This document shows, in pieces, positions 1-43,156 of a stretch of 43,156 bases of DNA (positions are counted from its first letter, which is position 1; every line of letters starts with the position of its first letter). The DNA comes from a virus. The notes under the pieces are model-generated. The model was not told the origin of the DNA. It saw only the letters and a list, made by a program, of their open reading frames with translations, and did no database searches. The stretch spans positions 1-43,156 of the IMG/VR virus record IMGVR_UViG_3300050015_000263; one strand, 5' to 3'. The position numbers and the translations under genes are program-made.

Positions 1-1
1 A

Positions 2-793
2 GGCGTGGTGAATCCAAACCTGCTATCCGCGGGAGGTGACACGCTGGGGACGGATATCCTACGGTCGGTGGCGGGGGCGCGGGCGTGGAATTATCAAACC
101 ATCGGGAGCAATCGCGCGGCGTACGCGCGGGGAGGGCAGTTTGCCAGCCACTACTGGGCGCGGCACGCGCTGATGCTGCTGTGGCTGGGCAAATATAAAA
201 CGTTCAACGCGCAGACGAATTACGACGGGCATACGAATGATACGTGGAGCGAATTAAAAATCAGGAAAAACGGGCGGACATTGGGCCTGGGTAACGCCAC
301 AGGTCGCATCGCGCAGCATACCACACTGGATGCGGGATTGGCTTCGGGGTATATCGCTACCTCGATTCTGGGGATTGAGAACCCGTTCGGCTCAATCTGG
401 GAATTTCTGGACGGGCTGAGATTTTGGGAGGATGCGACATCCGTCGCACGTGCGGCCACCTGCACCGATCCCACGAAATTCAGCGACGCGGCGAGCACGT
501 ATCCGGCGCAACCCGATGGGTATAGCAATATCGCCACACCGCTGGCCGCCACGGACGACTGGCAAAAGTCGTTGATCGCCGGGCATTTTTTACCCGCAAC
601 CGTGGGGGGCGGAGCGGGATCGAGCAGTTACATCACGGATTATTTTTACCGAGACAGCGCAACCAACGCGTGGCGGATCGCCATCGTCGGTGCGGGCCTG
701 GACATTGGTTCGAGTGCGGGGCTTCTCGACCTCAATGCGAGCTGGTCGTCTGGGGGTCGCGGCCGGAATGTGGGCGGGCGCGGCGCCTTCTGA
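2..793 (+). CDS. DGR target protein, C-terminal part (gene split by contig ends)
   Basis: This is the 3' part of the gene that starts at 42263; joined through the 127-bp terminal repeat it encodes 519 aa. The segment contains GLGNATG and GIENPFGSIWEFLDG, which resemble the C-type-lectin/formylglycine-enzyme-like fold of many DGR-diversified phage proteins, and it ends in NVGGRGAF, a typical end for variable lectin domains. The last 118 bp before the stop are the variable repeat. Residues that differ from the template-encoded version are N/D/T changed to G, D, I or S. Its likely role is a displayed binding protein on the virion. Which particle part carries it is not shown by the sequence; its place among head genes suggests the head or neck. 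Confidence 0.88.
   Translation, partial: GVVNPNLLSAGGDTLGTDILRSVAGARAWNYQTIGSNRAAYARGGQFASHYWARHALMLLWLGKYKTFNAQTNYDGHTNDTWSELKIRKNGRTLGLGNATGRIAQHTTLDAGLASGYIATSILGIENPFGSIWEFLDGLRFWEDATSVARAATCTDPTKFSDAASTYPAQPDGYSNIATPLAATDDWQKSLIAGHFLPATVGGGAGSSSYITDYFYRDSATNAWRIAIVGAGLDIGSSAGLLDLNASWSSGGRGRNVGGRGAF
673..790 (+). repeat. DGR variable repeat (VR)
   Basis: These 118 bp align without gaps to the template repeat at 925-1042 (offset 252). There are 11 mismatches, at 695, 696, 701, 705, 714, 728, 741, 746, 756, 762 and 778. At every one the TR has A; the VR has G at nine and T at two (705, 746). Eleven of the 22 template adenines are changed and no C, G or T is changed. The last 12 bp are identical in both copies and end two bases before the target stop codon is completed, matching the position of the initiation-of-mutagenic-homing end in known DGRs. 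Confidence 0.95.
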
Positions 794-794
794 T

Positions 795-837
795 TCGCGC
801 GGCCCCGTGCGCGAGAGCGCCGGGCCAGGCCGCGCGA
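795..837 (+). other. Hairpin/cruciform just downstream of VR
   Basis: A perfect 10-bp inverted repeat pairs 795-804 with 828-837. Nested inside, GCGC-GAGA-GCGC (809-820) forms a small hairpin with a GAGA loop, and GGCCC (801-805) can alternatively pair with GGGCC (822-826). Bordetella-type DGRs need a DNA hairpin with a four-base GRNA loop shortly after the VR for efficient homing; GAGA fits that loop. The assignment is by analogy. Confidence 0.6.
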
Positions 838-843
838 TACTGC

Positions 844-861
844 GGCGCGCGTAAGCGCGCC
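844..861 (+). other. Second GNRA-loop hairpin between VR and TR
   Basis: A perfect 7-bp stem (GGCGCGC, 844-850, with GCGCGCC, 855-861) closes a GTAA tetraloop. There is no T-tract after it, so it is not a clear terminator. It may be a second homing cruciform or part of the 5' structure of the DGR RNA. Confidence 0.5.
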
Positions 862-867
862 TCAAAT

Positions 868-907
868 TTGACAAGTGCTGGCCGCGAACCAATAGGGATC
901 GCGGCCA
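868..907 (+). promoter_or_regulatory. Possible promoter and hairpin leading into TR
   Basis: TTGACA at 868-873 is a perfect -35 box; 17 bases later stands AATAGG (891-896), a poor -10 match. Overlapping it is a perfect 9-bp inverted repeat, TGGCCGCGA (879-887) with TCGCGGCCA (899-907), ending 17 bases before the TR. It could drive or structure the TR transcript. The promoter part is weak because of the -10 box. Confidence 0.35.
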
Positions 908-924
908 CAGGCTGACCGAGACGT

Positions 925-1042
925 GCGGATCGCCATCGTCGGTGCGAACCTGAACAATGGTTCGAATGCGGGGCTTCTCAACCTCAATGCGAACTGGACG
1001 TCTGGGGATCGCGACCGGAATGTGGGCGGACGCGGCGCCTTC
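925..1042 (+). repeat. DGR template repeat (TR)
   Basis: Invariant donor copy for the VR at 673-790. Its adenines fall mostly in AAC/AAT, ACG and GAT/GAC codons when read in the target frame, so A-to-N changes alter surface residues while the lectin scaffold stays. The TR ends in a run of eight A after position 1042, where the VR copy has the target stop codon. It lies 139 bases upstream of the reverse transcriptase on the same strand, the usual DGR order. Confidence 0.95.
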
Positions 1043-1181
1043 AAAAAAAATCTCGAAGTCACGGCGGCCTCGCCTCTGGGCGAAATACACAACCGCTCTC
1101 ACTACGTGCTGGTAGGCGATCAACAAACGCCGAAAGCTCGGAGGGCAACAAGAAGGCTCAAGAAATGCGGGTGATGGAATC
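1043..1181 (+). ncRNA. TR-to-RT spacer, probable 3' part of the DGR RNA
   Basis: This 139-base spacer separates TR and RT. In the Bordetella phage DGR the equivalent stretch is transcribed with the TR, binds the RT complex and primes cDNA synthesis. Here it also stays open in the TR reading frame to 1174, coding 44 further residues after the homology ends, which may be a remnant of an older target-gene 3' end from which the TR was copied. No gene of usual size is seen in it. Confidence 0.5.
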
Positions 1182-2198
1182 ATGAAGCGACACGGGAACC
1201 TCTTTGAATGGATCGCGGACACGGATAACCTGGTGGCGGCGCATGAGGCAGCGCGGCGGGGGAAGAAGCATTACGCCGAAGTGCGGGCGATCAATGCGGA
1301 CCCGGAGCGCTGGCTCAGGCCACTGCGCGAAACGCTGCTGGCGGGGACGTATCGGACATCGGATTACGTTTCGTTCACGCGGCGGGAATCGGGGAAAGAG
1401 CGTTTGATCAGCAAGTTGCCGTATTACCCGGACCGGATCGCGCACCATGCCGTGATGCAAGTGCTGGGGCCAATCTGGGATAAGCAGTGGGTGCGCGATA
1501 CGTATTCATCGATCAAGGGGCGGGGCATCCATGACGGCGTGCGGCGGATGCACGAGTTCCTAAAGGACAAGATGGGGACGCGCTATTGCCTCAAGATCGA
1601 CGTGCGCAAGTTTTACCCGTCGGTGAACGGCGAGATTTTAAAGTCGATCCTGGCGCGGAAGATCAAGGACACGCGCGTGATGGCGCTGCTGTGCGAGATC
1701 ATTGATTCCGCGGCTGGGTTGCCGATCGGGAATTATCTGAGTCAGGCCTTTGGAAACCTTTATCTCGGGGAGCTGGACCGGTTTTGCAAAGAGGGGTTGC
1801 GGACGCGGTATTACGCGCGCTACTGCGATGATGTGGTGATTTTCGGCGAAACCAAGGAATGGCTGCGGGCGATCCTGGGCGAGGTGGCGAACTTTTTAGC
1901 GGTGGCGCTGGAGCTGACGCTCAAGGGCAACTGGCAGATCTTCCGGGTTAAGGAACGCGGGGTTGATTTTCTGGGATACCGGTTCTTCGGGAATCGGACG
2001 CTGATCCGAAAGCGGATCGCGACGCGGTTCAAACGCCGCGTGGGGGAGTTGGTGCGGAGAGCGGCGCGGGGCGAGGTGGCGCCGGAGAAGATCCGCGCGA
2101 CGCTGGCGAGCTACCATGGCTGGCTGAGTCATGGTAATGGTCGGAATCTGGAGCGGGCAATGGTCAATAAATTCGGGCTGGCGGGGGTGATCGGATGA
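1182..2198 (+). CDS. DGR reverse transcriptase
   Basis: A 338-aa reverse transcriptase that should copy the TR RNA with mis-incorporation opposite adenine. Visible RT blocks: LKIDVRKFYPS (D140, first metal ligand), GLPIGNYLSQAFGNLYL region (179-195) holding IGNYLSQ, which matches the DGR-type motif with SQ in place of the group II intron/retroviral form, YARYCDDVVIF (YCDD at 214-217), and a lysine/GYRFF block near 245-265. Size and the lack of maturase or endonuclease domains fit DGR RTs. The TGA overlaps the next ATG (ATGA), so it is translationally coupled to the head-tail connector gene. No Avd gene accompanies it. Confidence 0.95.
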   Translation: MKRHGNLFEWIADTDNLVAAHEAARRGKKHYAEVRAINADPERWLRPLRETLLAGTYRTSDYVSFTRRESGKERLISKLPYYPDRIAHHAVMQVLGPIWDKQWVRDTYSSIKGRGIHDGVRRMHEFLKDKMGTRYCLKIDVRKFYPSVNGEILKSILARKIKDTRVMALLCEIIDSAAGLPIGNYLSQAFGNLYLGELDRFCKEGLRTRYYARYCDDVVIFGETKEWLRAILGEVANFLAVALELTLKGNWQIFRVKERGVDFLGYRFFGNRTLIRKRIATRFKRRVGELVRRAARGEVAPEKIRATLASYHGWLSHGNGRNLERAMVNKFGLAGVIG

Positions 2199-3016
2199 AC
2201 TGTTACGCGACGCTGCCGATGCTGAAGGCGCGACTGGGGATTACGGACACGGGGGCCGATGCGGATCTGCTGGCGCATTTGGAGGCGGCCTCGCGGCAGG
2301 CGGACAATCATTGCGGGCGGCGGTTCTGGAGCGAGGCGGGGGCGCGCTATTACTCGGCGCAAGATGCGCTGCGGCTGGAGTTGCCCGACGATCTGCTGAG
2401 CCTGACGGAGTTGGCGCGCGACGCCAGCCATGATGGGACATACGGCGAGATCTGGACGGCGGCGGATTACCTGCTGACGCCGCTCAATGGGGCGATCAAG
2501 TGGACGGCGTTGCCGACGCTGGCGAACGGCTTGCAGTTTGAGGCGCGGGGGCGCATCGGCGAGGCGCGACTGACGGGAGTGTGGGGTTACGGCGACGGGG
2601 CGCGCGCGGACCCGTGGGACGCGCTGGGGCTGACTGTGAGCGTGGCCGATGGGTTGGCGGCGACGGTGACGCCAAGCGCGGACGGCCTGGCGGCGGGGCA
2701 GACCATCCGCGTGGGGGCGGAGCAGATGTATGTGAGCGCGGCGACGGCCGGGACGGGGCGCGCGGCGACGGTGGCGCGCGGGGTGAACGGGACGACGCCG
2801 GCGGCGCACGGCGCGACGGCGGCGATGAGCGCGAGCTATCCGCCCATGGTGGCGCACGCGGCGCTGTGGCTGGCGGCGCGGCACTGGAGCGCGGGCGACA
2901 AAGGGCATCTGGCGCAAGAGCAATTGGGCGACGGGCGTTGGGTTTTTTCGACGGCGGCCGACGAGAAGGCGATGCTGGATGTGTGGCTGGCGGGGTATGC
3001 GAGGATTGCGGTGTAG
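2195..3016 (+). CDS. Head-tail connector protein (HK97 gp6-like)
   Basis: 273 aa. The N-terminus (LKARLGITDTGADADLLAHL, then a helix ending in CGRRFW) is the pattern of gp6-like adaptors that sit below the portal and continue the DNA channel. A beta-rich insert around residues 145-210 (GQTIRVGAEQMYV, then RGVNGTTPAAHG) is a domain often carried by such connectors. The start overlaps the RT stop by 4 bases. It opens the connector/tail cluster. Confidence in the family is good from the N-terminal pattern and position. Confidence 0.75.
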   Translation: MNCYATLPMLKARLGITDTGADADLLAHLEAASRQADNHCGRRFWSEAGARYYSAQDALRLELPDDLLSLTELARDASHDGTYGEIWTAADYLLTPLNGAIKWTALPTLANGLQFEARGRIGEARLTGVWGYGDGARADPWDALGLTVSVADGLAATVTPSADGLAAGQTIRVGAEQMYVSAATAGTGRAATVARGVNGTTPAAHGATAAMSASYPPMVAHAALWLAARHWSAGDKGHLAQEQLGDGRWVFSTAADEKAMLDVWLAGYARIAV

Positions 3017-3089
3017 CCCGCGGTTGGCGGAACGATGGCGATCGTCCCGACGGGACTGCGGGACTCGGATGATGGATCGAGGGCGAGCA

Positions 3090-3410
3090 ATGAGGATACC
3101 GAACAGCACGTTAACGGATCGGGTGACGGTGGAAGCGGTGACGCGCGCGGACGACGGCGCGGGCGGCATGAGCGAGACGTGGGCAGCGGAGTCGATCAAC
3201 GCGCCGTGCCGGATCGTGAGCCGAGGCTCGGCGCTGCGCATGACCGAAGGGCAGACCGAAAGCAAATACACGCACGATTTCTATTTTCAGCGCGGCTCGG
3301 GGATCGCGTTCGGGGTCAACCGGCTCAAGCGGGGGACGATCGTATATGCGATCGAGGCGGTGTTTTTGGAGGCGGGATACGACAAGGTGCGGGTATGGGA
3401 AATTCAATGA
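3090..3410 (+). CDS. Head closure/head-tail adaptor protein
   Basis: 106 aa, mostly beta. The start RIPNSTLTDRVTVEAVT, the central alternating strands and a C-terminal KVRVWEIQ match the small SPP1 gp16-like/HK97 gp7-like stopper proteins that close the neck. The ATG at 3090 is chosen because GAGGG lies 6 bases upstream; an in-frame ATG ATG at 3069 would add seven residues. It lies between the gp6-like and gp10-like genes, the standard order. Confidence 0.7.
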   Translation: MRIPNSTLTDRVTVEAVTRADDGAGGMSETWAAESINAPCRIVSRGSALRMTEGQTESKYTHDFYFQRGSGIAFGVNRLKRGTIVYAIEAVFLEAGYDKVRVWEIQ

Positions 3411-3429
3411 AAAACGGAATACCGTTTTT
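3410..3429 (+). repeat. NATA-loop hairpin, copy a
   Basis: An 8-bp stem (AAAAACGG at 3410-3417, CCGTTTTT at 3422-3429) with loop AATA, beginning at the last base of the previous stop codon. It belongs to a family of six similar hairpins in this genome (also 4787, 26580, 40138, 40665 and 41223). Confidence 0.75.
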
Positions 3430-3449
3430 CATCGTGAAGGGAATGGGGC

Positions 3450-3839
3450 GTGATTGAATTCAAGGTGACGGATAAGAGCGCGGCGTTTTTGGATGCGTTG
3501 GAAACCAAGATGGTGGCGGAGTTCAAGGCGATTCGCGCGGAGGCCGTGAGGGAGATGAAGGCGCGCTGCGTGGTGAGCGAAAAACTGCGGCTCAAGTATC
3601 ACGGCAAGGCGTTGACTGAAGGCGACGCCAAGCATCTGCGCGATACGATCCACGCCGAAGTTAAGCGCGACGGGGTGCGGATCACGCTCAAGGCCGGGGC
3701 GGCCAAGTTCACGGCGCACTTTTTGGAGTTGGGGACGAAGCGCACGCCGGCTCATCCGTTCATCAATCCGGTGGTGAAAGCGCTGTATGCGGGGCTTAAT
3801 AGCCGGATTGCGGCGGCGGCGGCAACGATCAATCTTTGA
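3450..3839 (+). CDS. HK97 gp10-like neck/tail completion protein
   Basis: 129 aa with the family hallmark near residues 90-107: FLELGTKRTPAHPFINP, the conserved 'E-x-G-T-x-x-x-x-A-x-P-F' pattern of gp10-like proteins that join head to tail. It starts with GTG after GAAGGGAATGGGG. The 40-base gap upstream is occupied by the NATA-loop hairpin. The C-terminus is an Ala-rich helix. Confidence 0.8.
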   Translation: MIEFKVTDKSAAFLDALETKMVAEFKAIRAEAVREMKARCVVSEKLRLKYHGKALTEGDAKHLRDTIHAEVKRDGVRITLKAGAAKFTAHFLELGTKRTPAHPFINPVVKALYAGLNSRIAAAAATINL

Positions 3840-3840
3840 A

Positions 3841-3906
3841 AATGCGGAGTGCGGAGTGCGGATTGCGGAGAGAAATAATCGATTACGATTACGATTACGA
3901 TTACGA
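3841..3906 (+). repeat. ATTGCGG-like and ATTACG repeats
   Basis: The gap holds degenerate heptamers (aatgcggagtgcggagtgcgg pattern) followed by four copies of the hexamer CGATTA and then GAGGAATGAGCACGAGGAGG. The same hexamer block precedes the tape measure gene (5629-5657) and the small terminase gene (33478-33516). Confidence 0.7.
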
Positions 3907-3930
3907 GGAATGAGCACGAGGAGGGCGATT

Positions 3931-4335
3931 ATGCGGGGTGGCGAGGCGGTGCAGCGGGCGGTGGTGGCGCGATGGGCGGCAAACGCCTGGTTGGCGGCGA
4001 ACTGCCCCTTGGGGTTCGAGCAACTGCCGGAGGGCACGGGGTATCCGCATGCGGCGTTCTTCGTGTCGAGCGTGCCGGAGCACAACGCGGGGGGCGTGTC
4101 GGGGGAAACGATCACGCTCAAGTTTCAGATCTATTCCGATGTGGCTGGCTCGAGCCAACCGGTAAGCACGATCGCGGACAAGATCAGGGTGGAGATGCGC
4201 GCGGGCGCGCTGGCGGTGGGCAATGGGTATACCGGTTTCAGCGCGCCGGCGCTCGATCTGGACGTAGTGACGCGCGATGAGGCATTGAACTGGCAGGCGA
4301 CGTTGCAGTTTGAATTCAAAATCAAAGAGTCGTAG
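3931..4335 (+). CDS. Tail terminator/tail completion protein
   Basis: 134 aa. Order in the cluster (after gp10-like, before the tail tube candidate) and the pattern of a mid-protein IYSDVAGSSQPVSTIADKI followed by a beta-rich end fit the DUF3168/HK97 gp10-neighbour tail-terminator type. The ATG at 3931 has GAGGAGGG about 5 bases upstream and is preferred; an in-frame ATG at 3910 would add seven residues (MSTRRAI) but its SD is too close. Family assignment is by pattern and position only. Confidence 0.55.
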   Translation: MRGGEAVQRAVVARWAANAWLAANCPLGFEQLPEGTGYPHAAFFVSSVPEHNAGGVSGETITLKFQIYSDVAGSSQPVSTIADKIRVEMRAGALAVGNGYTGFSAPALDLDVVTRDEALNWQATLQFEFKIKES

Positions 4336-4352
4336 GTCGACTCGGGAAGGCG

Positions 4353-4781
4353 ATGATAATGACGACAGGAGTATGGGCGGGGACGCCGTGCGAACTGACG
4401 AACGCGGTGGTCAAGATGGGGGCGAATTCGGGGGCGGCAACGGCGATCACGCACGGGATCGTGACCGCCGATTTTTCACAAAAGCCGGTGCGCAAGACAC
4501 TGCTCAACGCCGCGAACATGCCGTACGAAAAACAGACGATCGAGAAGCGGTTCGCCAGCGGGAAATTCGCGGGGCAGGTCGACAAGACGGCGGTCTATCC
4601 GCTGGTGGAATCCGATCAATTTTGGCTGGAAATCACAGCGGACGGCTTTTATTTCGGCGGGATGGTGCGCGGGACCAATCTGGCGATCAAGGGTGACGCC
4701 GCGCCGGGCAAGTGGATCGATTACGAGATCGACGTGGAGACGGTGGACGGGGCGTTTATCTTCAATCACGCCAGCACGTAA
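4353..4781 (+). CDS. Probable major tail (tube) protein
   Basis: 142 aa (140 if it starts at the ATG at 4359, which has the better spacing to GGGAAGG at 4344-4350). Beta-rich, with a motif WLEITADGFYFGGMVRG in the middle, no transmembrane or coiled-coil segment. I do not recognise the family. The place, directly after the tail terminator and directly before the frameshifted chaperone genes, is where siphoviruses encode the tail tube protein, so the role is an inference from synteny. Confidence 0.5.
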   Translation: MIMTTGVWAGTPCELTNAVVKMGANSGAATAITHGIVTADFSQKPVRKTLLNAANMPYEKQTIEKRFASGKFAGQVDKTAVYPLVESDQFWLEITADGFYFGGMVRGTNLAIKGDAAPGKWIDYEIDVETVDGAFIFNHAST

Positions 4782-4786
4782 AATCA

Positions 4787-4805
4787 AAAACGGGCATACC
4801 GTTTT
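4787..4805 (+). repeat. NATA-loop hairpin, copy b
   Basis: AAAACGG (4787-4793), loop GCATA, CCGTTTT (4799-4805), six bases after the stop of the tail tube candidate. Followed by CGATCGTGGGG, a flank shared by other copies. Confidence 0.7.
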
Positions 4806-4901
4806 CGATCGTGGGGCGGAAGGGACCCAAGGGACTTAAGGGACCCAAGGGATTGATTGCGAAAAAAGGCGAGTGGGGAAAATACCCAGAAGGGGCGAGG
4901 A
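4806..4901 (+). repeat. Intergenic short repeats before the chaperone gene
   Basis: The gap contains a small direct repeat (gggacccaagggactt and gggacccaagggattg) and a GGGGAAAATACCC palindrome near 4876-4888. Related palindromes occur near 18076, 24127, 32216 and 41252. It supplies the purine-rich AGGGGCGAGG that serves as SD for 4902. Confidence 0.5.
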
Positions 4902-5360
4902 ATGTTTATCACGATTGCGGGGCGGGTGATTGAACTGGCGCAACTGAGCAACGGGATGCATAAGGCGGCGCTGGCGTGGCTCAAGCGCGAAGCGGTGAAA
5001 GAGTTTTTCGCGACGGCAACGGCGGCGGGGCTGCCGCCGGACTACGTCCGCGAAAAACTGGACGAACTGGGGCGCGATGAGAACGTGCGCACGGGCGGCC
5101 TGGATCACATCGCCTACACGCTGTGGCAGCGGGCGGGTGTGGCCGCGATGACGCTAGAGGAAGCGCGGGGGATCACGGCGGAGGAGCTGCTGTTGAATCG
5201 CGATGCGATCATGGAGGCGGACCTAAGCCGCCTGAGCGATGCGGATAAAAAAAAAGTGGCGGAGATCGTGGGGGAGATCGCGGCGGCGTGGGCGGCGCGG
5301 CTAGATCCGGAGGAAGCGCGGAGTGCGGGGGGCGAAGCTGGGAGCGGATCGAAAACCTGA
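4902..5360 (+). CDS. Tail assembly chaperone (gpG-like, short product)
   Basis: 152 aa, helical and charged. It lies immediately before the tape measure gene, in the position of the lambda gpG/HK97 gp13 chaperone that coats the tape measure protein during tail assembly. The C-terminus (ARSAGGEAGSGSKT) is low complexity, as if it were a linker exposed by lack of frameshifting. The ATG at 4902 is preceded by AGGGGCGAGG. Function is inferred from position and from the overlapping -1 frame described below. Confidence 0.65.
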   Translation: MFITIAGRVIELAQLSNGMHKAALAWLKREAVKEFFATATAAGLPPDYVREKLDELGRDENVRTGGLDHIAYTLWQRAGVAAMTLEEARGITAEELLLNRDAIMEADLSRLSDADKKKVAEIVGEIAAAWAARLDPEEARSAGGEAGSGSKT

Positions 5361-5587
5361 CGCTGCATTTTTATCCGGGACTGGGGCTGGCGGATCTGGA
5401 GGCGCTGACGCGGGGGCGGATCGTGCGGATGCTGGAGTTGGTGGCGCCGAAAGCGGGGGCGGGAGCGGGGGCAGAAAAGGGTGGCGGTGGCGGTGGCGGT
5501 TGGGTGACGTGCAGCAGTTTGGCCGACATGGCGCGGAAGGCGAAAAAATTACGGATTGCGGATTGCGGATTGCGGACTGAATCATAA
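4902..5587 (+). CDS. Tail assembly chaperone, -1 frameshift product (gpGT-like)
   Basis: The second frame is open from 5249 to 5587 and is -1 relative to the gene above. It encodes LTLHFYPGLGLADLEALTRG and a following helix, the kind of small domain fused to gpG by frameshifting in many siphoviruses. It has no convincing start of its own inside gpG. If slippage happens at 5249-5255 the fusion is 4902-5255 joined to 5255-5587 (about 228 aa). The last residues (LRIADCGLRTES) are encoded by intruding ATTGCGG repeats. Evidence is frame overlap plus slippery sites, without direct proof. Confidence 0.6.
5249..5255 (+). promoter_or_regulatory. Candidate -1 ribosomal frameshift site
   Basis: A run of nine A (5247-5255) reads AAA AAA AAA in the gpG frame, giving the slippery heptamer A AAA AAA. 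The -1 frame is closed by a TAA at 5246-5248, so any shift must occur after it. A second classical heptamer, G GGG GGC, lies at 5327-5333 in the right phase and is an alternative site. Confidence 0.55.
5551..5584 (+). repeat. ATTGCGG repeats inside the 3' end of the chaperone reading frame
   Basis: Three heptamer copies (ATTGCGG at about 5554-5574) are read as part of the -1 frame just before its stop. This shows the repeat has entered coding sequence or that the stop was lost to it. Confidence 0.6.
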
Positions 5588-5657
5588 GGGCGGACGGAAA
5601 AACAGTGAGTCCTAGGGATTGGGGACTCGATTACGATTACGAGAAACGAGCACGAAC

Positions 5658-7019
5658 ATGGGAACCAAGATTTTCGACTTGTATGGCAAGCTGTCGTTGG
5701 ACTTAGGGAATTTTAAATCCGGATTAGTGCAGGCGGGGACGGTGACCTCGGGGTTCATGCGCACGACCTCGTATCAGATGAGCGACCTAAGCAAAAAGAT
5801 GGGCGGCCTGGGGCGGGAGTTCATGTTTTTGGGCGGGGCGGCGGGCGCTGGGATTTACATGGCGTTCAAGAACCTGGCGCACAGCCAAACCGAAATCATG
5901 CACATGTCGGATCAGTTGGCGGTGGGGACCACGGAACTGAAGCGGATGAAGTTCGCCGCGGACATGGTGGATTTAAGCTTGGAGGATCTGGGCAAGAACA
6001 TCGTCAAGCAACAGAAATTCATGGCCGGGGCATCGAACAAGAGCTTGGCGGCGATGGGCCTGGATCCCAAGGCGATCAAGGAGGCGGGGGCGGATAAGGC
6101 GATGGGCTCGCTGCTGGACATGTTGAGCAAAGTCACCGACGCCAACAAGCGCGCGGCGCTGGCGATGGCAATTTGGGGGAAGAGTGGCGCGAACATGCTG
6201 CGTTTTTTGCATAATGGAAAAAACGAGCTAAAGGAGTTCATCGTGACGGCGGAAGAACTGGGGATCAAACTGGACGATGAGACCGGCGAGGGGTTTCGCA
6301 AGCTGGAAGAGAATTTGAAGCGCAACGACGTGCTGACCAAGATGCTGGGAAATTCGATTTTAACGACGTTGATGCCGACGATCAATCAGTGGACAACGAC
6401 CTACGAAAAAAACATCAAGGCCGGAATTCAGCTGGTGAACCAAAACAAGGAAACAGTGGGATCGGTTGGGAAATGGAGTATGAACATCGTCGGCGGGATT
6501 ACGGCGATCGGAACGGCCTCGTTCGCGCTGAGCAAGGTTCTCAAACTGGTCGGCGTGGGGCTGAACTCGTGGACCATCGCGGCGGTTCCGGCGATCCTCG
6601 GGGTGATTGCGATCATTGAATCGCTAAATAATAAACTGGATCATACCAACGCGATATCGCGCTATGTGAAGGAGAGCGGATCTTTGTCTGGCAAGGGGGC
6701 CGATACGATAAGTAAGGGCGTGATGTACATGGAATTCGATCATGCTGAAAATCTCAATGTTAAGCGGGATTACCTGCAAGGACTGGGGCCGCGTTCGCTC
6801 CAGGCGGTACACGAGGGAGCGATCAGTAACGCGGGGCTTTATGACAACGGCGGGCCGACGCGGCGGATGCAGCAGAATGCGGATGGCTCGAACGCGGGCG
6901 CGGGGATGGAAAAGTTGCATGCGTTGATGGAGCAGCAAAACGCGATTCTCAAGCGAATGCTGGAGCGACAATTCGGGGTGGGACGGATGGAAGTGGACCG
7001 GGGAAATATTTTCGGGTAA
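5658..7019 (+). CDS. Tail tape measure protein
   Basis: 453 aa. N-terminal IFDLYGKLSLDLGNFKSGL is the usual opening of phage tape measure proteins, followed by long amphipathic helices (residues 20-240), two hydrophobic stretches near 275-325 (GGITAIGTASFALSKVL, WTIAAVPAILGVIAIIESL) and a C-terminal helix (MEKLHALMEQQNAIL). It sets tail length; by the usual ratio of about 1.5 angstrom per residue the tail would be roughly 65-70 nm. The ATG at 5658 is chosen because upstream codons come from ATTACG repeats; the SD is weak. Confidence 0.85.
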   Translation: MGTKIFDLYGKLSLDLGNFKSGLVQAGTVTSGFMRTTSYQMSDLSKKMGGLGREFMFLGGAAGAGIYMAFKNLAHSQTEIMHMSDQLAVGTTELKRMKFAADMVDLSLEDLGKNIVKQQKFMAGASNKSLAAMGLDPKAIKEAGADKAMGSLLDMLSKVTDANKRAALAMAIWGKSGANMLRFLHNGKNELKEFIVTAEELGIKLDDETGEGFRKLEENLKRNDVLTKMLGNSILTTLMPTINQWTTTYEKNIKAGIQLVNQNKETVGSVGKWSMNIVGGITAIGTASFALSKVLKLVGVGLNSWTIAAVPAILGVIAIIESLNNKLDHTNAISRYVKESGSLSGKGADTISKGVMYMEFDHAENLNVKRDYLQGLGPRSLQAVHEGAISNAGLYDNGGPTRRMQQNADGSNAGAGMEKLHALMEQQNAILKRMLERQFGVGRMEVDRGNIFG

Positions 7020-7061
7020 GCGCGCTGGGCTGAATAATAGGAGCGGACGGAGGGATAGGCG

Positions 7062-7502
7062 ATGACGATGCAGGTGCCACTACAGTTTGGCGGAGATACC
7101 ATTTGCAGCACGAGCGATGGTTTGAGCGGCTACCGGATCCCGAAGCACACCCATCCAATGAACGATGGCGCGCAGGTGACCGTGCCCAATACCGCCGGGG
7201 CGCTATGGATTCAGACGGGCAAGGCGGGCGCGTCGGGGAGTGGGCGGATGTATGCCTTCGATTGCATGAGCATCTTCGTGAACGATTTCGCGCTGGAGGC
7301 GTGGCGCGACGTGGTGACCGCCGCGGCGCTGGACGACGTGAACGGGCTGCGCACGCTGCAATACGGCAACCTCAACGGCGGGAACACCTGGAGCAAGGCC
7401 AACTGCAAGATGACGGTGCGCGAGGACGACACGGGAGTGCTGGACGGCGGGGCGTTTTGGATCAGATTTTTGGCGACGTTTTATCAGATTACGCCGTTTT
7501 AG
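7062..7502 (+). CDS. Tail protein of unknown type (after tape measure)
   Basis: 146 aa, beta-rich, no transmembrane segment. It starts MTMQVPLQFGG and ends FLATFYQITPF. The SD is GGAGGGATAGG, derived from a repeat related to the GCGGACGG palindrome. Position directly after the tape measure is where distal tail proteins lie in siphoviruses, but I do not recognise the sequence. Confidence is for it being a gene. Confidence 0.6.
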   Translation: MTMQVPLQFGGDTICSTSDGLSGYRIPKHTHPMNDGAQVTVPNTAGALWIQTGKAGASGSGRMYAFDCMSIFVNDFALEAWRDVVTAAALDDVNGLRTLQYGNLNGGNTWSKANCKMTVREDDTGVLDGGAFWIRFLATFYQITPF

Positions 7503-7509
7503 GAAATAG

Positions 7510-7603
7510 GAATCGGACCGATCGGACCGATCCGACCGCTCGGATAAATCGACTGAATAACAGGAGCGGACGGGCCGTCCGCGAGCCCAGGGGAGAATAA
7601 GCG
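7510..7603 (+). repeat. ATCGGACCGATC repeats and GCGGACGG palindrome carrying an SD
   Basis: Palindromic ATCGGACCGATC units (7510-7530) and CTCGGATAAATCGACTGAATAA lead to GCGGACGG-G-CCGTCCGC (7566-7582) and then CGAGCCCAGGGGAGAA, whose AGGGGAGAA is the SD of the gene at 7604. Near-identical elements precede 8435 and 9843. Confidence 0.75.
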
Positions 7604-8266
7604 ATGGTGGCGATTAAAGAGTTTTCGGTGGCGGGGGTGGCGATCACGGATGAGATCGTGCGGTGCGCGGAGGCGGTGACGGTTGGGGGCGTGGGGTATT
7701 ACCGGGGGTATCTGGCGAACACGGCCAACGATAATATTTTCGGGAATGACTCGGTGAACTATGGTGCGTGGACGGCGGCGGGCAAGGGCGGGATAAGGAA
7801 AAACGTGCTGATCGCGGGGTATCCGGTGGACGTCACGGCGCTGCGGGTCGATACGCGTAACGGGTGGGTTTACTCGACGGTGGCCGGGACGTTTTACGTG
7901 CGGTATCTGGCGCACGATCCGATCCGGAGCGGCCTGGGTAGCGTGGCGATTGATGTGCCGTATCTGCTGCCGGCGGGGACGGCGGTGGTGCTGGCGGCGG
8001 CGGGGCCGTGGCCGTATCTCGCCAAGTGCGGTTACGTGATGGTGGACTGCGAGGGCGGGCGGCCGAGCGTGGACGCGGCGCTGACGCTGAGCAACGGGAC
8101 AAGCGCGGAGGACGTGACGATCGCGGCGGCGATCGCGGCGGGGACGGGGAGTAAATTGAGCGAACTGACAGTGCCGCTGAAGGCGCTGCCGGGGGAGATC
8201 ATTACCGTGAGTACGGCGGACGGCGCGGGGGCGTTTGGGGTGCGGGTGATGCTGCTGGATGTGTGA
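7604..8266 (+). CDS. Virion/tail protein of unknown function
   Basis: 220 aa, strongly beta-rich and rich in Gly, Ala and Val, with no charged coiled coil or membrane segment. I recognise no domain. It lies in the tail tip cluster with the RBS-bearing palindromic repeat upstream and a full repeat cassette downstream. The composition suits a structural tail protein. Confidence 0.55.
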   Translation: MVAIKEFSVAGVAITDEIVRCAEAVTVGGVGYYRGYLANTANDNIFGNDSVNYGAWTAAGKGGIRKNVLIAGYPVDVTALRVDTRNGWVYSTVAGTFYVRYLAHDPIRSGLGSVAIDVPYLLPAGTAVVLAAAGPWPYLAKCGYVMVDCEGGRPSVDAALTLSNGTSAEDVTIAAAIAAGTGSKLSELTVPLKALPGEIITVSTADGAGAFGVRVMLLDV

Positions 8267-8267
8267 G

Positions 8268-8434
8268 GAATTGCGGATTGCGGATTGCGGATTGCGGATT
8301 GAAGAGAAATATAAATTCATGGCGCCACAAAGGGCGCAACGGAACAACGAGCACAACGAAGAATCGGACCGATCGGATAAATCGACTGAGGAATAATAGA
8401 GCGGATGGGCCGTCCGCGAGCCTAGGGGAGAAGC
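8268..8434 (+). repeat. Full intergenic repeat cassette
   Basis: Ordered parts: four to five ATTGCGG heptamers (8272-8299); a block AAGAGAAATATAAATTCATGG.CGCCACAAAGGGCGCAACGG-type (about 8302-8345) ; ATCGGACCGATCGG (8364-8377); and GCGGATGG-G-CCGTCCGC (8401-8417) ending in GGGGAGAAGC as SD for 8435. Other gaps carry subsets of the same modules (9613, 12212, 16568, 17341, 17778, 36592, 37953). Confidence 0.75.
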
Positions 8435-9619
8435 ATGAATCAGAAGCGGGAGATCGTGGCTCCGGTGTGGGCGGAGTGGCGGGGCAACGGGGCGTTGCTG
8501 CTGCGCTGGAATTATTATGGGCATGATGTCGCGCCGCGGTTCGGGGTGTTCGTGGATGGGGCGCTTTTGGCAGTCGTGACGGAGATGCAATGCCTGATGC
8601 CGGTGAGCGGGCCGGGGCGGCATCGCGCGGTGCGCGTGGTGCGACTGGCGGTGGACGACGCGGCGACGCTGGCGGGGTATGTCTACGAGCCGCCGCGCGG
8701 GGCGCGGGTGCGGCTGGCCTGGCCGGGGGCGGATCTGGCGAGCAACGGCGATTTTAAGAGCACGCTGATTTACATGTCGGCGGACGGGAGCGAGCCCGCG
8801 GCGCTGTATGCGGAGCTGCGGGGCGCGCAAAACCGAACGCTGGTGACCGGCGTGCTGCAGGATGGGATCACGTATAAATTCCGGGCGCGGTATCAGGACA
8901 TCCACGGCAACCTGGGGGCGTGGGGCGCGACGGTGGCGCGGACGGTCAACGGCGCTCCGGCGTCGGTCGCGGGCCAGGTGGTGAGTTACGACCAGGCAAC
9001 GCGGACGGCGACGATCACGGCGGCGCGACCGGCGAGCCAGGCGGCGGATGTGGTGGGCTACGAACTGGTGAGCAACGATCTGCCAGGAATTGGCCTGCAA
9101 GCGGCGCTGGTGGATGGCGCGGCGGCGTGGGCGCCGGCGGCGGGGACGACGCTGAGCGCGACGACGGCGGAGTTGGGTGAGGGCGCGCACAAGTGGGCGT
9201 GGCGGGCCGTGGACGGCTCGGGCTTGAGGTCGGCATATGTGGAGTCGGCCTTGGTGCTGGCGCGGTCTGGCGGGGCGCTGGTGGCGGTGGCGGCGGTGCC
9301 GGCGCGGCCGCTGCGCATCGACGCGGTGGCGGGAGCGGGCGGGGTGGTGCTGGTCAGGGTGCGCGTAGGCGTGGCGGCGGCGGGGAATGTGGTGAGGATT
9401 TATCGCGGCGGAGCGCTGGACGGGTCGGCGGCGATGGCGGCGGGGGTGTATGAGTATGCGTATACCACGGCGGCGCTGAGTGATGGGGTGAGTTATTCGT
9501 TTTGCGCGACGGTGGCGAGCTCGGGTGGGGAGAGCGAGGCGACTGAAACGGTGAGCGCGACGGCGGACGCCACGGCGCCGACGGGGGACGCGACATTGAC
9601 GGCGAGCGTGTGTGATTGA
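8435..9619 (+). CDS. Fibronectin type III-like tail protein
   Basis: 394 aa. Three beta-sandwich-like stretches are visible; the segments GVLQDGITYKFRARYQDIHG (about residues 145-165) and ALSDGVSYSFCATVASSGG (about 350-368) carry the Y-x-F-x-A/V-x-A pattern of the Fn3 F strand. Such domains are common in baseplate/tail-tip proteins that make weak contacts with host surface glycans. The SD is GGGGAGAA. The stop is immediately followed by the long ATTGCGG array. Confidence 0.65.
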   Translation: MNQKREIVAPVWAEWRGNGALLLRWNYYGHDVAPRFGVFVDGALLAVVTEMQCLMPVSGPGRHRAVRVVRLAVDDAATLAGYVYEPPRGARVRLAWPGADLASNGDFKSTLIYMSADGSEPAALYAELRGAQNRTLVTGVLQDGITYKFRARYQDIHGNLGAWGATVARTVNGAPASVAGQVVSYDQATRTATITAARPASQAADVVGYELVSNDLPGIGLQAALVDGAAAWAPAAGTTLSATTAELGEGAHKWAWRAVDGSGLRSAYVESALVLARSGGALVAVAAVPARPLRIDAVAGAGGVVLVRVRVGVAAAGNVVRIYRGGALDGSAAMAAGVYEYAYTTAALSDGVSYSFCATVASSGGESEATETVSATADATAPTGDATLTASVCD

Positions 9620-9842
9620 GGATTGCGGATTGCGGATTGCGGATTGAGGATTGCGGATTGCGGATTGCGGATTGCGGATTGCGGATTGCGGATTGCGGAT
9701 TGCGGAATGCGGATTGCGGATTGCGGAATGCGGATTGCGGATTGCGGATTGCGGATTGCGGAATGAAGAGAAATATAAATTCATGGCGCCACAAAGGGCG
9801 CAATAAGAGCGGACGGGCCGTCCGCGAGCCCAGGGAGAAATT
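9613..9842 (+). repeat. Long ATTGCGG heptamer array plus cassette
   Basis: About 21 consecutive 7-bp units (ATTGCGG with ATTGAGG and AATGCGG variants) run from about 9613 to 9765. They are followed by the AAATATAAATTCATGG module and GCGGACGG-G-CCGTCCGC (9809-9825) with AGGGAGAA as SD for 9843. Long open frames across it on both strands are products of the period (7 is not divisible by 3 and no phase holds a stop), so they are not genes. Confidence 0.85.
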
Positions 9843-12203
9843 ATGGATCTGATCGTGCCGGCGGCGGTGGGAAATCCTTATGCGGTGCCGGAGTTGGCCG
9901 TGGAAATTTGGATTGGGGGCCGAAGGAGAAGTGATGCCTACTGCCGGGAGTATGCAGTATCGGCGGGGGCGGGGGCGGGGCGGGCGACAATTGAGTTTTC
10001 GCCCGGGCTGGTGAGCCGAGTGTACGATCAATACGATATGGCGCTGGCGCTGGAAAACGACCTGGTGGAGATCGTGGTGCGGCCGTGGGGGACGGTGTGG
10101 CGCGGGACGATGGTGGGGCGCGCGAGCAGGCCGGGGGTGAGCTACGAAGCGCGGGAGCTGTTGGGAAAATTGAACGATGTTTTTTTTCCGCATGAATACA
10201 ACTACGTGGATGAGATCGTGCGCGAGCGCAAGACGGCCGTGGCCGTGGCGGCGCGCAAGTATGCGTGGACGGCGCGGCAGATCGCGGCGGACGCCTACGA
10301 TGTTTACACGGGATGGAAAACGGGGCACGCAGACGATGATTTTTTGCTGGGGATCGATCTGGAGACGTTCCCGGAAATCGTGCCGCCGAGCGAGACGCGG
10401 ATCATGGGCCAAGGGCTGCTGGCGGGCCTGCAACAGTTGTTACAGACGATCGATTACCGCTACCGGATTTGCGTGGATCACGCCGACGACAGCAGTATCG
10501 TGCGGGCTTTTTTGATGGGCGCGGGGCGTAAGTGGCCGGTGACGCGCGGGCAAGATCCGGCGATGGATTGCCTGAGCCAACCGGGCGGCCCAGCCAATGT
10601 GACGATGGTGGACAAGCGCGTGGACGCGTCGGCGACGATCACGCATGTGTTGGCGGAGGGCGAGCCGAGAATCATCGAGACGGCGTTCGAGTTGGAGCCG
10701 GCATGGAACGAAGTAGCGAACGATTTCGCGCCTCCGGAGGGGCATACGCTGGCGGAGTATGTCACCGAGGGCGAGCGTGATCTGGTGATCTCGGATTGGA
10801 AGCGCTTCACTGAAAAAACTTTGGATCTGAAAATCGGAGACAAGGACGCGGCCAAGGTCATCAACCCCTACTACCGCAAGAAATATGAGGATGTCTGCCG
10901 GGAATATTTCATCCCGCTCACCGACGACACCTACTACCTCAACGACGACGCCGAAACGTATCCGGTGATGCAGGGCGAGGCGGGGCGGCAGGTGAAGATC
11001 GAGAGCGGGCTAGTGCAGCAGATCCAGGGGCGCGACCTGAACCATTTCGTTGTTTATAAACGCGTGGGGGACGACACGCTGTATGTGAAAACCGGCGGGT
11101 TCACAGTCCACAACTCTGAGGTTGTGCGCTTTGACGAGCCGATGGTGGACACGGTGTCGGCGATTTACACGCGGGGCGTGGCGGGCGCGGGACTGGCGAG
11201 CGCATGGAACGCGGGCGCGAAGACGAGCAATTACCAGGTGGATACGGGGATCGACCTGACGGATAAGATCAGCCCGGCGGCGATTACGGCGGGGTGCTGG
11301 CTGCTGCTGGGCGAGATGTATTGCGCGCCCTACAAGGTGCTGAGCCGGACCGCGGACACGCTGACCGTGCAGGGCAACGTAAGCGGCGCGGGCGGGGTGA
11401 ATACGGATGGGGCCGAACAGAAGGGCGCGCAGTGGATGGTGGTGAGTAAGGACCCGGTGATCGCGCGCGGGACAACGGGGGCCGGGCAAGCGCTGGGTAA
11501 TTACCGTGTAGCCAATGCGGATTTGCCAGACATACCGGAGATCAATCAATACGTGGGGATGTTTTTGATTGTAGCGACGTGGGACGACACGACGCAGGCG
11601 CTGACGATGGCGGCGAGCGACCTCAAGAGTTATGGGGTCGTGTGCAACATCGTCAGCGGGGCCTACACGCTGTTGCAAACCAATGCGTTCAAGGCGGACC
11701 TGAGCGGGGAGAATGCCGGCTGGATGCTGTTGCGGCCGAGGCTGGAGGGCAAGCGGGCGTTCGAGTGCATCGAGCTCAACGCGTCGTACCAGTCGTTGCA
11801 GCGGCTGTTTTATTTTTCGGGGGATCTTTCGGCGCTGAGAAACAAGAGCGTGGTTTACAAGCAATCCGGAGAGCACAAATGGCTGACGCAACGGGGTAAT
11901 TATCAGTTGGTCCCCTCGACGGTGGCGGGCGAGGAAGACAAATACACGGCGGTGAAAAATGAGGCGGTGGTAGACGGCCGCCAGGATTTGTCCGGGCTGG
12001 CGGCGTGGGCGCTGAATCAGGTGGCGGGGGCGACGGGCTACAAAATTAATTACTCGCCGCTGGAGTTGCGGCCGATTGATTTCGGTTTGCGCCTGGGGGA
12101 TTGCCCGGTGGACACGGGCGTGGACAGCGGGGCCACGGTGGTGGGGCTGAGCTACGATTTGATCAAACAGGCGGTGGCGGTGACGGCGGCGAGTTGGGGA
12201 TGA
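9843..12203 (+). CDS. Large tail hub/baseplate-type protein
   Basis: 786 aa. Size and place (downstream of tape measure and Fn3 protein) suit a tail hub or tail-associated protein. The N-terminal 120 residues are beta-rich (LAVEIWIGG, IEFSPGLVSRV, GTMVGRA), as in hub domains; the rest mixes alpha and beta and ends GLSYDLIKQAVAVTAASWG. I do not see a peptidase or lysozyme active site. The start ATG follows AGGGAGAA from the palindromic repeat. Confidence 0.5.
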   Translation: MDLIVPAAVGNPYAVPELAVEIWIGGRRRSDAYCREYAVSAGAGAGRATIEFSPGLVSRVYDQYDMALALENDLVEIVVRPWGTVWRGTMVGRASRPGVSYEARELLGKLNDVFFPHEYNYVDEIVRERKTAVAVAARKYAWTARQIAADAYDVYTGWKTGHADDDFLLGIDLETFPEIVPPSETRIMGQGLLAGLQQLLQTIDYRYRICVDHADDSSIVRAFLMGAGRKWPVTRGQDPAMDCLSQPGGPANVTMVDKRVDASATITHVLAEGEPRIIETAFELEPAWNEVANDFAPPEGHTLAEYVTEGERDLVISDWKRFTEKTLDLKIGDKDAAKVINPYYRKKYEDVCREYFIPLTDDTYYLNDDAETYPVMQGEAGRQVKIESGLVQQIQGRDLNHFVVYKRVGDDTLYVKTGGFTVHNSEVVRFDEPMVDTVSAIYTRGVAGAGLASAWNAGAKTSNYQVDTGIDLTDKISPAAITAGCWLLLGEMYCAPYKVLSRTADTLTVQGNVSGAGGVNTDGAEQKGAQWMVVSKDPVIARGTTGAGQALGNYRVANADLPDIPEINQYVGMFLIVATWDDTTQALTMAASDLKSYGVVCNIVSGAYTLLQTNAFKADLSGENAGWMLLRPRLEGKRAFECIELNASYQSLQRLFYFSGDLSALRNKSVVYKQSGEHKWLTQRGNYQLVPSTVAGEEDKYTAVKNEAVVDGRQDLSGLAAWALNQVAGATGYKINYSPLELRPIDFGLRLGDCPVDTGVDSGATVVGLSYDLIKQAVAVTAASWG

Positions 12204-12266
12204 TGGGAGAAGGATTGCGGATTGCGGATTGCGGATTGAAGAGAAATACGATTGGGGATTAAAGAG
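12204..12266 (+). repeat. Short ATTGCGG cassette
   Basis: Four heptamers (about 12213-12237) followed by AAGAGAAATACG, a shortened form of the cassette found at 8268. Confidence 0.7.
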
Positions 12267-12665
12267 ATGAGGGCGACGGATCAATCACGGGCGTCGGGGC
12301 TGGCGAACCAGATGAAGGCCGATCTGGAGCAGCTCAAGCGCGGACTGGATGAGTTGCGTTTGCGCGAGGGGGGCGGCGCGGTGGGCACGGCGATGGTGAT
12401 CGATGCGGTGGCCGTAGGCGGCGGCTGCCTGTGTACGATCGAGGCGTTGAGCAACGGCGGGTATGCGGGGATGCCGGCAGAGGCGCGCTGCCATGGGGCG
12501 GTGCTGGCGGCGGGGGCGGTGGCGCTGTACGTGCGGCACGCCGATGGCACGATTGAGTTGTTCGCGGGGGGCGGGGGGGCGGGGGCGACCACCGAAATTA
12601 TCAACGCCGGGGCGATCATTCCGGTGGGGATGTTTTATATGGTGGATGCGGGGCCAAGCGCATGA
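12267..12665 (+). CDS. Small tail-cluster protein of unknown function
   Basis: 132 aa: an N-terminal helix (about 1-35, probably coiled coil) and a Gly/Ala-rich beta C-terminal half. The ATG at 12267 is preferred; a TTG at 12252 would add five residues read from the repeat. The stop overlaps the next start (ATGA at 12662), so the two are coupled. It may be an anchor for the following large protein. Confidence 0.6.
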   Translation: MRATDQSRASGLANQMKADLEQLKRGLDELRLREGGGAVGTAMVIDAVAVGGGCLCTIEALSNGGYAGMPAEARCHGAVLAAGAVALYVRHADGTIELFAGGGGAGATTEIINAGAIIPVGMFYMVDAGPSA

Positions 12666-15600
12666 CCGATCCAAGTTACTTCGGCGGCACGCTGCCGATT
12701 TTTCAATATGGCGCCACGACCGAGCATATGCCGGGGCTCAAGCTGCCGACCTACGCGGCGGGGACGTGGGCGCGCCATTGCGCGTATTGCGAGAGCGTGA
12801 GCTGTCCCAAATTTGCGTCGGCGCATCCGGGGTGGGAAACGCTGGGGTTTAAATTTGGGGTCGGGCGGCCATTGAACAAGGCGCTGGAAACCAACCTGCT
12901 CGACATCCACAACCGCAACCTCGATACGGTGTTGGCGCTGTTTTCGCTGGTGCAAATCATGGGCCTGTGGGGCAGCGGGGGCGTGCCGCAATGGCCCATC
13001 GTGGCCCCGCCCGAAGGGACCTCGTGGACAGGAGGCGTGGTGACCTGGTGCTCGTTTACGGGGCTGACACTGGCGGACGTGGGCGACCACTGGATGGATT
13101 TTATTTACTCCGATGATCCGCTTAATTTCTCGGAGAGCGGCGGGGGCGGCAGCCACACGCTGGCGACGATGGGCTCGCTGTTTCTAAAAAATATCAGGTG
13201 CCGCTCCACCCAGTGGATTTTCACACACCTGGACATCATGCCCGAAACGAGCACGATCCGCGTGCATACGTGGGGGCCTACGGCGGGCGCGCGCATCACG
13301 CCGCTGGACGAAAGCGCGGCGATCACGGGGTCGCTGATTTTTCACGACGGTCCGGGCGACGGGGGCTGTCGCGACCGGATGCCGGGGCTGCGCGATGTGG
13401 TGCCGCTATGGTGCTCGGAGACCGATTGGGCTATGGGTGAGGCTCCCGAAGCGAAGATTTACAAGGTCGTGGCCTACGGGCGCGCGGCCTACGATTCGGC
13501 GACGTTCACGATTAAAAAAAACGTGGGCGGGGCGTGGGTTGACTGGGATATCAAGAGCCTGTTTTACACGCGGCGGCGCTACCCTAATCCGGGCTTCGAG
13601 GTGGTGCTCGATCTGCGCGGAATGGCGCCGGAAGAGCTTTCGGGAGTTGAGGGGGTGGCGATTCATTACTGGGTTGAGGACGCGCTCAACGCAACGGCGC
13701 ATAATGCGGGCATGGGCACCTGCCAGCACGATCTTTACGATCCGAGTCAGAGCGTGGGCAAGGTCTGCGCCGGCGGCCGGTGGAGATACTGCAACAAGCG
13801 GGGCGGCCTGGTTTTCGCGGGGGATATCCTGCTGGCCGCGGCCGGCCAGGCGGCCTATCAGGCGGTGATTGATGCCGCCGGGAGCGTCGAGGATGCCCTG
13901 ACCGCGAAGGCGGCGGCGCTGGCCGACACGGCGAACATCGCGGCGGCGGCGGCGGCGCAAGCGGCCGGGGAGACGGCGGCGGCGGCCTATGTCGCCGGCG
14001 AATGCCTCAATCACGACTGCCCCTTCCGGGCGCCGCGCACGGTGGACAATCCGATCCTGTGGCTACAGTCGTGGCTCTATCAATTCCCGTGGTTGCGCGA
14101 TTACCAGATGGCCTACGTCGGGGGCGTGAAGACCGAAACGCCGATCATGAGGCGCACCGGGGCGCACTCGCCACTGTCGCTGTGCCATGCCGGGGCGCTC
14201 GAAACCACGGGATATATCTGGTCGCGCCACGAGCGCTTCCACGGCGCGGGTGGTTGGGGTAAGTCGGTTACCGATTCCGCCGGGCTAGCCGCGCTGGCCG
14301 GGGGTTATGAGGTGATCGGCGACGGCAACGGGCCGGGCGGCGGCTTGCACGATGCGCGGATCGACTGGCACAACACGGCGGCGGATGCGAGCAACGACCC
14401 CGGCCGGCTGGTGCGCCCCAACATTACCCGCGGGCGCCTGGGAGTCGATCCCTACACGGGGGCGCTGCGCGGCTGCCTGACGAAGTGCGCGCGCTACACC
14501 GAATCGTGGGCGCTGTTTCCCGACATCCAAAATATTACGGGTGTGCAAGCGTTTACGGACGGCGCGGTGGAGATCGGGAACTGGAATGATGCGGGCGTGG
14601 CGGTGGAGACGGGCGCGACGATCCTCGCCAAGGTGTGGCTCAATCCGGCTGGGGTGCGAATTTGTAAAAGCGCGACCTGGCCGGCGAAGGAAATCGTCAC
14701 GACGTGCCACGTCGGCGCGAGCGTTTACGGCGGCGGCCCGCGGGCGCTATGGCTGGCGCACAAGCAGGTGCATTTCGCCGCTCCCTCGGACAGCCTGGAC
14801 GATCGCACGGACGTCGACCGCCTGGCCTACTGCGGCGGCACCAACGTCGCCACCGACCCGGCGCTGCGCTGCAACAACTGGGGCGCGACGATTACGATGT
14901 TCGGGAGCGGCGGCAAGCCCTACATCTATCCCGGAAACTGCCTCGTGGCCGTGGGCGCCGACATCCCCGCGCAGTTTCAGGGGCGGCGGATGGTGATCCT
15001 GGAAGTCCAGGCGTGCGACCCGGCGGACCCCGGAACCGATCCTAATTGGAGTTCGGGCGCCTTCGATTATGTTCCCGGACTGTATGCTGATTTTTTGACC
15101 ACGGCCGTGCATCGCGACCGGGTGACCATCGGCGATTATGATGGGATATGGCAGGCCTTGATCGATGCCGGGATTGATGTCTACGGCCGCGAGTGGACCG
15201 TGGCCGCGCGGGCGATCGCACTGGAGGGCGCGACACTATACGTCGAGGGGCCGGAAACCGACCTGGCTACAGGATTTGAGTCCTCCAGCCGCGAGTTTCC
15301 GGCCAGCGGGGAATACTGGCTGTCGATCAATCCCGCCACGGCCGGCCCCTGCCTGGCGATCAAGGTGCGGATGATCAACTACCCCGCGATTCCAAGTATC
15401 GCCGAAGATCTTAATCCGATCGTGCAGAGCGCGGCCAACATCCATGATGGCGGGTGCGCGATTGATATCACCCCGAGCGATCTGCCGGCATCGGAATATT
15501 ATTTATTGCAGGTGACCTACGCGCGTAGTGAGTTCCCACTGCTCCGCGCCGACGGATGGGATTACGGGGATTATTGCTGGCATGAGGGCAACGTGTTTTA

Positions 15601-16552
15601 CCGGTTCTACGCCGGCGACGCCGGCAGCGGAACCCAGTGCGCCATGGGTGCCGGGCCGACGGCGCTGGGCGGGGTGTATCCCGATTTCCTGGCTACATAC
15701 CTGATGCGCGAGCAGCCGTTCGCGAGCACCCGGCTGGCCATGCTCAACGGGGGCGGCAATGCGATCGCCACGGCCTACACCAACGCGGCGTTCTCGGGGT
15801 TGGAGCGCACTCGCGCAATCAAGCATTACGATGTATTGGAGAGCGGAGACGAGCGTATCGCCGAAAGCAATTGGGCGAGCATCCCCGGCGACGGAGATCA
15901 CGTTTGGTGCGCTTGGGATGAGGATCTCTCATCCAGCCCGCTGACGCTGCAACTGGGGCTGGTGGGCCACCGCTACCGCACGGTCACCAGCGGAACCTAC
16001 CCCAATATTATCACGTCCACCGTGCGGGATACCACGTTGCTTGATGGCAATGTCGGGGCGGCTTCAAATTCGAGCGCGGCGCATAAGATCGATGTGCTGC
16101 CACTGGCAAAAGCGATGGCCGACCTGTGCCGGGCTTATGATGATTTCGGGATTTTGCCCTTCGCCGCGGACTTCGCGCCGACGTGGGCGACGTCGGGGGC
16201 CGCAACCGAAATGCGTGATTTCATGCGTAAAATCGCCGACGCCGCGCTACAACCCAATATCACCGGGTGGATGCAGTGCGCCGAGCCCGGCCAGACGATC
16301 TATGGGCCGGCCTCCGGCGTGCCGGGGGTTCCCGATGGGGAATATTATTACCTGCTCGACGGGCGGCCCGTGGCGCTGAATTATTTTCCACTGGGCACGG
16401 TGGGCTATCTGGAAGTGCGCTGGGACACGGTTCATCTCGTGGATGGCGCGGGGATCGTGGCGACACTGGATAACGCGCAGGTAATGATCCCGGAGCGCTG
16501 CCGTTGTCGGGCGACGACGGAGTTTCCGCCGGCCAACATCCCAAGTATTTAG
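12662..16552 (+). CDS. 1296-aa virion protein of unknown family (probable tail fibre/tip)
   Basis: The largest gene of the phage. It is rich in Cys and Trp for a cytoplasmic protein, mostly beta-like, with one Ala-rich helical stretch at about 395-435 (EDALTAKAAALADTANIAAA) that looks like a linker coiled coil separating two large domains. No catalytic motif of a glycosidase, peptidase or lyase was recognised. Position between the tail hub and a fibre-like protein suggests host contact. It is co-translated with the preceding gene (ATGA overlap). The function is not shown by sequence. Confidence 0.5.
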   Translation: MTDPSYFGGTLPIFQYGATTEHMPGLKLPTYAAGTWARHCAYCESVSCPKFASAHPGWETLGFKFGVGRPLNKALETNLLDIHNRNLDTVLALFSLVQIMGLWGSGGVPQWPIVAPPEGTSWTGGVVTWCSFTGLTLADVGDHWMDFIYSDDPLNFSESGGGGSHTLATMGSLFLKNIRCRSTQWIFTHLDIMPETSTIRVHTWGPTAGARITPLDESAAITGSLIFHDGPGDGGCRDRMPGLRDVVPLWCSETDWAMGEAPEAKIYKVVAYGRAAYDSATFTIKKNVGGAWVDWDIKSLFYTRRRYPNPGFEVVLDLRGMAPEELSGVEGVAIHYWVEDALNATAHNAGMGTCQHDLYDPSQSVGKVCAGGRWRYCNKRGGLVFAGDILLAAAGQAAYQAVIDAAGSVEDALTAKAAALADTANIAAAAAAQAAGETAAAAYVAGECLNHDCPFRAPRTVDNPILWLQSWLYQFPWLRDYQMAYVGGVKTETPIMRRTGAHSPLSLCHAGALETTGYIWSRHERFHGAGGWGKSVTDSAGLAALAGGYEVIGDGNGPGGGLHDARIDWHNTAADASNDPGRLVRPNITRGRLGVDPYTGALRGCLTKCARYTESWALFPDIQNITGVQAFTDGAVEIGNWNDAGVAVETGATILAKVWLNPAGVRICKSATWPAKEIVTTCHVGASVYGGGPRALWLAHKQVHFAAPSDSLDDRTDVDRLAYCGGTNVATDPALRCNNWGATITMFGSGGKPYIYPGNCLVAVGADIPAQFQGRRMVILEVQACDPADPGTDPNWSSGAFDYVPGLYADFLTTAVHRDRVTIGDYDGIWQALIDAGIDVYGREWTVAARAIALEGATLYVEGPETDLATGFESSSREFPASGEYWLSINPATAGPCLAIKVRMINYPAIPSIAEDLNPIVQSAANIHDGGCAIDITPSDLPASEYYLLQVTYARSEFPLLRADGWDYGDYCWHEGNVFYRFYAGDAGSGTQCAMGAGPTALGGVYPDFLATYLMREQPFASTRLAMLNGGGNAIATAYTNAAFSGLERTRAIKHYDVLESGDERIAESNWASIPGDGDHVWCAWDEDLSSSPLTLQLGLVGHRYRTVTSGTYPNIITSTVRDTTLLDGNVGAASNSSAAHKIDVLPLAKAMADLCRAYDDFGILPFAADFAPTWATSGAATEMRDFMRKIADAALQPNITGWMQCAEPGQTIYGPASGVPGVPDGEYYYLLDGRPVALNYFPLGTVGYLEVRWDTVHLVDGAGIVATLDNAQVMIPERCRCRATTEFPPANIPSI

Positions 16553-16559
16553 CGTCGGG

Positions 16560-16671
16560 GAATAATTGCAGAATGCGGAGAGAAATATAAATTCATGGCG
16601 CCACAACGGGCGCAACGGAACAACGATCACAAAGAGGAATCGGAATAATCAATTAAAGGCGGGGTATTGAT
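16560..16671 (+). repeat. Repeat cassette before fibre gene
   Basis: A single AATGCGG, then the AGAGAAATATAAATTCATGG module, CAACGGGCGCAACGGAACAACG, and a degenerate ATCGGAATAATC. AAAGGCGGGG gives the SD for 16672. Confidence 0.65.
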
Positions 16672-17337
16672 ATGGCGGTGAAAAGTTTTGTGGTGGCGGA
16701 TGTGAGGGTGGGGACGGCGGCGGGCGTGGTGATCGATAGCAGCCGCGCAGGGCTGCTGACACAACTTGATGTGGATAACGTGAGGGTCGATGGCAACACG
16801 CTGAGCACAACCAACACCAACGGGGATTTGAGCATTGCGCCCAATGGTACGGGCAAGGTTAACGTTGGCGGGACGGGCGGCGCGCGCAAATTCACGGTGT
16901 GGTGCTCGGGACAGGATGGGTTGGATATTGCGGGCGGGATTCCAGAAATCCGAATGGTGGGCGGAAGTTATCTCGGCAACTGTATCATGGTGAGTAACCG
17001 TATGGCGCTGGGAACATCCGAAGCGTGGGACGCGTTTAACATCGTCAATGGGCAAATGGGAGTGAAGTGCACAGCGCCTCAAGCGCCGCTCCATGTGGCG
17101 GGCGACACGACGATTACGGGTGGGGTTTACACGGGCGGAAGCACGAGCGCCAAGGGGACGTTGCGGGTTGATGCTTCGGGAAATGGGTTTTTCGCGACGG
17201 CAACCGTGGGCGGGGCGAAGGATTGGGGGAAGCTCACCAGCGCGCCGAGCAGTCCCGGCGAAAGCGACACCTATTACGATACCACCCTCCACAACCGCCG
17301 GACCTGGAATGCCACGGCCTGGCAAAGCCATTGGTAA
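16672..17337 (+). CDS. Tail fibre-like protein
   Basis: 221 aa. The segment NTLSTTNTNGDLSIAPNGTG (about 42-62) followed by KVNVGG is the repeating turn pattern seen in trimeric phage fibres and fibre-tip proteins. A second Gly/Thr-rich beta stretch (ITGGVYTGGSTSAKG) and a C-terminal TYYDTTLHNRRTWN-type end, common in fibre tips, follow. It lies at the end of the tail cluster. Role in adsorption is inferred. Confidence 0.65.
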   Translation: MAVKSFVVADVRVGTAAGVVIDSSRAGLLTQLDVDNVRVDGNTLSTTNTNGDLSIAPNGTGKVNVGGTGGARKFTVWCSGQDGLDIAGGIPEIRMVGGSYLGNCIMVSNRMALGTSEAWDAFNIVNGQMGVKCTAPQAPLHVAGDTTITGGVYTGGSTSAKGTLRVDASGNGFFATATVGGAKDWGKLTSAPSSPGESDTYYDTTLHNRRTWNATAWQSHW

Positions 17338-17396
17338 GAAAATGCGGAATGCGGAATGCGGAATTAAAAATAAATTAAAGAAAGAGGGGAAATGTT
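17338..17396 (+). repeat. AATGCGG heptamer run
   Basis: Three AATGCGG units (about 17341-17361), then A-rich sequence and GAGGGG as SD for 17397. Confidence 0.65.
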
Positions 17397-17765
17397 ATGG
17401 CGATTGAAGGCGTGACGCGGCAAAGCAAAACGGAAACGTTTGGGGATCTGCATATCCTCAACAGTAGCGGCAACATCATCGTGGATGTGATCCGGCGGAC
17501 GTTGGCGCGGGCGAGCGACGCGGAGCCGTGGGCGGTCGAACGCGATGAAATTATCAACCGCGTGATGATCAACGACCTGGTGAGGATCGACCCGGCAACC
17601 AAGGTGCTCCATCAGGGAGTCGCGAATCGGGATACGGGGGCGGTGGAGTTTCCGGCGGGGACGGTGCCGGCGCTGAGTTACCTGATGGGGACGTATGCGG
17701 CGCAGTGGACGGCCATCGGGGGCTTTGTCGATGCCACGATTGCGGCGAACGGTTACCACTTATGA
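17397..17765 (+). CDS. Fibre-cluster protein of unknown function
   Basis: 122 aa, starting MAIEGVTRQSKTETFGDLHI. Beta then helix; no motif recognised. It follows the fibre-like gene and has a good GAGGGG SD. It may be a fibre accessory or chaperone, but that is only position. Confidence 0.55.
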   Translation: MAIEGVTRQSKTETFGDLHILNSSGNIIVDVIRRTLARASDAEPWAVERDEIINRVMINDLVRIDPATKVLHQGVANRDTGAVEFPAGTVPALSYLMGTYAAQWTAIGGFVDATIAANGYHL

Positions 17766-17840
17766 AGAGTGTGGGGGGAAATATCAATACATGGCGCCAC
17801 AACGGGCACAACGGAACAACGATCACAACGAAGGAGGAAT
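17766..17840 (+). repeat. Repeat cassette before lysis region
   Basis: GGGGAAATATCAATACATGG, then the GCCACAACGGGCACAACGGA-type block and CACAACGAAGGAGG, which supplies a near-perfect AAGGAGG SD for 17841. Confidence 0.65.
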
Positions 17841-18068
17841 ATGGAAGCATCCATTAAATTCAGCGAGCGGGACTTGGCCGTGCTGCGGCTGGGCGAAATC
17901 CAGGGCAAGTTGGCGGCACTAAGCGAAGAGCGCGATCACCTAGTGCGGAAGATCGCGGCGGAGACGCCGGGGGCGCCGGGGGCGGATGTGGAGGCGGCCA
18001 AGGCGCGGGCGGCGGCGATGGCGGAGGAAGCATCGGAGGCGGAGCGTTGGACGTATGGGATGAAGTGA
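17841..18068 (+). CDS. Small coiled-coil protein
   Basis: 75 aa, almost entirely helical with heptad-like spacing (LRLGEIQGKLAALSEERDHL), no membrane segment. The ATG has AAGGAGG at ideal distance. It lies between the fibre genes and the lysis cassette. No family recognised. Confidence 0.65.
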   Translation: MEASIKFSERDLAVLRLGEIQGKLAALSEERDHLVRKIAAETPGAPGADVEAAKARAAAMAEEASEAERWTYGMK

Positions 18069-18120
18069 TGCGATTGGGGAAAATCCCCAGTCGGGAAAAT
18101 TAACGGGACGGGAGTAAGGG

Positions 18121-18639
18121 ATGAACCATTTCGAGTGGGCGCAGTTATTCATTACCATCGGGGGATTTCTGTTTGTGGCGGGATCGATTCGTGGCGTGAT
18201 CAAGGCCCGCATGGATGCGTTCGACAAGCGCTTGGGAGATGTCGAAACGCTGTACGTTCGCACGAATAAAATTGAGTCGCAACAGGCGGCCGTGGAGGAG
18301 CGCTGCAAGGATCGCGGGGCGACGCTGGACCGCATCCTAGATACGCTGGACAAGCATCACTCCACGCTACTGATGGCGCTGGGCGTGGCGGTGATGGCGC
18401 TGGGGTTGATGGGCTGCACTTACGACCGGATTACGGAGGCCAAGGCGGGGGCGGTGAGTGTGTCGGGGACAAGGATTAGCGTGCTGCAGCGCACATCGGC
18501 GAGCTTTGACCGGGGCACGTCGGGGAGTTTGCGGATTGGGTATAACAACGATAGCCAGGCGGCGGCGGAACTGATGCAACAGACGATGGCGATGGCGGTG
18601 CAGGCGGCGGGGATCGCCGCGAAAGCGCCGGTGAAATGA
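18121..18639 (+). CDS. Membrane protein of the lysis cassette (candidate holin or spanin)
   Basis: 172 aa. An N-terminal membrane helix (LFITIGGFLFVAGSI, about 9-24), a charged coiled coil (about 30-80), and a second hydrophobic helix (LLMALGVAVMALGLMGC, about 82-98) ending in a lipobox-like LMGC, then a polar C-terminal domain. Two membrane helices and the place two genes before the endolysin suggest a lysis role. The internal lipobox is unusual and may be chance. SD AAGGG. Its stop overlaps the next ATG. Confidence 0.6.
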   Translation: MNHFEWAQLFITIGGFLFVAGSIRGVIKARMDAFDKRLGDVETLYVRTNKIESQQAAVEERCKDRGATLDRILDTLDKHHSTLLMALGVAVMALGLMGCTYDRITEAKAGAVSVSGTRISVLQRTSASFDRGTSGSLRIGYNNDSQAAAELMQQTMAMAVQAAGIAAKAPVK

Positions 18640-18785
18640 GAGTCAAATTTGATCCGCAAAGCTGCGAGTTAACAATCACATTGGAGTTGGCGAAGGCGGC
18701 GCTGCCGGCATGGTGGCATCCGGCGTGGGCGCTGATCGCCGGTAAATGTCTATGGGGCGCGTTTCGCGCCTGGAAGAGATTGTGA
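18636..18785 (+). CDS. 49-aa membrane-active small protein
   Basis: Overlaps the previous gene by ATGA and ends 3 bases before the endolysin start, so it is read in the same operon. The product MRVKFDPQSCELTITLEL... has an aromatic, hydrophobic second half (ALPAWWHPAWALIAGKCLWGAF) and a basic end (RAWKRL), consistent with a single membrane-inserted helix. A small holin or antiholin is possible. Confidence 0.55.
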   Translation: MRVKFDPQSCELTITLELAKAALPAWWHPAWALIAGKCLWGAFRAWKRL

Positions 18786-18788
18786 GTC

Positions 18789-19349
18789 ATGGCTGAGTTT
18801 GAGGCGGCAATCGAAGTCGTGCTGGATCACGAGGGCCGCGTTTTCGAGTGCGACCCGCGCGACCCTGGCGGCGCGACGTTTTGCGGGATTACAGCGGAGT
18901 TGCTCAAGGATTTGGGCGGGGATGGCGATGTCAACGGCGACGGGCATATCGACGCCGAGGACATCCGCGCCATCGCCGCCCAGGGAGTGGGTAGGGCCAA
19001 GGAGGTCTGGCGCGATGCGCTCTGGGATCACTGGCGCTACGGCCAGATTTCGAGCCAGGCCGTCGCCACGAAAATCATGGACATGGCCGTGCTGCTGGGC
19101 TGGCCGGCGGCCCACCGCGCGGCCCAGCGGGCGCTGCTCGACTTGGATATCCCGGTTGCGGTCGATGGCATGCTTGGGCCGCGCAGCCTGGCGGCCATCG
19201 AGCTTGCTGTAACCAAGTATCAGTCGGGCGGCGAGGCCTACCTGAATCGCCTCCGGGTGGAGTTTGCGGCGACGCTAGGCAAGATCCTGGATCGCAACCC
19301 CAACATGGAGTGGGCGCGCGCGGGGTGGATGGAGCGGGCGGAATGGTAA
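18789..19349 (+). CDS. Endolysin, GH108-type muramidase with calcium-loop motif
   Basis: 186 aa. The N-terminus holds HEGR (candidate catalytic E15) and RDPGGATFCGIT (24-35), the signature of glycoside hydrolase family 108 (zliS-type) lysozymes that cut the glycan chain of peptidoglycan. A 12-residue EF-hand/dockerin-like loop D47-V-N49-G-D51-G-H53-I-D55-A-E-D58 follows. The C-terminal half (AVDGMLGPRSLAAI, about 125-140) is the peptidoglycan-binding-3 repeat usual in this family. It sits behind two small membrane proteins and before a terminator, as expected for a lysis module. Confidence 0.85.
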   Translation: MAEFEAAIEVVLDHEGRVFECDPRDPGGATFCGITAELLKDLGGDGDVNGDGHIDAEDIRAIAAQGVGRAKEVWRDALWDHWRYGQISSQAVATKIMDMAVLLGWPAAHRAAQRALLDLDIPVAVDGMLGPRSLAAIELAVTKYQSGGEAYLNRLRVEFAATLGKILDRNPNMEWARAGWMERAEW

Positions 19350-19765
19350 TGCAGGCCACGAGCGAACCGATTTGCCGCGATGTGTTGAGCCCGGATTTTG
19401 AGCGGCTCAACGCGCCGGCGGGCTACGATCCGAATCATAATTACGTGGGCTCGGAGTGGCTCTATCAGCACTGGCACATCGCGCTAGAGCAGCATTTTTG
19501 CGGGGTGAGCATCAACCGCGCGGCGTGGCTCCACGACCAGGCCTACGATGTAGCGCGCACGATGGGCGACTGGGATGAGGCCAACGATGTGTTCCGCGAT
19601 GATGTGATCAAGCTCATCGCGCACGGGAGCACGTCGCGCTGGCGCATCGTGCGCTGGGGGCGCGTCGGCGTGGCGTATGCCGTGGGCTGGCTGCATTTCG
19701 TGGGCGTGGAGTCGGCTCCGGCGCTGCTGGATTGGTGGTTGTGCCGGCCCAAAAATGAGGGCTAG
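19349..19765 (+). CDS. Possible phospholipase A2-like lysis protein
   Basis: 138 aa, starting in the TAATG overlap with the endolysin stop (an ATG at 19343 would add two residues). The centre has AAWLHDQAYD (about 58-67) followed by GDWDEANDVFRDDVI. The HD-x-x-YD helix with a later Asp helix resembles the catalytic pair of PLA2-like enzymes such as the parvovirus VP1 domain. It would act on host membrane lipids during lysis. No Ca-binding loop of the secreted PLA2 form is obvious, so the call is tentative. It is the last gene before the terminator. Confidence 0.4.
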   Translation: MQATSEPICRDVLSPDFERLNAPAGYDPNHNYVGSEWLYQHWHIALEQHFCGVSINRAAWLHDQAYDVARTMGDWDEANDVFRDDVIKLIAHGSTSRWRIVRWGRVGVAYAVGWLHFVGVESAPALLDWWLCRPKNEG

Positions 19766-19794
19766 ACGAAATATCAATGATGGATGATGGGATT

Positions 19795-19827
19795 GCCCCT
19801 TGGCGCGAGTCGCCAGGGGGCTTTTTT
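19795..19827 (+). terminator. Rho-independent terminator after lysis genes
   Basis: GCCCCTTGGCG (19795-19805) pairs with CGCCAGGGGGC (19811-19821) around a short loop, followed by six T. It ends the long late transcript. Confidence 0.9.
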
Positions 19828-19877
19828 ATGGGGTGGGGCGGGCAAAAAAATAATTTGAAAAAAGTGAAAATAGGGGA

Positions 19878-19907
19878 TTGACACGCCGTGATACTGCGTG
19901 ATACGAT
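19878..19907 (+). promoter_or_regulatory. Promoter with operator-like direct repeats
   Basis: A perfect TTGACA (19878-19883), 18-base spacer, TACGAT (19902-19907) as -10 (ATACGA with 17 bases is the alternative). The octamer CGTGATAC occurs twice, at 19887-19894 and 19897-19904, one helical turn apart between and over the boxes, as a repressor or activator site would be. It should start transcription of 19967-21047. Confidence 0.65.
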
Positions 19908-19966
19908 ACTCTCATGATCGCAGCCCACCATGGGCGCGACGAAAAAACGAAAGCGAGGATGGGACG

Positions 19967-20161
19967 ATGAAGGCGATTTATGCGATTACGGTAAGCGGCG
20001 CGGACAAGAGCTTTAAGGGGGGAGAAGTCTTAGGACTGGCTGAAACGTATGCTGAGGGCAAAAAAGAGAGGGCGCGGCTGGAGAAAGAGACGGGACGGAT
20101 CACTTACTTGAGCCGGATTGCAGATCTGCCGCTGGAAACGCAAGCTAAGATTAAGGGTTAA
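19967..20161 (+). CDS. Small protein of unknown function
   Basis: 64 aa, MKAIYAITVSGADKSFKGG, with a charged helical second half (AEGKKERARLEKETGRI). First gene after the promoter at 19878; AGGATGGGACG serves as SD. No family recognised. Confidence 0.65.
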   Translation: MKAIYAITVSGADKSFKGGEVLGLAETYAEGKKERARLEKETGRITYLSRIADLPLETQAKIKG

Positions 20162-20168
20162 GTCAACC

Positions 20169-20237
20169 AGGGCGGTTCGCAAGGGTCGCCCCTTAAAATA
20201 AAAGCGGTGGGCGTCTGGCGCGGATAACCTCGCGCCA
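20169..20237 (+). other. Two hairpins in a leader between small genes
   Basis: GGGCG (20170-20174) can pair with CGCCC (20187-20191), and TGGCGCG (20216-20222) pairs perfectly with CGCGCCA (20231-20237). Neither has a T-tract on the + strand; they may be processing or regulatory structures. Confidence 0.4.
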
Positions 20238-20266
20238 CTGATGAGGCAGATTGAGAGGGTGATGAA

Positions 20267-20440
20267 ATGGCAGAGTTAACGCGAGAAGATCTAATTGCAA
20301 TGAGAGTAGAACGCGGGCTGTATGGGTTCAGTGCCACGGATAAAAATGGCAGAGAATGTGGTCATTGCCACAAGACATTTGCATCAGCTGAAAAATGCTC
20401 TACTAAAATCTACAGAGGAGAAGAAAAGATTAAAAAATGA
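20267..20440 (+). CDS. 57-aa zinc-finger-like protein
   Basis: MAELTREDLIAMRVERG..., with ECGHCHKTFASAEKC (30-44), a possible C-x2-C-x-H...C metal site. GAGAGGG upstream is the SD. It overlaps the next ATG by ATGA (20437). It lies in a run of small early-type genes; a regulatory or host-takeover role is possible. Confidence 0.6.
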   Translation: MAELTREDLIAMRVERGLYGFSATDKNGRECGHCHKTFASAEKCSTKIYRGEEKIKK

Positions 20441-20607
20441 AAACCAAAAATCAAAAACCAGAAACCACCCCGCGCGGAGTAATCCATATCAGGGTGTCGG
20501 AGGCCGAGCGCGCGCCGATTCAGGCGGCGGCGGACGCCGACGAGCGTACGCTCTCGGACTGGGCGCGGCTGGCGTTGCTGCGCGCGGCGCGTGGAGATAA
20601 AAAATGA
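20437..20607 (+). CDS. Ribbon-helix-helix type small DNA-binding protein
   Basis: 56 aa. After a basic tail, VIHIRVSEAERAPIQAAADA (15-34) gives the beta strand and first helix, and RTLSDWARLALLRAA (37-51) the second helix, the Arc/MetJ-like RHH pattern. Such dimers bind operators or act as antitoxins. ATGA overlaps link it to both neighbours. Confidence 0.65.
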   Translation: MKTKNQKPETTPRGVIHIRVSEAERAPIQAAADADERTLSDWARLALLRAARGDKK

Positions 20608-21047
20608 TCCTCGAAGTCAAAAATGATGGGCCACTGATCACGCATACCAACTATTTTGGTTCCGAGCATGCCCGGCGAGGGAAGGTTTTTCTCTCGATCA
20701 ACGCGGGCACGGTGCGGCTATTGCTGCCGGCGTCACTGGAGGGCGAGATCGCCGATATGCGGGGCGCGAGCGAGGTGATCCTGTCGCGCGGGCCGTGGCC
20801 GGCGCAACGGCGCAAGGATGCGCTGGAAATTATGTTCGAAGATTTTACGGACGATCCATGGTGCCTGCATACCACCCCCGAGCAGTGGGATCGCCTGCCG
20901 CTCGATACCGATGGGCTGGCGGGGTGGCGACTGGCGGTGTGGGTGGCCGGGCCGCACCTGGCGCTGGATCTGCCGCTCAGGTATCGCCGGGTGCCGAGCC
21001 TGCCGTGGCTGCGGCCATGGGATGATGAGAGCGCCCGGCGGTCGTGA
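20604..21047 (+). CDS. Unknown early-region protein
   Basis: 147 aa, rich in Leu, Pro, Trp and Arg (PLRYRRVPSLPWLRPW near the end), no motif recognised. It starts in the ATGA overlap with the RHH gene, so the pair may act together, but it lacks the look of a known toxin. Last gene before a terminator. Confidence 0.6.
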   Translation: MILEVKNDGPLITHTNYFGSEHARRGKVFLSINAGTVRLLLPASLEGEIADMRGASEVILSRGPWPAQRRKDALEIMFEDFTDDPWCLHTTPEQWDRLPLDTDGLAGWRLAVWVAGPHLALDLPLRYRRVPSLPWLRPWDDESARRS

Positions 21048-21085
21048 GTCTACGGCGAGGAAGATATCGCGGGGCGGGGGAGTTG

Positions 21086-21127
21086 CGCCCGTGGCGGGCC
21101 GTGATGGGCTGCCACGGGCGGTTTTTA
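21086..21127 (+). terminator. Terminator between convergent transcripts
   Basis: CGCCCGTGGC (21086-21095) pairs perfectly with GCCACGGGCG (21111-21120), then GTTTTTATT. It stops + strand transcription facing the minus-strand gene at 21305-22009. Confidence 0.75.
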
Positions 21128-21304
21128 TTGGGGAGGAGTCAGCGACCCCAATAAGGAGTACCGTCCAGGTGATACTGAAGCGTGAGTGGGCGCACCCGGC
21201 GCATGAGGGGGCGCGGCGAGGCGCGGTGGAAGAGCGGCCAGGGCGAGGCGAGCAGCCCCCAGAGGGCGTTGATCAGGGTGTAGAGCAATCGGGTGCGCAT
21301 AGGG

Positions 21305-22009
21305 TTACCCCGTGGAAATGAATTCCCCTGTTTCCAGGCCGGTGCCGCCGGGAACGGAGCAATGTATTTTGAAGTTCGCGGCCTTCGTGGTGAAAGGATT
21401 AAAGCGCGCTTGGCCGTCGGCGAAATCGGAAAGCGAAATTGACGCGGAAGCGCCTGGCTCGAGTTGTCCGAGATGCGCGGTGTAGCCACCATCAATCATG
21501 CCGTAATTCAGGCTCACATCAATATCTTTCCAGGCATAATTATTAAGATTTTTAAGATTAAGCGTATGGCCTCCGGTGATGGAGGCTTGGGACTTAAGGT
21601 CAACGAGTTGCTCCTTAAAGGGTAGGTCTTTGGCTAGGGGGATATTAGTGCGCGACTGGGGATCATTGAGTTTACCGATAACGGCGATGATGATGATGAG
21701 GGGCAAAAGAATCGCGCCAAAGACTACCACGGGATCATTTTTAAATATTTTATGCGGGGCTGGAAGAGGAGCCGCCAATGGTCGCGGGGCGGCGCGGTCG
21801 AGTGATTGGCGCGCTCCGCAGAATGGGCAAAAGGCGGCGCTGGACGCGATGAACTCAGCGCAGGCGGGACATTTTTCGAGATCCATGAAAAAACCCTCCG
21901 ATGGTCGCGGGGCGGCGCGGTCGAGTGATTGGCGCGCTCCGCAGAGTGGGCAAAAGGCGGCGCTGGACGCGATGAACTCAGCGCAGGTGGGACATTTTTC
22001 GAGATCCAT
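21305..22009 (-). CDS. Membrane protein with two zinc ribbons
   Basis: 234 aa on the minus strand, unlike all other large genes. Two almost identical 41-residue units each carry CPxC...CPxCG (a zinc ribbon). A membrane helix follows (VVFGAILLPLIIIIAVIG, about 93-110), then a beta-rich domain rich in Asn and Ser. This layout, cytoplasmic zinc ribbon, one helix, outer domain, occurs in many bacterial membrane proteins of unknown role; in a phage a superinfection-exclusion role is conceivable. A second start at 21886 with its own GGAGGG SD lies between the ribbons. Confidence 0.75.
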   Translation of the reverse strand: MDLEKCPTCAEFIASSAAFCPLCGARQSLDRAAPRPSEGFFMDLEKCPACAEFIASSAAFCPFCGARQSLDRAAPRPLAAPLPAPHKIFKNDPVVVFGAILLPLIIIIAVIGKLNDPQSRTNIPLAKDLPFKEQLVDLKSQASITGGHTLNLKNLNNYAWKDIDVSLNYGMIDGGYTAHLGQLEPGASASISLSDFADGQARFNPFTTKAANFKIHCSVPGGTGLETGEFISTG

Positions 22010-22023
22010 GAAAAAACCCTCCG
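21778..22023 (-). repeat. 123-bp tandem duplication in the zinc-ribbon gene
   Basis: Bases 21778-21900 and 21901-22023 are copies with only two differences. The unit spans the zinc ribbon codons, the ATG and the upstream GGAGGG SD, so the inner copy has its SD translated as the residues SEGFF. Confidence 0.95.
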
Positions 22024-22062
22024 ATCAGATCATTGGAGGGTATTACAGGGGCGGGTTTGCGG

Positions 22063-22152
22063 TCAATGAAAAACGCGGTCTACAGCGACAAAGGTAGGGG
22101 GTAGCATAGTGTTGTTGCCTCCGATTGGTGAAATGCTTGAGAAGCGGTCCAT
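22063..22152 (-). CDS. 29-aa leader-like ORF upstream of the zinc-ribbon gene
   Basis: Minus-strand ATG at 22152 with a strong SD, TAGGAGGG, 5 bases upstream; it codes MDRFSSISPIGG... and stops at 22063, about 54 bases before the zinc-ribbon gene start. It may be a real small protein or a leader peptide. Length alone gives no support; the SD does. Confidence 0.4.
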   Translation of the reverse strand: MDRFSSISPIGGNNTMLPPTFVAVDRVFH

Positions 22153-22198
22153 GAGAGCCCTCCTATAGTCCGTAAGTCTACCCAACCCCCCTATTTAT

Positions 22199-22277
22199 CG
22201 TCAATCAGAAATTGACGTGTAATATTTACAAGAATTCAAAAAAAACCACTTGACGCTAGTGGTTGGCTCAGTTTAAC
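22199..22277. promoter_or_regulatory. Divergent promoter/operator region
   Basis: A perfect palindrome, CGTCAAT-CAGAA-ATTGACG (22199-22217), places a TTGACG -35 box on each strand. On the minus strand TAGACT stands 18 bases on and leads to the leader ORF. A second palindrome, AACCACT-TGACGCT-AGTGGTT (22244-22264), overlaps another TTGACG (22250-22255) with TTTAAC (22272-22277) as + strand -10, leading to the regulator at 22304. The palindromes are likely binding sites for that regulator. Confidence 0.55.
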
Positions 22278-22303
22278 CTACTCGGCATAACGAAGGCGAG
22301 GCG

Positions 22304-22600
22304 ATGAGGATGGGGACAACGGAAAATCATAACAGCCGCGAGGCGGCCATGCTGAGGACAAAAGATCACATCAGCCGTGCGATTCGGTCGCATGTCGGCG
22401 ACCGTGGCCCTACCTGGCTGGCCGTGGAGGTCAACACGCGAACTCGCTCGCTCTACACTCGGCAAGCGGCGGCGGCATGGATCGATGGGCGGGTCATGCC
22501 GCGCCCCGAAATCATGCTTGCGATCTGTGATGCTTTGGGGATCGACCCAAATGCCTTGCTGGGATGGGATACTTATCGCGCCGTTAATCGGGCGGCATGA
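22304..22600 (+). CDS. XRE/Cro-type helix-turn-helix regulator
   Basis: 98 aa. Helices VEVNTRTRSLYTRQAAAAWI (about 42-61) and PRPEIMLAICDALGIDPNAL (67-86) match the Cro/CI-type DNA-binding fold and its usual C-terminal 'LG-I-xx-xx-LL' end. It lies directly downstream of the divergent control region and is probably the lysis/lysogeny or early-gene repressor. No partner integrase was found. GAAGGCGAGGCG provides the SD. Confidence 0.7.
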   Translation: MRMGTTENHNSREAAMLRTKDHISRAIRSHVGDRGPTWLAVEVNTRTRSLYTRQAAAAWIDGRVMPRPEIMLAICDALGIDPNALLGWDTYRAVNRAA

Positions 22601-22612
22601 AAGAAAAAAAAC

Positions 22613-22885
22613 ATGGGAATGATTTTACCTACGGGTTATCAGGCGAATTTGCCTATCGAAAAAATCGCGGCGATGCGGGCGATGTGCGCGGAGCACGGGG
22701 TGGCGTTCTACGGCCATCAGCCGGCCATGCCGGGGCGCGGGAGCAGTCATGGGCCATGGTGGCTGATTAATGTGCCGGACTGCGATAACACCACGATCAC
22801 CGTGGAGGTCTGCGCGGGGGCGGTGGCGCAGGGGGCGGCGCTGCGCCAGGCGCTGCTGGTGTGTCGCGCGTTGTGGGGGCGGTGA
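22613..22885 (+). CDS. Unknown small protein
   Basis: 90 aa. A Gly/His/Pro-rich middle (YGHQPAMPGRGSSHGPWW) and C-terminal helix. ATG at 22613 (or 22619). No motif recognised. It follows the regulator by 12 bases and is likely in its operon. Confidence 0.55.
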   Translation: MGMILPTGYQANLPIEKIAAMRAMCAEHGVAFYGHQPAMPGRGSSHGPWWLINVPDCDNTTITVEVCAGAVAQGAALRQALLVCRALWGR

Positions 22886-22890
22886 GTGGC

Positions 22891-23094
22891 ATGGAGTTTA
22901 TCAGCGAGCTACGGGCGAAGCTGCGGGCGGCGAAGGCGCGGCGCAAGCGCTGGGAACAGAAATACCGCGACCTGGGGCGGGGGAACAGGGATGAGGGGAA
23001 GGCGTTCGGGGCGCTGAGCGCGGCGGGCGAGGAAATCAGGGTGCTGGAAGAGTGGATCGCGCAAGAAGAAAAAGGGGAGGGCGGCGATGAGTGA
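22891..23094 (+). CDS. Small coiled-coil protein
   Basis: 67 aa, highly charged: basic N-terminal helix (RAKLRAAKARRKRWEQKYRD) and acidic C-terminus (AQEEKGEGGDE). The next gene starts inside it (8-base overlap). Possibly an accessory of the zinc-ribbon protein that follows. Confidence 0.6.
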   Translation: MEFISELRAKLRAAKARRKRWEQKYRDLGRGNRDEGKAFGALSAAGEEIRVLEEWIAQEEKGEGGDE

Positions 23095-23479
23095 TGTGGC
23101 GAGTAAGCGGCGGTGCGAGGGATGCGGGCGGGATAAGGCGCCCCAAGCGTTTTTGCGCGGGCACTTCTGGTGCAAGGCATGCGAGCGGGCGGCGGCTCAG
23201 GATGGGGCGGCGGCGGAGCGCCACAACAACCTCAGCGGCGGGCGCATGCGTTGCACGGTGTGCCAGGCCTACAAGATGACGGTAGAGTTCAGCGAGAGCC
23301 ACCGCCGCCGCATCGTCCTGGAGGCGCGGACGTGCAGCGCGTGCGCCGAAGTGGTGAGATTACTGGGTGTAGAGGCGGCGGCGAGGACGGACGATCCGTG
23401 GCGCGGGGGCGGGCCGGAGACCTGCCCGCTGTGCGCCAGCCGGCTGCGCGAGGGCGGGCGGCATGCGTGCCGAGTGTAG
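23087..23479 (+). CDS. Protein with three zinc-binding modules
   Basis: 130 aa. Metal-binding pairs: CEGC...CKAC (about 10-33), CTVC...CSAC (about 56-86) and CPLC...C (about 114-128). Such small multi-ribbon proteins bind nucleic acid or host proteins. It precedes the ParB-like gene. No exact family recognised. Confidence 0.65.
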   Translation: MSDVASKRRCEGCGRDKAPQAFLRGHFWCKACERAAAQDGAAAERHNNLSGGRMRCTVCQAYKMTVEFSESHRRRIVLEARTCSACAEVVRLLGVEAAARTDDPWRGGGPETCPLCASRLREGGRHACRV

Positions 23480-23506
23480 CCGGCTGGCGCACAGCGGAGT
23501 TGGGAT

Positions 23507-23534
23507 TTCAGATTTCAGATTTCAAATTTCAGAG
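23507..23534 (+). repeat. ATTTCAG heptamer repeat
   Basis: Four 7-bp units (ATTTCAG with one ATTTCAA), then AATAAAAGAATAAAAGGGG, which includes the SD of 23561. A third repeat family with period seven or six in gaps of this genome. Confidence 0.7.
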
Positions 23535-23560
23535 AATAAAAGAATAAAAGGGGATGAATC

Positions 23561-25678
23561 ATGGTGAAGAAAGCGATGGCGGCGGAGAAGGGCAAGGTGC
23601 TGGCGGCGGAGAAGAGTTCGGGGACGCTGGCGAAGATTCCGTTGCGGGCGGCGCGGGAGATTACAATCGGACCGATCGAAGCCGAAATCAGGATTTCCGA
23701 AATTCGGTATTCCGAAACCCAAACCCGCGCATCAATCGACATGGGGCGCGTCGGGGAATACGCGCAATTGATGCGTGAGGGTATCGAGTTTCCGCCGATT
23801 GATGTGTTTCAGGATGCGTGTGGATACTGGCTTGGGGGCGGAGTGCATCGCACATTGGCGATGCAGGAAACCGGGCGGGAAATGATCACGGCGCGGTTGC
23901 GCGACGGTGGGCGGGTCAGCGCGATCATGTTCGGGGCGGGCGATAACAAGCACGGCATGATCATGAGCCGTGCGGACCGGGGGCGGGCGATCAAGATGTA
24001 TCTGGAGGCGGCGGCGGAGGGTGGGCTCAATCCGTCCTCACGGGAAGTGGCGCGGCATATCGGATGCGATCACCACACGGTGGAGTCCGTCCGGCAGAAG
24101 GTTGCGGAGGGCGAGGAAAAGGGGTTGGGGAAAATCCCCAGTTGGGCGCCGGAGACGCGCACCGATAAGCGCGGGGTGGCGCGCACGGTGGCGCCCGCGA
24201 AGCCAAAGGCGGGCAAAAGAGGGGGGATACCGGAGCCGCTTTTTGCGGCGAATCAAGCGGTGCGGGTGAGCAGGGGAGAATACAGGGGGCAGCTTGGGAT
24301 CGTGGAGGGGATCGATGCGGCGGCCTCGAAGGGGGATCAGCACTATTACCGGGTGCGGTTCGGTGGCGGGGAAAAGCTGGTTTTTGCCGAGGGGGAGTTG
24401 GATCGCGGGGTATCGGTGTCGTCCGCGCCGACTCCGCGCCATGGATTAGGGATTACGCTGCGTGTGATCGGCGGGGAGGGGATGCCGAACTATATGTGCA
24501 GGCATATCGGCAAAACCGGCAAGGTTACTGAAATCGTTCCCGCTGAAAACCCCGGCGAGATGCCGGGTTATGTCATTCAATTTTTAGATGAAGAAGACTG
24601 CGAGGAATTTCAGGAAGCGCATCTGGAGTGGGTGGCGGATGGGCGCGTGGGAACACTGAGCGTGGCGCCGAAGAAGAAGTCCGAACCGCCGGCGGCGTGG
24701 AATGGAACGAGTTTTGCGCGGCGCATGGCGGAGGCGGCGACGGCGGATGAGTGTCGCAAGGTCATCGGTGAGATCAAGGCGGCGGTCGAATACTTGATGC
24801 GTGCGAACGGCGACGTGCCGGCGATGGGGCAGATCACGCCGAAGTTTTGCATGGGATGGTTGCCGGAATCGGTCAAGGCTCTGGATAAGGCGGTGGCGGC
24901 GGCCTACAAGGGCAGTCCGGTGCGTAAACTTTATGCCGCCGAACTCGGGGCGCTGGCGCGCTGCGGCAAGGAGGCGATGGCGATCTGGAATGAGCGTTAC
25001 GCGGCATCGGATTGGATGGGGTACGATATCGATCTAAAGAGCCTGGATGAGGCGCGGGGCGTGGCGGTCGGGGTGGATCTGGCGCCGGGTGAGTCGCGCA
25101 CGGTGGGTGGCGTGTTGCCGCTGAGCGAACTCGAGATCAATGAGGGTGTGCGCAAGGCGCTGGAGTTGCTGGCGGGAGAGAGCGAGGCGCTGTGGGGCCT
25201 GAAGACCGCAACCGATGATGAGTTGCTCGACCTGGCCGGGCAGATGTTGGGCGAGGGCGAGGGCGGGATGAATGGCGATGCTCCGAACATTGAAATCATG
25301 CTTTACGGCGGCGCCGCGCCTTATGTGGCGTTCCATGAGATCGATAGCGGCGATCTGATTTTATCGGTTTCGGATAGGGAGTTGGTGCGCCGGATGCGCG
25401 CAATCTGGGGGATCGATCCGCCAGAGGAGGCGGAATTCGGAGACGCCGTGGATCGTGCGGCGGATGAGGGGGAGCACGTGTGTGGCCAGGCATTTCTAGT
25501 CGGCGCGGCGCGATTCGAAGGCTGCTTGAGCCGCATTCGGCGGGAGCTTGAAATCATCGGCGCGATTGGACTGGAGGAGATCCACTACTCGGGGGTGGCG
25601 GGGATGCTGGAGGATTTAATGGATGAGATGATGGGGCTACTGGATCGGGTGCGGCTTGCGACCGATCGCGAAGAGTAA
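23561..25678 (+). CDS. ParB-like protein with KOW-like domains
   Basis: 705 aa. Residues 42-105 show the ParB/Srx fold: ISEIRYSETQTRASID, PPIDVF and GGGVHRTLA, the last in place of the usual G-x-R-R box. A helix-turn-helix lies at 158-180 (SSREVARHIGCDHHTVESVR). Two small beta domains follow (VSRGEYRGQLGIVEGI and CRHIGKTGKVTEI), KOW-like. The remaining half is unrecognised. Phage ParB-like proteins act as DNA-binding regulators, methyltransferase partners or CTP-dependent clamps; the long C-terminus is not typical of segregation ParB. SD AAAGGGG. Confidence 0.7.
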   Translation: MVKKAMAAEKGKVLAAEKSSGTLAKIPLRAAREITIGPIEAEIRISEIRYSETQTRASIDMGRVGEYAQLMREGIEFPPIDVFQDACGYWLGGGVHRTLAMQETGREMITARLRDGGRVSAIMFGAGDNKHGMIMSRADRGRAIKMYLEAAAEGGLNPSSREVARHIGCDHHTVESVRQKVAEGEEKGLGKIPSWAPETRTDKRGVARTVAPAKPKAGKRGGIPEPLFAANQAVRVSRGEYRGQLGIVEGIDAAASKGDQHYYRVRFGGGEKLVFAEGELDRGVSVSSAPTPRHGLGITLRVIGGEGMPNYMCRHIGKTGKVTEIVPAENPGEMPGYVIQFLDEEDCEEFQEAHLEWVADGRVGTLSVAPKKKSEPPAAWNGTSFARRMAEAATADECRKVIGEIKAAVEYLMRANGDVPAMGQITPKFCMGWLPESVKALDKAVAAAYKGSPVRKLYAAELGALARCGKEAMAIWNERYAASDWMGYDIDLKSLDEARGVAVGVDLAPGESRTVGGVLPLSELEINEGVRKALELLAGESEALWGLKTATDDELLDLAGQMLGEGEGGMNGDAPNIEIMLYGGAAPYVAFHEIDSGDLILSVSDRELVRRMRAIWGIDPPEEAEFGDAVDRAADEGEHVCGQAFLVGAARFEGCLSRIRRELEIIGAIGLEEIHYSGVAGMLEDLMDEMMGLLDRVRLATDREE

Positions 25679-25691
25679 GCGTATAGTGTTT

Positions 25692-25771
25692 GGGTGGCGG
25701 GCGCGGAATGAAAAATCACGCGGCTCGACTCCGCGCCGGGAGTGCCCGGCGCAGGCGGTAACCCGCCACCC
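25692..25771 (+). ncRNA. Structured intergenic element
   Basis: A perfect 10-bp outer stem (25692-25701 with 25762-25771) encloses an 8-bp hairpin GCGCCGGG-AGTG-CCCGGCGC (25733-25752) and an alternative CGCGG-CTCGACT-CCGCG hairpin (25719-25735) with a T-loop-like seven-base loop. ATTTTTTT follows 17 bases later. Inside lies a 17-codon ORF (25708-25761). It could be a small RNA, an attenuator or a complex terminator after the ParB-like gene. Confidence 0.4.
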
Positions 25772-25812
25772 ACTTTTAATATTTTTTTGAAGCACGCACA
25801 AAGGAACAGGTT

Positions 25813-26436
25813 ATGAAGTCAACTAAAATACGAGACCTGGAAACAGTGGAGGGGATGTGGCTGGAGACGATCGAGTATGCGCGCGGGCTGGAGGCGGAGC
25901 TTGAGGCGTTGCGCGCGGATAACGGCGTGTTGCTGGCGCGGGCGGAGAAGGGCGAGCGGCGCGTGGGCGAGATGCGCGCGTTGATCCAGCGTTGCGCGGG
26001 GCGGATCAATAAGGGGCTGGGGCTGCGCAAGCCGCTGGGGCTGGAGAGCGCGGTGGATTGCGCGCTGGAGCGCCTGGCGGGGCGGCAGGAGATCATCCAT
26101 CGCCTGGAGCACCTGCTGGCGCTGGAGGCCGGGGCACGCGATGAAAGCGATGAGGTTGGCGAGGCGCTGAAACAGATTTTGGCACATGTATTTTTTTTGA
26201 TCGGCACGGGCTGGGGGCGGACGGGGCCGTCCGCGAGCCCAGAGAGCGGACATCGGGATTGCGGCACGGGGACCCTGCTGGAAGGCCCACCCCAAAACCA
26301 CAGTGAGGAACGCATTGACAGCCCGCCCCAATGCCCCGCTACGAGCCTCGCGCCGCAATCCGGATGCCCGACAGATCCGAGCCTCGCCCGCCTTGGCGCG
26401 GGCCCGGAAGAGCAAGAGTATGCATGGGAGGAATGA
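25813..26436 (+). CDS. Coiled-coil protein with repeat-derived C-terminus
   Basis: 207 aa. Residues 1-135 form charged helices (EYARGLEAELEALRADNGVL and so on). From about residue 136 the sequence (GWGRTGPSASPESGHRDCG...) is read from the GCGGACGG palindromic repeat (26217-26234) and related DNA, so the original gene probably ended nearby and was lengthened. AAAGGAACAGG is the SD. Function unknown. Confidence 0.6.
   Translation: MKSTKIRDLETVEGMWLETIEYARGLEAELEALRADNGVLLARAEKGERRVGEMRALIQRCAGRINKGLGLRKPLGLESAVDCALERLAGRQEIIHRLEHLLALEAGARDESDEVGEALKQILAHVFFLIGTGWGRTGPSASPESGHRDCGTGTLLEGPPQNHSEERIDSPPQCPATSLAPQSGCPTDPSLARLGAGPEEQEYAWEE
26217..26234 (+). repeat. GCGGACGG palindrome inside a reading frame
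   Basis: GCGGACGG-GG-CCGTCCGC followed by GAGCCCAGAG, the same element that carries the SD before 7604, 8435 and 9843, here translated in frame with the upstream gene. Confidence 0.75.
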
Positions 26437-26484
26437 ATCCGACGCCGCGAAGCGTTTATGGAAATTTAATGGATTGGTTGTCAG

Positions 26485-26521
26485 GTATCCGGCGGGCCGC
26501 GACCATTGGCCCGCCGGATAC
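26485..26521 (+). other. 14-bp perfect inverted repeat
   Basis: GTATCCGGCGGGCC (26485-26498) pairs with GGCCCGCCGGATAC (26508-26521) around 9 bases, followed by eight A on the + strand. There is no T-tract after the stem in either direction of reading, so a terminator is unlikely; a protein-binding or mobile palindrome is possible. Confidence 0.6.
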
Positions 26522-26550
26522 AAAAAAAACAACGCGAGAAAGGGGAGTGG

Positions 26551-26597
26551 GGCAATGCGGAATGCGGAATGCGGAATCAAAAACGGAATACCGTTTT
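26551..26597 (+). repeat. AATGCGG run and NATA-loop hairpin, copy c
   Basis: Three AATGCGG units (about 26554-26575) run straight into AAAACGG-AATA-CCGTTTT (26580-26597) and CGGTCGTGG. Here two of the repeat families are joined. Confidence 0.7.
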
Positions 26598-26647
26598 CGG
26601 TCGTGGTTGGGACTGGAGCAAGGCGGCCGTTGCGGCGGCGGGAGATC

Positions 26648-26779
26648 GTGCGGCGACGCGCGGCGGCGCGAATGATGATGCTGGCGTGCTTCTGGGGGAT
26701 GCTGGCGATTATTGCGTTGCGGGTGGCGCTGAACTACGCGGCGTGGCTGGAACATTGGGGCGCGGGGGCGGCGCGATGA
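26648..26779 (+). CDS. Small single-helix membrane protein
   Basis: 43 aa from a GTG at 26648 with GGGAG upstream (or 35 aa from ATG 26672). An Arg-rich start is followed by one membrane helix (MLACFWGMLAIIALRVAL). Its stop overlaps the ATG of another single-helix protein, suggesting a membrane pair in the replication region. Confidence 0.5.
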   Translation: MRRRAAARMMMLACFWGMLAIIALRVALNYAAWLEHWGAGAAR

Positions 26780-26880
26780 GGGCCGCGCTGGTGGCGGCCG
26801 CGCTGGCGGCGTGGATCGCGGGCGGGGCGTGGGCCTGCTGGAGGTTGGCGGCGCGGGGCGGAAAGGAGCGGAGTCCATGA
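26776..26880 (+). CDS. 34-aa single-helix membrane protein
   Basis: MRAALVAAALAAWIAGGAWACWRLAARG...: one hydrophobic helix with a basic end. ATGA overlaps join it to the genes on both sides. It could also pass as a signal peptide, but no domain follows. Function unknown. Confidence 0.45.
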   Translation: MRAALVAAALAAWIAGGAWACWRLAARGGKERSP

Positions 26881-27257
26881 GGCGATTCGAGGGGATCAGG
26901 ATGCGGGCGGGGGTGTGTGTGGTGTGCGTGAGTGAGGATGGTTGCGCGCGCACGATGTTGCCGCGGCTGATGCATCATCCGGTGCGCGACATGGGCGCGC
27001 TCTACGATTGGGGATACGAGGCGGCGAGCTACAACAGGGTAAAAAATCTGGCCTGGGCGATCCTGAAGCAGTGCCTGGATGAGGCGCTGGCGGAGCGGCT
27101 GCACGCGCACTTCGCCGTGGGGGTGCTGCGGCGGGCGGGGCGCGAGCGCTTCGCGATCACGGAGGATGAGATTTTTAATTGGGTGGCGGGGATGGGGTTT
27201 TTGGGGCGCGTGGGCGTCATTGACAATCAGGAGGCCGAGCGTGACGAAGAAGATTGA
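26877..27257 (+). CDS. DUF6166-like protein
   Basis: 126 aa. The pattern WGYEAASYNRVKNLAWAIL, then an Ala/Leu helix, HAHFAVGVL and ITEDEIFNWV resembles the small DUF6166 proteins of phages and plasmids, which have a W-G-Y start, a long helix and an I-T-x-x-E-I-x-x-W end. Their function is unknown. Family call is from memory of the pattern. It overlaps both neighbours. Confidence 0.5.
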   Translation: MRRFEGIRMRAGVCVVCVSEDGCARTMLPRLMHHPVRDMGALYDWGYEAASYNRVKNLAWAILKQCLDEALAERLHAHFAVGVLRRAGRERFAITEDEIFNWVAGMGFLGRVGVIDNQEAERDEED

Positions 27258-27852
27258 GCGTCCGATACTTTTTAGCGCGCCGATGGTGCGGGCGATCCTG
27301 GAAGGGCGAAAATCGCAGACACGGCGGGTGGCGCATGAGAGTTACCGCAACATATTTGAGGCCTCGTCGCTTGCTAATGGCTATGTCGCGCTCAATGTTT
27401 TTGCCGGCGAGATACATAGTCCCTATGGCAATCCGGGCGATCGCCTTTGGGTCAGAGAGACATTTTATATCGACAGGGGTTATTGCATTATTCGTCCGCT
27501 TCCCAGGGAGCGGCCGGCGGGAATTGATGATTGTATTTACTATCGCGCGGATGGCGAATGCTGCGAGCAAATACCTGAGTGTTGTTGCGGGGAATTAGGT
27601 CCAACGCCATGGCGGCCGTCGATCCACATGCCGCGCTGGGCCAGCCGGATCACGCTTGAGGTCGTGGGCGTGAGGGTAGAGCGGTTGCGGGAGATTACCG
27701 AGCAAGATGCTATTTCAGAGGGGATGCTGACGCTTGGCCCATCGTCGCGAGAAAGATTTGAAAAATTTTGGGATTCGATCAACGCCAAGCGGGGGTTGGA
27801 GTGGGGCGCCAATCCCTGGGTGTGGGTTATTGAGTTTAAGAAGATTAGTTAA
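27241..27852 (+). CDS. ASCH-like domain protein
   Basis: 203 aa from GTG at 27241. It shows RPILFSAPMVRAILEGRKSQTRR near the start, GNPGDRLWVRETF in the middle and RASRITLEVVGVRVERL-type strands with a final EG/W region, the layout of phage ASCH-related proteins that are thought to bind RNA or modified nucleotides. Cys-rich centre (CCEQIPECCC) is unusual. The gene lies before the primase-helicase. Confidence 0.65.
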   Translation: MTKKIERPILFSAPMVRAILEGRKSQTRRVAHESYRNIFEASSLANGYVALNVFAGEIHSPYGNPGDRLWVRETFYIDRGYCIIRPLPRERPAGIDDCIYYRADGECCEQIPECCCGELGPTPWRPSIHMPRWASRITLEVVGVRVERLREITEQDAISEGMLTLGPSSRERFEKFWDSINAKRGLEWGANPWVWVIEFKKIS

Positions 27853-27874
27853 ATATTAAAGGAAGTGATTAGCG

Positions 27875-30646
27875 ATGCAAAGCCATGAGCAACCTCCAAT
27901 CGTGGAAGTGGCGACGGCGCTAGGGCTGGCGATGAAGCAGATGACCACGGGCGAGATCTATATCCCATGTCCGGTGGGTAAGCATGAGCACGATGGGGAG
28001 CGTCCGCGGTGCGGCCTGGATGCGGAGCGCGGAACCTACCATTGCCTCAAGTGCGATCTGGAGGGGAGCAAGGGCGACGCGGTGGAGTTGGTGCGGCGCG
28101 CGGCGGGACTGGAATATAAAGAGGCCTTCGCCTGGCTGCGCGCACACTTTAAAGTGGCGGAACATGAGCATGGGCGCGGGGCCTACCGGGATGCATTAGA
28201 GGAGCTGGCGGCCAGGCGCGGGTTTCCGGCGGAGGCGTTGGCGCGCATGGGCGCGGAGGCGCGCGGGGAAGAGGTATTTTTCCCGATGCGCGACGTGGCC
28301 GGGGCGATCACGGGATACCGCCGGCGTAAGGGCGACAACGGGCAATACGAGATGCGCGACTCCAAAACGGGCGAGGCGAACAATACCAAGGCGATCACCA
28401 CCAAGGGAGCCAAGGGCGGCATCCTGGGGCCGTGGCCGCTGGCGGAGGGCGGCGCCGCGGTGCTGCTGGTGGAGGGGGAAATGGATTGCGCGGCGGCGCT
28501 GGCGGCCGGGGCGCGCGCGGTGCTGGGGACGGCGGGGAGCAAGCCGGGAAAAAAAGCGGAGGAATGGCTGCAACAAATCCTGGCGGGGCGCAAGGTGATT
28601 CTGGCGCCCGATCCGGATGAGGCTGGCGAGGGCTGGCGCGACCGCCTAGGGCGCATCCTGCGGGCGGTGAGCTGCGATGTCGCCTATATCGCGCCGCTGC
28701 CGGGGATGGACCTGGACAAGCGGCTTAAGAGCGCGGCGGACGCGCGGGCGGAGCTGGCGCGCCTGGCCTCGCTGGCGGTGCCGTGGGAAGCGCGTGAGGC
28801 GCGCGGGGGAGCGGGCGGCGCGGAGGTGCTGGTGGGCCCGGACGAGGCGCGCGTGTGCGATGAGGTCTTGGCCGTGCTGCAGCAAAAAGTTAAAAACATG
28901 TTTCAGCGCGCGGGCGACCTGGTGACCGTGCGCGGGGCGCGCAGCGATCAGTATATGCGGCGCTTCGGGGGGCTGGCGATCGTGGGGATCAAGGCGGCGT
29001 GGGTGCGCGACAAGGCTTCGCGCCATACCAAGCTGATGCGGCGCGTGGAGGGCGAAAAAAAGCAGATCCACACGCCGGACTGGATTGGCTCAATTATCGT
29101 GAGCCGAACCGAGTGGCCGTCGATCCCGGAGCTTGTGGGCGTGGCGAATTACCCGGTGCTGACCCGTAGCGGCGTGCGGCGGGAGTCGGGTTACGACGCG
29201 GACTCGGGATGGTTGATCACGCCGGACGTGATCCCCAAGAATTTAAGTGACCACCCCAGCGCGGAGCAGTTGGTGGAGGCCAAGGCGCTGCTGCATGAGG
29301 TAGTCGAGGATTTCCCGTTTTCCAACGAGGCGGGGGAGTCGGCGTGGTTGGCCTACGTGCTGACGATTTTGGCGCGCACGGCGTTTGATGGGCCGTCGCC
29401 GCTGATCCTGGCGGATGCCTCCGTGCGCGGCTCTGGGAAAACGATGCTGATCTCGATTGGCGGGATGATCGCCACGGGCGCCCCGCCGGCGGTGACGCCG
29501 GAGACAGTGGGCGACGCGGATGAAGTTAAGAAGCAAATTATTTCGATCTTGGCGGGCGGAGACCCGGTGGCGCTGTTTGATAACCTGACAAAAATTGGGG
29601 GATCGGCGATTGACGCGCTACTGACCTCATCGACCTACAAGGATAGGATTTTGGGCAAATCAGAAATGAAGACTTTGCCAAACCTGACGGTATGGACGGC
29701 GACGGGAAACAATCCGATAACCAACGGCGACGTGCGCCGGAGAATCCTTCCGATCCGCCTAGAGCCCAGCGTGGAGCGTCCCGAAGAGCGCGTGGGGTTT
29801 CGGCACGCCAACCTGGAGGCGTGGGTTACGGAGCGGCGCGAGGACCTGCTGTGCGCGGCGCTGACGCTGCTGGCGGGCTGGCACGCGGCGGGACGGCCCG
29901 ACCAAGGCTTGACGCCGTGGGGCTCGTATGTGGGATGGTCCGATGTTGTGCGTAATGCGCTGGTGTGGGCGGGATACCCCGACCCGGCGCTGTGCCGAGA
30001 AGAATTTTTGGTGGTATCCGACCCCGATGAGACGCAACTCGGGGCGCTGATGGAGCTCTTAGTGAAGTATCGCAATCCCATCACGGGCAAAGAGATCATC
30101 GCCAAGATTACATCGGAAGAGTTCAAGGGAGACGCGGCGGAGACGGTGCGCGAGATCGCGATGGGGCATGGCGGGATGAGCGCGCGGACGCTGGGAAAGC
30201 GCCTGGAGCGCTGGCGCGGGCGCGTCGGGGGTGGGTGGAGATTGGAGTCGCGGGCGGGAGCCGGTGGCGTGATGCGATACCGCGCCGTGCCTATTGATGG
30301 TAAATATATAACGGCAAGTGTTACCGATTTGCGGGATAAAAATAGTGGGTTTAGTGGGGATAGTGGGTTTGTTTCCACCGTTACAGGTATGCGCGAAATT
30401 GATAAAGGAGGAAAACAAAACAACTATAACCACCAAACCCACTATGAGGCGCTGGCGGAGGCGCGTGAGTTGCGCGATGTGTTGTTGGCGGCGCGGGGGA
30501 TCGTGCTGAAGCTGAGTGATACGGGCGGCCTGGTGGTGTTGGGATTGTTGGCGGATTGTGAGTTGGAAGACATCCGCCGGCTTGATGGCGCGATTAAGGC
30601 GCTGTTGGTGATGGAGCGTGATAGAGAGCCGGATATGCTGTTTTAG
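27875..30646 (+). CDS. Primase-helicase
   Basis: 923 aa. An N-terminal zinc site (C32, H37, C57, C60) of primase type; a Toprim core with EGEMD (201-205) and DPDEAG (247-252) for primer synthesis; then an AAA+/SF3-like ATPase part with Walker A GSGKT (520-524), VALFDNL as probable Walker B and WTATGNNP as sensor. It should prime and unwind phage DNA at the fork. The SD is AAAGGAAG. The C-terminal 180 residues are winged-helix-like and variable. It is the only replication enzyme seen; no polymerase is encoded, so host polymerase is needed. Confidence 0.85.
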   Translation: MQSHEQPPIVEVATALGLAMKQMTTGEIYIPCPVGKHEHDGERPRCGLDAERGTYHCLKCDLEGSKGDAVELVRRAAGLEYKEAFAWLRAHFKVAEHEHGRGAYRDALEELAARRGFPAEALARMGAEARGEEVFFPMRDVAGAITGYRRRKGDNGQYEMRDSKTGEANNTKAITTKGAKGGILGPWPLAEGGAAVLLVEGEMDCAAALAAGARAVLGTAGSKPGKKAEEWLQQILAGRKVILAPDPDEAGEGWRDRLGRILRAVSCDVAYIAPLPGMDLDKRLKSAADARAELARLASLAVPWEAREARGGAGGAEVLVGPDEARVCDEVLAVLQQKVKNMFQRAGDLVTVRGARSDQYMRRFGGLAIVGIKAAWVRDKASRHTKLMRRVEGEKKQIHTPDWIGSIIVSRTEWPSIPELVGVANYPVLTRSGVRRESGYDADSGWLITPDVIPKNLSDHPSAEQLVEAKALLHEVVEDFPFSNEAGESAWLAYVLTILARTAFDGPSPLILADASVRGSGKTMLISIGGMIATGAPPAVTPETVGDADEVKKQIISILAGGDPVALFDNLTKIGGSAIDALLTSSTYKDRILGKSEMKTLPNLTVWTATGNNPITNGDVRRRILPIRLEPSVERPEERVGFRHANLEAWVTERREDLLCAALTLLAGWHAAGRPDQGLTPWGSYVGWSDVVRNALVWAGYPDPALCREEFLVVSDPDETQLGALMELLVKYRNPITGKEIIAKITSEEFKGDAAETVREIAMGHGGMSARTLGKRLERWRGRVGGGWRLESRAGAGGVMRYRAVPIDGKYITASVTDLRDKNSGFSGDSGFVSTVTGMREIDKGGKQNNYNHQTHYEALAEARELRDVLLAARGIVLKLSDTGGLVVLGLLADCELEDIRRLDGAIKALLVMERDREPDMLF

Positions 30647-30719
30647 GATCTGGCGCGGGCGAGTGGCGAGTGGGCGTGTGTGCGTGATGCGATGTGAAGC
30701 GAGAGGATTGGGTGGCGAG

Positions 30720-31211
30720 ATGGATAAGCCGGTTGCCGTGGTCGTGAGCGCGAGGGAGCGCGAGCCGTTTCAGTTCAGCGGGCGCGTGCTGGCGAAGCGT
30801 GGCGAGCTTGAGGTTGGTGATTACTCTATCGCGGGGCTGGAGCGCCATGTGGCGGTGCGGCGGCGGAGCCTGTCCGATCTGCTGGGCTGCGTGGGCGGCG
30901 GGCGCGAGTGGTTCGCCGCTGAGTTGCGCCAGCTTCGGGCGTATCGCTTCGCGGCGCTGGTAGTCGAGGCACGTTGGGCCACGGTGCTTGATGGCGCGTG
31001 GGGCTGCCCGTCAGCCGTGCATCCCAACGCGGTTGTGGGATCGCTGGTGGCGTTCGCAATCTCGTATGGCGTGGTTCCGATCCTGGCCGACAACCATGAG
31101 ATCGCGGGGCGGGTTACTGAGCAGTTGCTTATCACATACTCTAAGATTTTAGAGAAGGAGTACAAGGCGATGGCGCGCGGTGCCAAGGGTGCGATGGGGG
31201 GCGATGAATGA
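30720..31211 (+). CDS. ERCC4/XPF-type nuclease-fold protein, motif altered
   Basis: 163 aa. LEVGDYSIAGLERHVAVRRRSLSDLLG (about 26-52) is the ERCC4 core, but the catalytic ERKx3D motif reads RRRSLSD, with Arg instead of Glu. GREWFAAELRQL and FAALVVEARW continue the fold. It may be an inactive DNA-structure binding protein or have shifted activity. The GTGGCGAG-ATG start at 30720 fits; it ends in an ATGA overlap with the next gene. Confidence 0.7.
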   Translation: MDKPVAVVVSAREREPFQFSGRVLAKRGELEVGDYSIAGLERHVAVRRRSLSDLLGCVGGGREWFAAELRQLRAYRFAALVVEARWATVLDGAWGCPSAVHPNAVVGSLVAFAISYGVVPILADNHEIAGRVTEQLLITYSKILEKEYKAMARGAKGAMGGDE

Positions 31212-31513
31212 TGAATGCGCATCAGGCCGCCGTGATCGTCGCCACCTGGTGTGGTTCGGGGTTCGATGCGCTGGTGCTGGAGCGGCGGGACTATTGCAGG
31301 TGGGCCTGCATCGCGGCGCATGAGCGCATGTTGGATTACGGGGTTGGCGTGGCTGAGTTGGGCCAGTTGCATGAGGCGGCGGCGGCGCTGGAGGCGCATC
31401 ATCGCGCGGTGGAGGATGCGGAGCGCGTGGCGAGGGCGGTGACGGCGCGCGAGAGCGTTGAGGATGTGTGCATCCTTGTTAAGTTGCGGCTGGGCGAGGG
31501 CGTGAGGGGGTAG
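31208..31513 (+). CDS. Unknown helical protein
   Basis: 101 aa, mostly helical and Ala-rich (HEAAAALEAHHRAVEDAERV). Starts in the overlap with the nuclease-like gene. No family recognised. Likely part of the replication operon. Confidence 0.6.
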   Translation: MMNAHQAAVIVATWCGSGFDALVLERRDYCRWACIAAHERMLDYGVGVAELGQLHEAAAALEAHHRAVEDAERVARAVTARESVEDVCILVKLRLGEGVRG

Positions 31514-31603
31514 GGGGGTGAAATCCTTGGGGTCGGGGCCTATATGACCGAATGCCCTTAAGGCGGGATGTGAAGGGGAGTAAAAGTTGAGGGGGTTGGG
31601 GTG

Positions 31604-31801
31604 ATGGGGAATTTTTGGAGGCCGGCGGAGAGTCCTTTTAGGCTGAATGGGGGGTGCTGTGTGGCGTTTGACCGGGAAGAGGCGCGGGGGTGTGAGTTTT
31701 GGGAAGAAGGAAGGGATGGGTTTTGCGCGCATCAGTACCAGAAGGATCGCAAGGGCAAGTTGGAGTTGGTGGGGGGATGTTATCGCATCGGAAAGGAGTG
31801 A
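31604..31801 (+). CDS. Small Cys-containing protein
   Basis: 65 aa from ATG (a GTG three bases upstream is the alternative). Four to five Cys spaced in CC...C...C...C order (GGCCVAFD, GCEFW, GFCAHQ, GGCYRI) suggest a metal site or small disulfide-free fold. Unknown function. Overlaps the next start. Confidence 0.55.
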   Translation: MGNFWRPAESPFRLNGGCCVAFDREEARGCEFWEEGRDGFCAHQYQKDRKGKLELVGGCYRIGKE

Positions 31802-32013
31802 GCGAAATCAGCATGCATGAGCAAATGGGGACGGATGAGGTTGATATGGGTGTGGGGGTGGAGCAAGAGGCGGCGGTGGATTATGCGACTGATTACGTGC
31901 CGGTGCGCTGCCGGTGCGGATCGACGGATTGCCCGACGTATGCGAGAAAGTTGCCAGTGAGGTATCATTGGTGCCGGGCGTGCGGGTTGCGGTTTAAGAG
32001 CGTCGAAAAATAG
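31798..32013 (+). CDS. Small zinc-ribbon protein
   Basis: 71 aa from a GTG at 31798 in GTGA overlap (66 aa from ATG 31813). CRCGSTDC and WCRACGLRF form a probable zinc ribbon. The N-terminus is acidic. Last gene before the terminator of the early transcript. Confidence 0.6.
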   Translation: MSEISMHEQMGTDEVDMGVGVEQEAAVDYATDYVPVRCRCGSTDCPTYARKLPVRYHWCRACGLRFKSVEK

Positions 32014-32035
32014 AGTATTAAAACATTGGGGTTCC

Positions 32036-32076
32036 GAGGGTCGATACCGGAAATGGGTATCGACCCTCTTGTTTTG
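32036..32076 (+). terminator. Strong terminator after early/replication genes
   Basis: GAGGGTCGATACC (32036-32048) pairs perfectly with GGTATCGACCCTC (32056-32068), then TTGTTTTG. Confidence 0.9.
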
Positions 32077-32263
32077 TATGCGGGGGCGGGCGCAATACTT
32101 AGCGCGCACGGTAACGGAGATTCCCCTGACTCGCGTTGCCAGGGCCGCCGGCGGATTGTTGATCCACCGGCGGGCACCTAAAAATTTTTGAGGGGATGAT
32201 AAGGCCGCCCGCGACTGGGGAAATACCCCACACGCGCGCGGCGATTTTTTTTAGGAGCGCGCG
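32077..32263 (+). other. Non-coding gap before packaging genes, possible cos region
   Basis: It holds a hairpin CCGCCGG-c-GGAT / ATCC-a-CCGGCGG (32145-32173), an AAAAATTTTT palindrome (32180-32189) and a GGGGAAATACCCC element (32217-32229). HNH-linked HK97-type phages often carry cos in this position; nothing here proves it. No gene of usual size is visible. Confidence 0.3.
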
Positions 32264-32809
32264 ATGCCGTATACGGTCTGTCGCAAATGGCAGAAGCGGA
32301 ATGGATGCCAGTATAAGGCGATCGCGGGAACGACGCTGTGCGCGGCGTGTCGGCCGGCGGAGGTTGCGGCGGCGCGGAAGGTGGCGGATGCGGCGCGGCG
32401 CGGCACGGGCGAGCGCGGGTATGACGCGGCCTGGAATGAGCTGAGCAAGATTTACCGCGCGGCGCATCCGCTGTGCGAGGTTCCGGGATGCGGGCGGGAT
32501 ACGGCGCTGACCGATCACCTGGTGGCGCTGGCCGTGGCGCTGGAGTGGCGGTTGGACGCGCTCAACCTGTGGGCGCTGTGCCGCAATCACCACCGCGTCA
32601 AGACGCTGATTGAAATCCGGCTGGGGCTGGTACGCGAAGGCGAGGGTGGGCGCGAGAGCGCGGGGGTTGGACTGGCGGATCTAGGGCGGCTGACGATCAC
32701 CGTAGACGGCGTGGCGCGGCGGGCCGCGGGGGTCTTGCGGGAGCGGGCGTTTTGGATCGCCGCGCTGAACGCGGGCGTCGAGGGCGTGCGGGGGCAGTGG
32801 AGGGCGTGA
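32264..32809 (+). CDS. HNH endonuclease (packaging-associated)
   Basis: 181 aa. An N-terminal Cys site (C-x-K-x-x-x-x-x-GC ... LCAAC), then the HNH core: CEVPGCGRDTALTDHLVAL, NLWALCRNHHRVKT with the final H-H. This is the small HNH nuclease encoded next to terminases of many HK97-type phages, where it works with TerS/TerL in DNA cutting. AGGAG is a clear SD. Confidence 0.85.
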   Translation: MPYTVCRKWQKRNGCQYKAIAGTTLCAACRPAEVAAARKVADAARRGTGERGYDAAWNELSKIYRAAHPLCEVPGCGRDTALTDHLVALAVALEWRLDALNLWALCRNHHRVKTLIEIRLGLVREGEGGRESAGVGLADLGRLTITVDGVARRAAGVLRERAFWIAALNAGVEGVRGQWRA

Positions 32810-32811
32810 GG

Positions 32812-33102
32812 ATGGCGGTTTATGTCGACGGACTGATGGCGTGCGTGCCAATCCGGATGTGGCAATGGACTGAGGTGTGTCATCTGTTCGCGGACCGCGA
32901 GGATGAACTGCATGGGTTCGCGAAAATGCTGGGGCTCAAGCGCGAGTGGTTTCGGGAAGGGTCGGGGCTGAAGCATTACGACCTGACGGCGCGGATGCGG
33001 ATGAGCGCGCTGATGCACGGGGCGCGCGAAGTGGATAAGCGGTTCGTGGTGGAGTTCATGGTGCGGGGCGCGCGTGAAGATCAGCAGTTGAGTTTATTTT
33101 AA
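32812..33102 (+). CDS. DUF4031-like protein
   Basis: 96 aa. Starts MAVYVDGLMA and contains CHLFADREDELHGFAKMLGL, WFREG and HYDLTARMR with GAREVD later, the conserved order of DUF4031. Function unknown. The GTGA at 32806 overlaps the HNH stop and ATG 32812 is the preferred start. Confidence 0.75.
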   Translation: MAVYVDGLMACVPIRMWQWTEVCHLFADREDELHGFAKMLGLKREWFREGSGLKHYDLTARMRMSALMHGAREVDKRFVVEFMVRGAREDQQLSLF

Positions 33103-33153
33103 TATAATTTTTTTGGGCCACAAAGAGCACCAAGGAACAAAGGGCACGAAGAA
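33103..33153 (+). repeat. CACAAAG-type repeat in gap
   Basis: GGGCCACAAAGAGCACCAAGG-type sequence and AACAAAGGGCACGAAG, related to the CCACAAAGGGC module of the other cassettes. Confidence 0.5.
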
Positions 33154-33276
33154 ATGCGGGGAATCACAAAGATTAATATCAGCCAAGAATCAATAAATGA
33201 AGCCATTCAAGAATACCTGGATAAGCGCTTTTCAAAAGACATGCCCAAGCAGAAAGTCTTCAAGGTTTCGAAGTAA
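33154..33276 (+). CDS. 40-aa AT-rich small gene, frame continues past the stop
   Basis: MRGITKINISQESINEAIQE... with lower GC than its neighbours. After TAA (33274-33276) the same frame stays open for 14 codons (TYEESFQIDLEEDE) to a second TAA at 33321. The continued piece looks coding, so the first stop may be a recent mutation or a readthrough site. The start codon lies in a repeat-like GAAATGCGG. Function unknown. Confidence 0.4.
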   Translation: MRGITKINISQESINEAIQEYLDKRFSKDMPKQKVFKVSK

Positions 33277-33477
33277 ACTTATGAAGAATCTTTTCAGATA
33301 GACCTCGAAGAGGATGAATAAATATCGATCTTTCCCGATGGGTTACCCTGCTAGGGGAAACGGGATGGTTTAGAGGACCCAACGACGAGCCATCCAAAAG
33401 ATCGCACGGTGAAGATTGCCGAGAGAACGCCTGGGGACAAGAAGCGATCAGAACGGCGTGACAGCCCGGAGAGACGG

Positions 33478-33516
33478 GCGATTACGATTACGATTACGAG
33501 AAACGAGCGTGAGGGA
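33478..33516 (+). repeat. ATTACG hexamer repeat before terminase
   Basis: GCGATTACGATTACG-type hexamers (three units) and GAGAAACGAGCGTGAGGGA, the same module as at 5629 and 3876. Confidence 0.7.
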
Positions 33517-34677
33517 ATGGATGCGGTGAACCAGATCGAGCAGTTGAGCGCGCGGGGGCAGGCGATTTACAGCCTGCTGCGTGGCGCGCTCTTGGCGATC
33601 GGATCGCCCACCGTGCTAGATCTGGCGCGCTACTGCGACATGGCGGCGGACCTGGAAACGGCGCTGGCCGGGATGGACATGGCGGCCTTGATCGTGCCGA
33701 CGGCGAAGAGCGAAAAGCCCTGCGAGTGGCTGACGACGCTGGGCAAGATCATCCGGCAACAGCTCATCCCCGCGGCGCACGAGCTGGGGACGGCGGCCGT
33801 GGTGCGTAAGCGCGCCAACCTGGAGCCCGAGATGCAGGACGCCGGGGATCTTTTCGCGGAGGACGGCGAGGCGGAGGCGGAGCGCGGGCTCGACGGGCTG
33901 CCCGTGGAGCCGCCGGCGGCGCTGTTCGCGGAGGCGGCGGCGATCTGGCGCGCGGCGCGGCCGTGGCTGGAGGCGCTGGGCTGCACGCTGCTGGACACGT
34001 GGACCGTGATGGCCTACTGCGCTGTGGAGGCGGTCAAGCGCCGGGCGCTGGGGGAGCTGGATGGGCTGGAGTTGGTGGCGCGGCGCGGGGCGATCCGCCA
34101 GCGCTCGCCGTGGTTTACGGTTTTAAAGAAACAGATCGAACTGGAAAAGTCGCTGGGCCATGTGCTCGGGACCACGCCGGCGGTGCGGCGGCGGGCGCGC
34201 ATGGAAGAGGATGGCGGCGGGGATGAGTTCGACCAGTTGGAAATGTTCGCGACCATCGCGCAGCGGGCGGACGTGTCGGCGATCCCGCTGCTGCGGGATG
34301 AGCCATCGGAGTATTTGAGCGCGGCGGCGCGGGCGTCCTGGCGCGCAGTATGGCCACTAATGGAAGAGATCGGCTGCCGCGAGTGCGACCGCAACGCGCT
34401 GGACTCCTACTGCTGCGTGTCGGCGATCCGGGAGCGGGCCGTGGAGCAGACGAGCCATCCGGAGCGCGAGGGCGGCGGGCTGATGACGCGCAACGGCGGG
34501 GAGTCGCTGGCCTCGATCTGGTTTGGGATCAAGGCGGACGCCGACGGGCTGCTGCACAAACTGGCGGCAGACCTGCTGGTTTCGCCGGTGGCGCGCAAGC
34601 GCAGCGGCGTGGAGAGTGACGGCGCGAGCGAAGATGACGGGTTTATGGCGCTCTTGCGCGCGGGGAGAGCGGCGTAA
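33517..34677 (+). CDS. terS: Terminase small subunit-like protein with three repeats
   Basis: 386 aa, about two to three times the usual length. Three diverged units of about 95 residues are visible: 10-103, 138-230 and 268-366. Each ends in a related box: VVRKRANLE, AVRRRARME, VARKRSGVE, followed by an acidic linker. Units 2 and 3 share WRA-x-x-P-x-x-E-x-x-GC and YC helices as in P27-family small terminases. It should recognise the packaging site and load TerL. A start at 33409 would add 36 residues derived from repeats. Fusion of three subunits in one chain would be unusual. Confidence 0.65.
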   Translation: MDAVNQIEQLSARGQAIYSLLRGALLAIGSPTVLDLARYCDMAADLETALAGMDMAALIVPTAKSEKPCEWLTTLGKIIRQQLIPAAHELGTAAVVRKRANLEPEMQDAGDLFAEDGEAEAERGLDGLPVEPPAALFAEAAAIWRAARPWLEALGCTLLDTWTVMAYCAVEAVKRRALGELDGLELVARRGAIRQRSPWFTVLKKQIELEKSLGHVLGTTPAVRRRARMEEDGGGDEFDQLEMFATIAQRADVSAIPLLRDEPSEYLSAAARASWRAVWPLMEEIGCRECDRNALDSYCCVSAIRERAVEQTSHPEREGGGLMTRNGGESLASIWFGIKADADGLLHKLAADLLVSPVARKRSGVESDGASEDDGFMALLRAGRAA

Positions 34678-34690
34678 AGCCAGAGCGCGT

Positions 34691-36592
34691 ATGAACAGGG
34701 CTCAAACCTTACAAGAGATAGCGTTCAAAGAAGATAAACTGAGGCGCAAATATGAACAAGCGCTCGATGATCTAAAAGAACGCAAGGATGAACTAGAGCG
34801 CCAAGAGGTTGAACGTGAGCTACGGAGGATTGAACTCGGGTTCGATAAGATGCCGCAGGTGGATCTTGTCGAGGTTAGTAATCGGACCGATGACTACCGC
34901 GAGATCGAGATGGCGCCAGAGGATCTTGCCGAGATTGGTTATCGGCCCGATGTCTGCCGTAAGATCCAACAGCACCGGGCGCGCCTCAAGCGACTGCTGG
35001 AGCGCGGCGATATCGTTTACGACGCAGAGGCCGCGAACCGGGCGGCGCTGTTCATCGAAAGCTACATCAAGCACTGGAAAGAGCCGTTCGCGGGCAAGCC
35101 GTTCGTCCTGAGCGAGTGGCAGCGCGAAGAGATCGTCAAACCGATATTCGGCTACAAGTGGAAAGCCACGGGGCTGCGGGTATTCCGGGAGGTTTACATT
35201 CAGTTGGCCCGCAAAAACGGAAAGTCCTCGCTGATCGCCGCGATATTGCTGCTCATTTTGTTCATGGATGGGCGGGGGCTGGAGATTTATTGCGCGGCGA
35301 CCAAGGAAGACCAGGCCAAGCTGATCTTCAACGACTGCTCGGAGTTCGTGCGCTCGTCGTCGGCGCTCAAGAAGCGCTGCCAGGTCTACACGAAACACAT
35401 CACCTGCAGGGTCAACTCCTCGATCCTGAAGATCCTTTCGGCGGATCAGAACAGCCTGGATGGGCTCAATGTTTCGGCGGCCTCGATCGATGAATTGCAC
35501 GCGCACCCTACGGCGCGGGTGCATGACGTGATCATGACGGCCACTGGGACGCGCAGTCAGCCGCTGGTTTTGAAGGTGACGACGGCGGGCGATAACCTGC
35601 AAGGGGTGTGCTTCAAGCAATACGAATATGCGGAAGACATCCTGGAGGGACGGATTGACGATCCGGCCTATTTCGCCTACATCGCCGAGCCGGACATCGA
35701 GGACGACTGGAAGAGCCCGGAGGCGTATCGCAAGGCTAATCCCAACCTGGGGATTTCGGTGCGCGAGGACTATATCCAGCGCGAGTTGGCGAAGGCAATC
35801 GCGCAGCCCAGCTACGTGCCGGTATACCGGAAATACACGCTGGATCAGTGGATGCAGACGTCGGGCGTGGCCTGGCTCGATTACGAGCGCTGGAAGAAAT
35901 GCGCGGCGCGTTACGACGAAGAGGATCTGCGCGGCTGCCCGGCCTGGCTGGGTGTGGACATGAGTAAGACCACGGATCTTACGGCAGTGGCCGCGGTGGT
36001 GGAGTTGCGGGAAGAACGCTACAGCCGGGCGGGCGACCGGCTGGCGCCGGGGCTCTACCTGCTGGTGAAATGCTTTCTGCCGGCGGAACGGATCGAACTG
36101 ACGGACCGGCGCGAGGCGGATTACAAGCAATGGGTTGAGGATGGCTGGATCAATGTGTGCGGTACAAGCTCGATTGACGACGACGATGTTTCGGAGCAGA
36201 TCGCCGAATGGCACGGGCTGTTCGAGGTACGGGAAGTGGGCGTGGACCGCAACCGGGCGGGGAGCGTGATCAAGCGGATCGAAGCGGCGCACGGGCGCGA
36301 GGTGATCGAGGTCGACCAATCAATGAAGGGGATCAGCGAGACGGCGAAGTCGCTGGAGCGGGCGATCGCGGATGTGACGTTGAGGCACAACGACAACCCG
36401 TGCCTCAACTGGCAGGTGCAGCACGTCAAGGTGCGAGTGAACGGCGACATGATCAAGCCAATCAAGGGGCATGATCAGACGTCGGGAAAACGGATCGATG
36501 CGATCTATGCGACGGTGGATGCGCTGTTTGCGCGGTCCAATGGGGAGCATGAGGAATCGGTTTACGAGACGCGGGGGATGGTGTGCTTATAA
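34691..36592 (+). CDS. terL: Terminase large subunit
   Basis: 633 aa. Walker A ARKNGKSS (173-180) and Walker B ASIDELH (264-270) make the packaging ATPase; GVDMSKTTD (D423) and a late RIDAIYA with further Asp residues form the RNase H-like nuclease that cuts concatemers. The N-terminal 100 residues are a charged coiled coil with a 20-residue tandem repeat (53-72 and 73-92). It follows the small subunit by 13 bases and precedes the portal. Confidence 0.95.
   Translation: MNRAQTLQEIAFKEDKLRRKYEQALDDLKERKDELERQEVERELRRIELGFDKMPQVDLVEVSNRTDDYREIEMAPEDLAEIGYRPDVCRKIQQHRARLKRLLERGDIVYDAEAANRAALFIESYIKHWKEPFAGKPFVLSEWQREEIVKPIFGYKWKATGLRVFREVYIQLARKNGKSSLIAAILLLILFMDGRGLEIYCAATKEDQAKLIFNDCSEFVRSSSALKKRCQVYTKHITCRVNSSILKILSADQNSLDGLNVSAASIDELHAHPTARVHDVIMTATGTRSQPLVLKVTTAGDNLQGVCFKQYEYAEDILEGRIDDPAYFAYIAEPDIEDDWKSPEAYRKANPNLGISVREDYIQRELAKAIAQPSYVPVYRKYTLDQWMQTSGVAWLDYERWKKCAARYDEEDLRGCPAWLGVDMSKTTDLTAVAAVVELREERYSRAGDRLAPGLYLLVKCFLPAERIELTDRREADYKQWVEDGWINVCGTSSIDDDDVSEQIAEWHGLFEVREVGVDRNRAGSVIKRIEAAHGREVIEVDQSMKGISETAKSLERAIADVTLRHNDNPCLNWQVQHVKVRVNGDMIKPIKGHDQTSGKRIDAIYATVDALFARSNGEHEESVYETRGMVCL
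34847..34966 (+). repeat. 60-bp in-frame tandem repeat in terL
   Basis: Two imperfect 60-bp copies (34847-34906 and 34907-34966) encode two 20-residue units of the terminase N-terminal region. Confidence 0.75.
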
Positions 36593-36653
36593 GATTGCGG
36601 ATTGCGGATTGCGGATTGTGGATTGAGGGAATTTAAAAGCTGGGAGAGTCGAT
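36593..36653 (+). repeat. ATTGCGG repeats between terL and portal
   Basis: Four heptamers (about 36595-36620) including variant ATTGTGG and ATTGAGG, then GGGAG as SD of the portal gene. Confidence 0.7.
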
Positions 36654-37964
36654 ATGGGATGGATCGGGAAGCACAAGGAGGGTGGCGCGGATTGCGCGTG
36701 GATGCGCAAGGGCGTCCAGGCCAGCGGGCGCGCGGTGCAGGCCGATCAGCCGGTATCGGCGGATGCGACGGCCTCGATTATTTACGGGACGATGCCGGCG
36801 ACGGCGGCCGGAGTGGAAGTGACGCCGGAGACGGCGCTGCAATCGACGGCGGTGCTGGCGTGTGTGCGCAACATCAGCGAGGACATCGCCAAGTATCCGG
36901 TGCGCCTCAAGCGGCGGGATAAGAGCGATCCGCGCACGGCGACGCTAGCCACGGACGATCCGCGCTACTGGCTGATGATGGCCGAGCCCAACCCCTACCA
37001 GACGGCATTTGAATTCAAGGAGTGGATGCAGGCCTCGGCGCTGGTCTACGGCTACGGGATCGCGGAGATCGAGCGCGACCGCTTCGGGATGCCGGTGCGG
37101 CTGTGGCCGCTGCACTCGCGGAGCGTGAACGTGCTCTATAGCGGCGGGGAGTTGCTGTATTACGTGAGTTGGTATAACCAGGACGTGCATGTGTTGCGCA
37201 GCGACCAGGTGCTGCATATCAAGGGCTTTTCGGTGCACGGGCTGATGGGGTCGGCGTATACCGTGCTGGGGCGTGAGGCGATTGGACTGGACCGGGCGCA
37301 CGCGGAATACAGCGCGCGATTTTACGGCAACGGGGCCGCGCCGCGCGGGGCGCTGGAGATCCCTGGGAAACTGAGCCAGGAGGGACAGAGCCGATTGCGT
37401 ACGAACTGGAACGATACCTACTCGGGCCTGGGCAACGCGCAGCGCGTGGCGATCCTGGAGGAGGGAATGAAATTCAATCCGATCGGAGTCAATCCCAAGG
37501 ATAGCCAGGTGATCGAGGGGCGGCAGTTCCAGGTGAGCGAAGTCTGCCGAATTTTCCGGATGCAGCCGCACAAGATTTTTGAGCTGGCCAGATCCACCAA
37601 CAACAATATCCAACAGCAGGCGATCGAGAATAATGAGGACACGCTGGCGCCGCACATGGCGCGCTGGACGCAGCGGCTGGACAAGTGCCTGCTGCTGCCG
37701 AGCGAGAAGCAGGCGCACAGCCTATACCACGAGTTTGAGACCGGGGGGCTACGATGGGCGGACTCAACGGTGCAGAAGGATTACATTCAGGCGATGGTTG
37801 GTTTTGGCGTGCTATCGATCAATGAGGGACGCAAGGAGCTGGGGCTCAATCCGGTGGCGGGGGGCGACGTGCACCGGGTGCAGGTGAATACGGCGCCGCT
37901 GGGGAGCGCGGTGGCGAATGGGGAAGCGGCGGGGAAGAGTGCGGCAGGCGGAGAAAAAATATAA
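36654..37964 (+). CDS. Portal protein (HK97 family)
   Basis: 436 aa. ALQSTAVLACVRNISEDIAKYP (about 62-83), the helix that opens HK97-type portals, is followed by LMMAEPNPYQTAFEFKEWM and, near 290-320, SEVCRIFRMQPHKI, the conserved region at the tunnel loop. It forms the dodecamer through which DNA enters and leaves the head. Length is typical. SD GGGAG. Confidence 0.95.
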   Translation: MGWIGKHKEGGADCAWMRKGVQASGRAVQADQPVSADATASIIYGTMPATAAGVEVTPETALQSTAVLACVRNISEDIAKYPVRLKRRDKSDPRTATLATDDPRYWLMMAEPNPYQTAFEFKEWMQASALVYGYGIAEIERDRFGMPVRLWPLHSRSVNVLYSGGELLYYVSWYNQDVHVLRSDQVLHIKGFSVHGLMGSAYTVLGREAIGLDRAHAEYSARFYGNGAAPRGALEIPGKLSQEGQSRLRTNWNDTYSGLGNAQRVAILEEGMKFNPIGVNPKDSQVIEGRQFQVSEVCRIFRMQPHKIFELARSTNNNIQQQAIENNEDTLAPHMARWTQRLDKCLLLPSEKQAHSLYHEFETGGLRWADSTVQKDYIQAMVGFGVLSINEGRKELGLNPVAGGDVHRVQVNTAPLGSAVANGEAAGKSAAGGEKI

Positions 37965-38060
37965 ATTCATCGCGCCACAACGGGCACAACGGAACGACGA
38001 ACACAACGAAGATTTCTAATGGAGCAGAACCCTTTCAGGGTTCGGAGGCAAGAGGGGATA
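37953..38060 (+). repeat. Repeat cassette before protease gene
   Basis: AAAATATAAATTCATCGCGCC, ACAACGGGCACAACGGAACG and ACACAACGAAG modules; it overlaps the last codons of the portal gene and ends at AGAGGGGATA, the SD of 38061. Confidence 0.65.
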
Positions 38061-38846
38061 ATGGAAAATAAATGCCGGGTGATTGAGGCCAGCGTGCGCG
38101 AGGCGGAGATGTATCTCTATGACGTGCTTGGCGAGGACCTCTGGGGTGGGGGCGGGATGACGGCGACGCGTTTCAAGGATCAGCTGGCGGAGCTGGGGGA
38201 AATCGACCGGATCACATTGTATATCAATTCTCCGGGCGGGGACGTGTTTGACGGCCTGGCGATCTACAACATGCTGATGCAGCACACGGCGCGGGTGACC
38301 ACGGTGGTCATGGGCCAGGCGCTCAGCGCAGCCTCAATCGTGTTTCAGGCGGGGAGTAAGCGCCAAGTGGCCGAGGGGGCGTTTTTGATGATCCACCGCG
38401 CCGCGGCGATGACCTACGGCAACGCCACGGAACTAACCAAGCTGGCCGGGACGCTGGCGGCGGTGGACGGGCAACTGGCGGAGATCTACGCGCGGCGCAG
38501 CGGGGCGACGTGCGAGGCGATGATGGCGGCGATGGATGAGGAGAGCTGGTATACCGCGGACCAGGCGGTGACGGCGGGCCTGGCGGACAAGGCGATCAAG
38601 AGCGAGCAGCAGGTGGCGGGCGCAGTGGCCGCTTATGGCGCGCCGCTGATCGCGGCCTACAGGCATACGCCTCCGGCGTTGCGGGCGGCGATCGAGGCGG
38701 CGCGGATCGGCGCGATGGGTGAGACACAGGGCGCGGAGAATCAAGCGGGCGGGACACCGGAGAATGAGCCAGACGTGATGAGCGACCGGATGCGCGCCGG
38801 CCGGTTGCGGCTGCTGGATCTCCAGCACCGGAGTCATGAGGGGTAA
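38061..38846 (+). CDS. ClpP-like head maturation protease
   Basis: 261 aa. NSPGGDVFDGLAIYNML (56-72) and GQALSAASIV (catalytic S89), MIHRA (H112) and a following Asp near 159 make the ClpP/S14-type serine protease that removes the delta domain of the capsid precursor. It sits between portal and capsid as usual. The ATG at 38061 has AGAGGGG at proper distance; an upstream ATG (38019) adds 14 residues but has no SD. The C-terminal 50 residues may be scaffold-like. Confidence 0.9.
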   Translation: MENKCRVIEASVREAEMYLYDVLGEDLWGGGGMTATRFKDQLAELGEIDRITLYINSPGGDVFDGLAIYNMLMQHTARVTTVVMGQALSAASIVFQAGSKRQVAEGAFLMIHRAAAMTYGNATELTKLAGTLAAVDGQLAEIYARRSGATCEAMMAAMDEESWYTADQAVTAGLADKAIKSEQQVAGAVAAYGAPLIAAYRHTPPALRAAIEAARIGAMGETQGAENQAGGTPENEPDVMSDRMRAGRLRLLDLQHRSHEG

Positions 38847-38900
38847 TTTTCGCGGCGGCGGAATTCCCAAAAAAAAAATCATTTGAAGAAGGAGATGCTG

Positions 38901-40136
38901 ATGAGTGTGCGGAGTTTGGAGTTGCGGGAAAAGGCCGGGAAGTTGACCCATGAGGCCCGGCAAATCAATGACCTGGTCACGGGCGACAAGCGCGTGATGA
39001 CGGCGGAAGAGGCGACGCGCTTCGACGCGCTGGCGAACGAGGCGGACGGCCTGCTGACCGACGCCGCGCGCGACGAGCGGATCGAGTGCTACGGCGAGCG
39101 GCAGGACAGGGACAAGCGCAGCCTGGAGCTGGGCGGGCGTGGCGGCGCGGGCGCACCGCAGGACCGCAAGGGATTGGATGACTACCATACCGCCTTCATG
39201 GCCTACCTGGCCGACGGCCGGGTGAGCCGGATCAACAACGCGGGGATGCAGATCGACCTGGACACCGCGGGCGGGTTCATTGCCACCTCGGAGCGGATGC
39301 TGACGGGCATCCTCAAGAAGGTGGACGACCTGACGCCGTTCCGGCAACTGGGGACGGGTTACACCGCCAAGCCGGGCGAGACGCTGGGCCAGGTGACGCT
39401 GGACAGCGACCTAGCGGACGACGAGTGGGGCGCGGGCGAGATCACCGACGCGCCCACGAGCAACGGGATCGGACTGGGTAAACGCGAGCTCAAACCGCGC
39501 GACCTCAAGCGGCGCATCGTGGCGATCAGTAAGATGCTGCTGCAATCGGAGACGGTGGACGTGGAGGGCTACGTGCAGGCGCGGCGGGCGATCGCGCTGG
39601 CGCGCACGCTGGAGAGAACGTACATGACCGGTGACGGCAGCAATCAGCCGCTGGGGATCTTCACGGCGAGCGCGGACGGGATCAACACTGATCGCGACGT
39701 GGCGACCGGGAGTATCACGGGCTTCACGGCGGATGGATTGATCGATGCCCAGGAGACGCTCAAGGCGCAATATCGCCCCAACGCCAAATGGCTGATGCAT
39801 CGCCTGGCGGTGAGGTTGATTCGTAAGCTGAAGGACGGCGAGGGGCGCTACCTCTGGCAGCCGGGCCTGCAAGTGGGGCAGCCGGACATGCTGCTGAACA
39901 AGCCGCTGGTGATCAGCGAGTATGCTCCGCAGGTGTTCAGTAGCGCGAAGTACGCCGCGATGTATGGTGATTTCTCGTATTACTGGTTTGTGGATCGCCT
40001 GGCGGCCAGCGTGCAACGCCTGATCGAGCAACCCTACGCGGGCAAGGGGCAGATCGGCCTGCTGTTCGATGGGCAGGGCGCGGACGGAATGCCAATCCTG
40101 AGCGAGGCGTTCGCGCGGATGCAGTGCGCGGCCTAA
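38901..40136 (+). CDS. Major capsid protein (HK97 fold)
   Basis: 411 aa. Residues 1-80 are a charged helical delta domain for scaffolding, to be cut by the protease. The body has GGFIATSERMLTGILKKVDDLTPFR, ERTYMTGDGSNQPLGI and DFSYYWFVDRLAASVQR, the order of HK97-type capsid proteins. AAGGAG 8 bases before ATG 38901 decides the start; an upstream TTG frame adds six residues. It forms the icosahedral shell. Confidence 0.95.
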   Translation: MSVRSLELREKAGKLTHEARQINDLVTGDKRVMTAEEATRFDALANEADGLLTDAARDERIECYGERQDRDKRSLELGGRGGAGAPQDRKGLDDYHTAFMAYLADGRVSRINNAGMQIDLDTAGGFIATSERMLTGILKKVDDLTPFRQLGTGYTAKPGETLGQVTLDSDLADDEWGAGEITDAPTSNGIGLGKRELKPRDLKRRIVAISKMLLQSETVDVEGYVQARRAIALARTLERTYMTGDGSNQPLGIFTASADGINTDRDVATGSITGFTADGLIDAQETLKAQYRPNAKWLMHRLAVRLIRKLKDGEGRYLWQPGLQVGQPDMLLNKPLVISEYAPQVFSSAKYAAMYGDFSYYWFVDRLAASVQRLIEQPYAGKGQIGLLFDGQGADGMPILSEAFARMQCAA

Positions 40137-40137
40137 T

Positions 40138-40168
40138 CGATTTCTGGGAATACCAAAAATTGATTACA
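40138..40168 (+). repeat. NATA-loop hairpin, copy f (imperfect)
   Basis: ATTTCTGG-GAATA-CCAAAAAT-type stem just after the capsid stop, with mismatches. It shows the loop GAATA and a CTGG/CCA core in place of CGG/CCG. Confidence 0.5.
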
Positions 40169-40187
40169 AGGAAGAAGAGATAAGCGG

Positions 40188-40211
40188 GGGCCGCCCGTGA
40201 ATGGGCGGCCC
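40188..40211 (+). other. GGGCCGCCC hairpin after capsid gene
   Basis: GGGCCGCCC (40188-40196), loop GTGAAT, GGGCGGCCC (40203-40211): perfect 9 bp, no T-tract. It may stabilise the capsid mRNA or partly terminate transcription. A twin lies at 40697. Confidence 0.7.
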
Positions 40212-40236
40212 TGAATTTGGAAGATAAGAGGGCAAG

Positions 40237-40665
40237 ATGGAACAACAAATCTTAGTGGGCAACGAACTGCGCGTGGTGGCGGCGGGGGCGGTGGCCGGGA
40301 CCACGGACGTAGCGAGCGCGGTGGTGGATACCCAGGGGTGCGACGGCGTGGTGTTCGTGGCGAGCATCGCGACGGCCAACGCGGGCAATTACATCAAGGT
40401 CGCGCAGGGGACGCTGGCGAATGGCGGCGACATGGCCGACCTGGCCGGGAGCAAAGTGGTGGCAGGGGTGAACGGGGAGCTGGTCGCGGTGGAGATCTAC
40501 AAGCCGGCCAAGCGCTACCTGCAAGCGACGCTCAAGCGCGGGGCCTCGACGGTGACGGGCGATTTAATCGCGATCCGCGATGTGAAGCGGATGCCGGCGG
40601 CGAACAACGTGGCCGGGGCGATCACGAGCGAGATCTACGCCACACCGGACGAGGGCGCGGTCTAA
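40237..40665 (+). CDS. Probable head decoration protein
   Basis: 142 aa, beta-rich and small, directly behind the major capsid gene with its own SD (AAGAGGGCAAG). GTTDVASAVVDTQGCDGVVFV and a C-terminal AGAITSEIY fit small capsid-binding proteins seen in this position. Family not identified. Strong hairpins on both sides suggest it is made in large amounts, as capsid components are. Confidence 0.55.
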   Translation: MEQQILVGNELRVVAAGAVAGTTDVASAVVDTQGCDGVVFVASIATANAGNYIKVAQGTLANGGDMADLAGSKVVAGVNGELVAVEIYKPAKRYLQATLKRGASTVTGDLIAIRDVKRMPAANNVAGAITSEIYATPDEGAV

Positions 40666-40693
40666 TCAATTTTCGGGCATACCGAAAATTGAT
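40665..40693 (+). repeat. NATA-loop hairpin, copy d
   Basis: Perfect 12-bp stem ATCAATTTTCGG (40665-40676) with CCGAAAATTGAT (40682-40693), loop GCATA. Relative to copies a-c the stem bases are swapped (TTTT/AAAA) so pairing is kept. Confidence 0.8.
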
Positions 40694-40696
40694 CGC

Positions 40697-40722
40697 GGGG
40701 CGGCCCGAAAATGGGCCGCCCC
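40697..40722 (+). other. GGGGCGGCCC hairpin before signal-peptide gene
   Basis: GGGGCGGCCC (40697-40706), loop GAAAAT, GGGCCGCCCC (40713-40722): perfect 10 bp, then GGTAAAAT. Twin of the one at 40188. Confidence 0.7.
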
Positions 40723-40753
40723 GGTAAAATACTGGAAGCAAGGCAGAGAGATC

Positions 40754-41224
40754 ATGAGGCTAAGTAAGAGCGGGATGATGATGGGTGTGTTGCTGGCGCT
40801 GCTGTGCGCGCTGGCGGGGGCGCAGTATTCGAGTCGAGTTTACCGGCCGCAGGGGGGCAACAGCGAAGAGGTAGCCAGCGGCGGGGCGCTCAACGTGCAG
40901 AGTGGCGGGGCGCTCAATGTGCAGAGCGGCGGGGCGCTCAATGTGGCGGGGACGCTAACGACCTCAGGGACGCTGGCGGTAGGCCAGGGAACGGCGATCG
41001 CCAAGGTGTTGTGGGGGACGGGGACGCTGGCGAACGGGCAAACGTCGGGGACGATCAGTTTGAGCGGGTTCGACAGTACTTGGAAAGTGGGCGTGGAATG
41101 CACCACGGCCTATAGCAATGCGGTCTACAAAAAATACAGCGTTAAAAAGACAGGCCGGGTGGACGTGGTGTATTCGGGCGATCCGGGGACGACGCTGACG
41201 CTTAATGCGTGGGCGTGGAAATAA
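40754..41224 (+). CDS. Exported repeat protein in the head cluster
   Basis: 156 aa. The first 23 residues (MRLSKSGMMMGVLLALLCALAGAQ) are a clear secretion signal with a likely cut after AGA. Three 8-residue repeats SGGALNVQ (from three 24-bp DNA repeats at 40877-40948) then GTLTTSGTLAVG form a beta-roll-like stretch; the end is beta-rich with CTTAYSN. Exported proteins are odd among virion genes; it may coat the host or be a host-like adhesin captured by the phage. Family not recognised. Confidence 0.6.
   Translation: MRLSKSGMMMGVLLALLCALAGAQYSSRVYRPQGGNSEEVASGGALNVQSGGALNVQSGGALNVAGTLTTSGTLAVGQGTAIAKVLWGTGTLANGQTSGTISLSGFDSTWKVGVECTTAYSNAVYKKYSVKKTGRVDVVYSGDPGTTLTLNAWAWK
40877..40948 (+). 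repeat. Three 24-bp in-frame repeats
   Basis: Copies at 40877-40900, 40901-40924 and 40925-40948 differ at a few bases and encode SGGALNVQ/A. They are likely to expand or shrink by recombination. Confidence 0.85.
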
Positions 41225-41244
41225 AAAACGTAATACCGTTTTTT
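41223..41244 (+). repeat. NATA-loop hairpin, copy e
   Basis: AAAAAACG (41223-41230), loop TAATAC, CGTTTTTT (41237-41244), beginning at the stop codon of the signal-peptide gene, then ATCGTTGGGG as in other copies. Confidence 0.7.
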
Positions 41245-41265
41245 ATCGTTGGGGAAAATACCCAG

Positions 41266-41841
41266 ATGGAGGGGATGATGGATCACGGGAAGCTCAAGGC
41301 GAAGATGGTGGAGCTGGGGCTCTACGATGAGGCGGGGGCGCTGCGGCGTGGCGAAGCGGAGGAAGGGTGGCCGGAGGGGCGGCGGGCGCTGCAGGACGGG
41401 GAGATCGCGGCGGCGATCAATGCGATCACGTTGGAGGCCGATGCGGTGCGCGTGCCTGACGAACTGCTGATGCTGACCAAAAAAAATCTGATGAGTTCGC
41501 GGGCGGGCGAGGGGTTGGGGCCACTTGACACGGCGCGGCTGTGGCGGGCGCTCAAGGATCACATGACGGCGCTCGGAGACGGCCTGGAAAGCGACGTGAT
41601 CGCCGATGCGCTGATGATGATGGACCCGACGCGGGAGGGGCTTAATGTGCGCGATGAGGGGGTGCGCGGCTGGCTACAATCACTGGTGGCCGTGTGGGCG
41701 CAAGATCAGTATTTGCCGGCGATCGTGGGGCGCGTGCTGGCGCTGGGCGAAGTGCGCACGGGGCTATGGGTGATCCACGAGTGCGGCGCGCTGGCGACGG
41801 CGACGGATATTGCGATTGCGGACGGGAGGGACGGCCGATGA
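41266..41841 (+). CDS. Unknown acidic helical protein
   Basis: 191 aa (starts at ATG 41266; ATGs at 41275 and 41278 are possible). Helical, acidic, no basic surface patches as in Avd. It lies between the signal-peptide gene and the next virion gene; its stop overlaps the next ATG. Perhaps an assembly or export chaperone. No family recognised. Confidence 0.55.
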   Translation: MEGMMDHGKLKAKMVELGLYDEAGALRRGEAEEGWPEGRRALQDGEIAAAINAITLEADAVRVPDELLMLTKKNLMSSRAGEGLGPLDTARLWRALKDHMTALGDGLESDVIADALMMMDPTREGLNVRDEGVRGWLQSLVAVWAQDQYLPAIVGRVLALGEVRTGLWVIHECGALATATDIAIADGRDGR

Positions 41842-42245
41842 ATGGGCGCAAATGGCAATTCATGGCGCTGGCGAAAGCGGGCGTGGATCTGGCGGCGGCG
41901 GCGATCGTAATCAAGGCGCAGCGGCGCACACTGACCACGATTCCCAGAGATCCGAATTATAACGACGTGCTGCCGGCGTTGAGCAACGCGGGCGCGATCA
42001 CCAACAACACCTGGGGAGCCGCCGGCGGGGCGCAGTCGGCGAATGAGGACGCCTTGGAGATCCGGGCGACGGTGGAGATCACCACGACGGGCTCGCCAAG
42101 CGGCACAGTGGAGATCTGGTATCACGAGAGCCACAACGGCGGCGCGACGTGGCCAGGCAACGGGCTGGGCTACGGGCCGGTGGCCACAGTGGTCATCTCG
42201 GGCGCGGGGACGACGGCGCCGCTTGATTTCGCGGTTAAGTATTGA
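41838..42245 (+). CDS. Virion-type protein before the DGR target
   Basis: 135 aa. Basic/helical N-terminal 35 residues (KWQFMALAKAGVDLAAAAIV) and a beta-sandwich-like rest (ALEIRATVEITTTGSPSGTVEIWYHESHNGG). ATGA overlap with the gene before it and 17 bases before the target gene. It could be the partner that attaches the variable protein to the particle. Confidence 0.55.
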   Translation: MNGRKWQFMALAKAGVDLAAAAIVIKAQRRTLTTIPRDPNYNDVLPALSNAGAITNNTWGAAGGAQSANEDALEIRATVEITTTGSPSGTVEIWYHESHNGGATWPGNGLGYGPVATVVISGAGTTAPLDFAVKY

Positions 42246-42262
42246 GATCGGAGGGGGGCATC

Positions 42263-43156
42263 ATGAATCGAACGCTGAAAACATTACTGCTGACCGGGGC
42301 GCTGACGGGCGGGAGCACGGGCGGCGCGACCGGAGGCGACGGCAACCCCTTTGTTTACGGCGTGCGCTGGGACACCGTAAATGACGTAATGACAGGCGGG
42401 CGGTTTTATGGCGATTCCTTCGTGGCGGGGACGTTCGGCACGCCGATCCAGGATACCATGCGGCGATGCGTGGTGGATCTAGTGGGGCGGCAGGCGCGGT
42501 ATTATCTGGGGGCAACGGACTCGGCGCTCAAGGCGGGGACGCCGACGCCGGCGGCGGTGACCGTCAGCGTCGCGGGCGGGTGGACGCTGGGATCGTATGA
42601 TGCCGGAACCTACGGCTTTGCGGTGGGCAAGGCCGCGGTGTTCGCCGCGGCGCGCAAAGGGATGATGCTTAAAAACACCACGGCGGGCAAGGGGTGGTAT
42701 TGCCGGATCATCAGTGCCGCGGCGGATCAGATCATCGTGGCGTCGGCGGATGACCAGGTGAGCGGGAGCGCGCATGTGCCGGTGGCTCCGCTGGCCGACG
42801 GTGATACGTTTTGGATCGGCGATGCGATCCTGGACGGCAGCGACGGGCCGGTATGTGTCGAGGTGCCAAAGTTTTGCTATCGAATGTGGCTCGATGGGAA
42901 CAATAGCTATATGGCGGCGAGCCAGCGGCAGTTCAGTGGGAGCGCGGTGCATCCGCTATTCACGCGGGGCGCGGCGACAGTAAACATGGCCTACTTGGAC
43001 GCCTTCAAGGGGTCGCGCGTTTCGTCGTCAGGCGTGGTGAATCCAAACCTGCTATCCGCGGGAGGTGACACGCTGGGGACGGATATCCTACGGTCGGTGG
43101 CGGGGGCGCGGGCGTGGAATTATCAAACCATCGGGAGCAATCGCGCGGCGTACGCG
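42263..43156 (+). CDS. DGR target protein, N-terminal part (continues at 1-793)
   Basis: The frame is open to the contig end and through the 127-bp overlap joins the ORF at 2-793, giving 519 aa. GGAGGGGGGC upstream is a strong SD. The N-terminus (MNRTLKTLLLTGALTGG) is hydrophobic and may be a weak signal or anchor. GVRWDTVNDV, TMRRCVVDLVG, VEVPKFCYRMWLDG and HPLFTRGAA are the kind of conserved blocks found in phage DGR targets ahead of the lectin-like domain. The variable part is at 673-790. Confidence 0.88.
   Translation, partial: MNRTLKTLLLTGALTGGSTGGATGGDGNPFVYGVRWDTVNDVMTGGRFYGDSFVAGTFGTPIQDTMRRCVVDLVGRQARYYLGATDSALKAGTPTPAAVTVSVAGGWTLGSYDAGTYGFAVGKAAVFAAARKGMMLKNTTAGKGWYCRIISAAADQIIVASADDQVSGSAHVPVAPLADGDTFWIGDAILDGSDGPVCVEVPKFCYRMWLDGNNSYMAASQRQFSGSAVHPLFTRGAATVNMAYLDAFKGSRVSSSGVVNPNLLSAGGDTLGTDILRSVAGARAWNYQTIGSNRAAYA
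43030..43156 (+). repeat. 127-bp terminal direct repeat (circular assembly overlap)
   Basis: Identical to bases 1-127. Exactly 127 bp is a common largest k-mer of short-read assemblers, so this is most simply an assembly overlap of a circular or circularly permuted genome and not a biological terminal repeat. Confidence 0.95.

Follow-up and report, generated by a model that had tools for sequence, protein, structure and literature searches.

A diversity-generating retroelement with an adenine-only mismatch record in a phage genome read as circular

The locus and its target gene

The window analyzed here is the entire virus record IMGVR_UViG_3300050015_000263, a stretch of 43,156 nt that carries a target gene ending in a variable repeat (VR), followed by a template repeat (TR) and a reverse transcriptase (RT) gene (Table 1). 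Bases 1–127 of the window match bases 43030–43156 exactly, and an assembler run at k = 127 produces just such an exact 127-base overlap when the contig is circular. Because of this overlap a circular genome of 43,029 bp is the best reading, and the target gene therefore begins at 42242 and runs through the contig ends to its stop at 793, giving an open reading frame of 1581 nt (526 codons) over the joined ends. Most of this gene lies beyond positions 673–2198, where the sequence-only reading had placed the element. The circular junction splits genes at the window ends, the target of the diversity-generating retroelement (DGR) among them. Around the cassette the gene order runs terminase, portal, protease, major capsid, four small genes, target-VR-TR-RT, head-tail adaptor, head closure, neck and tape measure.

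Table 1. Features of the cassette and its target gene in window coordinates
Feature	Position	Strand	Remarks
Target gene, 5′ part	42242..43156	+	start TTG 42242 or ATG 42263; runs over the circular junction to 793
Target gene, 3′ part	2..793	+	VR is its last part; stop TGA 791-793
VR (variable repeat)	673..790	+	118-bp copy of TR with 11 mismatches, all on TR adenines
Inverted repeat / DNA hairpin	795..837	+	4 nt past VR; perfect stem of 10 bp, TCGCGCGGCC; corresponds in position to the BPP-1 stem-loop
Short hairpin, 12-nt arms	879..907	+	upstream of TR
TR (template repeat)	925..1042	+	22 adenines; eight AAY codons when read in the target frame
TR-RT spacer, 139 nt	1043..1181	+	begins with A8; in the place of the BPP-1 RT-recruiting, self-priming RNA
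DGR reverse transcriptase, 338 aa	1182..2198	+	RVT_1 1.7e-15; phrog_1423 RT 2.5e-116; PDB 8ub7 1e-44

Both parts of the target match the family phrog_5302, labeled 'tail protein' (2e-14 for the 5′ part and 1.7e-29 for the 3′ part), and relatives of the C-terminal domain were found at 25 viral loci. The target family profile also gave a weak match (E 0.0013) to TaqVP (5vf4), a solved C-type-lectin (CLec) DGR protein (PMC6328139). In this weak match VR falls on VR, and the target GIENPFGSIWEFLDG is aligned on the GIADLVGNVWEWVAG motif of TaqVP (a GNVWEW-like motif). The target profile yielded nothing useful against BPP-1 Mtd, and two low-confidence AlphaFold models were obtained for the target C-terminus (pLDDT 39 and 43). 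The C-terminal domain probably has a C-lectin (FGE-like) fold. The product is a putative virion adhesin, borne on either the tail or the head.

The repeats, the reverse transcriptase and their flanking signals

The sequence-only reading had described a gapless 118-bp match between VR and TR with every mismatch on a TR adenine, and realignment reproduced this description in full, coordinates included. The 11 mismatches comprise 9 A to G, 2 A to T and 0 A to C from TR to VR, so that half of the TR adenines (11/22) are altered in VR and none of the 96 other positions, a placement expected by chance with p = 7.4e-10 (hypergeometric). The last 12 bp of the two repeats are identical. No other TR-like site was found on either strand of the genome, the runner-up matching 51 of the 96 non-adenine positions. 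VR ends at the codon preceding the target stop, and the mismatches hit 10 codons of the target frame, nine of them nonsynonymously (N>G, N>D, N>I, N>S, N>D, N>S, T>S, D>G and D>G) and one synonymously; six of the eight AAY codons of TR are altered. Placing AAY codons in the TR is the usual DGR design, which allows a broad choice of amino acids without introducing stops. A preference for AAY is also reported in PMC6328139.

An RT with both IGNYLSQ and YCDD motifs downstream of TR had likewise been claimed, and the reading frame is intact with both motifs in place. Its top PDB match is 8ub7, the BPP-1 DGR RT, over residues 2–334 (1e-44), with the group II RTs in the PDB far behind (2e-23). The IGNYLSQ sequence (IGxxxSQ) stands where group II RTs have QGxxxSP, and none of the NCBIfam RT models, including the group II and DRT models, matched the protein at the cut-off. 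In a tree of 20 RTs, the window RT groups with RTs that are also linked to TR/VR pairs and the group II RTs lie apart on a long supported branch; the position of the BPP-1 RT in this tree is weakly supported.

The hairpin that follows VR folds better than 200 of 200 shuffles (z -3.4). A hairpin downstream of VR is known from BPP-1 and is not universal in DGRs. Most of the relatives tested lack such a perfect stem after VR, and the hairpin is therefore not required in the family. The TR-RT spacer on its own folds no better than shuffles (z -0.4), Rfam searches found no known RNA, and neither a sigma-70 promoter nor a terminator was found in the cassette.

The layout can be compared piece by piece with that of the Bordetella phage BPP-1 (mtd-avd-TR-brt; NC_005357). 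In both systems the gene for a virion adhesin has VR at its 3′ end and TR comes before the RT, both have a hairpin 4 nt past VR (stem of 8 bp in BPP-1 and 10 bp in the window), the TR-RT spacers are of similar length (144 nt versus 139 nt), and the RTs are related along their full length. The differences are that BPP-1 has an IMH/IMH* mismatch block inside the repeat, in place of which the window has its identical 12-bp end, and that BPP-1 carries avd, whereas the window has no separate gene, avd or other, in the 131-nt gap that parts target from TR.

Interpretation, relatives and rival explanations

The element is a genuine, ordinary phage DGR of a well-known kind, and we are close to certain that it is of the BPP-1 type and sits on a circular tailed-phage genome. 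Large surveys already catalogue DGRs and find viral targets to be mostly tail proteins and adenine bias to be near-universal (PMC8144416). The adjacent error-prone RT would copy the TR transcript, misincorporating opposite template adenines, and the result would be a shifting set of residues at Asn, Asp and Thr positions in the C-terminal domain of the putative adhesin. In BPP-1 the RT complex is recruited by the spacer, which also serves to prime the cDNA (PMC12875486). By analogy with the BPP-1 literature the spacer of the window may prime in the same manner, and retrohoming and receptor binding by the diversified protein would likewise be expected. From the clean record (0/96 non-adenine changes), the relatives and the BPP-1 literature, we infer that the DGR is currently active.

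Related RTs are encoded in 28 viral loci. Ten of these (L002–L011, RT identity of about 40–54%) all have the order VR-TR-RT, with 84–100% of their VR/TR mismatches on TR adenines, and the same layout and adenine bias recur in further relatives of the target and in bacterial and archaeal assembly loci. Since most relatives show A to G more often than any other change, the 9:2:0 spectrum of the window is not odd. DGRs of crAss-like phages and of Psychrobacillus phage Perkons have RTs 43–47% identical to the window RT and share the target family phrog_5302 (hhalign E 1e-24 for the Perkons target), in phages much larger than this one. Four more distant loci (L022, L025, L027 and L029) are near-identical DGRs from different metagenomes that combine one TR with very different VRs and so form a natural series of outcomes. 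Their TRs are identical and their VRs differ pairwise at 15–22 sites, all but 0–2 of which lie on TR adenines. This comparison is evidence that the wider family is active; it does not extend to the phage IMGVR_UViG_3300050015_000263 itself. Sibling genomes of that phage were sought by the VR/TR DNA pattern, by the target protein alone and by the repeated intergenic element, and none was found. The phage is without a close relative in the searched collections and adds a clean, compact phage DGR.

The points counted against this reading are the lack of a bAvd gene, the lack of a second copy of the phage and, weakly given the small number, the absence of A to C among 11 mismatches. No bAvd-family gene (PF22296) was found in the window by a search that recovered the BPP-1 avd at 2e-37 as its positive control, nor did the bAvd model match in ten relatives and Perkons; PF05635 also found nothing in the window, and the same model was without a match in BPP-1. 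The sequence-only reading had called the element complete, which is too strong given that no bAvd-family gene turned up in the window. In BPP-1 Avd is required: once it is inactivated, a reconstituted system no longer edits (PMC12875486). It is conceivable, if rather improbable, that the DGR worked recently and now lies idle in this lineage, for example through loss of a needed accessory protein; the bAvd search found no gene, and a single past event would leave the same record in the one genome at hand. However, the RT frame, its motifs and the spacer are all intact, the 0/96 non-adenine differences mean that decay has had little time to act since the most recent transfer, and close relatives are also without bAvd yet have adenine-directed records. 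DGRs of Faecalibacterium prophages, which differ from the window phage, likewise have TR/VR and RT without a recognizable Avd homologue, and another small protein has been suggested there (PMC5883640). Alternatively, the 3′ end of a tail gene could simply have been duplicated next to an unrelated RT of group II, retron or defense type, which would fit the observation that general RT models match the RT as well. We give this next to no credence: the mismatches are one-sided and adenine-only (p 7e-10), the RT is nearest to bRT and carries the DGR motif, the group II and DRT models all fall below cut-off, and the same layout occurs in many unrelated phages. Gene duplication, a group II intron, a retron and a DRT-type RT were all rejected.

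The RT of the window belongs to a clade without recognizable bAvd, and its DGR would therefore be a reasonable system in which to ask whether RT and RNA alone suffice. A stronger version strikes us as unlikely: that the DGR needs no Avd-like partner at all and that the protein it diversifies is carried by the capsid or neck and not by the tail, as the position of the target between the capsid and head-tail-adaptor genes might suggest. Neither the question of an Avd-free DGR nor the head-connector placement is new in kind.

Genomic setting and other repeats

The BPP-1 cassette lies beside tail fiber genes and that of Perkons after them, in contrast to the window, where the cassette sits in the head-connector region. 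Given this location, one may ask which part of the virion carries the variable protein. As the cassette sits between the major-capsid and head-tail-adaptor genes, the product may be borne on either the tail or the head; the 'tail protein' label of the target is a family annotation only, and a head or neck location is possible. Other DGR targets have been likened to capsid decoration proteins (PMC5883640, PMC11792537), among them the Hoc-like targets of some Faecalibacterium phages (Brigit, Mushu; PMC5883640). Where other phages have a related portal and capsid, no homologue of target or RT was found in the fetched stretches, and relatives of the cassette occupy unrelated phage backbones, next to baseplate, portal or internal virion genes. 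From these comparisons the cassette therefore appears to pass from phage to phage as one unit.

The genome holds several other repeats. Arrays of heptamers of the GGATTGC/GGAATGC type lie at 3839–3874, 5546–5581, 8268–8303, 9614–9762, 12212–12238, 17339–17370, 26554–26583 and 36592–36627; they are chiefly intergenic, run to as many as 21 copies and seem out of the ordinary in so compact a phage genome. Another element, dispersed and about 79 nt long (AAATATAAATTCATGGCGCCACAACGGGCGCAACGG...), occurs close to gene starts at 8303–8381, 16579–16657, 17775–17853 and 37953–38031 and also near 9767–9803, in copies that are 71–87% alike, and the viral contigs contain no exact copy of its core. A 123-nt tandem duplication at 21772–22017 consists of two copies that are 97% alike. 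Finally, a 47-nt stretch (GAGCGGACGGGCCGTCCGCGAGCCCAGGG) with an inner inverted repeat is present three times, at 7559–7605, 8394–8440 and 9802–9848, directly 5′ of three genes.
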